DNA of 55,632 nucleotides from Ramlibacter sp. (lineage in GTDB: Bacteria > Pseudomonadota > Gammaproteobacteria > Burkholderiales > Burkholderiaceae_C). Of the stretch, positions 1-55,632 are shown in pieces. Position 1 is the first letter of the stretch. Each line of letters begins with the position of its first letter. The notes under the pieces were generated by a model. The model searched no databases, had not been told where the DNA came from, and saw nothing but the letters and a program-made list of their open reading frames with translations. The DNA is taken from contig JAQGMS010000086.1 of the NCBI GenBank assembly GCA_028292245.1, positions 1-55,632 on the forward strand, written 5' to 3'. The translations under genes and the position numbers were made by a program.

Positions 1-27
1 TTGCCGAAGGCTCGAAGCCGCCAAAAA

Positions 28-54
28 CCCGTTCGGGCTGAGCTTGTCGAAGCC
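28..54. repeat. Dispersed intergenic repeat fragment
   Basis: The core TTCGGGCTGAGCTTGTCGAA is a sequence I recall as a very common intergenic repeat in Comamonadaceae and related betaproteobacteria. That is family knowledge from memory, not a search result. Only one copy was noticed in this window. Confidence 0.45.
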
Positions 55-341
55 GCGGGGACGCCCGGCCTGCGGTACGTCCCAGCCGATCCCGGTGCGC
101 GGGTCCCTCCTTTCGCCGGGACTTTCCCTGCGCTTCTCGCAGCCTGGGGGTGTCGCAGAACTTGCCGTGGTACGGGCCCGCGCCTGCGGCACCCCTTGCT
201 CCCCGGCTTCGAACAACTGCGCCACTGCTTCCCCAGCCTGCTGCGATGCTCGGCCGCGCACAGGGCTCGCCTGTGCCGTGCCGCAGGCCGGGCTTCTGCG
301 GGGTCTCTCTCGACGATTTCGAAACGCCTGCCCGATCGAGA

Positions 342-347
342 TAAAAT
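342..347 (+). promoter_or_regulatory. Candidate -10 box (TAAAAT)
   Basis: TAAAAT lies 44 bases before the ATG at 392. Burkholderiales promoters often show this -10 form. Upstream, TTCGAA at 318-323 is at 18-bp spacing but is a poor -35. This is inferred from sequence only. Confidence 0.3.
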
Positions 348-366
348 CTGCGTTCAGTCACCTCAC

Positions 367-384
367 CTCCGGCCAAAGCCGGAG
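367..384 (+). promoter_or_regulatory. Hairpin that covers the ribosome-binding site of the 392 gene
   Basis: A perfect 7-bp stem, CTCCGGC (367-373) with GCCGGAG (378-384), closes a CAAA loop. The GGAG at 381-384 is the only good Shine-Dalgarno match and sits 7 bases before the ATG at 392, so it would be paired in the folded mRNA. This arrangement could make translation temperature- or factor-dependent. The structure is visible; the regulatory role is inferred. Confidence 0.45.
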
Positions 385-391
385 CGTCTCG

Positions 392-601
392 ATGTCCTCC
401 GCACCTCCTACAAACGTCATCTCTGACGACGGGCTGCGCTATTCCCGGGGCAAGCCCCCTGGTGGCGCGATCCTCTCCTCAGCCCGCCCGGGTTTCATGA
501 GCTGCTTCAAGTGTGGCGGCTTCCGGCCGCTGGCCGAGCTTGCCTCGAAGCGCATTCTTGGCGCGAACCACAAGGTCTGCAAAGCGGGCTGCAAGCGCTG
601 A
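392..601 (+). CDS. Small cysteine-rich hypothetical protein (69 aa)
   Basis: Unknown function. The C-terminal half carries two cysteine pairs, C38-x2-C41 and C63-x3-C67, spaced like a small zinc ribbon, with basic residues around them (ends KAGCKR). The first 35 residues look unstructured. I chose the ATG at 392 because GGAG precedes it at 7 bases; the in-frame ATG at 497 would give a 34-aa protein holding only the Cys part and is a real alternative. It lies upstream of an RRM RNA-binding protein gene on the same strand, separated by 233 bases that show no gene. A nucleic-acid-binding role is possible but not shown. Confidence 0.45.
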   Translation: MSSAPPTNVISDDGLRYSRGKPPGGAILSSARPGFMSCFKCGGFRPLAELASKRILGANHKVCKAGCKR

Positions 602-834
602 CCGCGCTCCGCACCGAAGGCCGAGGGGCCGCTGCGCCGCTTCCATACGCGCGCAGTAACTCTAGCTTGATCGAGTTCCGCACCCTGTCAGCAGACGTCC
701 ATGCGGCGTCCCCTCGCGCTGATGGTCGGCTCGACGCAGATCCGGCCTTCCTCTCCCAGTTGCGTCCGACTCCCGGTCCTCCTGCCCGTCTCCCCGTTGC
801 GCACTATTGCGCGTCATCATCTAGAAAGGCTCCC

Positions 835-1185
835 ATGAGCACCAAAATCTATGTGGGCAACCTGCCCTACTCCGTGACCGACTCCACCATGGCGAGCAAC
901 TTTGCCGAATTCGGCAGCGTTTCTTCCGCCAAGGTCATGATGGACCGTGAAACCGGCCGCTCCAAAGGGTTTGGTTTTGTCGAAATGGCGTCCGCGGAAC
1001 ACGCCCAGGCTGCCATCAATGCGCTAGACGGCATGTCCGTGGATGGACGGTCCATTACCGTGAACCTGGCCCGCCCTCGTGAAGAAGGCCGTGGCCCGGG
1101 TGGGTACGGTTCAGACGGTTTCAAGGCAACCAAGCGAGCGGACGTAGGCTATGGCAATGGTGGCTACGGCGGTGGTCGCTATTAA
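835..1185 (+). CDS. RRM-domain RNA-binding protein (cold-shock type)
   Basis: A 116-aa single-RRM protein. RNP2 is IYVGNL (residues 5-10) and RNP1 is KGFGFVEM (44-51), both with the aromatic residues that stack on RNA bases. A short Arg/Gly/Tyr-rich tail follows (about 82-116, ending GGYGGGRY). This is the layout of the bacterial and cyanobacterial Rbp family of cytoplasmic RNA-binding proteins, often induced by cold. The start at 835 has GAAAGG 5 bases upstream. The 602-834 stretch before it has no gene and may be a long 5' leader, as is usual for cold-regulated mRNAs, but no element could be proved. No clear terminator follows. Confidence 0.9.
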   Translation: MSTKIYVGNLPYSVTDSTMASNFAEFGSVSSAKVMMDRETGRSKGFGFVEMASAEHAQAAINALDGMSVDGRSITVNLARPREEGRGPGGYGSDGFKATKRADVGYGNGGYGGGRY

Positions 1186-1276
1186 CGCTGTCGCTTCCTG
1201 CAAAGAACCGGCTCCGCAGATTTTTCATTATTCGGATGAGCGGTACGGGCGTGTCGGAACTGCACTGCGCAGAAAT

Positions 1277-1300
1277 GGCCGCTTCTGGCCGAAAGCAGCC
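1277..1300. repeat. Island palindrome, copy 1
   Basis: Imperfect palindrome with arms GGCCGCTT and AAAGCAGCC around a CTGGCC centre. It belongs to a six-copy family in this window (1277, 2220, 4374, 5687, 11032, 12197). It lies in the 274-base gap between the RRM gene and the next gene, where nothing else was recognised. Confidence 0.6.
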
Positions 1301-1459
1301 TTGGCTCCTCTTACTGCATGGGCGTAAGTTGCTGCCGCCCGGCGGAAAGAGCATCGCGAATCGCTCGGGTCCGGGCAGCAGGACACATGGACTTTGTGTG
1401 ATGCCTCACACGCGAACGCGCGGGTCGCGCGGTAGCCTGCTCTTCAGGGGGTGAACAGC

Positions 1460-2128
1460 ATGAGCGACGGGCAGAACAAGCGTTTCAAGAGCGAGAAGGA
1501 TGTATACCTAGCCGCGCAGCCGGTGACGGTGGGGTTTCTGGAGGCGACGATGCCGGACCAGTCCGGCATTTTTAACTTCGATATCCAGCCCCGGACGATG
1601 AACGGCCTGACAGTGATGGAAATTCTGGGATTCGACGAACGGACCAAGGCGGTGACCTGGAAGTCGTCGCGGATCTCGGCGTACTGGCTGCCGTGGAAGT
1701 CTGAGGACACTGTGTCTCTCGACATCGCCAATGGGGCGGACTATTTCTTCACCAGCGAGCTCAATGGCTGCCAATTTCGAATAGCGCCGGTCGGCAACCA
1801 GCTGCGCATCGTGCACGTGGCCGGCAATTACCAGGGCTCGGCCACGGCCCAGGGCTCGCTGGACCGCAATCGCTATGCGCGGCAGGAGTTCACGCAAGCG
1901 CAGTACCGGCGTTCGCGCGCCCTGACTAGTACCACGCCGATCGGCCAGCGATCCCGCTTTCCCGGCACGCGAGGGTATGACGGCCCCCACGCCTGGACCA
2001 ATGTGTTTGGCTTCCGGCGCACGCAGTTTTTCGGTCCGTCGACGTGGCACGTCTGGTACCAGACCGTGCAGCGCGACGACAACGCGGGCAGGTACGTCGC
2101 GGCGGCCTACCGGCTGGGCGTGTTCTGA
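1460..2128 (+). CDS. Hypothetical protein with deamidase-like Cys/His pair (222 aa)
   Basis: No family recognised with confidence. The ATG at 1460 is preceded by CAGGGGG at good spacing; a GTG at 1451 is the alternative. No signal peptide or membrane segment is seen. The centre reads as beta-strands with the segment SELNGCQFRI then LRIVHVAGN: Cys104 and His119 lie 15 residues apart, on two neighbouring predicted strands. That matches the spacing and local look (x-N/S-G-C ... H) of the CNF1/BLF1 glutamine-deamidase fold. The C-terminal half (about 135-222) is basic and aromatic-rich. The deamidase idea is inference from one motif. It could equally be an unrelated conserved protein. It stands alone with repeats on both sides. 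Confidence 0.7.
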   Translation: MSDGQNKRFKSEKDVYLAAQPVTVGFLEATMPDQSGIFNFDIQPRTMNGLTVMEILGFDERTKAVTWKSSRISAYWLPWKSEDTVSLDIANGADYFFTSELNGCQFRIAPVGNQLRIVHVAGNYQGSATAQGSLDRNRYARQEFTQAQYRRSRALTSTTPIGQRSRFPGTRGYDGPHAWTNVFGFRRTQFFGPSTWHVWYQTVQRDDNAGRYVAAAYRLGVF

Positions 2129-2219
2129 GACTGCATTCCCCCGAGCTGGCCCTGCATTTAGCAGACCCAGCTTAAGCTCTGCAAGGGGCGGAAGTGCCCA
2201 GCATGCCGCGCACGTGCAC

Positions 2220-2243
2220 GGCCGCCTCCGACCCAAAGCGGCC
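2220..2243. repeat. Island palindrome, copy 2
   Basis: Arms GGCCGC and GCGGCC around a centre containing CGACCCAAA. This is the second sub-type of the six-copy palindrome, with CGACCC in place of CTGGCC. It lies between the 222-aa gene and the end of the convergent methyltransferase gene. Confidence 0.6.
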
Positions 2244-2270
2244 CTCACATGGCCCCATCCATTCGGCCCC

Positions 2271-3071
2271 TCACGCCTGTGCCACCAGCCAACGGAACAT
2301 GGCCCGGATTACATAGCTACCATCGCCCTGAGCGAACGGCCGCAGCGCCGCCTCATGGACCCGGTCGACCTCGGCATCCGAACTGTTCTCCGCCGCGCGG
2401 ACCGCGACGCCGGCAGAGGCTAAGCCGCGGAGCCCAGTGGCGAGATCCGGGTAGCGCCATGTGCATTCCACGTCCTCGATCGCCAGGTGGCGCAGACCTG
2501 CCGACTCGGCAAGTGCCGTCAGCGCGACCTTGTCCGCGAGCGCGAACGGCCCGGGCGCTCCGGGCGGCGGTGGCGGAAGCAAGGGCTTGAGGGCGGCAAC
2601 GAGCGATGCCGCTTCCATCCCGTCGGCGGGGCCCCATGTCATGACAACGACGCGGCCCGCAGGCCGTGTCACCCGACGGGCTTCCGCGAGCGCAGCGACC
2701 GGGTCGCCAGCGTACTGGAAAGCGTTAAAGCCCGTCACCAGGTCGAAGGTGCCGTTCTCGAACGGCAGGTCTTCGAGCTCACCTTGCCGAAAGTCAGCCG
2801 AAGGCACGCGGGCGCGGGCGATTTCGAGCAGATGCTCGGCGGCGTCCAGGCCGCAGACGGTGGCTCCCCGGCGCGCCGCCATCAAAGCTGCGAGGCCCGC
2901 CCCGCAGCCGAGGTCGGCATAGCGCATGCCCGGTCCCACACCGAGTTGTTCGAACACCACTTCATACGCGCGCGTGAATTGCGGCTCCTGGACCTCGACC
3001 CAGTCGCGATGGCGTGCCCCCCAGAGCCTGCCGTTGGCGAGCGCAGTGCGTGGCTTGACGGAATTGTTCAT
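2271..3071 (-). CDS. Class I SAM-dependent methyltransferase
   Basis: A 266-aa cytoplasmic methyltransferase of the UbiE/Methyltransf_11 type. Motif I is ADLGCGAGLAAL (about 52-63), the acidic residue that holds the ribose is in GLDAAEHLL (D76), and the post-motif segment FDLVTGFNAFQY (109-120) follows. The substrate cannot be told. The start at 3071 was chosen because AAGGAGA lies just upstream. It is divergent from the hydrolase-LuxR gene across 158 bases, so the two may share a control region. A Pro-rich loop (PPPPPGAPG, about 168-176) precedes a C-terminal helical part. Confidence 0.85.
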   Translation of the reverse strand: MNNSVKPRTALANGRLWGARHRDWVEVQEPQFTRAYEVVFEQLGVGPGMRYADLGCGAGLAALMAARRGATVCGLDAAEHLLEIARARVPSADFRQGELEDLPFENGTFDLVTGFNAFQYAGDPVAALAEARRVTRPAGRVVVMTWGPADGMEAASLVAALKPLLPPPPPGAPGPFALADKVALTALAESAGLRHLAIEDVECTWRYPDLATGLRGLASAGVAVRAAENSSDAEVDRVHEAALRPFAQGDGSYVIRAMFRWLVAQA

Positions 3072-3229
3072 GCGAGTCTCCTTTGCAGCCCCAAAAGCGG
3101 GTGGATCAACTTTGCCGGGCTTGGCTGCGCGCGTCATGAGCCCCAAGGCCCACGACTGAACTCCAGTCGGATGCATCACGGGATGACTTGTGGGTCCGGT
3201 GGCCCAGTCCTGCGTTTAGACTGCCCACC

Positions 3230-4330
3230 GTGAACCTCACGAATGCCGCCCAGGTCCGCTTCTGCACCACGCGTGACGGAGTGAACATTGCCTATGCGAC
3301 TCGCGGTAGCGGCCCTCCTTTGGTGAAGACGCCGAACTGGCTCAATCACGTGGAGCTCGATGTAACCAGCGTGGTCTGGCGCAGCTGGATAGAGCGGCTG
3401 GAGCGCGACTACAGGCTGGTGCGATACGACGCGAGGGGGTGCGGCCTGTCCGACCGGTCGCCGCCGGAGATGTCGTTCGCCACCAACCACCTTGACCTGG
3501 AGGCTGTCGTGGATGCCGCAGGCCTGCAGCAGTTCGTGCTCTACGGAGCATCGCAGGGCGCTGCCGTCGCCATCGACTACGCGGCCCGCCATCCGGAGCG
3601 CGTGAGCCACCTCGTGCTGTGTGGTGCCTACATGCAAGGCGCATGGAAGCGTCCTGCAGCGCCCGAGGTCAGGGAAGAGGCGGCCGCGTTGCTGAAGCTG
3701 GTGGAGATCGGCTGGGGTCGCGAGAATTCCGCCTTTCGACAGGTGTTCGCCAACCAGTTCATTCCCGATGCCACCCGCGAACAGTTACAGGGTTTCGATG
3801 AGATCCAGCGAAAGACCGTCAGCCCTGAAGGTGCAGCGCGGCTGCTGCGAACGTTCTACGACATCGACGTAGTCGACGCAGCACGGCGCGTGCGCTGCCC
3901 CACGCTCGTTCTGCACGCCACTCACGATGCGCGGATCCCGTTCGAGGAGGGTCGCCGAACTGCGAGCACCATCCCGGGGGCGGCCTTCGTCTCGCTCGAC
4001 AGCCGCAGCCACGTCCTGCTCGAAAACGATCCGGCCTGGGACAGCTACTTCCACGCGCTGGAACGGTTCCTGCCGCGCTCCGGGCGAGCTGAAGGCGGAC
4101 GCGCCGATCGGGGCGCCTTCGGGGAGCTCACGCCAGCCGAATTGCGCGTGCTGGAGCTCGTCGCCGCCGGGATCAGCAATCCGCATATCGCGCAGCGGCT
4201 GGGAATCGCGGAAAAGACTGTTCGCAACCACATGAACCACATCTTTTCGAAGTTGGGTGCGCGGGACCGATCACAGGCGATCGTGCTTGCCAGAGAGGCG
4301 GGGTTCGGTGGATCGCGTCCGGAATCGTGA
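3230..4330 (+). CDS. Alpha/beta hydrolase fused to a LuxR-type DNA-binding domain
   Basis: A 366-aa two-domain protein. The N-terminal part (about 8-285) is an alpha/beta hydrolase with nucleophile S108 in GASQG, acid D233 in HDARIP and H261 in SRSHVLL, so the catalytic triad is complete. The C-terminal part (about 298-360) is a LuxR/GerE helix-turn-helix beginning LTPAELRVLELVAAG. Such fusions are known and are presumed to be regulators that sense or process a small molecule. The GTG at 3230 is the likely start, because family members begin close to the RFCTTRDGV segment; an upstream ATG-less extension to 3188 is less likely. Its target may be its own divergent neighbour, the methyltransferase; this is inference. 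Confidence 0.85.
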   Translation: MNLTNAAQVRFCTTRDGVNIAYATRGSGPPLVKTPNWLNHVELDVTSVVWRSWIERLERDYRLVRYDARGCGLSDRSPPEMSFATNHLDLEAVVDAAGLQQFVLYGASQGAAVAIDYAARHPERVSHLVLCGAYMQGAWKRPAAPEVREEAAALLKLVEIGWGRENSAFRQVFANQFIPDATREQLQGFDEIQRKTVSPEGAARLLRTFYDIDVVDAARRVRCPTLVLHATHDARIPFEEGRRTASTIPGAAFVSLDSRSHVLLENDPAWDSYFHALERFLPRSGRAEGGRADRGAFGELTPAELRVLELVAAGISNPHIAQRLGIAEKTVRNHMNHIFSKLGARDRSQAIVLAREAGFGGSRPES

Positions 4331-4373
4331 GTACCTTGGCGCACTGAGGAACGCGAGCCATGCATCCGAAGAC

Positions 4374-4397
4374 GTCTGCTTCTGGCCGGACGCAGAC
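4374..4397. repeat. Island palindrome, copy 3
   Basis: Arms GTCTGC and GCAGAC around TTCTGGCCGGAC. It lies in the 258-base gap before the HNH gene. The two compensating changes relative to other copies (GTCCGC to GTCTGC, GCGGAC to GCAGAC) keep the stem paired. Confidence 0.6.
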
Positions 4398-4575
4398 ATC
4401 CGACCGATTTACCGTCCGCCGGCGTTGTTGCCGCGGATCAATCCGCTTAGACATCACGCTTGTGCCACGAGATCGCTGGAGTTCCGGAGATCGGAGCGGC
4501 CTCCATTGCGTCAGTCCGAAATTTTCAAGGGCGGGTACACAGCACCAATCCTCGGGAGCGAACGACTGGCTCGCA

Positions 4576-4581
4576 TATAGT
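4576..4581 (+). promoter_or_regulatory. Candidate -10 box, possibly for leaderless transcript
   Basis: TATAGT lies 7 bases before the ATG at 4589, which has no Shine-Dalgarno sequence. If it is used, transcription would begin at or next to the start codon, giving a leaderless mRNA. No good -35 was found. Confidence 0.25.
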
Positions 4582-4588
4582 CTTGCTT

Positions 4589-5452
4589 ATGAGAAAACAG
4601 CTCCCCAAGGCGCTTGAGACTGAGGTCTTGTTGGCGAGCAGCAGACGGTGCTGCTTGTGCGTTTTCCTTGATGGCGTCGATGACGTGCGCAAAGGGCAGA
4701 TCGCGCATGTGAATCACGATCCTGGTGATGCGCGGTTCAAGAACTTGGTCTGGCTCTGTCTCGACCATCATGATGAATACGACGGGAGCACGAGCCAGTC
4801 CAAGGGATTGACCCAAGGCGAGATCACCGCATATAGGGATCGACTCTATGAATCCCGCCCGGCAGCATCGCGCCAGCAGCAGGGCGTTGGCGATCAAGCA
4901 GAGTCTGCTGAACTCAAACCGTTACCTCACCTGTCTATGTTCGACCATCTTCGCCGCGACTTTCCGCGTGAAACTGGGTTCACTGGCAACGCTTGGCGCT
5001 ATCCGCTCTGGCAAGTTGCTAACCAGCCTGATCTCTTCGCCTACAAGGCGTCCAACGGCGCAGATGGGATCTGCTTACTTGAGCGCGTTGATCTGCCTGA
5101 TGGCCGCATCGTAATTGCCTGCATTTCCATCGTCGGCAATCCCGGCCAAAGCATCACGAATGCGGTGGAAGAGATCTGCTTTCAGGTTTGCGAGCGATTC
5201 GAGATCCCACCGGAGCACTTGATCTGGCTCGAACACTATGAGAATCTGCCCGGATATGAAGAGTGGTCTTGGGTCACATTCGAGCAGCTTCCCCCCGCTT
5301 CCCTTTTCAGAAATCCAACGTGGCGGACAATGACGCCTGCCCTGTGGCGGCAATTGGGACTGAAGCCACGTGCCAAGCTCTTGCAGCAGGACGGCTACTA
5401 TGAGTCGATGCTGGACAAGGAGTTTCCTTGGCCCTGCGATTCCATTGTGTAG
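4589..5452 (+). CDS. HNH-type nuclease-like protein (287 aa)
   Basis: The N-terminal 90 residues resemble a zinc-supported HNH endonuclease: C21-x2-C24, then GQIAHVNHD with H40, then LVWLCLDHHDEYD (C57, H60, H61). The remaining about 180 residues form an acidic, aromatic-rich domain that I do not recognise (contains NLPGYEEWSWVTFEQLPP). HNH proteins of this shape often occur in defence or mobile-element regions. The ATG at 4589 was chosen because the protein-like sequence begins there; an earlier in-frame start at 4460 would add a non-conserved-looking stretch. It lies 320 bases before the NACHT-nuclease gene on the same strand. Whether the two act together is unknown. Base composition is visibly less G+C-rich than in the core genes to the right. 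Confidence 0.75.
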   Translation: MRKQLPKALETEVLLASSRRCCLCVFLDGVDDVRKGQIAHVNHDPGDARFKNLVWLCLDHHDEYDGSTSQSKGLTQGEITAYRDRLYESRPAASRQQQGVGDQAESAELKPLPHLSMFDHLRRDFPRETGFTGNAWRYPLWQVANQPDLFAYKASNGADGICLLERVDLPDGRIVIACISIVGNPGQSITNAVEEICFQVCERFEIPPEHLIWLEHYENLPGYEEWSWVTFEQLPPASLFRNPTWRTMTPALWRQLGLKPRAKLLQQDGYYESMLDKEFPWPCDSIV

Positions 5453-5772
5453 CGCGAGGTGCCATCTCGACGCCCCTCCTACTGCCCGAGATTGGTGACA
5501 TCAATCCAGCCTGGGGATGAGTTGGGTCGGCGATTCGGAAACCAGCTTACTCGGAAGCGCGCCGGGTGGCGACGAGAGGGCACACAGGGGCCTGAACTGC
5601 AACGCACCACCGCAAGGCTGTGAGCCAGGCCCTTCGAAGCCGCTGTGCGCCATGCGTTGACTGTTCGATTCTTGACCCCCCTTAGACCGCTTCTGGCCGG
5701 AAGCGGACATCTCCTATGCCAAGCCTGCTCCGTGGGCTGCCGTAGCCGCAGTGAAGGTACCATCGGGCCACT
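5453..5772. other. Intergenic region before the NACHT-nuclease gene
   Basis: 320 bases without a supported gene. It contains one copy of the island palindrome (5687-5706). GAAGG at 5757-5761 is too far from the ATG at 5773 to be a good ribosome-binding site. No clear promoter was found. Confidence 0.5.
5687..5706. repeat. Island palindrome, copy 4
   Basis: Arms CCGCTT and AAGCGG with centre CTGGCCGG; the most perfect copy of the family. It lies 66 bases before the start of the NACHT-nuclease gene and could form a hairpin in its leader. Confidence 0.65.
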
Positions 5773-8700
5773 ATGTTTGGCGATTTCATTGACCTGCATC
5801 GGAACTTCTACGAACTGGCCTCCTCAGAGCCCTCGGCAGAGCGAATTGACGAGGGTCCGTTGGTCCGGAGCGGCCGCAACTTCAATTGGGATGACCTTCT
5901 TGCCGCCTACCGCGTCGTCATCCTGGCCGAGGCCGGCGCAGGCAAGACGGAAGAGATCCGGCAGGTAGCAAATCGTCTTCGCCGAGAAGGAAAGCCAGCG
6001 TTCTTCCTACGGCTTGAACACGTAGCTTCCAATGACTTGGACGTCGCCTTTGAGGTAGGCAACGCCCATGACTTCCGGTCGTGGCTCGATTCAAGCGTGC
6101 AGGGTTGGCTGCTTCTCGACTCAATCGACGAATCCAAGCTTCGTCACCCCAACGACTTCGCCTTGGCCATCCGGAAGATCGGCATCGCGCTAGGAGCAGC
6201 CAAGGAACGCTGTCACATCACGATCACCGGGCGAATGCCCGCATGGCGCCCGAGCTCAGACAGAAGCATTTGCGCATCGGCACTGCCGATACGGCCGCCT
6301 GAATCGACCTCAGCGTCCACCGAAGCCCGGAACAGCGATGGGTTCCTGGTCGTTGCCCTGCAGGACCTAACGCCCGCCCAAGTCAAAAATTACGTCATTG
6401 GCAAGGGGCTGCAGGATCACGACGAGTTCGTTCGAGCCCTCGAGCGACATGACGCATGGCCGCACGCAGCGCGACCTTTGGACTTGGATGAGCTCATGGA
6501 ATTCTGGAAGGAGACGGGTCGAATTGGATCAAGGCTTGAGCTCACCCATGGCAGCATCGACCGCCGACTGAAGGAACCGGATCCCAATCGCGGCGTCGTG
6601 AACCCCCTTGCCCCCGAGCGCGCTTGGGACGGAGCGATGCAAGCTGCTGCGGCATGCACGTTGACCGGACAGTCTGCCATCAAGATCCCAGATTCGGTTG
6701 GCGGCTTGGCTGGGTTGTCCTTGGAAGACCTTCTGCCGAGCTGGGACCACCGTGACTGCATGACCTTGCTCTCAAGGGCTATCTTCGACGAAGCCATCTA
6801 CGGCTGCGTCCGCATCGCGCACAGGTCTTTCAGGGAGTACCTGACCGCAAAATGGTTTGCAAAGCTCCTCTCGGAATCGACGTCGCGCAGGCCGATCGAC
6901 CAGCTGTTCTTTCGAGAGCAGTTCGGCGTGACCGTGGTGGTGCCCTCGCGACGTCCAATCCTTCCTTGGCTCGCCCTCCTCGATTCGAAGATTGCTGACC
7001 GGGTGATGCGAATCGCACCGGAGGTGCTCTTAGAGGGTGGGGACCCGCACGCGCTTCCTCTACCGGCGCGACAACAACTCCTTCAACAGTGCTGTGACCG
7101 GCTTGCCCGTGGCAACGTGACGCAGTCTTCCTTCGCGCTGGATGCGATCGAACGCTTTTCCGCGCCGGACATTGCCGATGACGTGGCGAGATTGATGCAT
7201 GAGCACGGCGACAAACCCGAAATCCTCATCTTTCTCCTTCGAATGGTCTCGCGGGGGCAGCTGGCGACCCTTCTACCCTTCGTTTTGCGTATTGCGTCCG
7301 ACGCTACCGGAGATCGCAGCGCACGGGTCACAGCAGTGCAGATTCTGGGCGAGCTCGGGAGCGAAGATGACAAACGGACGTTGCGCACGACGGTGCTCGC
7401 CGAGCCCGGACCCCATGACCGAGAACTGGTCAGCGAACTTCTGCAGGGGAATGCACCAACACAAGACGTCCTGGATTGGCTCATAGGCTGCCTGCCCGTG
7501 CTCGCCCCCGCAAGGCGTCACTCCATCGACTACCTGGAGCACGCCCTCCAGGACTTTGCCAAGCGCGCTCCGCTCGAATTGCTGCCGAACCTGGTGTCCG
7601 TGATCGACGACTTCTTGCGCCAGCCTCCATACGGAGAAATGGGTGCATCGCATGTCTCCATGGCTCATGCCTGGCTCGCTCGCGCTGCTGGAACGACGTT
7701 GGGGCGGCTCATTGAAGCCCAGCAGCCGAAAACTCTTTCTGATGATTCCCTAAACCTCCTGGACAGACTTGGAGGAATGTCACAAAGCTCCGACCACCTC
7801 GAAAAGTCTGACCTTTCGGAGCTCGTGTCTGGATGGAGGGAATTGAAGTTTCTCCTATTCTGGCGGATCGTCGGATACGCCCGCCAAAGCGCACTGGCGA
7901 AGGGCGAGCCGGCTCCGACCACTTGGTGGTCCCACTACATCTACGGGTCGTTCGTGAAGTTTTCAGCTGGCGACTTTCCTTATGCGCTGAAGCAACTCAC
8001 GACTCGCGAGTCCCAAGAAGACCGCCGCGTCGCACTTTCCTTGGCGTGCGATCTCTACGCCGAAGGGGGTAGAGACGCCAAAAATCGGAGGGCGTTGTGG
8101 AAGGCTCTCGGAACCGAGGCGGTGCTGCGCGCTGAACTGAAGGCATTCATGCACCCCCGCGTCACGCCCGCCCAGGCAAGGCTCCGGAGCATGAATCGAG
8201 ACCATGCCAAGCGCACAGAGGCGTACCAGACAAAGCAGAAGCGCAATCTCGAGAAGTGGCTTGAGTACCTTCAAAGCCACGTCGAGAGCTTGCGGAACTC
8301 GCCCCTCACCACCCGCGGCGACGTCAGCGGCCCACAGCACTATCTGTTCGAGCATGTTCGCTCGGCAAGCAAGGGCGGCAATCACTGGTCAACAGGCAAC
8401 TGGCAAGCGGCGGCGGATGCCTTTGGAGCGGAGGTCGCCTTGGCGTTTCGCGACGGAGCGGTTGCGTTCTGGCGAAACTTCCGGCCAATGCTCAGGTCGG
8501 AAGGGGCCGAGGACAACAGCACGCCTTTCAGCGTCATATTCGGCTTGTTCGGGTTGGCAATCGAAGCCGCTGAAAATCCGCATTGGGTGAGTAAGCTGAC
8601 GCAGGCCGAGGCCGAAATTTCCGTCAGGTACGGGATCCATGAGCTCAATGGTTTCCCGCCTTGGCTACCCTCGTTGTTCCGAAGATTTCCCGAGGTCGTA

Positions 8701-10038
8701 CTTGAACTCTTTGTGCAGGAGATCGCATTCGAACTGGACAACGAGGGCACCGCCGAACGGGAGCCCAGCTCCTACGTGCTCTACGACGTCAGCTGGAGCG
8801 GCGAGTGGATCCGTGACCGGATCGCTCCCGCCCTCTACACAGCGGTGCAATCGAGGGAGCCTCGACGTCAGGAGACCATCGAGCACATCCTGAAGATTCT
8901 TCAGGGATCTAACCGACCTGATGCAGAGTTGGCCGACTTGGCACGGGAGAAAGCCACCACCCTCACCGAGTGCAACCGCGTCGCGCAATGGGCCGCAGTC
9001 TGGTTTGGCGCAGATGGGGCAAATGCAATGGACTGGTTTCGGCGAGTGCTGAAGGAGATCGAGGCCAACAGCGCGCGCGACTTCATGATGAGTTTCATCG
9101 TGGGCTTGTTGGGTTCGCGGCACTCAGGGCCCGGGGCCCGCAAATCTTTCGCCACACCCGGGCTGCTGAAGGAGCTTTACCTTCTGGCCCACCGCTACCT
9201 GCCGGTTCCCGAGGACATTGATCGCGCCAATTCCGGCGTCTACTCTCCTGGGGTCAAAGACTACGCCCAGGAGGGTCGCGAGATGCTGTTGGAACTCCTT
9301 TTCGCCATCCCGGGGAAGGAAGCATTTGTTGCCTACAGCGAGATCGCAGAGTCTCACCCGTACATCGAGTGGCGTCCTTGGCTTCGGGTTCGGGCGCGAA
9401 AGAAGGCTGAAGCCGATGCAAACGATTCGGACTGGGCAGTCACAAATGTCCGCGAGTTCTTTCGTAATCTTCAGAGGAGCCCTTCTACGCCCAGGCACCT
9501 TTTCGACTTGGCCGTCGACCGAACATTGGCCTTCAAGGATGACATCGAAGACGGCGACAACAGCCCAGCCGCGGTGCTGCTCTTGGTAACTCAAGAAACC
9601 TTGACTCGGACTTCCATCGCACGCTGGCTCCGCGAATCCGCTGAGGGTAGGTATTCGTTGGCCCAAGAGGACGAATTGGCGGACGCCAAACGTCCTGACA
9701 TCCGCTGGCACGCGTCCAGCATCGACGCGCCCGTGCCTATGGAGTTAAAGCTCGCAGACAACTGGAGCGGCGCGGATCTCCTGGAGCGTCTCGAAAACCA
9801 GCTGTGCAGGGACTACGTCCGAGACTATCGCACACGCTTCGGAATCTTCTTGCTCGTTTGGCGTGGCCAAAAAAAGCAATGGGAGTTGCCAGATGATGCC
9901 GGCCGTGTGGATTTCGCAGGACTCGTTGCGGCACTCCAGGCGCGTTGGCACGAGATTTCTCCGCAGCGCCCAGAAATCGATGACGTTGCAGTCATCGGCA
10001 TCGACTTGACCAAGCGAGGTCAATCTGTTGCAGGCTAA
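5773..10038 (+). CDS. NACHT-like STAND NTPase with C-terminal PD-(D/E)xK nuclease motif (1421 aa)
   Basis: Large single protein, probably a phage-defence sensor-effector. Seen: a P-loop AEAGAGKT (52-59; Ala replaces the usual first Gly), Walker B WLLLDSIDE (112-120), a sensor-type Arg in TITGRMP (R153), and the NACHT winged-helix signature HRSFREYLTAKW (350-361). Residues about 400-1270 look all-helical; the first part resembles HEAT-like repeats. Near the end, D1309 (RPDIRW) is followed by E1324-L-K1326 (PMELKLAD) and ENQLCRDYVRDY, the D-ExK-Q/Y pattern of PD-(D/E)xK nucleases. STAND/NACHT defence proteins normally carry the effector at the N-terminus; here the NTPase starts the protein and the nuclease ends it. 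The next gene starts 19 bases after the stop. Start at 5773 has a weak ribosome site. Confidence 0.85.
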   Translation: MFGDFIDLHRNFYELASSEPSAERIDEGPLVRSGRNFNWDDLLAAYRVVILAEAGAGKTEEIRQVANRLRREGKPAFFLRLEHVASNDLDVAFEVGNAHDFRSWLDSSVQGWLLLDSIDESKLRHPNDFALAIRKIGIALGAAKERCHITITGRMPAWRPSSDRSICASALPIRPPESTSASTEARNSDGFLVVALQDLTPAQVKNYVIGKGLQDHDEFVRALERHDAWPHAARPLDLDELMEFWKETGRIGSRLELTHGSIDRRLKEPDPNRGVVNPLAPERAWDGAMQAAAACTLTGQSAIKIPDSVGGLAGLSLEDLLPSWDHRDCMTLLSRAIFDEAIYGCVRIAHRSFREYLTAKWFAKLLSESTSRRPIDQLFFREQFGVTVVVPSRRPILPWLALLDSKIADRVMRIAPEVLLEGGDPHALPLPARQQLLQQCCDRLARGNVTQSSFALDAIERFSAPDIADDVARLMHEHGDKPEILIFLLRMVSRGQLATLLPFVLRIASDATGDRSARVTAVQILGELGSEDDKRTLRTTVLAEPGPHDRELVSELLQGNAPTQDVLDWLIGCLPVLAPARRHSIDYLEHALQDFAKRAPLELLPNLVSVIDDFLRQPPYGEMGASHVSMAHAWLARAAGTTLGRLIEAQQPKTLSDDSLNLLDRLGGMSQSSDHLEKSDLSELVSGWRELKFLLFWRIVGYARQSALAKGEPAPTTWWSHYIYGSFVKFSAGDFPYALKQLTTRESQEDRRVALSLACDLYAEGGRDAKNRRALWKALGTEAVLRAELKAFMHPRVTPAQARLRSMNRDHAKRTEAYQTKQKRNLEKWLEYLQSHVESLRNSPLTTRGDVSGPQHYLFEHVRSASKGGNHWSTGNWQAAADAFGAEVALAFRDGAVAFWRNFRPMLRSEGAEDNSTPFSVIFGLFGLAIEAAENPHWVSKLTQAEAEISVRYGIHELNGFPPWLPSLFRRFPEVVLELFVQEIAFELDNEGTAEREPSSYVLYDVSWSGEWIRDRIAPALYTAVQSREPRRQETIEHILKILQGSNRPDAELADLAREKATTLTECNRVAQWAAVWFGADGANAMDWFRRVLKEIEANSARDFMMSFIVGLLGSRHSGPGARKSFATPGLLKELYLLAHRYLPVPEDIDRANSGVYSPGVKDYAQEGREMLLELLFAIPGKEAFVAYSEIAESHPYIEWRPWLRVRARKKAEADANDSDWAVTNVREFFRNLQRSPSTPRHLFDLAVDRTLAFKDDIEDGDNSPAAVLLLVTQETLTRTSIARWLRESAEGRYSLAQEDELADAKRPDIRWHASSIDAPVPMELKLADNWSGADLLERLENQLCRDYVRDYRTRFGIFLLVWRGQKKQWELPDDAGRVDFAGLVAALQARWHEISPQRPEIDDVAVIGIDLTKRGQSVAG

Positions 10039-10057
10039 GCCACTCGGCAAAATCTCC

Positions 10058-10669
10058 ATGGTTGACGCTATGACATCGACATCGCCGCAAACCGCTTTCG
10101 ATCCATGGACGGCTTCACTTCAAGAAGCCATCGCGCTGCAAGAGAGCTGGAAGGGGGAACGTGGAGGCCCGATCTTCCAGCAGGTCGCCGCACAGCAGGT
10201 GTTGGCTTTGCGTGAGCGCATCAAGGGAGGGGACGGTATCGCTGTCCTGTCGGCAGTGGCCAGCTGCGCGCTAGAGGCCCTGACTATGCCCGACTGGCTG
10301 GCGTGCGAGTATCTGCGTCGGTGGCGCCAAGTCACTGGCGCCCAAATCGCAACCTGGGACGAAGCCTTCGGCGCCTTCTGGCCGAAAGGCACGAAGGCAG
10401 CGCGATTGGCCACCATTAGACGGCATCGACTGGTTCAGGTGCGGCTGTTCAACAAGCTCACCAGCTTCGTCCAGATGAATCCCACAGAGCCCATCGACTG
10501 GGAAACGCTTGCTCACGAGGAAGGTGTCTCCAGGACCGTGGCGCAAGATCTCTATTACGAGTTTGCGCACCAACAGTCGATGACACCCTCCCAGATCCGG
10601 ACACGGAACGGCTGGCCGTCATCACCCGCCAAACTTCGAAAATTGGCGGGAAGACAACGGCGCGGGTAA
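10058..10669 (+). CDS. Hypothetical partner of the NACHT-nuclease (203 aa)
   Basis: Not recognised. Mostly helical, soluble. The C-terminal segment (about residues 135-175, IDWETLAHEEGVSRTVAQDL onward) looks like a helix-turn-helix or a small helical DNA-binding unit, and the tail is basic (ends GRQRRG). It begins 19 bases after the stop of the NACHT-nuclease gene; a TTG start at 10028 would overlap that gene by 11 bases and is an alternative. The close spacing argues for co-transcription and a shared role, for example as regulator, adaptor or DNA-binding subunit, but this is inference. Confidence 0.65.
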   Translation: MVDAMTSTSPQTAFDPWTASLQEAIALQESWKGERGGPIFQQVAAQQVLALRERIKGGDGIAVLSAVASCALEALTMPDWLACEYLRRWRQVTGAQIATWDEAFGAFWPKGTKAARLATIRRHRLVQVRLFNKLTSFVQMNPTEPIDWETLAHEEGVSRTVAQDLYYEFAHQQSMTPSQIRTRNGWPSSPAKLRKLAGRQRRG

Positions 10670-10687
10670 GGGTCATGCTCTACCGCT

Positions 10688-10936
10688 ATGCCGAAACTCG
10701 ACACCGAACGGGGCACAAGCCCAACTCACAGAACCCGCACCCACTGCGACGCGCCAGCGCGGGATGACCTTCAGCACTTTCGGCGCGAGTCCGCAGGGTG
10801 GAAACTCAGCGCGCTCATCGTCTCGAAGCTTCCGGACATCATCCGGGAGTGTCGTGCTCTAGCGCCCGTGCTCGGGTCCGTCGTGACTGCCTATGTGCTG
10901 GCAACGCAAGTCCTCCCACGCCTGACAGGGCTTTAA
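10688..10936 (+). CDS. Possible small protein with C-terminal hydrophobic helix (82 aa)
   Basis: Begins 18 bases after the previous gene. The first 45 residues are polar; residues about 60-78 (LGSVVTAYVLATQVLPRL) could be a transmembrane helix. No Shine-Dalgarno sequence and no recognised family. It may be the third gene of the NACHT-nuclease operon or simply an open frame. Confidence 0.3.
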   Translation: MPKLDTERGTSPTHRTRTHCDAPARDDLQHFRRESAGWKLSALIVSKLPDIIRECRALAPVLGSVVTAYVLATQVLPRLTGL

Positions 10937-11339
10937 AACTCCCAGCGCCGCCTGCGCGCCAGCTCGCGCGCCGCGCTCAGGCTTCGCGGCAAAACCCGTC
11001 GTGCGCAACCCCGTAGGAATCCGCTGGTCACGTCCGCTTTCGACCCAAAGCAGACATGCCCCAGCGAACGTAGTTGCTGTGGCACCGGCGACGTTGTAGG
11101 TCTCTGGCTACCTAGCAGGGACCATTGCCAGGCAACCGGAATCCGTGTACCGGAGAACAGCTGTTCGCGCTTCGCCTGATCGATTCACGGCAAAAGACTA
11201 TCCGTGTTGATCTTTCTCATTGCTCTCCAATCCGGACAGAGTCTCCCTTAAGATTCTCCTTTAGTTGGGCGAAGGTGAAAACAATCAAAGCTTCGCGCAC
11301 GGTGGGTGCAATGGCCCAACCAAATGGCCGAAAGCAAAC
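10937..11339. other. Intergenic region before the TIR gene end
   Basis: 403 bases without a supported gene. It holds island palindrome copy 5 (11032-11055). Next to the stop of the TIR gene there is a partial, unpaired match to the palindrome (around 11325-11338, TGGCCGAAAGC). Nothing else was recognised. Confidence 0.5.
11032..11055. repeat. Island palindrome, copy 5
   Basis: Arms GTCCGCTTT and AAAGCAGAC around CGACCC; the CGACCC sub-type. Confidence 0.65.
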
Positions 11340-12053
11340 CTAGCCCACCTCTTCGGGCGTAACTAGCTCGGCGAGCTTGGCCGCGATATTCCTCATCGAA
11401 TCTTCTGCAGTGTTCAGGCCGCTTCGAGAGCCTAGCAAGGGGCTAACATCGCGTAGCGCTTCAAACGTCGTGCCGTGCACGATGGGGACGAGCAGGTCAC
11501 GCGCTAAGAGCGCCGAAAGCTCTTTCTCCGCGATGCCCTCTCCTTGCACACGGCGCAACAGCGCAGGCGTCACCAGCACGATCCCCACCTTGGACTTCGC
11601 TAGTCCCTTGTCGATTTCGCGAAGCAACGGCGACCCGAGGAGAACGTCCTTCTCACTGAACCAAACCGACACGCCGAGCGACTCAAGAAGATCATGTAGG
11701 TCCTTGGCGGCCCCATTCCGATCGTCCCACGCGTGGCACAGAAAGACGTCTCGGAGGTCAGGTTGCGCTACGCGCTTCTCAAAGCTTTCGCGCACCGGCG
11801 TAAGGGTCCGCACCTCGGCAGGCGTGTAAACCACAGACGAACCTGGCCGCGACCACCTGGGTTTCGTGCTGCCGCCGCCACTGCCGCTGCTGCTCCTAGC
11901 ACCTCCGCTGTTACCTCCGCCATAGGATGAAGAATAGGGCGAGGAATACGAATATGAGGACCGGTAGCCGCCATATCGGCTACCACACGCAGGACACTCT
12001 GCCGCCGCACTAGAAGTGCGATGGCCCCTCACAGGCGCCGTGCATCTAGCCAT
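11340..12053 (-). CDS. TIR-domain protein with N-terminal Cys motif
   Basis: 237 aa. Residues 102-210 form a TIR domain: DVFLCHAWDD, then VSVWFSEKDVLLGSPL, a GIVLVTPALL strand, and E178 in IAEKELSALL at the place of the catalytic Glu of NAD-cleaving TIR domains. The N-terminus has C4, then C20-x2-C23 in ECPACGSRYGG, a possible zinc site, followed by a flexible Ser/Tyr/Gly linker (about 26-62). Bacterial TIR proteins often act in anti-phage defence by consuming NAD; this one is small and has no sensor domain beyond the Cys motif. The ATG at 12053 has GTAGGAGGA just upstream. It lies beside the RNase H gene, same strand, but 209 bases apart. Confidence 0.85.
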   Translation of the reverse strand: MARCTAPVRGHRTSSAAAECPACGSRYGGYRSSYSYSSPYSSSYGGGNSGGARSSSGSGGGSTKPRWSRPGSSVVYTPAEVRTLTPVRESFEKRVAQPDLRDVFLCHAWDDRNGAAKDLHDLLESLGVSVWFSEKDVLLGSPLLREIDKGLAKSKVGIVLVTPALLRRVQGEGIAEKELSALLARDLLVPIVHGTTFEALRDVSPLLGSRSGLNTAEDSMRNIAAKLAELVTPEEVG

Positions 12054-12196
12054 GTCATCCTCCTACTTGCAGTACGAACCTAACGCTAGGGCGTGCTCAG
12101 CCGTAAGTCAACCGCATCGGCCCTACCCCTTACTCCATTTAGGGGAGAACTGGCATCGCATAACCGCGCTTGACTGCGCGGCCCTGTTGTAGGAAT

Positions 12197-12220
12197 GGCG
12201 GCTTCCGACCCGAAGCTGCC
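12197..12220. repeat. Island palindrome, copy 6
   Basis: Arms GGCGGCTTC and GAAGCTGCC around CGACCC. It lies between the TIR gene start and the RNase H gene end. Rightmost copy seen in the window. Confidence 0.6.
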
Positions 12221-12262
12221 GTTGTCGAGCGTACAACGGTGCGCTGAATGTCATCGGCAGAC

Positions 12263-13087
12263 TCAGTATCTGTAGTCGTCAGGATCGAGTTCTTCGAGCA
12301 CTTGATCAATGCCGGGGTGACCTCGATCAGAGTTCAGCCGCACCAGCAGGCACTTGTTACGGCTGAGCAAGTGCTTGTACCAGACGAAGTCGACGTCCTT
12401 ATAGGACGGGTCGTGCCGGTCAATCACCTCGAACCGATATTCATACTCTCTGATGTACTTGTTGTACTTGGTAGAGATGATCCGGATTTTTACTGCGCGG
12501 CCATCGAATGTGACGCAACCTCGCTGGGTCTTGCGATCTGACCACTTGCGAGTTGTCTGGCTAACTGACAGTGGCTTGTTGAACGGCATCGCTGCCGACC
12601 TCTTTGCGAGCTTATCGGCTGCTCGGTTATAGATGTTCGACTTGTGCGCCTTTACCCACCGCACTTCAACGCGAAGCGGGCACGCATTGACCTCCTTCTT
12701 TAGGCGCTTCCAGAGGTCAACGTTCGCGACGGGCATACCATTCGCGCCCCGCCACGCCCTCTGGGGCCACACGTTCATCGCCTTGACGAAGTTCTCAGTG
12801 ACGTATTGGGAGTCCGAGAACAGCACGATCTTCTTGAACCTGCTCAAGTCGGGAAAAACGCTCATGGCTTCCTGCAAACCGACGGTGCAGGCCTGGATTT
12901 CCATCTCGTCGATAGTCGCGCTCTGGTAGCCGGTCGGTGCGTGCTCGCTGGTCTGGGGGTCCCCAGCCTCGTCCACCCACATTAGCACTACACCCACACC
13001 AGCTGCTCGCTTTTTCCCGGGGAATGACGAGCCGTCCGTGTAAATGTTCAGGGCCTCCTCGTCATGGATTCCACCTTGAGTGATCAC
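12263..13087 (-). CDS. RNase H-family protein with C-terminal extension (274 aa)
   Basis: Residues 12-165 match RNase HI: IYTDGSS (D18), DEMEIQA (E63), LFSDSQYV (D92), KAHKS (H148) and NRAADKLA (D158), so all four metal-binding acids are present. It should cleave the RNA strand of RNA-DNA hybrids. Cellular RnhA has about 150 residues; this protein has about 110 more (Lys/Arg/Tyr-rich, ending DPDDYRY) that I cannot assign. The GTG start at 13087 is supported by GGAGGA directly upstream. It is not the housekeeping enzyme by context, because it lies in an accessory region next to TIR and NACHT genes. Confidence 0.85.
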   Translation of the reverse strand: MITQGGIHDEEALNIYTDGSSFPGKKRAAGVGVVLMWVDEAGDPQTSEHAPTGYQSATIDEMEIQACTVGLQEAMSVFPDLSRFKKIVLFSDSQYVTENFVKAMNVWPQRAWRGANGMPVANVDLWKRLKKEVNACPLRVEVRWVKAHKSNIYNRAADKLAKRSAAMPFNKPLSVSQTTRKWSDRKTQRGCVTFDGRAVKIRIISTKYNKYIREYEYRFEVIDRHDPSYKDVDFVWYKHLLSRNKCLLVRLNSDRGHPGIDQVLEELDPDDYRY

Positions 13088-13258
13088 GATTCCTCCGTGA
13101 AGCTTGTCGGCTCCGCTGCACCCTCCTCCGCACCAGCGCTGCCGCCCGCTTCCTCACCCACGTAAACGCATGCTTATGGGGAGTTGGAAGCGGCTCTGGT
13201 GGACTTGCGGACCTGAGTCTGGTATGCCACGCTAGGGGCAACAGCACGGAACCTCTGC

Positions 13259-14269
13259 ATGACAAAGAAGAAACTCCCGCCGAATGCGGTGGAGCACACC
13301 CACGTGGCCTGGGGATGGGAATTCCTTCGTCGCAATCCGGAGTACCGTCTTCGTTACGAAAGATGGCTGTTGCGCACGTGGCACGTCGTCCCATTGCCAT
13401 CCGGGGCCGCAAAGCTGCTACGCCAAATAGTCGAAAGAACGGGAAAGTGGCAGCCTCGGTTTGAGCCGTGGCTGGCTGCGGCAGTTGAAGCCGGATCGCC
13501 TTTCGGGGCAACCGCTTTCTTCCTGATGGTGGAGGGTAAATGGGTCGAAGTCGACGGAGCGCTGATGAGGAGCGACAGCGCGCTTTGCAAATTTGCCAGC
13601 CGCCCAGATACGCTTATTGCTATCCAGGCGGACCGGCTGCTCGATCCGATGGAGTTTGCACTAAATCGCTGGCTGGAGCCGGCGCTGGACAGCGACGCTT
13701 ATGGAGATGATGTCCTGCGGGAAGCGTTCGACGTTCACGCACTAACTTCGGAAATCGGAATCGACACCGGCTCGATGGAAGCTGATGCACTGCGAAGTTT
13801 GGGGATGCTAACGGTCGAGGATCTTGGAACCAAAATTGAATTCGCGCCACACCGAGAACGGGTGATCATCGCGAGTGACGGTGGAGCTGCAAGCCGCCCC
13901 CGGGTCACCCTTGAATTTGATCTGACAGCTCCGATCGATGCGCAGATTGGTGAAGCGAGGCGAAAGCTTAGCAACCGGCGAAGTCAGCTAGCAGAGAACC
14001 TCAAACCGCCCGTGCCCGAGCTGGTCGACGTGCACAAACCTGACCAAGCCAACATCTACAAGCGCTACCTCGCATTGCTCGATGTTGAAGAACACATTGG
14101 GGAAGTGCAAAGCGCCTCGGAGCTGTACAGAGCGCTGGTGAATCACGAGCGCCTAAGGGAATTTCCGTTGACGTGCCATTCTGTCGAAAAAAATCTGAAG
14201 CAAGCTCGATTCCTCCGAGACCACGGCTATCGGCAAGTGGCGTTCCTTCCTGAGCGCGCCGACCCGTGA
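13259..14269 (+). CDS. DUF6499/DUF2285-like protein of mobile elements (336 aa)
   Basis: The N-terminal segment WGWEFLRRNPEYRLRYERW (about 19-37) is the signature of DUF6499 proteins, which in proteobacterial integrative elements stand next to DUF2285 and AlpA-like regulators; some members (FseA-type) control excision. A segment EARRKLSNRRSQLAE (about 231-245) and a C-terminal helical region (KRYLALLDVEEHIGE) look like DNA-binding helices. It is followed at 14368 by an AlpA-type gene. Role inferred: regulator of a mobile element. No good ribosome site precedes the ATG. Confidence 0.65.
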   Translation: MTKKKLPPNAVEHTHVAWGWEFLRRNPEYRLRYERWLLRTWHVVPLPSGAAKLLRQIVERTGKWQPRFEPWLAAAVEAGSPFGATAFFLMVEGKWVEVDGALMRSDSALCKFASRPDTLIAIQADRLLDPMEFALNRWLEPALDSDAYGDDVLREAFDVHALTSEIGIDTGSMEADALRSLGMLTVEDLGTKIEFAPHRERVIIASDGGAASRPRVTLEFDLTAPIDAQIGEARRKLSNRRSQLAENLKPPVPELVDVHKPDQANIYKRYLALLDVEEHIGEVQSASELYRALVNHERLREFPLTCHSVEKNLKQARFLRDHGYRQVAFLPERADP

Positions 14270-14367
14270 GCTCCGAAAACTCGGCGTAGGCCCGTCTTTT
14301 CAATCGACTTGCAGTCCAAATTTGAGCAACATCTGCCGTACACAAATTCGTACAGCGATGGACCCAA

Positions 14368-14817
14368 ATGAACAGCAAGACGCCTCCTTCGAGAAACACG
14401 TCCCGCATCTCACAGCACGACGCCGCGCGTGAGGGTGCCCTCGGCGGCCGGCCCCCTGATGGCCCCCGTCGTCGCCCGCCGCTGACGTCGCAGCTGCCTT
14501 CAGACCAGCTGATCAATCTTCCGAAAATGTTGAATTTGACAAGCCTCGGACGATCCGACTACTACAACAGACGGACCCGAGGTGATGACGTGCCTCGTGC
14601 CATTTCAATTGGCGGGCGCTCGGTGAGGTTTCTTCTGTCAGAAGTCATTGGCTGGATCGAGCGGCGTGTAAGCGCGCGCGATATGAAGGTTGACGCGCAT
14701 GCCCTTGTACGGATTGAGGGTGAACTCACCCAGACTTCATGGTTGTCTGGTGAAGGTAGTAGGGCTTATGACGCGATCGGACACGGGTCGAGCGATATCG
14801 AGAATCGCCATGAATAG
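14368..14817 (+). CDS. AlpA-family excisionase/regulator
   Basis: 149 aa. The core (about residues 48-110) reads INLPKMLNLTSLGRSDYY then RAISIGGRSVRFLLSEVIGWIERR, the winged-helix AlpA/MerR-like fold of phage and island regulators (Phage_AlpA). The first 45 residues are Arg/Pro-rich and probably disordered; a shorter start is possible. AlpA proteins activate integrase genes or direct excision, but no integrase is visible here. Its stop overlaps the next ATG by 8 bases, so translation is probably coupled. Confidence 0.8.
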   Translation: MNSKTPPSRNTSRISQHDAAREGALGGRPPDGPRRRPPLTSQLPSDQLINLPKMLNLTSLGRSDYYNRRTRGDDVPRAISIGGRSVRFLLSEVIGWIERRVSARDMKVDAHALVRIEGELTQTSWLSGEGSRAYDAIGHGSSDIENRHE

Positions 14818-15691
14818 CGTTTCCCGCGGCTACGTTGTGCAAGCGGACCGGTCATGCGGGTCGGGCCGTCGGCCAGGTTTTGGCAATCGCCCTTTGCCCG
14901 TCAATTTCTTTGACGTCGCCAGATTCAACAGCGACACACTGACTCCTATGAGAGGCGCCGGCAGGCTCTTGGCGCTCTGCAGGAACATGGTCGTCCAACC
15001 CGTCCGCATCCCGTATCACCCGCGCTGGAAATGCGCGATAACCGTCTTTCAACCACGCGCGGAGTGGTTTCAAGGATGCCTCGAGTGCTTGCACCCCTTC
15101 GTGTCGGTTGAAGCCGCCGGTGCCGAAGTGGCGCGCGACTACGTCTGCGCATCCCCGGCACAGGCGGTACGCGTCGAAAGAATGCTGCTGCGCCATGCGT
15201 GGGTATTGCACAGTCAGCAGCGCGTCGAGCGGATCGGTTCAACTAGCTATTGGACGCGTGCGCACAAGTCGGGGTTGGTCGTGTATGCGGATCACATGCA
15301 CAAACATTCAGTGCCCGGACTGCCGCAGCCTTGCTGCCATACCGAAATTCGGTTGCGTGGCGTAAGAGACTTACGGGCCGCCGGGCTTTGGAAGCTCGGC
15401 GACTTCATCCAATTTGACTGGGACGCATTTTGGCGCGATCGAATCCGCTTCTACGCACTCCCTCATGAGAAGGGCGCGTTGGGTCGGCTTGCTGATTCGC
15501 GTTCAACGAACACTCGCACAGCTGCCACGTACCGAAATTGGGTAGACGAGGCTTCACTTCCTGGTGTCGGTTTTGTCCTGCAGAACTTTGCACTGGCACA
15601 CGGCGCGGTGAAGGGAAGGCTGGTCGAATTGAGCGCGGATCGGTGGCTAGACGCTGTTTGCAGATCGGATAAGCGAGTCTTGCGCTACTGA
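14810..15691 (+). CDS. Unknown protein coupled to AlpA gene, replication-initiator-like (293 aa)
   Basis: Not recognised with confidence. The segment TSYWTRAHKSGLVVYADH, then CCHTEIRLRGVRDLRAAGL (about 145-190), has the layout of a beta-strand with T-x-Y, a short-charged strand, and an E-x-R-L strand seen in Rep_trans-type replication initiators and in unnamed proteins beside AlpA genes. No catalytic Tyr can be proved. The ATG overlaps the stop of the AlpA gene by 8 bases; the next gene follows after 115 bases. It could be a replication protein of an integrative element. Confidence 0.6.
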   Translation: MNSVSRGYVVQADRSCGSGRRPGFGNRPLPVNFFDVARFNSDTLTPMRGAGRLLALCRNMVVQPVRIPYHPRWKCAITVFQPRAEWFQGCLECLHPFVSVEAAGAEVARDYVCASPAQAVRVERMLLRHAWVLHSQQRVERIGSTSYWTRAHKSGLVVYADHMHKHSVPGLPQPCCHTEIRLRGVRDLRAAGLWKLGDFIQFDWDAFWRDRIRFYALPHEKGALGRLADSRSTNTRTAATYRNWVDEASLPGVGFVLQNFALAHGAVKGRLVELSADRWLDAVCRSDKRVLRY

Positions 15692-15806
15692 TTAGAGAGC
15701 GACTTTTTTGTGCTCGTTAGGTCCTTCCGCGTGAAATCTAACGAATTCACATCAATAACCCCTGTTTCACCGAATTTAGGCAGAGCAAGCCAAGCTCGAA
15801 ACGCAA

Positions 15807-18053
15807 ATGAACACGCCCAACATTCCTGGTCTTTCGCCGCATGACGATCCGTCCTCCGACATCGAGTTCAGAGCCACATTTGGCAGCGGTAAATCCGGCT
15901 TCATCGTGAAGCGTGCGCGGTGGCTGCAGGAAGGCGCTGGCGTGCGTCCCATCCCCATCAGCGTAGTGACGTTTTCCACGGTAGGCGCGAATGTCTTGAC
16001 CACGCGCTTAGTCGCGGCTGGTGTGACGGGCGTGAAAGCAATGACTGCCACGGAATTTTCGAGGACTGATCTCGTGACATCGAGGATCCTACTTATCGAC
16101 GACTTTCACTTGGCGACGGAATCGCAGGTGGTTCTCTTTGCCTCCATGAATCACCGGCTTGATGGCATTTGCTTGACCTGGAATCGTTGTGCGGGTGATC
16201 TCGGCCTGCAGCGCGTTCGACAGGTCTTTGGCGCCAGGTACGGCAAACGGCTTCTATTTCGATCGCTCACCTCGAATCGCGTCTCTCGCGAAACCGCCTC
16301 ATTGATTTCAAGCATGAAGCCGAGCAACGTCGCCGCACCGCTGGGCGGTCGCTCACGGAGCGTTCCTGAACTTGTCGTCTGCGTCTCGGAAGCCCACCGT
16401 TACCAGCAGATCGGCCAAAGGATCGCTTCACTTGCCGCGAACGGGGTGAAGCTGGCGCGCATAGCTGTGGTGACGCGTAGCACGGGTGAACGGGGAAAGC
16501 TAGGGGCTTGGCTGCGGAGAATTCAGCTTCCTGAGTCGCGCTTCAGCTTCTCAGAGCACGTATTGAATGTTCTGTGGTTGGCCGTCCAGTACGAGCGTGC
16601 GCTCACGGAGGCCACTTCCAGCGACCGGCCAACGTTACCAGATGCGCCCCCGCCAAGCATCCAAGGAATTGACTATCTACTCGCGCAGGTGCGCGGCATC
16701 CGCTGCGGCTGCCTTGAGAGTCTATTTGGTCAATGCGCCATTCTGTACGTGCGCCACGTCCGGGAGGGAATTTTTGGCGATCCGGTAGCGCGACGCCGGC
16801 TTCGGAATTATTTGGCGTCATGGGAGCCGTGGTTCCGGTACCAACGTTCGGCCCGCGCGGCGCATGCTCAACTGGCGTCGAGTTGCACTCATCCCGCACG
16901 GGGTCCAGATTTGCTCACCGCGAACATGACCTTCGGGCGGCAATGGGATTTCGTTCTGGTTGCAAACGCAGTCCGATCTGAATGGCCGCGCTTTGCTTCC
17001 CCGGACCCGGGCGCGTTGTACGCCGAGTGCGAGTTGCTTCAGCATGTGATTGCGCGTGCTCGGCGGCAAGTAGTTCTTTTCTTGTCCCCGGTAGGCGACG
17101 TTGTCTCGCGCGGAGTCTCCGAGCTATCTCCCTTCTTCCCAAGGCAAGACATTGCCCGGTACCTAGAAGTCACTTATCCCTCAACCTCAACCTCAACCTC
17201 AACCTCAACCTCAACCTCAACCTCGCCCTCACCCTCAAGGAGTCTCCTTGTGACCTACCCCAATGCCATCTCCGTTCGCGAACTTGCTCAAGGTCTGCGT
17301 GCAATGCTCAATATAAGGGAGCTTGAGCCAGCCGCCCGTAGGGCACTCACATTGCTGCGGCCGCTACACGAGTCGTTCTCGTTCTTTCGCTTGGACGAAG
17401 ATCAACAGTTCCAACTACAGCGCGGCTGGGCACGGCTAAAGTCAGTCCCTGGGAAAGCGAATAGGCTCCGTGGGCCGTCCATGGGTGAAGCCCCGATTCA
17501 AGCAACTTGGCTTGCTCTGCCGACAGCGGGCCCTATGAAACGGGTAGGGTCAATGGTCGAGCAATCTATCGCGAAGGGGATCGATGGGCGCAGCTTCGAG
17601 CACGTGCTAAGCGGGTTCGATTTTCTGCTTGGTCTGACCGACGAAGAAATCCAACAGCTTGAGAACGACGCCCCGGTCGCACTGCAAATTAAAACCTTGC
17701 GGAGCATTCCTGGCGATTGGGCTGAAGATGCGCCTTCGGAAAACTATGAGGCTCATTGCGCCCGCTTCCACACGATCGCGGTGCTGGAGATGGATTCGGT
17801 CCGCGGAATGCGTCTTCTGCCCGGGATGGGACCCTCTGCCTATCGGTGCATCCAGAATCTCACCGAGAATCACGTTATTTCCAGAGACGCTGACGATGTC
17901 CTCGTGGCTATTGATTCAGATGGCGACGCGCGTCGGTTCGTTGACGACGAGCCGGTAGACGAGACCGTGGCGGACGTGTTTCTCATGACTAGGCGGGGGG
18001 TGTGGATGCAATTCGGGCGCAAGGCTTCTTTCGAGGAGTGGATCGATCAGTAG
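15807..18053 (+). CDS. Degenerate SF1 (UvrD/Rep-like) helicase-like protein (748 aa)
   Basis: Walker A is ATFGSGKS (23-30) and the Walker B segment is RILLIDDFHLA (93-103); the Asp-Glu of UvrD is Asp-Asp here. Later segments ANMTFGRQWDFVLVANAVRS (motif V-like) and ECELLQHVIARARRQVVLFL (motif VI-like, with the finger Arg) fit the UvrD C-terminal core. The length and the weak middle motifs suggest a diverged family member that may bind ATP without normal unwinding. A run of Ser-Thr pairs lies at about residues 459-476, encoded by a hexanucleotide repeat. The C-terminal 200 residues are unassigned. No ribosome site precedes the ATG. An open stretch in the same frame continues after the TAG. Confidence 0.65.
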   Translation: MNTPNIPGLSPHDDPSSDIEFRATFGSGKSGFIVKRARWLQEGAGVRPIPISVVTFSTVGANVLTTRLVAAGVTGVKAMTATEFSRTDLVTSRILLIDDFHLATESQVVLFASMNHRLDGICLTWNRCAGDLGLQRVRQVFGARYGKRLLFRSLTSNRVSRETASLISSMKPSNVAAPLGGRSRSVPELVVCVSEAHRYQQIGQRIASLAANGVKLARIAVVTRSTGERGKLGAWLRRIQLPESRFSFSEHVLNVLWLAVQYERALTEATSSDRPTLPDAPPPSIQGIDYLLAQVRGIRCGCLESLFGQCAILYVRHVREGIFGDPVARRRLRNYLASWEPWFRYQRSARAAHAQLASSCTHPARGPDLLTANMTFGRQWDFVLVANAVRSEWPRFASPDPGALYAECELLQHVIARARRQVVLFLSPVGDVVSRGVSELSPFFPRQDIARYLEVTYPSTSTSTSTSTSTSTSPSPSRSLLVTYPNAISVRELAQGLRAMLNIRELEPAARRALTLLRPLHESFSFFRLDEDQQFQLQRGWARLKSVPGKANRLRGPSMGEAPIQATWLALPTAGPMKRVGSMVEQSIAKGIDGRSFEHVLSGFDFLLGLTDEEIQQLENDAPVALQIKTLRSIPGDWAEDAPSENYEAHCARFHTIAVLEMDSVRGMRLLPGMGPSAYRCIQNLTENHVISRDADDVLVAIDSDGDARRFVDDEPVDETVADVFLMTRRGVWMQFGRKASFEEWIDQ
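17180..17221. repeat. Seven CCTCAA hexanucleotide repeats inside coding sequence
   Basis: Seven exact tandem copies of CCTCAA, followed by decayed copies (CCTCGC, CCTCAC, CCTCAA) to about 17239. In the helicase-like gene each unit adds one Ser-Thr pair, so changes in number keep the frame. The repeat is a simple microsatellite, not a CRISPR. Confidence 0.9.
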
Positions 18054-18227
18054 ATTGCGGCGCGCCGTGAGTGTTATTTTGCGGCAGACCGAGCGCTCAT
18101 TGGCGACGGCCGCTGGCACACCTACAGGCACACAACATACGTCAACGCCCTCGCGTTTCTGGGCGCGTCCGCCGCGGCCTCGCCTAAGGCCCTGATCACT
18201 CACCATGAGTTCGGCGACAGCGCTTCC

Positions 18228-19214
18228 TCATTGCTTCTCGGATCTGAAATCCCGCAGCCTGTCGTTGCGTATCCAGCCCACATACGGGCCATCTTTGGCC
18301 AGCCGCACCTGCGCCCACTGTTCAGGGGAGTAAGCCTCGTTCCTCACCCAAACTGGAGTGTCAGGTGCCAACACCATTACAACCGCCGCGTCCGTACCAG
18401 GGAGCGCTCGGAGGCGGGTAGACGAATTGTCGGAGCTCGTGACGCTTGATTCGATCAGGTCTAGGTTCCGCTCGCCACTCTCTGATTTTTCAGCGCCGAC
18501 CACGCTCGCGGCGGGCTCTGAATTTTCGATGAGGCCGCTCGGCGACGGCACGGGGACAAGAGTCACGCTCGCAAGGGGGGCCAATATCGATGGCGCCACT
18601 GCCGCAGCTTCCGCGGCGGGGAGCGGTTGCTGCGGCCGCACAGCGCGCGCAAAGAGCCCTTGCATTTGGTCCCTGACACCAGGGTACACGATTGCGACAC
18701 CGGCGCCCACGCCGACACCGAGCACTAATAGCCCGACGGCGGCAAGAGCAAACGCGTTGTACCTTTTCGGTACGGACGAGAGCGGCTCGCTGGCCGGTGC
18801 CGGCTCGACAACAGGAGGACTCTGCTCGGCACTGCCAACGCTGGCGGCCACCGTCAGTTCGAGTGGCGGCGATCGAACCGGGGCTTCGCGTCCAACGGGT
18901 GCGCTTGCGTCGGTTGCAGTTGCGCCTCCTTTCGCGGCAACCTGCCCGTCCCGCAGCGCCTGTTCAATCAGCGCTGCGTTGAAGCGCCCTGCACACAGGA
19001 ATCCGTCGATGACCAGCATGAGCACCACCCCTACAATCGCAAATCCCAGGCTGAAAATGAGCAGTGCAGCCGTGAAGAAAAAGGCGACAACGCCCAAGAA
19101 CCAGCGACCGCAGTACATGTAGCCGGCGCCGGGGAGAAATAGGTTCAAGAGCGCCGCGACCGCGCCTGACTTCTTGCGTGCCTCAACCTGCAGCATCAGT
19201 GTTGCATCATTCAT
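18228..19214 (-). CDS. TM2-like membrane protein with C-terminal SH3-like domain
   Basis: 328 aa. Residues about 15-65 hold a TM2-type pair of helices (ALLNLFLPGAGYMYCGRWFL, then a long hydrophobic stretch), a Pro/Ala-rich linker follows (about 85-140), then one more membrane helix (FALAAVGLLVLGVGVGAGVAI, about 145-170) and a C-terminal bacterial SH3 fold (TRLRALPGTDAAVVMVLAPD to YVGWIRNDRL, about 268-322). SH3b domains of this kind often bind cell-wall peptides. The ATG at 19214 has AGAAGG at 8 bases; the GTG at 19223 is an alternative. The role is unknown. Confidence 0.75.
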   Translation of the reverse strand: MNDATLMLQVEARKKSGAVAALLNLFLPGAGYMYCGRWFLGVVAFFFTAALLIFSLGFAIVGVVLMLVIDGFLCAGRFNAALIEQALRDGQVAAKGGATATDASAPVGREAPVRSPPLELTVAASVGSAEQSPPVVEPAPASEPLSSVPKRYNAFALAAVGLLVLGVGVGAGVAIVYPGVRDQMQGLFARAVRPQQPLPAAEAAAVAPSILAPLASVTLVPVPSPSGLIENSEPAASVVGAEKSESGERNLDLIESSVTSSDNSSTRLRALPGTDAAVVMVLAPDTPVWVRNEAYSPEQWAQVRLAKDGPYVGWIRNDRLRDFRSEKQ

Positions 19215-19326
19215 AATCCGCACCTTCTAAAGTATTGGCCGCCGGTCGGGATGATTGGGAAGTCGGTCATTGCAGCTTTAGTCACTTTGGACACTTGCTG
19301 GACCGTGCGAAGTGAGCGACGGGCAC

Positions 19327-20319
19327 TCAGATCAACACATGGACGCAGGTAACGAGCAGAATGGGAGCCGGCTTCGCGGCCCCGCTTGTCATGTGGAGGT
19401 TGCGCGAGCCAGACTGCGTGGCGTATCCCTCAATGACGCTGCCTACTTTTATCCGCGAGCCATTGAAGACTTTTGCATGTTTGTCGATATTGATAACCAT
19501 GTATCCCTGTGCTTGTCCGCGGAATCTAATGATGGGTTGATCAGATAGCAGCATCGTGTCGCCATCTATTTGCTCGACGCGGCCCATGAAGCCGCCGATC
19601 CCTTGTGGGGGCTGATACGCCACCTCTGTAACCGGCGCAGCCAGTTGCTTGACGTCGTGGCCCTTTACCGTCATCCATTGCGGGCAGTTATCTGGCTGGC
19701 GCTTGCCGGTGCGCAACTCGTTCACCGCCTTCGCAACCTCTTCATCTTCTCGCTTTTGCCTTTCCACCTCCGCTTTGGCCTGGGCATTGACCTGCGCCGC
19801 CTTCTGCTCGTTGAAAGCGACTCCTCGACGTGTATAGAAGCTCTTCATCGCCTCGCGCGCCTCAACCTCGCACTTTGCCTTCAGTTCGTCGTAGCCCGTT
19901 CCCATGACGATTTCGTACGCGGCAAACGGCTTCATCTCCGCCTTGCAACTCTGCAAGAGTTCAATCTCGTTTGCGCGCAGCAGGTCCGCCCCGTCTATTC
20001 TTTCCGTCACCCTAGCCTTTAGTACCGCAAGGTTCTGCGGCGTATCTACGTTGCGTCCAACACGATTGAATGCGGCCGGCAGTGCCGGCGCGTCCTGATC
20101 GGATGGGCCTGTCACAGAACTTGGGGTGGAGGCGTTGCCTACGTCATTTCCTTGAGGCGTTCCTGATTGTTGTTTCCGTCGCTGTTCGTCTAGTGCCTGC
20201 TTCGCTGCCTTGCTGATTGAGTTGAAGAAATTCGCAAAGTCATCTGCACGTGCACCGTTAGCGCCTACACCGATTGCCGCTGCGCAAGCCGCCCACCGCA
20301 TCTTTCTTTTCAGATTCAT
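19327..20319 (-). CDS. Exported hypothetical protein, coiled-coil centre
   Basis: 330 aa. A cleavable signal peptide is likely (MNLKRKMRWAACAAAIGVGA then NGARA-DD, cleavage near residue 25). Next come a Gln/Ser-rich region, a helical part with a Lys/Glu-rich coiled coil (about 170-200, AQAKAEVERQKREDEEVAK) and a beta-rich C-terminal domain (about 225-310: VKQLAAPVTEV ... VGSVIEGYATQSG), perhaps an OB-like barrel. No family recognised. The ATG at 20319 is preceded by GGAG and lies 179 bases from the divergent HTH gene. It may form a pair with the TM2/SH3 gene 112 bases downstream. Confidence 0.7.
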   Translation of the reverse strand: MNLKRKMRWAACAAAIGVGANGARADDFANFFNSISKAAKQALDEQRRKQQSGTPQGNDVGNASTPSSVTGPSDQDAPALPAAFNRVGRNVDTPQNLAVLKARVTERIDGADLLRANEIELLQSCKAEMKPFAAYEIVMGTGYDELKAKCEVEAREAMKSFYTRRGVAFNEQKAAQVNAQAKAEVERQKREDEEVAKAVNELRTGKRQPDNCPQWMTVKGHDVKQLAAPVTEVAYQPPQGIGGFMGRVEQIDGDTMLLSDQPIIRFRGQAQGYMVINIDKHAKVFNGSRIKVGSVIEGYATQSGSRNLHMTSGAAKPAPILLVTCVHVLI

Positions 20320-20429
20320 TTCCGCCGCTCCTTCTGTTTACGCATAAATTCCTGCGCGGTTCTAAGGCCGGCAGCGCTTCCAGCGCTCTGTGCCGGGCTG
20401 AGGGCATTTAGATCCCTTGTTTCAATGCT

Positions 20430-20468
20430 ACAACCTAATAGTTGTTGAGTAAACCCGTAGGTATACGG
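20430..20468 (+). promoter_or_regulatory. Two inverted repeats before the HTH gene
   Basis: ACAAC-N6-GTTGT (20430-20445) and CCGTA-N4-TACGG (20455-20468), both with perfect arms, lie 30-70 bases before the HTH gene start and between two divergent genes. They are candidate operators for autoregulation. Inferred from symmetry only. Confidence 0.35.
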
Positions 20469-20498
20469 CTAGACAAGACTCTGATTCAGACTCGTTGG

Positions 20499-20948
20499 AT
20501 GGCGGCAGCAACACGGGTGGAGAAAGAGGCGTTTTCGGAGAGGCTGAAGACGGCGCTGGCGCGTGGACGCAAACCCATTCACGCGCCTACCGCCCTCGCA
20601 AACGCCTTCAACCTCAAGTGGCATGGGCCCTCGGTGACGGTGCAGGCGGCGCAGAAGTGGTTGGCGGGCACGGCGATGCCGGCACCGGACAAGATCGAGG
20701 TGCTGGCGAAGATGACCGGCGTGCCGTTGCAGTGGCTGCGGTACGGAATTCCCGTGCAGCGCGCCGCGGCGGACGGTGGTACGGGCGAAACGCGCGCGGG
20801 CGCCTACGCGGAGCTTGATAAGGGCGCGGTTACTGCCGAGGAGTTGAGGTTGTTGGCGCGGTTGCGCGGCATGACAGAGAGCAGACGCGAGTTGGTGCGC
20901 AAGCTTGTGGGCGAGCTGGCGGCGGACACGGAAATGTGGGTCAAGTGA
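20499..20948 (+). CDS. XRE-type HTH transcriptional regulator (149 aa)
   Basis: The N-terminal 70 residues have the form of a prophage-repressor helix-turn-helix: EAFSERLKTALARG, then TVQAAQKWLAGTAMPAPDKI, then LAKMTGVPLQWLRYG. The rest is an Ala-rich linker and a helical end (LRLLARLRGMTESRRELVRK). Similar stand-alone regulators are frequent in Comamonadaceae. The ATG at 20499 was chosen because the upstream in-frame TTG at 20442 would place the palindromic operator inside the gene. It is divergent from the exported protein gene. Target unknown; likely autoregulated. Confidence 0.75.
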   Translation: MAAATRVEKEAFSERLKTALARGRKPIHAPTALANAFNLKWHGPSVTVQAAQKWLAGTAMPAPDKIEVLAKMTGVPLQWLRYGIPVQRAAADGGTGETRAGAYAELDKGAVTAEELRLLARLRGMTESRRELVRKLVGELAADTEMWVK

Positions 20949-21190
20949 GCCGTCGCTGCGCAGCGCAACACATTGCTTTAGCGAGAATCGCCGGCGCCGC
21001 TTCGCCTCGGCGCACCAGCCGTTTGCCGGATGGGCGCTCGAACATCCGTCATCCGCGGCCCTCACACCGCCGCCTCAACTCACTATCAGTAAACGTATAG
21101 GTGGTTGAGAAGGCGCCTGGCTGTCGGGCACGCGCTACAACCCTGTGCCGCGCGGCCAGCGACTACAACGCCCACTCTTGCCAAGAGCCC

Positions 21191-21409
21191 CTAAGGGGAG
21201 CGCCAGTGGTCCGGGTTTCCTTTGTTCGTTACCCTGACTCGGGCTACAAGGGGACTATGCCCAGCGCGCCTCGCAGCCTCGATTGCCTCTGCTTGCGTCT
21301 TGTAAGGGCCGCTGTCCCTCCGGCCATCCGCATGCTCGATCACGTAGTGGTCGATCGGATCAGCGGGACCGCGACCGGTCGGCTTGGGCTCGATGTAGAC
21401 GTTTGGCAT
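21191..21409 (-). CDS. DUF2188-like small protein (72 aa)
   Basis: Short basic protein: YVIEHADGRRDSGPYKTQAE, then AIEAARRAGHSPLVARVRV and NKGNPDHWRSP. This agrees with the DUF2188 family (beta strand, Thr-Gln-x-Glu-Ala helix, terminal DHWR), whose function is unknown. Start at MPNVYIEP (21409) is preceded by GAAAGAG. An in-frame extension to 21469 exists but adds an unconserved-looking stretch. Confidence 0.65.
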   Translation of the reverse strand: MPNVYIEPKPTGRGPADPIDHYVIEHADGRRDSGPYKTQAEAIEAARRAGHSPLVARVRVTNKGNPDHWRSP

Positions 21410-21602
21410 ATCAGACTCTTTCTGCGGCGGAGAACGAACAATGCTAGTCCCATTGCCGCAAGACAGCATCCTCCAATCAGATGATGCATGCGCGATAAAT
21501 TCAAAGGATTTTCACGCCGCTTTGGAGCGTAGTCAGAGCGTCTCGGACTAAGCGGCGGGTCCGCGTGCCAAGCGTCTGCGACCGCTGCAAAACCAAAACG
21601 CC

Positions 21603-21998
21603 TCATAGCGACTTGGGCCGTTCGCGACACGCGGCGGCGAGCTTGAGGCAGATGGCGGTCGTCGCGCCAAGCTCCGCGAATAGCCACCCTATCGCCTCGA
21701 CAGCGTCAGAACTAATCGTTCGATCCTCGCATTCGGGCGCTGCATACGCCATCAACGAGCCAACGGCGGAGAGGCCGAGGCCAATGGCGGCAGCGGAAGA
21801 CTCGGCATGCGCCGCAACTTGCTGCAATACATCGACTGGCGTCGCCTTCAGATCAAGCTCGCCGTTGACGTCGACTATGAGCCGTGGCAATAGTTCCATG
21901 AGCTCTTGCATGGAACGCAGCGATTCGGGCAGGAGATGTCGCGTACCCTTTCCTGTAGCTGGACTTGGCTGCGCGCTCGCTGCGTTTTTGCGTTGCAT
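21603..21998 (-). CDS. Hypothetical protein (up to 131 aa)
   Basis: Helical, Ala-rich small protein. The segment VDVLQQVAAHAESSAAAIGL and EAIGWLFAELGATTAICLKL resemble the unnamed two-helix proteins common in Burkholderiales and Pseudomonas accessory regions. The first 29 residues look poorly conserved; the ATG at 21911 (MQELMELL) is a good alternative start. No ribosome site is evident at either. The region behind it (21999-22186) is rich in TGCG/CGCA words and may hold its promoter. Confidence 0.5.
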   Translation of the reverse strand: MQRKNAASAQPSPATGKGTRHLLPESLRSMQELMELLPRLIVDVNGELDLKATPVDVLQQVAAHAESSAAAIGLGLSAVGSLMAYAAPECEDRTISSDAVEAIGWLFAELGATTAICLKLAAACRERPKSL

Positions 21999-22186
21999 TG
22001 CGCTATGCGTCTGCCGCTGTTGTCGCTGCGCAATGTCTGCGTTGCGCGCTGCAAAAGTTGCGTCTCTGTATCGTGTGCATCACGTACAGACTAACGTCTT
22101 GCTTGCGCAATTCCTACCGTATCAAACACCGCGTCCGCCCACCCAACTTTCGTTTTACCTTACAAAATGTGGGTAGAAAAGGGAGT

Positions 22187-22223
22187 AAAAAAGCGCAATG
22201 AGGCTGGAACCCGCATTGCGCTT
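22187..22223 (-). terminator. Rho-independent terminator of the tRNA operon
   Basis: On the minus strand, AAGCGCAATG (22214-22223) and CATTGCGCTT (22191-22200) form a perfect 10-bp stem with a 13-base loop, followed by a T-run read from 22192 down to 22187. It lies 9 bases after the CCA of tRNA-Asp. Confidence 0.9.
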
Positions 22224-22231
22224 AGTGTTTG

Positions 22232-22308
22232 TGGCGGAGTGGACGGGACTCGAACCCGCGACCCCCGGCGTGACAGGCCGGTATTCTAACCAACTGAACT
22301 ACCACTCC
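22232..22308 (-). tRNA. tRNA-Asp (GTC)
   Basis: 77 bases with encoded CCA. Acceptor GGAGTGG pairs with CCACTCC, the T-loop is GGTTCGAGT, and the anticodon loop CTGTCAC gives GTC. Last of three tRNA genes after gltX. Its 3' end faces the accessory region, a common integration site, but no integrase or repeated tRNA end was found in the window. Confidence 0.95.
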
Positions 22309-22378
22309 TGGTAGGCTGCTTTCGCCCTTGCGGGCCAAGTGCTGCCGGCTTGTTGCCGCATCATCGGGTGATGAATAT

Positions 22379-22454
22379 TGGCGACCCTACGGGGATTCGA
22401 ACCCCGGTACTTACCGTGAAAGGGTAATGTCCTAGGCCTCTAGACGATAGGGTC
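22379..22454 (-). tRNA. tRNA-Glu (TTC)
   Basis: 76 bases with encoded CCA. Acceptor GACCCTA pairs with TAGGGTC; anticodon loop CTTTCAC gives TTC. Lies between tRNA-Ala and tRNA-Asp in one transcript; it is also the substrate of the enzyme coded by gltX just upstream. Confidence 0.95.
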
Positions 22455-22476
22455 AAAACCTGCGAAATCTCTTCGA

Positions 22477-22552
<76 letters not shown>

Positions 22553-22619
22553 ATATTTCAGGCCCGCCAAGAAAGCGGGCCGTCAATTTCCGAGCCTTGA
22601 ATTATAGCCCGACTTTTGT

Positions 22620-24002
22620 TCAGGCCGCCTTCAGCCGCTCCAGCACGGTGGCACGGTCGCACAGCGCCAGCACCGCGTCCAGCGAGGGCGTCTGCGCCGT
22701 GCCCATCACCAGCACCCGCACCGGCATGGCCAATTGCGGCATCTTCATCCCCGTGGCCCGCAGCACCTCCTTGATCGCTTCGGTGATGTCGGCTTTCTCC
22801 CAGGGGATGCCCTCGAGCATCTTCGCCAGCAGGCCGATGGCCGGGCGCACGCCTTCGACCACGTGCTTGGCCAGTTCATCCGCGTTGGGTTGCAGCGGCG
22901 TGTAGAACTTCGCGGCCCAGTCCGCCAGCGCCACGGTGGTGTCGCAGCGGTCCTTGAACAGCGCGCAGATGCCCGGCAGTCTCGCATCCGAGGCGATGCC
23001 ACGCTTTTGCAATTGCTGCTCGACCAGTTGGGCGAGCGCTTCGTCGGCCATTGCCTTCATGTGCTGCGCGTTGACCCAGCGCAACTTGGCTTCGTCGAAC
23101 TGCGCGGCGCTGCGGCCGAGGTGATCCAGGTTGAACCATTGGAGGAACTGCTCGCGGCTGAAGATCTCGGCGTCGCCGTGCGACCAGCCCAACCGCGCAA
23201 GGTAGTTGACCACAGCGTCCGCCAGGAAACCTTCGTCTCGAAACTGCGTCACAGGCTTGGCGCCGGTACGCTTGCTCATCTTGTCGCCCTGCTCGTTCAG
23301 CACGGTGGGCAGGTGGGCGTAGACCGGCGGCTCCTTGCCGAGCGCGCGGAAGATGTTGATCTGGCGCGGCGTGTTGTTCACGTGGTCGTCGCCGCGGATC
23401 ACGTGCGTTATCGTCATGTCGATATCGTCGACCACGACGCAGAAGTTGTAGGTGGGCGTTCCGTCGGGACGCGCGATCACCAGGTCGTCCAGCTCGTCGT
23501 TGCTGATCTCGATGCGGCCCTTCACCTTGTCTCCCCAGGCCACCACCCCGCCGATCGGATTCTTGAAGCGCAGCACCGGCTGCACGCCCGGGGGCACCGG
23601 CGGCAAGGTCTTGCCCGGCTCGGGCCGCCAGGTACCGTCGTAACGCGGCTTTTCCTTGTGGGCCATCTGGCGCTCGCGCAGCGCGTCGAGTTCCGCCACG
23701 CTCATGTAGCAGGGATAGACCAGGCCGGCCTCCTTCATCTGGGCCAGCACTTCCTTGTAGCGGTCCATCCGCTGCATCTGGTAGAACGGCCCCTCGTCCG
23801 GGTCCATGCCCAACCACGCCATGCTTTCCAGGATCACATCGACCGCTGCTTGCGACGAGCGCTCCACGTCGGTGTCCTCGATGCGCAGGATGAAATCGCC
23901 GCCGGTCGAGCGCGCGAACGCCCAGGGATAGAGCGCCGAGCGGATGTTGCCCAGGTGGATGAAGCCCGTGGGTGACGGGGCGAAGCGGGTGCGGACTTTC
24001 AT
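22620..24002 (-). CDS. gltX: Glutamyl-tRNA synthetase
   Basis: 460 aa, normal for the family. It charges tRNA-Glu with glutamate in the cytoplasm. The class I HIGH-type motif is HLGN (16-19, in [18 protein letters not shown]) and the KMSKS-type motif is KMSKR (241-245). The start [11 protein letters not shown] at 24002 gives the usual N-terminus. The metZ stop is only 4 bases upstream, so the two genes are probably co-transcribed, and the tRNA-Ala-Glu-Asp cluster follows, as in other Burkholderiales. Confidence 0.97.
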
Positions 24003-24006
24003 GGGG

Positions 24007-25218
24007 TCAGAGCGTATCCAGGCCACGCGAAAGGTCGGCCTTCAAGTCGTCGAGATGTTCCAGGCCCGCGGCCACGCGCACCAGGTTCTGGCGGATGCCG
24101 GCCGCCGTGCGTTGCTGCTCGGTCAGGCGGCCGTGCGAAGTGCTGGCGGGATGGGTGATGATGGTTTTGACGTCGCCCAGGTTGGCCGTGACCGACATCA
24201 ATTGCGTCGCGTCGACCACGTGGAAAGCGTTCTTGCGCGCTGTGTCGGCGTCGGCTGCCTTGACATCGAATGACACCACGGCGCCGCCGCGGCCGGATTG
24301 CTGCGCCATCGCCAGTTCATGCTGCGAATGGCTCTTCAAGCCGGGATAGTAGACGCGCTCGACCTTGGGATGGGCTTCCAGCCACTGCGCCAGTTCCAGC
24401 GCGCGCTGCGACTGCGCTTCCATGCGGATGCCCAGTGTCTCCATGCCCTTGAGGACGACCCAGGCGTTGAACGGCGACAGGCTCATGCCGGCGCTGCGCA
24501 TGACGGGGATGAACTTGTCGGCGATCAACTTCTCGGGTCCGACCAGCGCACCCGCGATCACCCGGCCTTGCCCGTCCAGGTACTTGGTGCCCGAATGGAT
24601 CACGATGTCGGCGCCGAATTTCACCGGCTGCTGCAACGCGGGTGAGCAAAAGCAGTTGTCCACGGCCAGCAAGGCGCCCGCGTTGTGCGCAATGTCAGCC
24701 AGTGCGCGAATGTCGCAGACATCAGTGAGCGGATTGGTCGGCGTCTCCGCGAACAGCAGCCGCGTATTGGGCTTGATCGCGGCCTTCCACTGCGCCACGT
24801 CGGTCTGCGAGACGAACGTGCTTTCGACGCCGAACTTGCCGAACTCGCCGCCGATCAACTTGATGGTGGAGCCGAACACCGATTGCGAACACACGACATG
24901 GTCGCCGGCCTTCAGTAGCCCCATGCACAGCAGCAGGATCGCGCTCATGCCGCTGGAAGTGGCGATCGCGTCTTCCATGCCCTCCAGCGCCGCCAGTCGC
25001 TTTTCCATGCTGGCGACCGTCGGGTTGGTGAAGCGCGAGTAGATGTAGCCTTCTTCTTCGCCGGCGAAGCGCCGCGCCGCCGTTGCGCTGTCGGGCTGGA
25101 CGAAGCTGGAGCTGAGAAAAAGCGCCTCGGAGTTCTCGCCGTACTGGCTCTTGTCCACGGCAGCGCGCACCGCGAGGGTGTCGAGGTGCAGGTGGGGCGG
25201 GAGTTTTTTCTCCGCCAC
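24007..25218 (-). CDS. metZ: O-succinylhomoserine sulfhydrylase
   Basis: 403 aa, PLP-dependent Cys/Met metabolism enzyme. It makes homocysteine from O-succinylhomoserine and sulfide in methionine synthesis. The PLP lysine is K212 in [21 protein letters not shown] (about 89-98) holds the phosphate site; the C-terminal [12 protein letters not shown] is typical for the family. The GTG start at 25218 begins 2 bases after the purF stop; no other start fits. A cystathionine gamma-synthase activity cannot be excluded from sequence, but the purF-metZ order matches MetZ in related genomes. Confidence 0.92.
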
Positions 25219-25220
25219 TT

Positions 25221-26729
25221 TCAGGCGTCCTGGGAGTTCGGCAACGCGAGGCGCGAGGTATCTTCTTCCAGCGGGTCTTCCTGGCCGATGCGCGCCTCGT
25301 TGATGCGCGCGATATCGTCGGCGTTGATGTCGCCGGTGACATAGACCCCGTCGAAACACGATGCGTCGAAGCCGTCGAGCTTGGGGTTGAGCGAGCCGAT
25401 CGCCTTCTTCATGCCTTCGACGTCCTGGTAGATCAAGGCGTCGCAGCCGATCACCTCGCGGATTTCCTCGATCGTGCGGCCATGGGCCACGAGTTCGGCG
25501 GAAGTGGGCATGTCGATGCCGTAGACGTTGGGATAGCGCACCGGCGGCGCGGCGCTGGCCAGGTAGACCTTCTTGGCGCCGGCGTCGCGCGCCATCTGCA
25601 CGATCTCGCGGCTGGTGGTGCCGCGCACGATGGAATCGTCCACCAACAGGACGTTGCGGCCCTTGAACTCGCTGGCGATCACGTTGAGCTTCTGGCGCAC
25701 CGACTTCTTGCGCACGCCCTGCCCCGGCATGATGAAGGTGCGGCCCACATAGCGGTTCTTGACGAAACCCTCGCGGTACGGGATGCCCAGCAGGTGCGCC
25801 AGTTGCGTGGCGCTGGGCCGGCTGGATTCGGGGATCGGGATGATCACGTCGATGTCGCTCGGCGGCACGGTGGACACGACGCGCTTGGCCAGCGTTTCGC
25901 CCAGGTTCAGGCGCGCCTGGTAGACCGAGATGCCGTCCAGCACCGAGTCGGGACGCGCCAGGTAGACGTATTCGAAGATGCAGGGATAGAGCTTGGGGTT
26001 GTCCGCGCACTGCCGCGAATGCAATTGGCCTTGCAGGTCGATGAACACCGCTTCACCCGGCGCCACGTGCCGGTCGAACTGGTGGCCCGTGCCTTCGAGC
26101 GTGACCGATTCGCTGGCCACCATCCAGGTGCCATCCTTGCCCTTGCCTACCGACAGCGGGCGGATGCCGTACGGGTCACGGAAGGCCAGCACGCCGTGCC
26201 CGGCGATCATCACGATCACCGCATAGGAGCCGCGGACGCGCCGATGCACGTTGCGCACCGCCGTGAAGACGTCTTCCGGCTGCAGTTGTGCGCCGCGGGT
26301 GGACTTTTCCAGCTCGTGCGCGAACACGTTCAGCAGCACCTCGGAATCGCTCTCGGTGTTGATGTGGCGATGGTCGGTGGAGAACAGTTCGGCCTTCAGC
26401 GCCTGCGCGTTGGTGAGGTTGCCGTTGTGGACCAGCACGATGCCGTACGGCGCGTTGACGTAGAAGGGCTGCGCCTCTTCCTCGCTGTAGGCGTTGCCGG
26501 CTGTCGGGTAGCGCACCTGGCCCAGGCCCGCGTTGCCCGGCAGCCCGCGCATGTTGCGGGTGCGGAACACGTCGCGCACCATGCCCTTGGCCTTGTGCAT
26601 GAAGAACTTGCGCTCCTGCTGCGTGACGATGCCGGCCGCGTCCTGGCCGCGGTGTTGCAGCAGCAGCAGCGCGTCGTAGATCAGCTGGTTGACTGGGGCG
26701 CTGGAAACAACGCCGACGATTCCACACAT
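25221..26729 (-). CDS. purF: Amidophosphoribosyltransferase
   Basis: 502 aa. First committed step of purine synthesis: PRPP plus glutamine to phosphoribosylamine. The nucleophile Cys2 follows the start Met (MCGIVGVV), so no propeptide. The N-terminal glutamine amidotransferase domain includes QHRGQDAAG and LVHNGNLTN; the PRPP-binding loop is [13 protein letters not shown] (360-372). The extended tail ([18 protein letters not shown]) is common in betaproteobacteria. It lies after cvpA, the classical cvpA-purF pair. Confidence 0.97.
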
Positions 26730-26774
26730 GTTGATGCTCTCGTTGATGCCCCGTGCAAGGAGCGTACTGCCAAC

Positions 26775-27263
26775 TCAACCCGGCAGGTACTGCGCGAAAC
26801 GCTCGGGCAATACCGGCTTCAATCCCTTGAGCGCGGCAAGCGAAATGCCGGCACCCTTCGATTCCGTCCACCAGGCGCCGTTCTTGAGCGGCGTCATGTT
26901 GATCACGGCGGCCATCGCCAGCAGCAGCACGGCGCCACGCACTGCCCCGAACACCGCGCCCAGGATCCGGTCCACCGGCCTGAGGCCCACGGCCTCGACC
27001 AATTTCTTGGTCAACCAGGCCAGCAGCCCGCCGGCAAACACCACCGCGATGAACACCGCCACAAAACCCGCGGCGTAGCGCACCGGCTCGGCCGACCCGC
27101 TCATGGGCAACAGCGCCGCGGCCTCGGGCGCCAGCCACTGCGCGACGATGAACGCCGCGATCCAGCTGATCACCGACAACACCTCGTACACCAGCCCGCG
27201 CCATGCACCCAGCAGCAGCGACAGGGCCAGCACGGCCACGAACACCCAATCCAGCGTGGCCAT
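26775..27263 (-). CDS. cvpA: CvpA family membrane protein
   Basis: 162 aa, four predicted membrane helices (WVFVAVLALSLLLGAWRGL near the N-terminus; then about 27-48, 63-85 and 101-120). Inner-membrane protein needed for colicin V production in E. coli and, in other bacteria, envelope tolerance; molecular role unclear. It ends 45 bases before purF and begins 13 bases after the SPOR gene, so it is part of the folC-dedD-cvpA-purF unit. Confidence 0.93.
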   Translation of the reverse strand: MATLDWVFVAVLALSLLLGAWRGLVYEVLSVISWIAAFIVAQWLAPEAAALLPMSGSAEPVRYAAGFVAVFIAVVFAGGLLAWLTKKLVEAVGLRPVDRILGAVFGAVRGAVLLLAMAAVINMTPLKNGAWWTESKGAGISLAALKGLKPVLPERFAQYLPG

Positions 27264-27276
27264 CAGGGCTTGGCTC

Positions 27277-28008
27277 TTACAAGGTGAGGACGGCGGCCGG
27301 TAAATCCAGCCCCTTGATCTTGTCCGCTGCCTTGTCCGCTTCCGCCTTGGTGCCGAACGGCCCGACCCGCACCCGGGTGCGCTTGCCGTCCTTGGTTTCG
27401 GCCACGTTGGTATAGGTTTTCAAACCCGCCTTTTCGACCTTGAGACGCGCTTCCCGGGCCTTGGTGGCATCGGCGAACGCGCCGACCTGCACCACGAAGC
27501 GGCCTTCCGCGGCCGCCGCGGCGTTTTCGACCGGCTTGCCTTCGAGCAGGGCCTTGGCCTTGGCGCCGTCGTCGGGCTTGGTCTCGGGCGCCTTGGCCGT
27601 CACCTTGGGTTCGGGCTTCGGCTCGGGCTTGGCTTGGGACGCCGGTTCGCTCTTGGGGGCGGCCGGAACCGCCGCCACTTTTTCCTGGGCGGCCGGCGGT
27701 GCCTCCTTGACGGGCACCGAAGCCGCCGTGACGGGGCCGGAGACCACCGGCGCCTGCGCCAGGGGCGGCGCCGGGGCGTTCAGCGGCTTGACTTTGTTGC
27801 GGTCCGGAATCTCGATCGGGATATCCACCGCGATCGGCCGCGGCTGGGTGTCGAACAGCAGGGGAAAGCCGACCACGCCGATCAGCACCAGCACGCCCGC
27901 GCCGATCAGCCGGTGTTTGGCGCGCTTGCGCATCGCCTCGATGCTTTCGGGCTGTTGGCGGGTGGCTTGCGACTCGTCGCCACCTTTGCGCATTTTGAAA
28001 AAGGCCAT
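27277..28008 (-). CDS. SPOR-domain protein, DedD-like
   Basis: 243 aa. Short cytoplasmic part with KRAKHRLIG, one membrane helix (about 36-52, GAGVLVLIGVVGFPLLF), a long Ala/Pro/Lys-rich periplasmic linker (about 75-160) and a C-terminal SPOR domain (about 168-243: GRFVVQVGAFADATKAREA ... TRVRVGPFGTKAEADKAADK). SPOR domains bind denuded peptidoglycan at the septum, so it is probably a cell-division accessory protein. Position between folC and cvpA fits DedD. Confidence 0.92.
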   Translation of the reverse strand: MAFFKMRKGGDESQATRQQPESIEAMRKRAKHRLIGAGVLVLIGVVGFPLLFDTQPRPIAVDIPIEIPDRNKVKPLNAPAPPLAQAPVVSGPVTAASVPVKEAPPAAQEKVAAVPAAPKSEPASQAKPEPKPEPKVTAKAPETKPDDGAKAKALLEGKPVENAAAAAEGRFVVQVGAFADATKAREARLKVEKAGLKTYTNVAETKDGKRTRVRVGPFGTKAEADKAADKIKGLDLPAAVLTL

Positions 28009-28030
28009 GGAACCTGTCGCCTGATTGGGC

Positions 28031-29320
28031 TCAGCTTGCGAGGTGTTTGGCCTGAAGGCGGGGCACCCCGTCCTCCAGAACGCCCCCTACCGTGTAGAAC
28101 GATCCGAAGACGACGATTCTATCAGCGGGGTCCGCGGCGGCGACCGCGGCGCGCAGTGCCTCCATGGGCGCGGCATGGGTGCTCGCCGCCACGTCGCGGC
28201 GCGTTTCCTGCGCCTGCCATTTCGCCTGCAGGTTGGCGGCCGAATCGGCACGCGCGGTGGGCAGGTCGGTGAAGTACCAGCGGTCCACCAGCGGCCCCAT
28301 TTTCCTGAGCATCGGCGCGAGGTCCTTGTCGGCCATCGCGCCGAACACGGCGTGCGTCGTCGGATAGAAGCCCATCGCGTCGAGATTGGCGGCCAGCGCC
28401 GCGACCGAATGCGGGTTGTGCGCCACGTCCAGCACCAGCGCGGGCTGGCCCGGAACGATCTGGAAGCGGCCCGGCAATTCCACCATCGCCAGCCCGTTGC
28501 GCACCGCCTGCGCCGTGACCGGGATGCGGTCACGCAGCGCCTCCAGCGCGGCCAGCACGCCGGATGCGTTGATGAGCTGGTTGGCGCCGCGCAGCGCCGG
28601 ATAGGCCATGCCCGCATAGCGCCGGCCACGCCCGGCCCAGCCCCACTGCAACTTGTCGCCGGAGAAATTGAAGTCGCGCCCCAGCAGCCAGAGGTCGGCG
28701 CCAATCTCGGTCGCGCGGTCAATGACGCTTTGCGGGGGCGCGGGATCGCTCACGATGGCCGGCTTGCCGGTGCGCATGATGCCGGCCTTCTCGCGGCCGA
28801 TGCTCTCGCGGTCGGGCCCGAGGTAATCCATGTGGTCCAGGTCGATGCTCGTGATCACCGCGCAATCGGTGTCGATGATGTTCACGGCGTCGAGCCGTCC
28901 ACCCAGGCCGACTTCCAGGATCGCCACGTCCAGGCTGGATGCCGCCATCAGGCTCATGATCGCGAGCGTCGTGAATTCGAAATAGCTCAGCGACACGTCC
29001 TGCCGCGCGGCCTCGACCTTCTCGAAATGCGGAACCAGCGCCTCGGCCTTGGCGATCTCGCCATGGATGCGGCAACGCTCCTCGAAATGCACCAGGTGCG
29101 GCTTGGTGTAGGCGCCGGTGCGCCAGCCGGCTTGCAAAGCGACCGCCTCCAGCATGGCGCAGGTCGAACCCTTGCCGTTGGTGCCGGCCACGGTGATCAC
29201 CGGGCATTCGAAGCGCAGGCCCATGCGGTCGGCGACGGCACGCACGCGCTCCAGCCCCAGCTCGATGGTCTTGGGATGCAGCCGTTCGCAATGCGCCAGC
29301 CAGTCTTGCAGTGTTTCCAT
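28031..29320 (-). CDS. folC: Folylpolyglutamate synthase / dihydrofolate synthase
   Basis: 429 aa. It adds glutamate to dihydropteroate and folates, using ATP. The P-loop is GTNGKGST (46-53); EVGLGGRLDAVN and the Mur-ligase-like C-terminal DVAHNPHSVAAL are present. METLQDWLAH at 29320 was chosen as the start by family length and N-terminus, since the upstream part of the open frame is antisense to the next gene. It is divergent from the Spx/ArsC-like gene across 33 bases. Confidence 0.95.
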   Translation of the reverse strand: METLQDWLAHCERLHPKTIELGLERVRAVADRMGLRFECPVITVAGTNGKGSTCAMLEAVALQAGWRTGAYTKPHLVHFEERCRIHGEIAKAEALVPHFEKVEAARQDVSLSYFEFTTLAIMSLMAASSLDVAILEVGLGGRLDAVNIIDTDCAVITSIDLDHMDYLGPDRESIGREKAGIMRTGKPAIVSDPAPPQSVIDRATEIGADLWLLGRDFNFSGDKLQWGWAGRGRRYAGMAYPALRGANQLINASGVLAALEALRDRIPVTAQAVRNGLAMVELPGRFQIVPGQPALVLDVAHNPHSVAALAANLDAMGFYPTTHAVFGAMADKDLAPMLRKMGPLVDRWYFTDLPTARADSAANLQAKWQAQETRRDVAASTHAAPMEALRAAVAAADPADRIVVFGSFYTVGGVLEDGVPRLQAKHLAS

Positions 29321-29353
29321 GGGACCGCATTGTCCCAGCACTATGATTCCCGC

Positions 29354-29707
29354 ATGGCCATCACCCTGTACGGAATTCCCAATTGCGACACCGTGAAAAA
29401 AGCCCGGGCCTGGCTGGACGAGCACGCCGTCGCCTATGAATTTCACGATTTCAGAAAACAAGGGGTTCCCCCCGCACGGCTGGACGAGTGGATGAAGCGC
29501 GCGGGGTGGGAAAAAGTCCTCAATCGCAAGGGCACGATGTGGCGCAAGCTCGATACCGCGACGCAGGAGAGCGTCACCGACGCCGCGAGCGCAAAGGCCG
29601 TGATGCTGGCGCAGCCCAGCGTGATCAAGCGGCCGGTGGTGGAATGGGGCGCAAAAACCACGGTGGGTTTCGATCCGGCGGCGTGGGCGTTGCTCGCAGG
29701 CCGTTGA
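29354..29707 (+). CDS. ArsC/Spx-family protein (YffB-like)
   Basis: 117 aa thioredoxin-fold protein. YGIPNCDTVKKARAWLDEH (6-24) holds a single Cys11, and FHDFRKQGVPPARLDEW and NRKGTMWRKL fit the Spx/MgsR/YffB branch rather than true arsenate reductase. The function of the YffB branch is not settled (possibly a glutathione-dependent reductase). ATG at 29354 is the family N-terminus (MAITLYGI). Confidence 0.85.
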   Translation: MAITLYGIPNCDTVKKARAWLDEHAVAYEFHDFRKQGVPPARLDEWMKRAGWEKVLNRKGTMWRKLDTATQESVTDAASAKAVMLAQPSVIKRPVVEWGAKTTVGFDPAAWALLAGR

Positions 29708-29766
29708 TAGCCCCACTTTTACCGGCGCTTTACCCGAAAGCCGGCGCGTTTGCCGGGCGTTTTGCC

Positions 29767-29772
29767 TAAAAT
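29767..29772 (+). promoter_or_regulatory. Candidate -10 box of the glycine-zipper gene
   Basis: TAAAAT, 32 bases before the ATG at 29804; AAGGAG follows at 29793. The -35 region is weak. Inferred from the box alone. Confidence 0.35.
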
Positions 29773-29803
29773 TTGGGCATTGAAGTCACGCCAAGGAGTC
29801 GTC

Positions 29804-30568
29804 ATGAAAAAAGCAGTTTTATTTTCCGCGATGGGCATGCTGGCGTCGTTCGCAAACATGGCCGGCGCCCAGGAAGTCGGCCGGGTGCTTTCCAGCACCC
29901 CGGTGGTCCAGCAAGTCCCCGTGCAACGGCAGGTTTGCAGCGCGCAGCCGATGGCCGTGCAGCAGCCCAACTCCGGTGGCGGCGGCGTGATCGGCGCGCT
30001 GGCCGGTGGGGCCATCGGCAACCAGATGGGCCACGGCGACGGACGTGCCGCCGCCACCATCATCGGCCTGGTCGGCGGCGCCCTGCTGGGCAACCGCATC
30101 GAAAGCAACAACAGCGCGGCCCAGGTGCAGAACGTGCAGCAGTGCGGCACCCAGACGGTCTACGAGAACCGCACCGTGGGCTACAACGTGGCGTACGAGT
30201 ACGCGGGCAAGCAGTACAACGTGCAGATGCCTTACGACCCGGGCCAGACCATCCGCTTGCAATTGACGCCGGTCGGCGGCGCCGCCGCAGCGCCATCCGG
30301 CCCCGGCCCGGCCCAGTCGGTCATCGTCGCACCGCCGGTGGGGCAGACCGCTGTGCAAACCACCGTGGACCCGGCTATGCAGCCCCAGGGCCAGGCGGTC
30401 GCCCAGATCATCGCGGCGCCTGCGATGTATCCCGGCCCGGCGGTGTACCCCGGCTATTACGCACCGGCGTACTACTCGCCGTATTACCGTCCGTACTTCT
30501 ATCCGCCGATCGGGCTGTCGCTGTCCTTCGGTTATTCGCACGGCTACGGCCACCGTCACTGGCGCTGA
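29804..30568 (+). CDS. Glycine-zipper 2TM-domain outer-membrane-associated protein
   Basis: 254 aa. N-terminal signal peptide (MKKAVLFSAMGMLASFANMAGA, cleavage near AGA-QE). The segment GGGGVIGALAGGAIGNQMGHG ... GLVGGALLGNRIES (about 57-100) is a glycine-zipper pair like the 17-kDa antigen/Rick_17kDa_Anti family. The C-terminal part is Tyr/Pro-rich (PGYYAPAYYSPYYRPYFYP, about 223-241) with a His-rich end. Strong AAGGAG at 29793. It is a likely surface or envelope-integrity protein; exact role unknown. Confidence 0.85.
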   Translation: MKKAVLFSAMGMLASFANMAGAQEVGRVLSSTPVVQQVPVQRQVCSAQPMAVQQPNSGGGGVIGALAGGAIGNQMGHGDGRAAATIIGLVGGALLGNRIESNNSAAQVQNVQQCGTQTVYENRTVGYNVAYEYAGKQYNVQMPYDPGQTIRLQLTPVGGAAAAPSGPGPAQSVIVAPPVGQTAVQTTVDPAMQPQGQAVAQIIAAPAMYPGPAVYPGYYAPAYYSPYYRPYFYPPIGLSLSFGYSHGYGHRHWR

Positions 30569-30578
30569 ACCGCCGGGG

Positions 30579-30623
30579 CGCTTGGGGCACAGGGGCTAAA
30601 ATTGCCCCTTTTTCCCCCAAGCG
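30579..30623 (+). terminator. Terminator overlapping a promoter box before ppnP
   Basis: Inner stem AGGGGC (30591-30596) with GCCCCT (30604-30609) and TTTT after it is a short intrinsic terminator for the glycine-zipper gene. Its loop contains TAAAAT (30597-30602), a -10 box that would serve ppnP. An outer stem CGCTTGGGG (30579-30587) with CCCCAAGCG (30615-30623) ends exactly at the ppnP ATG. The role of either fold is inferred. Confidence 0.5.
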
Positions 30624-32296
<1,673 letters not shown>

Positions 32297-32311
32297 CGCC
32301 TGTAAGAGGAC

Positions 32312-32722
32312 TCAGGGAGTCTTCGGCTGCGCGGCCTGCTTGCTGCCGCGCAACACCTTCAGCTGGGCTTCCATCCATTTCGCGCTGGGCAGCTCCTGCT
32401 GGTTCGGGCACTTCACCGCGTAAGCCTTGCCGCTCATGCTGCTCTCGGTGGCCGCCTGCGAGATGAAGTCTTCCGTCGTTGCGACCATGTGCCTTTCGAG
32501 TACGTAGCGGTATTTCCGCTCGATGTGCGCCCGGGCCTCGGGCCCATCGTGCCACGATCCGTTGCGCTGGAACTGGCAACCGGACGCCGCGAGACGCGAA
32601 AGCAATTGCTCGATTTCGCGCTTGGCCGCCGGAGTCGGATCCGCGGCGAACGTAACCAGCGACAGGGATGCGGCAGCGAAAAACGCGACGAACGAGCGGG
32701 CATCGATTGGCATGGAAATCAT
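32312..32722 (-). CDS. DUF5329 family exported protein
   Basis: 136 aa. Likely signal peptide (MPIDARSFVAFFAAASLSLVTFAAD, cleavage after FAA). The mature part has EIEQLLSRLAASGCQFQRNG, HIERKYRYVLERHM, ISQAATESSMSGKAYAVKCP, the pattern of DUF5329, with one Cys pair that could form a disulfide. Function unknown, periplasmic. The ATG at 32722 or the one at 32713 may be the start. Convergent with argG, 15 bases apart. Confidence 0.8.
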   Translation of the reverse strand: MISMPIDARSFVAFFAAASLSLVTFAADPTPAAKREIEQLLSRLAASGCQFQRNGSWHDGPEARAHIERKYRYVLERHMVATTEDFISQAATESSMSGKAYAVKCPNQQELPSAKWMEAQLKVLRGSKQAAQPKTP

Positions 32723-32831
32723 GATACGCGCGCATTCCCCGCAACGGTGGGAACGAACTCACTGATGGGCTGAGCGTTACCATGCATCCAGGAAACAGCA
32801 TTGTTTCTGAAAATCACAACTGGAGACGCCC

Positions 32832-33185
32832 ATGATCGCCATCGTGCTCATCGCCCTGGTCGCGCTGCTTCACCTCTACTTTCTGGTGCTGGAGATGTTC
32901 CTCTGGACCAAGCCGGCCGGACGCAAGGTCTTCAACACCACACCCGAATTCGCCGAAGCGTCCAAGACACTGGCCGCCAACCAGGGCCTGTACAACGGCT
33001 TCCTGGCGGCGGGGTTGATCTGGGGTTTGATGCTGGATGCCGCAACGGGGCGCCCGGTGCTGATGTTCTTCCTGGGTTGCGTCGTCGTGGCCGGCGTGTA
33101 CGGCGCGCTCACCGTGAACAAGCGGATCTTTTTCGTGCAAGCACTGCCGGCCCTGCTGGCCATAGGCGCGCTGCTGTTCGCCTGA
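32832..33185 (+). CDS. DUF1304 membrane protein
   Basis: 117 aa with four predicted membrane helices (about 3-22, 50-70, 76-97, 100-117). FLVLEMFLWTKPAGRKVFNT and NQGLYNGFLAAGLIWG are the family signature. Inner membrane, function unknown. CTGGAGA lies 6 bases before the ATG. Confidence 0.9.
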   Translation: MIAIVLIALVALLHLYFLVLEMFLWTKPAGRKVFNTTPEFAEASKTLAANQGLYNGFLAAGLIWGLMLDAATGRPVLMFFLGCVVVAGVYGALTVNKRIFFVQALPALLAIGALLFA

Positions 33186-33274
33186 GCGGGAGCTCTCGCG
33201 CAGTTGAGACCAACCCCGAGTGACACGGCGCGGCGCCGCGTGTAAGCTGCCCGGACTCACGGCAGGAGAACGCG

Positions 33275-33745
33275 ATGCCCCGGTACCAGCTGGTTGTCAA
33301 CGGCACGTCACGAGACGTCGATTCCTGGGATGCGGACATGCCGCTCCTGTACGCACTGCGCAACGACCTCGGCCTGCATGCCGCGAAGTTCGGCTGCGGC
33401 CTCGGGCAGTGCGGCGCCTGCACCGTCCTCGTCGACGACAAGCCGGTGCGTTCGTGCCTGCTCAAGATGTCCGATGCAGCGGGTCGACGCATCACCACGG
33501 CAGAAGGACTCGGATCTCCCGAGCAGCCGCACGCGGTGCAGGTCGCGTTCATCGCCGAGCAGGCCGCGCAGTGCGGCTATTGCACCAACGGGATGGTGAT
33601 GGGCGTGGTGGCCTTGCTGCGGCAGACGGCCAGGCCCTCGCGCGAACAGGCACAGGCCGCGCTCGCGGGCAACCTGTGCCGCTGCGGGTCGCACGACCGT
33701 GTGCTCAAGGCCGTCGAACGCGCGTCCGGCCAGAGGAGCGCGTGA
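33275..33745 (+). CDS. (2Fe-2S) subunit of a molybdenum hydroxylase
   Basis: 156 aa. Two iron-sulfur clusters: plant-type C41-x4-C46-x2-C49-x11-C61 (in GCGLGQCGACTVLVD) and helical C100-x2-C103 with C135-x-C137 (QCGYC, NLCRCG). It passes electrons from the molybdopterin subunit coded by the next gene, 1 base after the stop. This two-subunit type matches isoquinoline 1-oxidoreductase/nicotinate dehydrogenase-like enzymes. GCAGGAG precedes the ATG. Confidence 0.93.
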   Translation: MPRYQLVVNGTSRDVDSWDADMPLLYALRNDLGLHAAKFGCGLGQCGACTVLVDDKPVRSCLLKMSDAAGRRITTAEGLGSPEQPHAVQVAFIAEQAAQCGYCTNGMVMGVVALLRQTARPSREQAQAALAGNLCRCGSHDRVLKAVERASGQRSA

Positions 33746-33746
33746 C

Positions 33747-35966
33747 ATGCAAATTGATCTCTCCCTCAATCCGGGCCTCGCGCGGCGCGACTTGCTCAAG
33801 GCCGGCGCGCTGGTCGTCGGTTTCTCTTTCTCCGGCGTTCCGGCGTGGGGGCAAGCCTCGGCGGGCGCGGGCCGCAGTCTCGCGCTGACCGAGGTCGATT
33901 CCTTTCTCGCGCTGCGCCGGGACGGCTCGGTCGTCATCTACTCGGGAAAGGTGGACCTGGGCACGGGCCACCGCATCGCGATCCGCCAGATGGTCGGCGA
34001 GGAACTCTCGCTGCCGGTCGGCCGCATCGAACTGGTCGAAGGCGACAGTGCGCTCACGCCCAACCAGGGGCCGACGGCGGGCAGCAGCGGCATCATGCGC
34101 GGCGGTGTCGAGCTGCGGCAGGCCGCGGCGACCTTGCGCGAGGCGCTGCTCGCGCGGGCCGCGCAGCGCCTGCAGAAACCGGCGGACAGCCTCACGCTCG
34201 CAGACGGCTGGGTCCTTGCTTCCGATGGCAACAAGGTCGCGGTCGGCGAGCTGGTGGGCGACAAGCCGCTGGCCCTCAAGATGAATCCCAAGGCGCCGCT
34301 GAAGAATCCGGCGCAGTACACGATGGTCGGACAACCGCTGCCGCGCCCCGACATCCCCGGCAAAGTCACGGGCCGCCATGTCTACGTGCACGACTTCACC
34401 CTGCCCGGCATGCTGCACGGCCGCGTGGTGCGGCCGCCGGCCATCGGCGCGAAGGTGCTGGCCGTCGACACCGCTTCGGTTGCCGGTCTGCCGGGCGTGC
34501 GGGTCGTCCACATCAACGATTTCGTGGCGGTCGTCAGCCCCAACGAGTGGGCCGCGATGCGCGCCGCCCGCGAGCTCAAGGTGCAATGGAGCGACAGCGC
34601 GGCGTTGATCGGCCACCAGGGCGTGGTGGACTGGGCCAAGCGCGGCCCCTTCCTGGCAGAGGAGACGCTGGTCAACAAGGGCGACGCTGCGCGCCTGGCC
34701 GGATTGGCGGATGCACCCGGCAAGATCACCGCCACCTACGCATGGCCATTGCAATCGCACGCATCAATGGGACCTTCGTGCGGCGTGGCGGATGTGAAAG
34801 CCGAGAGCGCGACGGTGTGGACCGCGTCGCAGGCCAGCCATCGCCTGGTCAATTCCTGCGCGGCCCTGCTCGACATGCCGCGCGACAAGGTGCGCGTGAT
34901 CTACCTGGACGGCGCCGGCTGCTACGGCATGAACGGCCATGACGACGCCTCCGCCGAAGCAGCGATGTTGTCCAAGGCCGTCGGTGCGCCGGTGCGCGTG
35001 CAATGGAGCCGCGAGGAAGAATTGGGCTGGGACCCGAAAGGCCCGCCGCAATTGCTGGAACTACGCGCGACGCTCACACCCGAAGGGCGGATCGATGCCT
35101 GGGAAACCGAGATGTGGCTGCCGCGCGCGACGGCCAACCTCGAATGGATTCCGCTGCTGTCGCCGCAAGCGGCCGGCCTCAAGCAGCCGGTGGGCCAGGC
35201 GGTAGGGCTGGTGACGCAGAACGGCGACCCGTCCTATCCGGCCAACGCGGTAAAGGTGTCCGTGCATTGGCTGGGCGCCGCGCCGCTGCGGCCTTCCAAC
35301 ATCCGCGCGCCCGGCAAGGTCGCCAACTGCTTTGCGGTGGAAAGCTTTGTCGACGAACTGGCAGCCAAGGCCGGCATCGACCCGATCGCGTTCCGCCTGC
35401 GCGACTTGGCCAATCCGCGCGGCCGCGAAGTCATCGAAAGGGTGGCGAAGATGATGCAGTGGTCGCCACGCGCGTCGTCGGTCCGGCGTTCGCAGCAGCG
35501 GCTGGCCACCGGGCGCGGCATGGCTTTCATCCACTACAAGCACAACGAAACGTTTGTCGCGATGGGAATGGATGTGGAGGTCGACCGCGACAGCGGCGCG
35601 ATCCGCGTCAAGCGCATCGCCTGCGCCCACGATTGCGGCCTGATGATCAACCCGGACGCGGTGCGCGCCCAAGTCGAAGGCAGCATCCTGCAGACGCTCT
35701 CGCGCACCTTGCACGAGGAGACGACGTTCGACAAGTCGCGCGTCACCAGCGTCAACTGGGCCAGCTATCCGCTGCTGCGCTTCCCGGAAGTGCCGCGGCT
35801 GGACATCGAACTGGTGCAGCGGATCGACCAGCCACCGCTGGGCGCGGGCGAAGCGGCCTCCAGCCCGGTGCCGGCCGCGCTGGCCAACGCTGTGTTCGAC
35901 GCGACGGGCGTGCGCCTGCGGACGGTGCCGTTCACGCGAGAGCGAGTCAAGGCGTTATTCGCCTGA
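33747..35966 (+). CDS. Molybdopterin-binding hydroxylase large subunit (IorB-like)
   Basis: 739 aa. The N-terminus has a twin-arginine-like signal (LARRDLLKAGALVVGFSFSG; R13-R14), so the enzyme is probably exported folded to the periplasm. The body contains the xanthine-dehydrogenase family segments for molybdenum-cofactor binding (LGTGHRIAIRQMVGEELS, GQPLPRPDIPGKVTGRHVYV, GAGCYGMNGHDDA) and the catalytic Glu702 in GAGEAASSPVP near the end. Substrate unknown: N-heterocycles or aldehydes. No cytochrome or FAD subunit gene follows, so the electron acceptor is not visible. ATG at 33747, one base after the small-subunit gene. Confidence 0.9.
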   Translation: MQIDLSLNPGLARRDLLKAGALVVGFSFSGVPAWGQASAGAGRSLALTEVDSFLALRRDGSVVIYSGKVDLGTGHRIAIRQMVGEELSLPVGRIELVEGDSALTPNQGPTAGSSGIMRGGVELRQAAATLREALLARAAQRLQKPADSLTLADGWVLASDGNKVAVGELVGDKPLALKMNPKAPLKNPAQYTMVGQPLPRPDIPGKVTGRHVYVHDFTLPGMLHGRVVRPPAIGAKVLAVDTASVAGLPGVRVVHINDFVAVVSPNEWAAMRAARELKVQWSDSAALIGHQGVVDWAKRGPFLAEETLVNKGDAARLAGLADAPGKITATYAWPLQSHASMGPSCGVADVKAESATVWTASQASHRLVNSCAALLDMPRDKVRVIYLDGAGCYGMNGHDDASAEAAMLSKAVGAPVRVQWSREEELGWDPKGPPQLLELRATLTPEGRIDAWETEMWLPRATANLEWIPLLSPQAAGLKQPVGQAVGLVTQNGDPSYPANAVKVSVHWLGAAPLRPSNIRAPGKVANCFAVESFVDELAAKAGIDPIAFRLRDLANPRGREVIERVAKMMQWSPRASSVRRSQQRLATGRGMAFIHYKHNETFVAMGMDVEVDRDSGAIRVKRIACAHDCGLMINPDAVRAQVEGSILQTLSRTLHEETTFDKSRVTSVNWASYPLLRFPEVPRLDIELVQRIDQPPLGAGEAASSPVPAALANAVFDATGVRLRTVPFTRERVKALFA

Positions 35967-35973
35967 CAAGGCT

Positions 35974-36485
35974 GTCATGCCGGACTTGATCCGGCATCCG
36001 GTGGATAGGACAAGACGCTCGATCATCTCGCGGCAAAGCCGCGTGCGGGCGGGCTGCGCCGCGCGGCAAGGCGGTCGGCGCTTTGCGCCGACTGAACCTG
36101 CGGGGACCGGTTATACGGCCGCGTCGTAGAACTCGCTGCGCGCCTAAGGCCGCTCCGCTCAGACAGCTACGACGAGTCAGTGCACGAAGCGCGCTAAAGC
36201 GCGCCGGCCGTATAACCGGATCCCCTCCGGCGCCTTGCCTGATTGCGCGTCGCAGCCCGCCCGCACGCGACTTTGCAGGGTCGTGTTGGCGCGACACGGC
36301 TGAACACCAACCGCGCTCGTTGAGCGGTAGGTGGTGCCCGGTGGGTGACCGCAATCAGGGGTGGCGCTTGGCGCTTAGCGGAGCGCGCGCCGAGCGCCGC
36401 ACCGCGGGCACCCACCGGGCGTCGCCTGCCGCGCCGCGAGATCGCTGAGCGCGAAAAGCGGATGCGGGATCAAGCCCGGCATGAC
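35974..36485. repeat. 512-bp composite palindromic repeat element
   Basis: Outer inverted repeats 35974-36000 and 36459-36485 match at 25 of 27 bases (GTCATGCCGGACTTGATCCG against its complement). Inside are a long hairpin with arms 36033-36058 and 36251-36276 (25 of 26 bases), extended by 36065-36073/36231-36239 and by 36102-36121/36205-36225, and a second hairpin GCCCGGTGGGTG (36336) with CACCCACCGGGC (36409). It fills the gap between two convergent genes and has no reading frame worth naming. It looks like a non-autonomous repeat or a cluster of REP-like units. Confidence 0.8.
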
Positions 36486-36489
36486 AGGC

Positions 36490-37887
36490 TCAGATGTGCA
36501 GCGCGTGACCGAGAGCGCGCAGCGCGGCTTCCTGCACCGCTTCGCCCAGCGTCGGATGAGCGTGAATCGTGCCGGCGACATCCTCCAGCCGCGCGCCCAT
36601 CCCGATCGACAGCGAGAACGCGGCGCTGAGTTCGGACACCGCGCGGCCCACGGCTTGCCAGCCGACGATCAGGTGGTTGTCGCGACGGGCTACCACGCGC
36701 ACGAAGCCATCCGTCGATTCGATGCTCATGGCCCGGCCGTTGGCCGAAAACGGAAACGCCGCGCTCATGCAGTCCATTCCCGCCGCCTCGGCTTGCGCCG
36801 GTGAAAGGCCCACGACCACCACTTCGGGGTCGGTGAAGCACACCGCCGGAATCGCGGCCGGCGCGAACACCCGCCGCTTGCCGCCGATGATGTCCGCCAC
36901 CATTTCACCTTGCGCCATGCCGCGGTGCGCCAGCATCGGCTCGCCGGTCACATCGCCGACCGCCCAGACATTGCGCATCGAGGTGCGGCATTGCTCGTCC
37001 ACCTTGACCGCGCGGCCGGCCATGTCCAGCCCCAGCGATTCCAGGCCGAAACCCTCGGTGCGCGGACGACGCCCCACGGCCACCAGCACCTGGTCGGCCG
37101 GCAACGCGAATTCGTCGGCGGTCGCGCTGCGCACGCGCACGGCACCGCCGCCCTCGGCGAGCCCCTGCACGCTGCAGCCCAGGTGCAGCACCACGCCCAG
37201 GCGCTTGAGCGCCGACAGCACCGGCTTGGCCAGCTCTTCGTCATAGGCCGGCAGCACGCGCTGGGTGGCTTCGACCACCGTGACTTCCGAGCCGAGCTTG
37301 CGGTACGCCGTGCCCAGCTCCAGGCCGATGTAGCCCGCGCCCACCACGACCAGCCGCTTGGGCAGCACCGTAGGCGCCAACGCCTCGGTTGAGGAGATGA
37401 CCGCGCCACCGAAAGGAAGCATCGGCAATTCCACGGCGTTCGAGCCGGTGGCCAGCAACAGGTGTTCGCACTGGACGCGCACGGCTTCCCCGCCCGCCAT
37501 TTGCACATCGACGGTCTTGCCGTCGACGATATTCGCCCAGCCCGCGATCACCTGCACGCCGTTTTTCTTCAGCAGCGCACCGACGCCGCCGGTCAGCCGG
37601 GCCACGATGCCGTCTTTCCACTTGATGGTCTGCGGCAACTCGATCCGCGGCGCCTGCACGTGGATGCCCAGCTGCGAACTGTTGGCCCAGTGGCGCGCCT
37701 TGTCGAACTCCTCGGCGGCGTGGATCAGCGCCTTGGACGGAATGCAGCCGATGTTCAGGCAGGTGCCGCCCAGGGCCGCGCCTTCGACCAGGATGGTGGG
37801 GATGCCCAATTGCCCGGCTCGGATCGCGGCCACATAGCCGGCCGGCCCGCCGCCGATGACCAGCAAGGTCGTTGTCTGTGTCTTCAT
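36490..37887 (-). CDS. lpdA: Dihydrolipoyl dehydrogenase (E3)
   Basis: 465 aa flavoprotein. FAD-binding [14 protein letters not shown] (12-25), redox disulfide C43-C48 in [16 protein letters not shown] site [12 protein letters not shown] and the C-terminal H444-P445-T446...E449 acid-base pair. It reoxidises the lipoyl arm of the E2 coded just upstream (3-base gap). By operon position it belongs to the branched-chain 2-oxoacid dehydrogenase complex and not to pyruvate dehydrogenase. Confidence 0.95.
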
Positions 37888-37890
37888 TGG

Positions 37891-39198
37891 CTACTCGACG
37901 AAAAGCATGGCGGGAGACTCCAGCAAGGCGCGGATCGCCTGCACGAATTCAGCCGCGTTCAGGCCGTCCACCACGCGGTGGTCGAACGACGATGACAGGT
38001 TCATCATCTTGCGCGCCACGACGTTGCCGCCCAGGATCACCGGCCGTTCGACGATGCGGTTGACGCCGATGATCGCCACTTCCGGATGATTGATGACCGG
38101 CGTGGTGACGATGCCGCCCAGCGGGCCCAGGCTGGAAATCGTGATAGTCGAACCCGACAGCTCGTCGCGCGCCGCCTTGCCGCTGCGCGCGGCCTCGGCC
38201 AGCCGCGCGATCTCGCCGGCGAACGCCCACAGGTCATGCGTCTCGGCGTGCCGCAGCACCGGCACCATCAAGCCCCCTTCGGTCTGCGTCGCCATGCCCA
38301 GGTGCACCGCGCTGTAGCGCGTCACTACGCCGGCATCGTCGTCGTAACGCGCATTCATCTGCGGGAAATCGCGCACGGCCAGCACCACGGCGCGCGCCAG
38401 CAGCGGCAGCAGCGTCAGCTTGCCGCGCTCGGCGCCGTACTTGGCGTTGAGCTTGGCGCGCAGGGCTTCCAGCTCGGTGACGTCGATTTCCTCGACATAG
38501 CTGAAATGCGGGATCCGGCGCTTGGACTCCTGCATCTTCTGCGCGATCTTGCGGCGCAGGCCGATGACGGGGATCGCCTCCTCTTCATGGCGCTCGGTGT
38601 ATTCGCTGGAGCGGCCGCGCAGCGGCTGGCCGCGCGAGGCGAGGTAGACATCGAGGTCTTCATGCACGATGCGGCCGGCCGGCCCGCTGCCGTGCACGAA
38701 TTGGAGTTCGATGCCCAGTTCCCAGGCGCGTTGACGCACCGCCGGTGAAGCGATCGGCTTGTCGCCGGCCGCGCGCATGGCCGGCGGAGCAACGCGGGGT
38801 TGCGCAGCACGCTGGACGACGGCCGGTGCGGCGGTCTTGGTCCCCTCCCCCTCCGGGGGAGGGTTAGGGTGGGGGCTGGTTGGCGTTGCAGGTCGCGGTG
38901 AGGCGGGTTCGGCGGTGTGAGGTTTCGCCGGTGGTGCGCCCTTCGCATTGCCCGCGCCTTCGACCTCCAACCGGATCAACTCGGCGCCGACGGCCATCTG
39001 CTCGCCTACCTTGCCGCCCAGCGCGAGCACCTTGCCGACCACCGGCGACGGGATCTCGACGGTCGCCTTGTCGGTCATCACGTCGGCCAGCAATTGGTCT
39101 TCCGCCACGGTGTCGCCAAGCTGCACATGCCAGGCCACCAGCTCCACTTCGGCGATGCCTTCGCCGATGTCGGGCATCTTGATGATGTGGATTCCCAT
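37891..39198 (-). CDS. bkdB: Branched-chain 2-oxoacid dehydrogenase E2 (dihydrolipoyl transacylase)
   Basis: 435 aa. Lipoyl domain (1-80) with K44 in MTDKATVEIPSP; Ala/Pro-rich linker about 88-140; peripheral E1/E3-binding domain (about 146-183, ASPAVRQRAWELGIELQFV); catalytic core with H407 and D411 in SFDHRVVDGLNAAEF at the C-terminus. One short G+C-rich palindrome at 38841-38877 is placed inside the linker, in frame. The ATG at 39198 (MGIHIIKMPDIGEG) has the family N-terminus. Two bases separate its start from the E1-beta stop. Confidence 0.93.
   Translation of the reverse strand: MGIHIIKMPDIGEGIAEVELVAWHVQLGDTVAEDQLLADVMTDKATVEIPSPVVGKVLALGGKVGEQMAVGAELIRLEVEGAGNAKGAPPAKPHTAEPASPRPATPTSPHPNPPPEGEGTKTAAPAVVQRAAQPRVAPPAMRAAGDKPIASPAVRQRAWELGIELQFVHGSGPAGRIVHEDLDVYLASRGQPLRGRSSEYTERHEEEAIPVIGLRRKIAQKMQESKRRIPHFSYVEEIDVTELEALRAKLNAKYGAERGKLTLLPLLARAVVLAVRDFPQMNARYDDDAGVVTRYSAVHLGMATQTEGGLMVPVLRHAETHDLWAFAGEIARLAEAARSGKAARDELSGSTITISSLGPLGGIVTTPVINHPEVAIIGVNRIVERPVILGGNVVARKMMNLSSSFDHRVVDGLNAAEFVQAIRALLESPAMLFVE
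38841..38877. repeat. Palindromic repeat inside the E2 linker coding region
   Basis: CCCTCCCCCTCCGGGGGAGG followed by GTTAGGGTGGGGG. I recall this as a common intergenic repeat of betaproteobacteria. Here it is in frame and is read as the linker piece around SPHPNPPPEGEG. Only one copy was noticed in the window. Confidence 0.5.
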
Positions 39199-39200
39199 GA

Positions 39201-42687
<3,487 letters not shown>

Positions 42688-42731
42688 GGGAGAATTGTCG
42701 CATCAGCGCCAAGCGTGAAGGGGGAGTCAAC

Positions 42732-43217
42732 ATGCCGTCATTCGACACAGTCTGCGAGCCGAACATGGTGGAGGTGAAGAACGCCGTCGAAAACGCCGCC
42801 AAGGAGATCGGCACGCGCTTCGACTTCAAGGGCACTTCGGCCGGGATCGAGCTGAAGGACAAGGAGATCACTCTGTTCGGCGACGCGCAGTTCCAGCTGA
42901 CCCAGGTCGAGGACATCCTGACCGGCAAGCTCACCAAGCGCAACGTCGATGTGCGCTACCTGGACAAGGGCGACGTGCAGAAGATCGGCGGCGACAAGGT
43001 CAAGCAGGTGCTCAAGGTGCGCAACGGGATCGAATCCGAACAGGCCAAGAAGATCACGCGCCTCGTCAAGGACAGCAAGCTCAAGGTGCAAGCCGCGATC
43101 CAGGGCGACGCGGTGCGGATCACCGGCGGCAAGCGCGACGACCTGCAGTCCGCCATGGCGCTGATCCGCAAGGAGATCGACGACGTGCCGATCTCGTTCA
43201 ACAATTTTCGCGATTGA
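42732..43217 (+). CDS. yajQ: YajQ family nucleotide-binding protein
   Basis: 161 aa. The family start [22 protein letters not shown] and [20 protein letters not shown] are clear. YajQ proteins bind cyclic di-GMP in Xanthomonas and RNA/tRNA in others; the present role is unknown. Its stop overlaps the next start by one base (TGATG). Confidence 0.94.
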
Positions 43218-43870
43218 TGGAACACTCCCGTGTGTTCGTCGCGTGCGTGGCGCTGCTCACCTGCGCAGCCGCATTCGCCGTCCAGTCGGTCACGCTGCAG
43301 GGCATGCTCGGCGCCAAGGCGCTGTTGATCGTGGACGGTTCCGCGCCCAAGACGGTCGGCGCCGGTGAAACGCACCTGGGCGTCAAGGTGATTTCCACTT
43401 CCGGCGACCAGGCCCTGGTGGAGATCGACGGCAAGCGGCACACGCTGCGCGTGGGCGAGGCCCCGGCCAGCGTCGGCGGCAACGGCGGCGCGGCCTCGCG
43501 CGGCAGCCGCATCGTGCTCACGGCGGGATCGGGTGGCCACTTCTTCACGCAAGGCGCGGTCAACGGCCAGGCGGTGCAATTCCTGGTGGACACCGGCGCC
43601 ACTTCCGTCGCCATGAGCGTGCGCGATGCCCAGCGGCTCGGCCTGAACTACAAGGCCGGCCAGCAGGGCTACAGCAGCACCGCCAACGGCACCGTGGCCG
43701 TGTGGCGGGTGAAGCTCTCATCGGTGCGCGTCGGCGACGTGGAGGTATTCGACGTCGATGCCTCGGTGCTGCCGGTGGACATGCCCTACCTCCTGCTGGG
43801 CAACAGCTTCCTCACTCGCTTCCAGATGAAGCGCGAGAACGACCAGATGGTGCTGGAGCGCCGGTACTAG
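43217..43870 (+). CDS. Retropepsin-like aspartic protease (TIGR02281 type)
   Basis: 217 aa. A signal sequence or N-terminal membrane helix (VFVACVALLTCAAAFAV, 6-22) is followed by an SH3-like part and a retropepsin domain with D125-T-G-A128 (FLVDTGATSVAM) and LLLGNSFLTRF near the end. One Asp per chain implies a dimer. The function in bacteria is unclear. Start ATG at 43217 overlaps the yajQ stop by one base. Confidence 0.88.
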   Translation: MEHSRVFVACVALLTCAAAFAVQSVTLQGMLGAKALLIVDGSAPKTVGAGETHLGVKVISTSGDQALVEIDGKRHTLRVGEAPASVGGNGGAASRGSRIVLTAGSGGHFFTQGAVNGQAVQFLVDTGATSVAMSVRDAQRLGLNYKAGQQGYSSTANGTVAVWRVKLSSVRVGDVEVFDVDASVLPVDMPYLLLGNSFLTRFQMKRENDQMVLERRY

Positions 43871-43873
43871 GGC

Positions 43874-45481
43874 ATGCCCGAGCAACCTACCGATACGGTC
43901 GTCGCGCGCCCCGACGATTCCCTCTCCGCTTTCGCGCCGCTGCGGCAGCCGGTGTTCCGCATGCTGTGGATCACCTGGATGGCCGCGAACACCACCATGT
44001 GGATGAACGACGTGGCGGCGGCCTGGCTGATGACTTCATTGGCTCCCTCGCCGCTGTGGGTGGCGCTGGTGCAGTCGGCCGGTACGCTGCCGGTGTTCCT
44101 GCTGGGCCTGCCCAGCGGCGCGCTGGCCGACATCATGGACCGGCGCCGCTATTTCATGGTGACGCAGTTCTGGGTGGCCGCCATCGCTTTGCTGCTGTGC
44201 GCCATCGTCATGCTGGACTGGATGACCGCCCCGCTGCTGCTGACGCTGACATTCGCCAATGGCGTGGGGCTGGCGATGCGCTGGCCGGTGTTCGCGGCCA
44301 TCGTGCCGGAACTGGTGCCGCGCCCCCAACTGCCGGCCGCGCTGGCGCTCAACGGCGTGGCGATGAACGCCTCGCGCATCATCGGCCCGCTGATCGCCGG
44401 CGCGATCATCGCCAGCGCGGGAAGCGCGTGGGTATTCGTGCTCAATGCGGTGCTGTCACTCGCAGCGGGCTTCACGATCATGCGCTGGCGCCGCGAGCAC
44501 AAGGAAAGCCCGCTGGGCCGCGAGCGGCTGGCCAGCGCAATGCGCGTGGGTGTCCAGTTCGTCTGGCAGTCCAGCCGGATGCGCGGCGTGATGCTGCGCA
44601 TCTCGATATTCTTCCTGCATTCCACCGCCTTGCTGGCGCTGCTGCCGCTGCTGGCGCGCAGCCTGCCGGGCGGCGCGGCCGGCACCTTCACCGCGCTGCT
44701 GGCGGCCATGGGCTCGGGCGCCATCGTCGCGGCGCTGACGATGCCGCGCATCCGCATGCTGCTGCCGCTTCAGACGCTGCTGTTCACCGGCACCGCGCTT
44801 CAATCCGCCGCCGCGCTGGTCGTGGCCTTTGCGCCCAACATGCTGGTGGCGGCGCCCGCGATGTTCGTGGCCGGGATGGCATGGATCAGCGTGGCCAATT
44901 CGCTCACCGTGTCGGCGCAGATGGCGCTGCCCGACTGGGTGCGCGCCCGCGGCATGTCGATCTACCAGATGGCGTTGATGGGCTCGACAGCGGCCGGCGC
45001 CGCGTTGTGGGGGCAGGTGGCCACGTGGACCAACATTCACGACAGCCTGGCCATCGCCGCGGTTTCCGGGGTGGTGCTGATGGCGCTGGCCCAGCGCCTG
45101 GTCGCCGATCGGGGCATCGAGGAAGACCTGACGCCCTCACGGGTGTTCAAGGTTCCACAAACCGAAGCACCGCCGCAATCGGGCCGGATCCAGGTGAACA
45201 TCGAATACCGGATCGACCCGGCCCGCGCGGCCGAGTTCATGGAGCTCATGCATGAAAGCCGCCGCAGCCGGATGCGGCAAGGCGCGCTCGATTGGGACGT
45301 GCTGCGCGACCTGTACGACCCCAGCCGTTATGTCGAGCAGATCACTGACGAGTCATGGACCGAGCACCTGCGCCGATTCGACCGCGTCACCGCGGCCGAC
45401 GTGCAATTGCGCGACCGCAAACTGGCGTTCCACATCGGCGAGGAACCGCCGCGCGTGACGCGGCTGCTGATCGAACGGTAG
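43874..45481 (+). CDS. MFS transporter (MFS_3/EntS type) with C-terminal cytosolic domain
   Basis: 535 aa. About 11-12 membrane helices in the first 420 residues, with the loop motif ALADIMDRRRYFM after helix 2, as in the enterobactin-exporter group of the major facilitator superfamily. Residues about 440-535 (QVNIEYRIDPARAAEFMELM ... LAFHIGEEPPRVTRLLIE) form a soluble ferredoxin-like domain like antibiotic-biosynthesis monooxygenases; this fusion occurs in other MFS_3 members. Substrate unknown. Starts 3 bases after the protease stop. Confidence 0.87.
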   Translation: MPEQPTDTVVARPDDSLSAFAPLRQPVFRMLWITWMAANTTMWMNDVAAAWLMTSLAPSPLWVALVQSAGTLPVFLLGLPSGALADIMDRRRYFMVTQFWVAAIALLLCAIVMLDWMTAPLLLTLTFANGVGLAMRWPVFAAIVPELVPRPQLPAALALNGVAMNASRIIGPLIAGAIIASAGSAWVFVLNAVLSLAAGFTIMRWRREHKESPLGRERLASAMRVGVQFVWQSSRMRGVMLRISIFFLHSTALLALLPLLARSLPGGAAGTFTALLAAMGSGAIVAALTMPRIRMLLPLQTLLFTGTALQSAAALVVAFAPNMLVAAPAMFVAGMAWISVANSLTVSAQMALPDWVRARGMSIYQMALMGSTAAGAALWGQVATWTNIHDSLAIAAVSGVVLMALAQRLVADRGIEEDLTPSRVFKVPQTEAPPQSGRIQVNIEYRIDPARAAEFMELMHESRRSRMRQGALDWDVLRDLYDPSRYVEQITDESWTEHLRRFDRVTAADVQLRDRKLAFHIGEEPPRVTRLLIER

Positions 45482-45509
45482 AGCCGGTTTCCGTAGCTCT
45501 GCGCCACGG

Positions 45510-45533
45510 CGGTCCTGCCCGGACGCAGGACCG
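45510..45533 (+). terminator. Possible hairpin terminator after the MFS gene
   Basis: CGGTCCTG (45510-45517) and CAGGACCG (45526-45533), perfect 8-bp stem. No T-run follows, so it is a weak candidate; the 182-base gap to the lipoprotein gene shows nothing else clear. Confidence 0.3.
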
Positions 45534-45663
45534 GTGCGGACAGCCGATGGGGAGCCCTTCCTACAGCCGCGTTGAACTCCCTTTTGCAGAATTCATCCAG
45601 CGCAACCCCGAGGGTCGAAGCGACGAAGGGGCCGCGCATATCGTCATCAACAGGGAGCACCTC

Positions 45664-45960
45664 ATGCACAAGACCATTCTGGCTGCGGCCATCGTTTCCA
45701 TCGGCGCTTTGGGCCTGGCCGGCTGCGACGTCAAGAAAACTCAATCGGGCAGCGTCACCGTGCCCAAGTACGAAGTGAACAAGACGCAGGAAGGCAACGT
45801 GACCTTGCCCAAGTACGACGTCACCACGCCCGACGTGAAGGTCGGCTCGGCCGAGAAAACCATCACCGTCCCGACGGTGAAGACCGAGAAGAAGGAAATC
45901 ACCGTTCCGACGGTGGACGTGACGACGGCCAAGGAAAAGGAAGCGGCCGGCAAGAAGTAA
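45664..45960 (+). CDS. Small lipoprotein with repeated beta segments (98 aa)
   Basis: Signal peptide with lipobox LGLAGC (Cys21 to be lipidated), so it is probably an outer-membrane lipoprotein. The mature part has near-repeats: SVTVPKYEVNK, NVTLPKYDVTT, TITVPTVKTEK, EITVPTVDVTT, four T-[VL]-P-[KT]-[YV] units over about 65 residues. No family recognised. CAGGGAG precedes the ATG. Confidence 0.75.
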   Translation: MHKTILAAAIVSIGALGLAGCDVKKTQSGSVTVPKYEVNKTQEGNVTLPKYDVTTPDVKVGSAEKTITVPTVKTEKKEITVPTVDVTTAKEKEAAGKK

Positions 45961-45987
45961 GCCGGATTGCGGGCGCGGTGCCTGGCT

Positions 45988-46617
45988 TCAGGCTTTCTTC
46001 GCGCCCAGCCTCGACTCGGTACCTTTGAGCAGCCGCGAGATGTTCTCGCGGTGCCGATAGCCAAGCAACATCGCCATCGCGCACAGTGCGATGGCGATTC
46101 TCGTGTCGGCGTACCACTGGATGCGGTCGCCGAGCAGGTAATAAGCCGGCGCGAAGGCCGCTGAGATCAGCGAGGCCAGCGACGAGTAGCGAAAAAAGAA
46201 CGCGATGATCAGCCACGTCGCGCCCGTGGCGATGCCCAGCACCGGATGGATGCCGAACACCACGCCGATGAAGGTCGCCACGCCCTTGCCGCCCTTGAAT
46301 CTGAAAAATACCGGCCACAGGTGGCCGAGGAACGCCGCCAGGCCCACCAGCGCGATCGTTCCGTCCTCCAGTCCCCAGTCGCGGCCGAACCACTTCACGG
46401 CCAGCACCGGCAAAAAGCCCTTCAAGCCATCCAGCAGCAGCGTCACGATGGCCGCCGACCTGTTGCCGGACCGCAGCACGTTGGTGGCGCCCGGGTTCTT
46501 GCTGCCGAAGGTGCGTGGATCCTTCAGGCCCATGGCGCGGCTGACGATCACGGCGAACGAAAGCGACCCGACAAGGTAGGCGGCCAAGACGGCGAGCGCG
46601 GAATAGAGCAGTTGCAA
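45988..46617 (-). CDS. plsY: Glycerol-3-phosphate acyltransferase PlsY
   Basis: 209 aa inner-membrane enzyme that acylates glycerol 3-phosphate with acyl phosphate, first step of phospholipid synthesis. Conserved loops: SLSFAVIVSRAMGLKDPR, GSKNPGATNVLR, and FRFKGGKGVAT. The TTG start at 46617 is supported by GGAGG 7 bases upstream; no ATG fits the family N-terminus. Confidence 0.93.
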   Translation of the reverse strand: MQLLYSALAVLAAYLVGSLSFAVIVSRAMGLKDPRTFGSKNPGATNVLRSGNRSAAIVTLLLDGLKGFLPVLAVKWFGRDWGLEDGTIALVGLAAFLGHLWPVFFRFKGGKGVATFIGVVFGIHPVLGIATGATWLIIAFFFRYSSLASLISAAFAPAYYLLGDRIQWYADTRIAIALCAMAMLLGYRHRENISRLLKGTESRLGAKKA

Positions 46618-46654
46618 GGCGATGCCTCCCGCGCGGGATAGCGCTGGTAGAGAG

Positions 46655-47146
46655 CTATTCTGCCAGCGCGCAAGTGACCGGCTTGGCCTGCAGCAAGTCG
46701 ACACAGACCTGGGGCGCTATCCCGACCAGGTATCCCCGGCGGCCGCCGTTGATCAGGATGCGCGGCAGCGACAGGATGGAGGCCTCGATATACACCGGCA
46801 TCTGCTTGCGCGTACCGAAGGGCGAGGTGCCTCCGACCAGATAGCCGCTGTGGCGATTGGCGACTTCCGGCTTGCACGGCTCGACCGACTTGGCGCCGAT
46901 CTGTCGCGCCAGGTTCTTGGTCGACACCTTGCGGTTGCCGTGCATCAGCACCAGCAGCGGGCGGGCCTTTTCATCCTCCATCACCAGCGTCTTGACCACG
47001 CTGAACGGATCGAACCCCAGCACCTGGGCGCTGTGCTGGGCACCGCCGTGTTCCAGGTATTCGTAGGGATGCTCGGTGAACGCCACCCGGCTGGCCTTCA
47101 GCAAGGCGGTGGCCGGGGTCTCGCTGACGTGCTCTTTCCTGCTCAC
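46655..47146 (-). CDS. ybaK: Cys-tRNA(Pro)/Cys-tRNA(Cys) deacylase YbaK
   Basis: 163 aa. YbaK/EbsC fold: AKSVEPCKPEVANRHSGYLV, GGTSPFGTRKQMPVYIE. It removes Cys mis-attached to tRNA-Pro. The GTG start at 47146 overlaps the last codons of the aldo/keto reductase gene (stop TGA at 47143-47145), so the two are coupled. Confidence 0.9.
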   Translation of the reverse strand: MSRKEHVSETPATALLKASRVAFTEHPYEYLEHGGAQHSAQVLGFDPFSVVKTLVMEDEKARPLLVLMHGNRKVSTKNLARQIGAKSVEPCKPEVANRHSGYLVGGTSPFGTRKQMPVYIEASILSLPRILINGGRRGYLVGIAPQVCVDLLQAKPVTCALAE

Positions 47147-48204
47147 ATCGCCGGATCGCGTATTTCCCAACGGATCTTGTCGATTTCGGCCAACAGCTCG
47201 GGCGAGAGCTTGGCGCCCCAGGCGTCGAGGTCTTCCTCGAGCTGGGCCAACGTGGTCACGCCGATGATCGTGCTCGCCGACTGCCACTTGGTGCAGCACC
47301 AAGCCAGCGCCATCTTCGTCGGCGTCAATCCGTGGGCGCGGGCCAGCGCGTTGTAGCGCCGCGCCGCGGCCAGGGCTTCGGGGCGTCCCCAGCGCTGCTT
47401 GCGCACCGTTTCGAATTTGCCGATCCGCGCGTTGCGCGGCGTGTTGGGACCGTCGGTCCCGGATTCATCGTACTTGCCGGTCAACAGGCCGAAGGCCAGC
47501 GGCGAATAGGGGATCAGCGAAACGTTCAACCGGTGCATGGTTTCGTCCAGCCCGTTTTCCAGCGCCCGGCTGAGCAGGTTGAAGACGTTCTGCACGGTGG
47601 CAATGCGCGGCAGGTTGTGCTGCTCGGCAAGGCGCACGAACTCGTGGACGCCATACGGCGATTCGTTCGACAGGCCGATGTGCCGCACCTTGCCCTGCCT
47701 GACCAGCACGGCGAGCGCTTCCAGCTGTTCGTGCAGCGAGGTCTGAGTACGCTCCTTGGACGGGTCGTAATAGACCTGGCCGAACATCGGCACGTTGCGT
47801 TCGGGCCAGTGGATCTGGTAGAGGTCGATGACGTCGGTCTTCAGGCGCTTCAGGGACGCTTCGCACGACGCGGCGATGTCCTTGGCCGTCAGGCCGCCGC
47901 CTTCGCGCACCCACGGCATGCCGCGCGAAGGGCCGGCGACCTTGGTGGCCAGCACCAGTTTCTCGCGCGCACCCGGATTCTTCGCGAACCAGTTGCCGAT
48001 GATGGTTTCCGTCGCCCCGTAGGTTTCGGCGCGGGACGGCACGGCGTACATCTCCGCGGTGTCGATGAAATTGACGCCGCGCTCCAGCGAACGGTCGAGG
48101 ATGGCGTGGGCCGTGGCTTCGTCGACTTGTTCGCCGAAGGTCATGGTGCCCAGGCAGATGGGCGTGACGTGCAGGTCGCTTTGGCCGAGTTGGACTTTTT
48201 GCAT
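47143..48204 (-). CDS. Aldo/keto reductase (Tas-like)
   Basis: 353 aa NADPH-dependent TIM-barrel oxidoreductase. GTMTFGEQVDEATAH near the N-terminus, catalytic tetrad segment NFIDTAEMYAVPSR (D, Y), LATKVAG (K) and DLYQIHWPERNVPMFG (H). The length and ENGLDETMHRLNVSLIPYSP resemble E. coli Tas. Substrate unknown. ATG at 48204 chosen by family N-terminus MQKVQLGQSDL. Confidence 0.9.
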   Translation of the reverse strand: MQKVQLGQSDLHVTPICLGTMTFGEQVDEATAHAILDRSLERGVNFIDTAEMYAVPSRAETYGATETIIGNWFAKNPGAREKLVLATKVAGPSRGMPWVREGGGLTAKDIAASCEASLKRLKTDVIDLYQIHWPERNVPMFGQVYYDPSKERTQTSLHEQLEALAVLVRQGKVRHIGLSNESPYGVHEFVRLAEQHNLPRIATVQNVFNLLSRALENGLDETMHRLNVSLIPYSPLAFGLLTGKYDESGTDGPNTPRNARIGKFETVRKQRWGRPEALAAARRYNALARAHGLTPTKMALAWCCTKWQSASTIIGVTTLAQLEEDLDAWGAKLSPELLAEIDKIRWEIRDPAM

Positions 48205-48281
48205 GGGAAGAATGACTACAAAGGCTGGGTGAGCTGCGCAGAATAATCGATTTTCCACAACGACGCGCAGAGCGCACCGCC

Positions 48282-49013
48282 ATGCCCGAAGGCCCCTCCA
48301 TCGTCATCCTCAAGAACGAGGCCATAGGATTCCAGGGCAAGAAGATCCTGCGGGTGGAAGGAAACACGGGCATCGAGAAAGAGCGCCTCGTGAACCAGCG
48401 CATCGTCGCGTTGCGCAGCTGGGGCAAGCACTTCCTGGTCGAGATGCCGAAGTTCTCGCTGCGCGTGCATTTCATGCTGTGGGGCAGCTACCGCATCAAC
48501 GAGCGCAAGGACTCGCCGGTGCGCCTGGGGCTGGGCTTTGCCAGGGGCGAACTGAATTTCTACAGCTGCTCGGTGCGCTTCATCGAGGAGCCGCTCGATG
48601 AGGTCTACGACTGGCGCACCGACGTGATGTCGGACTGCTGGGACCCGGCGCTCGCGCGCAAGCGGCTGCGCGCGCAGCCCGGCATGCTGGCATGCGATGC
48701 ATTGCTGGACCAGGACATCTTCGCCGGCGTGGGCAACATCATCAAGAACGAGGTGCTGTTCCGCATCCGCGTGCACCCCCTCTCCACCATCGGCGCCCTC
48801 CCCGCCGCGAAGCTGCGCGAGCTGGTGCGCCAGGCGCGGCAATACAGTTTCGATTTCTTCGAATGGAAGAAGGCCTATGTGCTGAGGAAGCACTGGCTGG
48901 CACACACCAAGCGCATTTGCCCGCGGTGCGATATCCCGTTCAGCAAGGGGCATCTGGGCAAGACGATGCGGCGAAGTTTCTATTGCGAGAATTGCCAGGT
49001 TCTTTACGCGTGA
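48282..49013 (+). CDS. Endonuclease VIII-like DNA glycosylase (Fpg/Nei family)
   Basis: 243 aa. The N-terminal PEGPS (Pro2 nucleophile, Glu3) and the C-terminal zinc finger C213-x2-C216-x18-C235-x2-C238 define the family; it removes oxidised bases and nicks DNA. HFMLWGSYRINE and the helix-two-turn-helix region are close to the Nei-like group rather than MutM. Divergent from the aldo/keto reductase across 77 bases. Confidence 0.9.
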   Translation: MPEGPSIVILKNEAIGFQGKKILRVEGNTGIEKERLVNQRIVALRSWGKHFLVEMPKFSLRVHFMLWGSYRINERKDSPVRLGLGFARGELNFYSCSVRFIEEPLDEVYDWRTDVMSDCWDPALARKRLRAQPGMLACDALLDQDIFAGVGNIIKNEVLFRIRVHPLSTIGALPAAKLRELVRQARQYSFDFFEWKKAYVLRKHWLAHTKRICPRCDIPFSKGHLGKTMRRSFYCENCQVLYA

Positions 49014-49020
49014 GGTATTT

Positions 49021-49134
49021 TTGAAGCAGAGGGCGCAGAGGATTCGCAAAGGACGCAGAGAACATCCAATGCAAAGTTGACTCTTGGCTTCCTCTGCGTT
49101 CTCTGCGCAACCTTTGCGTCCTCTGCGTTCAAGA
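49021..49134. repeat. GCAGAGG/CCTCTGC inverted repeat
   Basis: Left part (to about 49063) repeats GCAGAG and GCAAAGGACGCAGAG; right part (from about 49088) carries the complement (CCTCTGCGTTCTCTGCG...). The arms can pair over about 40 bases with mismatches. I recall such elements as frequent between genes in Comamonadaceae. It lies between convergent genes and may serve as a bidirectional terminator. Confidence 0.6.
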
Positions 49135-49145
49135 AACCGCGGCCC

Positions 49146-50897
49146 TCAAACACTCCTTGACTTCGCCTCCTCCTGCAGCCGCAACACCCGCCGCTGCACC
49201 TTTCCCGTAGTCGTCATCGGCAGCGCATCGATGAATTCGATCTCCTTCGGGTACTCGTAGGGGGCGAGCTTGCCCTTCACGTGCGATTGCAGTTGCGCGA
49301 TCAATTGCGCGTCGAAGGCGCCTGAGTTCGGCCCCGACTGCGCGCGTGAGGCGGCGAAGTCGGGCGACAGCACCACGAAAGCCTTCACCAATGCGCCACG
49401 CTCGCGGTCCGGCTTGGGCACCACGGCGGCATTGATGACGGCCGGGTGCTTCACCAGGCAGTTCTCGATCTCGCTCGGGCCGATGCGGTAGCCCGCGGCC
49501 TTGAACACGTCGTCGGCGCGGCCCTGGTACCAGAGATAGCCGTCGTCGTCGCGCGCCGCCAGGTCGCCGGTGCGGCACCAGTCACCGGTGAACTTGCCGC
49601 GCGTGGCGCTCTCGTTCTTCCAATAGCCCAGGAAGAAGATCGGGTCGGGATGGCCATGGACGTCGTAGCGGTTCACCGAGACGTCGCCGGGCACGCCGGC
49701 CGGGCATTCGTTGCCCTCCTCGTCGATCACCGCCACCCGGTGCCCCGGATACGCGCGGCCCATGCTGCCGGGCCGGGCCGGCCAGCCGAGCCCGCCCTCG
49801 GTGCGGCCGTTCATCGAGCAATTGCCGACCACGTAGTTCATCTCGGTCTGGCCGAACATCTCGTTCACTGTGATGCCCAGGTGGTCACGGCAATAGGCAA
49901 ACACCGCGTCGCCGACGGCCTCGCCCGCGCTCATCATCGCTTGCAGCTGCAGGTGGAATTGCTTTTCGGGCTCGGGATACGCCTTCATCATCGCCTTCAG
50001 CGCGGTGGGGAACAGGAAGGTGTGCGTCACGCCATGCTCCTGCATCAGCGTGAAAGCCAGCTCCGGGCTGAAGCGCCCGTTGAATGCCACGATGGGACGG
50101 CCGAAATACAGCGTGGGCAATAGCGCGTCCATCAGGCCGCCGGTCCAGGCCCAATCCGCCGGCGACCAGAACACCGCATGGGATTGCTCGTTCTTCTTGC
50201 CGTCGAAGCCGAACCAGTTCTGGCTGCACACGAAACCCGGCAAGTTGCCGATCAGCGCGCGGTGCGGCAGGTAGGCGCCCTTGGGCGGGCCGGTGGTGCC
50301 GCTGGTGTAGATCAGCACCGCGCCCTCGTCGGCCCGGGTCCGCACCGGCGTGAACCCGGTGCGCTGGCGCGCCAGCTCGGCTTCATAGTCCAAGTCCGCC
50401 TCCGAGGCTGCCGCGCCGACGCCGATCAAGGTGCGCAATGCGGGGCATTGGCCGCGCACCGCCTTCACGTTGGCGACCGAGCTCTCGTCGCAGATCGCGA
50501 CCACGGCCGCGCTGTCCTGCAGCCGGTATTCCAGCGCCTCGGGTCCGAACAGCATCGACAGCGGCATCGCCACGGCGCCCAGCTGGAACACCGCGATGTA
50601 GGCGATCGCTGTTTCGAAGCGCTGCGGCATGACGATCGCGACCCGGTCGCCGCGCTGCACGCCCAGGCCCGCCAGCAGGTGGCTCAGGGCGTTGGCGCGC
50701 ATCTGCAGTTCAAGATAGGAGAGGTATTCGGCCCCCGCCGGCGCGCCGTGGGCGCGGATGGCGGTGCGCTCGATCGCGTCGGCCTGATGCGCCCGGCGCG
50801 TGCAGCAGGCCTGGGCGATATTGAAGTACTCGGGCACTTGCCAGCGAAAGCCCGAGTGCAGGCTTGCATAGTTGTCCCTGCCTTGACTGACGCCCAT
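49146..50897 (-). CDS. Acyl-CoA synthetase (AMP-forming)
   Basis: 583 aa. ATP-binding loop YTSGTTGPPKG (197-207), later NEMFGQTEMN, GWCRTGDL-like DWCRTGDLAARDDDGY, YRIGPSEIE and catalytic K566 in TTTGKVQRR. It activates a carboxylic acid (medium-chain or aromatic likely) with CoA. The ATG at 50897 follows a 26-aa leader ORF by 3 bases. Substrate not readable from sequence. Confidence 0.92.
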   Translation of the reverse strand: MGVSQGRDNYASLHSGFRWQVPEYFNIAQACCTRRAHQADAIERTAIRAHGAPAGAEYLSYLELQMRANALSHLLAGLGVQRGDRVAIVMPQRFETAIAYIAVFQLGAVAMPLSMLFGPEALEYRLQDSAAVVAICDESSVANVKAVRGQCPALRTLIGVGAAASEADLDYEAELARQRTGFTPVRTRADEGAVLIYTSGTTGPPKGAYLPHRALIGNLPGFVCSQNWFGFDGKKNEQSHAVFWSPADWAWTGGLMDALLPTLYFGRPIVAFNGRFSPELAFTLMQEHGVTHTFLFPTALKAMMKAYPEPEKQFHLQLQAMMSAGEAVGDAVFAYCRDHLGITVNEMFGQTEMNYVVGNCSMNGRTEGGLGWPARPGSMGRAYPGHRVAVIDEEGNECPAGVPGDVSVNRYDVHGHPDPIFFLGYWKNESATRGKFTGDWCRTGDLAARDDDGYLWYQGRADDVFKAAGYRIGPSEIENCLVKHPAVINAAVVPKPDRERGALVKAFVVLSPDFAASRAQSGPNSGAFDAQLIAQLQSHVKGKLAPYEYPKEIEFIDALPMTTTGKVQRRVLRLQEEAKSRSV

Positions 50898-50900
50898 GGC

Positions 50901-50981
50901 TCAGGCCTCTCGACGAGCCGCCTCTAGGGGGGCCTGCGCCCACTCTGGGGGCAGCGAACGGAAGTGAGCGTGGGGGTTCAT
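50901..50981 (-). CDS. Short leader ORF (26 aa) before the acyl-CoA synthetase
   Basis: MNPHAHFRSLPPEWAQAPLE plus six residues, preceded by a perfect AAGGAGG at 6 bases and ending TGA 3 bases before the synthetase ATG. Such arrangement allows translational coupling. The DNA (GCGCCCACTCTGGGGGCAGC) resembles a widespread Comamonadaceae intergenic repeat, so the ORF may be repeat-borne and the peptide meaningless. Both readings are inference. Confidence 0.4.
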   Translation of the reverse strand: MNPHAHFRSLPPEWAQAPLEAARREA

Positions 50982-51024
50982 ATTCCTCCTTATGATGGTT
51001 GCCAATGTAGCAAGCGCCGAGCCG

Positions 51025-51930
51025 ATGTACCAACCCAAAAGACTCTTTCGCAACCAGTTTGTCCCGATCCGCAACCTCAAGTACCACGTGCTGGTCTGGG
51101 GTGAGCCCGCACCGGGCAAGGTACCGCTGGTCATGGTGCATGGGTGGATGGATGTGGCAGCGTCCTACCAGTTCGTTGTGGACGCCTTCGAGCGCGATCA
51201 TTACGTCATCGCGCCGGATTGGCGCGGCTACGGCCTCACGCAAACGCCCGACGCCGACAACTACTGGTTCCCCGACTACCTCGCCGACCTGGATTTTTTG
51301 TTGGACCACTACTCGCCCGGCGTGCCGGCTGACTTGGTCGGTCACAGCATGGGCGGAAACGTGGCGATGTTGTATGCGGGCTCGCGGCCCGAGCGCATCC
51401 GGCGGCTGGTCAATCTCGAGGGTTTCGGCATGGCCGCCACCCGGCCGTCCCAGGCGCCCAGGCGCTACGCGAAATGGATGGACGAGCTCAAGGCCTTCCA
51501 CCGTGGCGATCTGGCGCTCAAGTCCTACGAGTCGGCCGACGGCGTCGCGCGGCGCCTGATGAAGACCAACCAACGCCTGGACCGGGACAAGGCAGATTGG
51601 CTGGCCGGCCACTGGGCCAGGCCCGATGCACAGGGCCGCTGGCATATCCTGGGCGATCCGGCACACAAGATCACCAACGCCCAGCTGTACCGCGTCGAGG
51701 AAGTGCTGGAAATCTACAAATCGATCAGCGCACCCACGCTGGCGGTGGAGACCAGCCACGACAGCCTGTCCCAGTGGTGGCAAGGCAAGTTCACCCTCGC
51801 GGAGTACCACGAACGACTGACGCTGATACCCGACGTGCGGCGGGCGGTGGTCCAGGAGGCCGGCCACATGCTCCACCACGACCAGCCCGAACAGGTGGCG
51901 CGCCTGATCGAGGAGTTCCTGCAAGCCTGA
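51025..51930 (+). CDS. Alpha/beta hydrolase
   Basis: 301 aa. The oxyanion segment VHGWMDVAASYQF, nucleophile S108 in GHSMGGNVA and the late histidine in EAGHMLHHDQPEQVA; the acid is probably D in AVETSHDSLS. Substrate unknown. MYQPKRLFRNQF at 51025 looks like the family N-terminus; the ATG at 50992 gives 11 extra residues and is the alternative. Divergent from the acyl-CoA synthetase leader; neither start has a good ribosome site. Confidence 0.87.
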   Translation: MYQPKRLFRNQFVPIRNLKYHVLVWGEPAPGKVPLVMVHGWMDVAASYQFVVDAFERDHYVIAPDWRGYGLTQTPDADNYWFPDYLADLDFLLDHYSPGVPADLVGHSMGGNVAMLYAGSRPERIRRLVNLEGFGMAATRPSQAPRRYAKWMDELKAFHRGDLALKSYESADGVARRLMKTNQRLDRDKADWLAGHWARPDAQGRWHILGDPAHKITNAQLYRVEEVLEIYKSISAPTLAVETSHDSLSQWWQGKFTLAEYHERLTLIPDVRRAVVQEAGHMLHHDQPEQVARLIEEFLQA

Positions 51931-52003
51931 AATCCGGGGCGCAAATGCGACAAATTACCGTTGGGCTACTTCAGTCCAAGCTCAAGAAGTAACAGCGCTT
52001 GAA

Positions 52004-52043
52004 GTAGGACAAGTCCTACCTCACACTTTGGTCACCAAGTGTG
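52004..52043 (+). promoter_or_regulatory. Two palindromes before the metzincin-motif gene
   Basis: GTAGGAC-AA-GTCCTAC (52004-52019) and CACACTTTGGT/ACCAAGTGTG (52022-52043, one bulge) stand 14-53 bases before the ATG at 52057. They could be operators or leader hairpins. TCGGAG at 52045 is the ribosome site. Confidence 0.4.
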
Positions 52044-52056
52044 TTCGGAGTGACGA

Positions 52057-52980
52057 ATGCGTCGGATTTGTTGGGGACTGTTGCTGGCGGCTATGACATG
52101 GCCTTGCGCTGCCCTGGCGGATGAGTTCGACCAGGGATTGGCCACGCTGTGGGAAGTGCTCTGGCACCAGAGCGGCACGCCGACCCGCATCGTGCGCTGG
52201 GAAAGCGACATCCGCGTGCGCATCCACGGCGTCAACTCCGCCGTGCACCGCGACCATACCCTGCAAGCCTTGCGCGCCGTCACGGCTGAGGCGGGTGTCA
52301 AGCTGATCGACGTGAGCAACCTGCCGGACGCCGAACAGGCCGCCAACCTCAGCGTCGAGATCACCTCCGACACGCAATTGGAAGACAACCAGCCTTGCGT
52401 GACCTTCCTGGACTTCCGCGCCGAGACGAAGATTGATTCGGCCACAGTGCAAATGCGCTCCAAGGACGCCTGGCGCTGCGCCTACCACGAAGCCATGCAT
52501 GTGATGGGCGTGCGCGGCCACCCGGCCGGTCAGACGGTGCTGAGCTATTTCCCCGGCAAGGTGGACGCCCTGATGCCGCTGGACAAGGTGATGCTGCGCG
52601 CCTGGTATTCGCCGCGCATGGCCGGCGGCATGACGCCCTTCGAAGCCCTGCCCGTGCTGGCCGACGAACTCGTGGCGACGGCGCCCAGCCGGGTCCTGGC
52701 GAGCCAGGCCCGCGACAATTTCTACGCCGCTACCGTCCAACAGATGCACGCCTACGCCAACGGCCAGGGCGACGTGCCGGCGGTGGTCAAGCGCTCGGGC
52801 AAGGCCACCAGCGAGGGCATCCGGTTCGGCCGCGGCGAGATGAGTTACTTCCTGGGCATCGCCTACATGGAAGGCGTCACCGTGCAGCGCGACTCCACGC
52901 TGGCCGTGCGCTGGCTGGAACGCGCCGCCACGATGGGAAATCGGGGCGCGCAAGCCAAGCTGGGGGCGTTCCGCCAATAG
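52057..52980 (+). CDS. Exported metzincin-motif protein with C-terminal Sel1-like repeat
   Basis: 307 aa. Signal peptide ([19 protein letters not shown], cleavage near residue 21). A DUF2927-like region contains H144-E-x2-H148-x2-G151-x2-G154-H155, the extended zinc site of metzincin proteases ([13 protein letters not shown]). Residues about 265-305 ([21 protein letters not shown] ... [19 protein letters not shown]) match one Sel1-like repeat. It is a likely periplasmic zinc protease or inactive relative. Substrate unknown. Confidence 0.8.
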
Positions 52981-53022
52981 CCGTGCGAAAATCCCCGGTT
53001 CACAAGAATCGAGATTTCGCAC

Positions 53023-54127
53023 ATGGAAGCAGAACGCATCAACCAGATCGGCAACCAGCTGGCCGATCTTTCCGCCCGCACCCAAGCCCTCCGGGGGTAT
53101 CTTTGACTTCGATGCCAAGTCGGAGCGCCTGAGGACCGTCAACGCGTCGCTGGAAGACCCGCAAGTCTGGAACGACTCCAAGAAGGCCCAGGAACTGGGC
53201 CGGGAAAAAAAGCAGCTCGATGGCGTGGTGGAAACGCTGTCCAAGCTCACCAGCGAACTGTCGGACAACCTCGAGCTGTTCGAGATGAGCAAGGCCGAGG
53301 GCGATGACGCCGGGCTGGCCACCATCGAAGGCGAGGGTGCGAAGCTCGCCAAGGACGTCGAGGCGCTGGAGTTCCGGCGCATGTTCAACAACCCGGCCGA
53401 CCCGCTCAACGCCTTCCTGGACATCCAGGCCGGCGCCGGCGGTACCGAAGCCTGCGACTGGGCCAGCATGCTGCTGCGCCAGTACCTGAAGTACGCCGAG
53501 CGCAAGGGCTTCAAGACCACGGTCGAGGACGAAACGCCGGGCGACACGGCTGGCATCAAGAGCGCCACCATCAAGCTCGAAGGCGACTATGCGTATGGCC
53601 TGCTGCGCACCGAAACCGGCGTGCACCGGCTGGTGCGCAAGTCGCCGTTCGATTCGTCGGGCGGGCGCCACACCAGTTTCGCCAGCGTCTTCGTCTATCC
53701 TGAGATCGACGACTCGATCGAGATCGACATCAATCCCGCCGACGTGCGGGTCGACACCTACCGCGCCAGCGGCGCCGGCGGCCAGCACATCAACAAGACC
53801 GATTCGGCCGTGCGCCTGACGCACATCCCCACCAACATCGTGGTGCAGTGCCAGGACAGCCGCAGTCAGCACAGCAACCGCGACGTCGCCTGGAAACGCC
53901 TGCGCTCGCGGCTGTACGACCACGAGATGCGCAAGAAGATGGAAGAGCAGCAAAAGCTCGAGGACACCAAGACCGACGTCGGCTGGGGCCACCAGATCCG
54001 CAGCTACGTGCTGGACAACAGCCGCATCAAGGACCTGCGCACCGGCGTCGAGATCTCGGCGATCCAGAAGGTGCTGGACGGCGACCTCGACCCGTTCATC
54101 GAAGCGTCGCTCAAGCAAGGCGTCTAG
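53023..54127 (+). CDS. prfB: Peptide chain release factor 2, with programmed +1 frameshift
   Basis: 367 aa. Frame 0 runs from ATG 53023 for 27 codons to CTT at 53101-53103, then meets TGA at 53104-53106; a +1 shift on CTT-TGA moves reading to GAC at 53105 and on to the TAG at 54125. The stimulatory GGGGG lies just before (53093-53097). The stop-recognising SPF is at 207-209 and the hydrolysis motif GGQ at 252-254. This is the classical autoregulation by which RF2 controls its own synthesis. Not a pseudogene. Confidence 0.96.
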
Positions 54128-54793
54128 ATGAAGACGGCAGCCCTCATCTTTGACATGGACGGCACCATGATCGACTCGATGCCGTGGCATGCCAAGAGCT
54201 GGATCGAGTTCATGCGGCGGCACGGCGTGCAAATTGAAGTGGCCGAGCTGATGCGGCGCACGACGGGCCGTACCGGGCTGGAATGCATGCGCGAGGTGTT
54301 CGAACGCGACGTGCCGCATGAAGAAGCGCTGCTGCTGATCCACGAGAAGGAAGCGATCTACCGCGAGCTGTTCACCCCGGTGTTCGCCGAAGTCGGCGGC
54401 TTCCGTCGCTTCGCCGCGGACGCGGTCGCGCGCGGCCTGAAGGTGGGCGTGGGCACCGCCGGCGACAAGCACAACATCTCCTTCGCCTTCTCGCACTTGA
54501 AGATGGAAAGCGCGCCGCACGCGGTGGTGGGCGGCGACGAAGGATTGCCGGGCAAGCCGGAACCCGCGATCTTCCTGGAGGCGGCGCGGCGCCTGGGCGT
54601 GGATGCGCGGCAGTGCATCGTCTTCGAAGATGCGCCGTTCGGCATCGAAGCGGCGCGGCGCGCCGGCATGCGAGCGGTGGCCGTGTGCACGAGCCACGAG
54701 GCCAGCGAACTGGCCGGACCCCATGTGGTCGCGCAGGTGCGCGACTACCATGAACTCAGAAAATCGAACTTCCTGGAGAGCCTGTACGCCTGA
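54128..54793 (+). CDS. HAD-family phosphatase
   Basis: 221 aa. Motif I is D9-M-D11-G-T (FDMDGTMID), with the cap domain from about 16 to 85, a later GTAGDKHN (motif II-like, T) and EDAPFGIEAARRAGM (motif IV, D). It resembles beta-phosphoglucomutase-like or GPH-like phosphatases; substrate unknown. ATG directly follows the prfB TAG. Confidence 0.9.
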   Translation: MKTAALIFDMDGTMIDSMPWHAKSWIEFMRRHGVQIEVAELMRRTTGRTGLECMREVFERDVPHEEALLLIHEKEAIYRELFTPVFAEVGGFRRFAADAVARGLKVGVGTAGDKHNISFAFSHLKMESAPHAVVGGDEGLPGKPEPAIFLEAARRLGVDARQCIVFEDAPFGIEAARRAGMRAVAVCTSHEASELAGPHVVAQVRDYHELRKSNFLESLYA

Positions 54794-54818
54794 AGGATCT
54801 GGGATCGGGATATGGGGC

Positions 54819-54853
54819 TATACTGGTGACACGATAACAAATTCTGTGACACG
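54819..54853 (+). promoter_or_regulatory. Promoter and direct-repeat operator of the toxin-antitoxin pair
   Basis: A -10 box TATACT lies at 54819-54824. The 8-base direct repeat GTGACACG occurs at 54826-54833 and 54846-54853, exactly 20 bases (two DNA turns) apart, between the -10 box and the antitoxin ATG at 54856. This is where an autoregulating antitoxin would bind. Inferred from layout. Confidence 0.45.
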
Positions 54854-54855
54854 CC

Positions 54856-55092
54856 ATGAAAACTATCAATGTTCGCGAACTGCGTTCGGCCATTCCACGG
54901 CTGCCGCAGACACTGGCTGAAGAGCAGGAACTGGTGCTGATTTCCAATGGCGAGCCGATCGCCCGCATCCTGCCGGTCGAGTCGGCGTCACCTGTCGTCG
55001 AATCATTGGCTTGGTTGCGCGCGCTGGCTCCCGTGCAAGAGGTGGACTCGTCGAAATTGATTCGCGAGGAACGTGACAGGCGCGGCACATGA
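54856..55092 (+). CDS. Phd/YefM-type antitoxin
   Basis: 78 aa. The N-terminal MKTINVRELRSAIPRLPQTL and ISNGEPIARILPVES match the Phd/YefM DNA-binding fold of type II antitoxins; the acidic-basic tail (SSKLIREERDRRGT) would wrap the toxin. The stop overlaps the toxin start (ATGA, 55089-55092). Confidence 0.88.
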   Translation: MKTINVRELRSAIPRLPQTLAEEQELVLISNGEPIARILPVESASPVVESLAWLRALAPVQEVDSSKLIREERDRRGT

Positions 55093-55538
55093 CGGAACAC
55101 GCCTATGTGGACACCAGCGCGTTCGTCAAGCGCTACCTCACCGAGGACCGGACCTCGGATATGGAGGCGTTCGCGATGGACGTGAAGCATCGCATGGCGA
55201 TTTCATCCCTCACCGTGACCGAGTTCCGTTCGGTGTTGAAACGGCGCCTGCGGATGGGGACGATAGGAATCGATTTCGTGGGCAAAGCGACACAGCAACT
55301 CCTCAAGGAAATTGCCGGGGGCACGCTGCGCTTTCACGCCATCGATGCCGCCACGTTCAACCTGGCTGGCGACTTGATCGAGCGGCTCGATTCTCCGCTG
55401 GGGACGCTGGACGCACTGCACTTGGCGTGCGCCAAGGCGACCGGCGCGGTTCTCATGGTTTCTGCCGACAAGCAGCTGCTGCGCGCTTCGCAGGAGGCTG
55501 GTCTTGAAACACTGGACCTGAGCCCGCTTTCGGCCTGA
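55089..55538 (+). CDS. PIN-domain (VapC-type) toxin
   Basis: 149 aa. Metal-binding acids D8 (YVDTSAFVKRY), E45 (TVTEFRSVL), D108 (TLDALHLA) and D127 (SADKQLL), so the ribonuclease site is complete. VapC toxins cut specific RNAs, usually tRNA or rRNA. It is coupled by a 4-base overlap to the Phd-type antitoxin. Confidence 0.92.
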   Translation: MTEHAYVDTSAFVKRYLTEDRTSDMEAFAMDVKHRMAISSLTVTEFRSVLKRRLRMGTIGIDFVGKATQQLLKEIAGGTLRFHAIDAATFNLAGDLIERLDSPLGTLDALHLACAKATGAVLMVSADKQLLRASQEAGLETLDLSPLSA

Positions 55539-55574
55539 TCCTTCCCACGTCAACATCAACCCTGGAGCTCTTTC

Positions 55575-55632
55575 ATGCGTGAAGGACACAACAACGTCAC
55601 CTACCGTTCCGACTACCAGGAGCCTGCCTTCT
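55575..55632 (+). CDS. pepN: Start of a probable aminopeptidase N (partial)
   Basis: Only 19 codons fit in the window: MREGHNNVTYRSDYQEPAF. This resembles the N-terminus of betaproteobacterial PepN (short polar start, then Y-x-x-D/DY-x-x-PA). GGAG-type ribosome site at about 55564. The rest is beyond the edge, so the call is tentative. Confidence 0.5.
   Translation, partial: MREGHNNVTYRSDYQEPAF

Follow-up and report, generated by a model that had tools for sequence, protein, structure and literature searches.

The window analysed here, a stretch of 55,632 nucleotides from Ramlibacter sp. (contig JAQGMS010000086.1), encodes a 1421-aa protein that combines a NACHT module, a long helical stretch and a C-terminal nuclease-like domain (Table 1). 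The motifs on which an earlier sequence-only reading of this DNA had built its proposal of a defence system are where it had placed them: the P-loop lies at residues 52-59 and includes A52 and K58, the winged-helix signature HRSFREYL is found at residue 350, and D1309, E1324 and K1326 make up the putative nuclease motif. A 203-aa ORF, which had been proposed as the partner of the large gene, does begin with an ATG only 19 bases past its stop codon.

Table 1. Features of the hyoA-like gene and its surroundings (positions within the window)
Feature	Position	Strand	Remarks
Small RNA-recognition-motif protein	511-1185	+	NCBIfam RNA-binding regulator, 110.5 bits against a cut-off of 100
330-aa protein	4460-5452	+	Weak HNH_3 (Pfam) and weak SduA (PADLOC, 3.5e-6, residues 194-276)
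hyoA-like gene, NACHT antiphage protein, 1421 aa	5773..10038	+	ATG start; NCBIfam NF058534
NACHT core, ~residues 47-196	5911..6360	+	Walker A 52-59 with K58; Walker B D116/D119/E120
Winged-helix part of NACHT module, ~residues 338-389	6784..6939	+	H350-R351; short beta strands in model
Helical HEAT-like solenoid, presumed sensor, ~residues 391-1190	6943..9342	+	Model nearly all helical
PD-(D/E)xK nuclease-like domain, ~residues 1275-1421	9595..10035	+	E1299, D1309, E1324-x-K1326, Q1343, Y1348
203-aa ORF, ATG 10058	10058..10669	+	Adjoins hyoA; judged outside the system
TIR-domain protein	11340-12053	-	Very strong ThsB match (PADLOC, 2.1e-120); glycine/serine-rich N-terminal stretch
RNase H	12263-13087	-	Downstream of hyoA
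Large ORFs, no clear family (Pfam, NCBIfam, PADLOC)	13259-14269, 14690-15691, 15807-18053	+	Lower-GC stretch
Three-tRNA cluster (Asp, Glu, Ala)	22232-22552	-	

The gene had been described as lying among HNH, TIR and RNase H genes. The TIR and RNase H neighbours hold up. The HNH assignment has weak backing (HNH_3 at E=0.034, short of the cut-off), and the 330-aa protein concerned is possibly another defence nuclease. Ten nearby proteins were compared with the PADLOC profiles and none matched ThsA; the run of large ORFs further downstream gave only weak transcriptional-regulator-like and weak GajB matches. GC content is 0.603 in the first 22 kb and 0.659 beyond the tRNA cluster, which may mark an island boundary, and the first 22 kb fit lateral acquisition of DNA that includes some defence genes. 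Elsewhere, a SIR2, TIR or type III restriction-modification gene lies within 7 kb in four of ten annotated plasmid or phage hyoA neighbourhoods and in the other six it does not, and when 122 nearest-neighbour ORFs were scanned with PADLOC, the Gabija genes appeared once each among the 25 families listed.

The identity of the large protein comes from NCBIfam. It matches NF058534.1, the equivalog 'NACHT domain-containing antiphage protein HyoA', at 1503.4 bits (curated cut-off 1200), and the match spans residues 8-1415 and profile positions 1-1430 of 1430. When it was scanned together with 29 relatives, all 30 proteins matched this model at E up to 1e-5. Pfam gave nothing usable for the protein, with AAA, HEAT and helicase hints below cut-off, and PADLOC 2.0.0 (2023), a library that presumably contains Avs profiles, yielded no match even with E values of up to 1 allowed. 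A match in NCBIfam with none in PADLOC 2.0.0 or Pfam indicates a known family that a more recent library covers. The locus had been put forward as a new candidate system; membership of a catalogued family removes that novelty, while the same membership argues for the defence role that had been proposed. On sequence comparison the window protein is a diverged HyoA copy, since the relatives retained (the best 80 of 196) are no more than 45% identical to it over their best segment. The comparison with HyoA reveals no defining difference, and the gene downstream in the window is not common to the family. Because HyoA already stands in the catalogue as an antiphage family, this copy contributes little by way of discovery; its added value lies in a nearly invariant nuclease site combined with a reversed order of domains.

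A literature search that covered few subscription papers or preprints turned up no account of HyoA, nor any of EruA in the sense of a NACHT protein. Neither Hyo nor Eru occurs in the portion of the DefensePredictor main text covered here (PMC13092281). The name EruA is also used for an unrelated E. coli regulator, and HyoA as a whole word occurs in a paper apparently on pulmonary hypertension.

HyoA relatives are scattered. The family is matched in five of 99 near-relative genomes and, across the class, in 20 of 369; two and six of these, respectively, exceed the cut-off, and G000 is included in all four counts. Matches were found in 62 plasmid records, in 41 of which at least 80% of the query was covered at one place, always at less than 60% identity, and two phage records gave weak matches. 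Near-identical counterparts of a copy on a Klebsiella plasmid are present in 3 of 5426 E. coli genomes. A search of genome contigs with the single window protein returned no matches; with an alignment as the query it returned 196 relatives, the best 80 of which come from several phyla according to their record titles, and one additional locus came from a viral contig. This patchy and partly plasmid-borne spread fits that of defence genes.

Conservation was counted at two depths. A broad set held the window protein and 20 relatives, with split or truncated copies excluded (L044, L045, L062). A larger set was drawn from 81 loci (the best 80 of 196 and the viral-contig locus); eight without a single full-length ORF were excluded (L088, L092, L096, L098, L110, L127, L138, L145), leaving the window protein and 73 relatives. 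In the broad set K58, D116, D119, E120, E1299, D1309, E1324, K1326, Q1343 and Y1348 are identical in 21/21. In the larger set K58 is present in 74/74, and E1299, D1309, E1324, K1326, Q1343 and Y1348 are each present in 73/74, the sole exception being L107, whose C-terminus could not be aligned. D116, D119 and E120 also reach 74/74, a count that is biased for D116-D119, since one of the patterns by which the set was retrieved spans them. The retrieval patterns did not include K58 or the nuclease residues. Only 96 of the 1421 columns of the 74-protein alignment are conserved at 73/74 or more, so the nuclease residues stand well above the alignment background. The winged-helix signature is similarly preserved (H350 in 72/74, R351 in 73/74). 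The sequence-only reading had remarked on Ala in place of the first Gly of the P-loop; we reject it as an unusual feature because residue 52 is Ser in 38 and Ala in 36 of the 74 proteins, which makes Ala a family norm. The Walker A Lys and acidic Walker B residues of a NACHT/STAND NTPase, and the catalytic D and ExK of a PD-(D/E)xK nuclease (D1309, E1324, K1326), are all present.

Structure models agree with these motifs. For the fold alignments there were 51 relatives below 75% identity to draw on, of which alignment A2 used 49 (L107 and L126 dropped) and A3 used 42 (L106, L107, L121, L129, L131, L133, L135, L136 and L139 dropped). The N-terminal part is modelled as a NACHT fold with a winged helix, as the sequence-only reading had expected, and the top structure matches of residues 1-1190 are NLRC4, NOD2 and NLRP3; the protein is kin to the NLR immune sensors of animals. 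Foldseek ranked Avs4 first (5e-8) and NLRC4 second (6.7e-7) for the same residues. Between about residues 391 and 1190 the model consists almost entirely of helices, roughly 800 residues where about 850 had been claimed, and importin, CAND1 and RRP12 among the structure matches support a HEAT-like solenoid. Sequence-profile searches of solved structures matched a synthetic fusion protein (2.5e-6, positions 496-600) and AlphaRep-7 (0.0012), and recovered no nuclease or NACHT structure. NLRC4 itself carries a CARD and LRR, whereas the window protein has the predicted HEAT-like solenoid and nuclease-like domain.

The C-terminal nuclease was not recognised by Foldseek alone. In a re-look at Foldseek's own candidate folds with VIA-align 2, the scope of which is the folds in those lists, the matches listed for residues 1190-1421 are mostly enzymes that we take to be of the PD-(D/E)xK family; the match is moderate, and the model contains the PD-(D/E)xK core fold. 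Together with the conserved catalytic set, this supports the predicted PD-(D/E)xK-like nuclease at the C-terminus, and the restriction-endonuclease-like fold proposed earlier is consistent with it.

The position of this domain is unusual. In STAND proteins the effector is described as N-terminal and the sensor as C-terminal, and in bNACHT25 an N-terminal PD-(D/E)xK DNase is reported to be needed for defence (PMC12169576). The window protein does not follow the order of N-terminal effector, NACHT and C-terminal sensor, an order taken here as typical rather than defining. Relative to that rule the order is reversed, as the sequence-only reading had maintained: the nuclease-like domain is C-terminal and no N-terminal effector was recognised in the 1421-aa protein, either by Pfam or in the room upstream of the P-loop. 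The clade 6 proteins bNACHT25 and bNACHT32 likewise pair a NACHT NTPase with a PD-(D/E)xK nuclease, but theirs is described as N-terminal, a comparison made by description and not by sequence (PMC12169576). In Avs4, too, the stretch corresponding to the C-terminal domain of the window protein lies at the N-terminus.

The reversal extends across the family. Counted from the preceding stop, 56-90 residues precede K58 in 62 of the 74 HyoA proteins; in 11 there are 91-242, and all of these contain an in-frame ATG from which 56-87 would remain; a single protein has 29 residues before the P-loop Lys. With 56-90 residues before that Lys, an N-terminal effector the size of a nuclease would have no room in most HyoA proteins. 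A 1656-aa ORF at L037 was considered as an N-terminal fusion and rejected, since by eye its upstream stretch resembles an open frame before an ordinary start.

A similar order is seen outside the family. The EruA model NF058535.1 matches the window protein distantly (161.9 bits, residues 189-1373), far below its cut-off of 1000. An EruA-like relative in another genome (G066) scores 980.5 bits against this model, just below the cut-off; its P-loop lies close to the beginning and RADIR...PIEIKK...RQL close to the end, so that the P-loop comes first and D..ExK..Q last, as in the window protein. The HyoA group thus shares its reversed order with at least one EruA-like protein. We regard it as an even question whether HyoA and EruA belong to a widespread 'reverse-polarity' superfamily of NLR-like receptors, with the nuclease beyond the sensor solenoid and activation passing through or around that solenoid. 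If true, the order of N-terminal effector, NACHT and C-terminal sensor would be no rule of prokaryotic NACHT immunity, and the reversed arrangement makes that tripartite order testable through paired changes of K58 and E1324.

Taken together, the locus quite probably encodes a one-gene antiphage receptor that belongs to HyoA and, more broadly, to the NACHT/STAND class. Its domain anatomy suggests how it might work. At rest the NACHT module would bind ADP and the protein would be closed. The solenoid may detect either a product of the phage or a host change that the phage brings about, upon which the NACHT modules would swap ADP for ATP and oligomerise, gathering the C-terminal nuclease domains. 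The clustered nucleases could then cut phage DNA, host DNA or both, and infection would be halted by degradation of the phage DNA or by killing or arrest of the cell. Of the sequence-only reading, the domains and the defence role survive, and the novelty of the system and its partner gene do not.

The C-terminal domain could instead recognise phage DNA directly, as a restriction-like or modification-dependent nuclease driven by the NTPase as in McrBC, with no sensing of protein. McrBC (McrC), FokI and AspBHI entries do occur among the C-terminal fold matches, but NLR-type NACHT modules act as an oligomerisation switch and not as a translocase, and HEAT-like solenoids are typical protein-binding modules, which together make this reading unlikely. 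It is very improbable that the nuclease-like domain is a non-cutting DNA-binding sensor with killing by another activity, as the usual C-terminal place of the sensor and the moderate fold match might suggest, because E1299, D1309, E1324, K1326 and Q1343 would not be expected in 73/74 proteins had catalysis been lost and no other effector domain was recognised in the 1421-aa protein.

A single-gene receptor leaves the adjoining 203-aa gene without a part, and the evidence on that gene agrees. Were the system one of two genes, the 203-aa protein would be an obligate partner such as an inhibitor, co-sensor or adaptor; the 19-base gap, the shared strand and the similar GC3 of the two genes (0.696 and 0.685) speak for this. 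Against it, no relative of the 203-aa protein was found among the ORFs of the 81 HyoA loci (best 80 of 196 and one more; best E 0.82, L089), in a further set of HyoA loci (best E 0.47, L043) or in plasmid records, a collection in which 41 entries contain a HyoA relative covering 80% or more of its length. The downstream flank reaches 1 kb or more in 66 of the 73 single-ORF loci and is shorter in seven. Matches to the 203-aa protein, each count including G000, occur in 6 of 99 near-relative genomes with an E limit of 0.01 and, with a limit of 0.001, in 5 of the 369 genomes from the class; only in G000 do the two genes occur together. A two-gene system is accordingly a long shot, and the 203-aa gene was rejected as part of the system.

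What the 203-aa gene might be is suggested by its own relatives, which are distant (24-35% identity). Seven were examined, a set that does not include the weak matches L054 and L055, and a phage-type tyrosine integrase lies within ~2.6 kb in five of them (L147, L148, L149, L152, L153), which again argues against an obligate partner; no integrase-size ORF was found near L150 and L151, in pieces ~3.3 kb long. Pfam and PADLOC 2.0.0 gave nothing usable for the protein, and the one match from NCBIfam, at E 0.084, falls far short of the cut-off. This suggests a small family of mobile-element genes outside the libraries scanned, and the ORF is probably best read as a mobile-element gene that chances to follow hyoA here, although it may have a rare lineage-specific role.

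Nor do other genes accompany hyoA consistently. A same-strand downstream ORF of at least 120 aa lies within 60 nt at only 5 of 67 HyoA loci, and in a clustering of stop-to-stop frames, some of them spurious, the most widespread neighbour family reaches 5 of 72 loci; both counts weigh further against a two-gene system. As there is no constant neighbour, one gene should suffice in an assay. Three Rhizobiales loci (L066, L116, L117) have a 313-aa ORF 3 nt past hyoA, possibly a sublineage add-on, which matches DUF3800 in L066; three neighbour ORFs in all match DUF3800.
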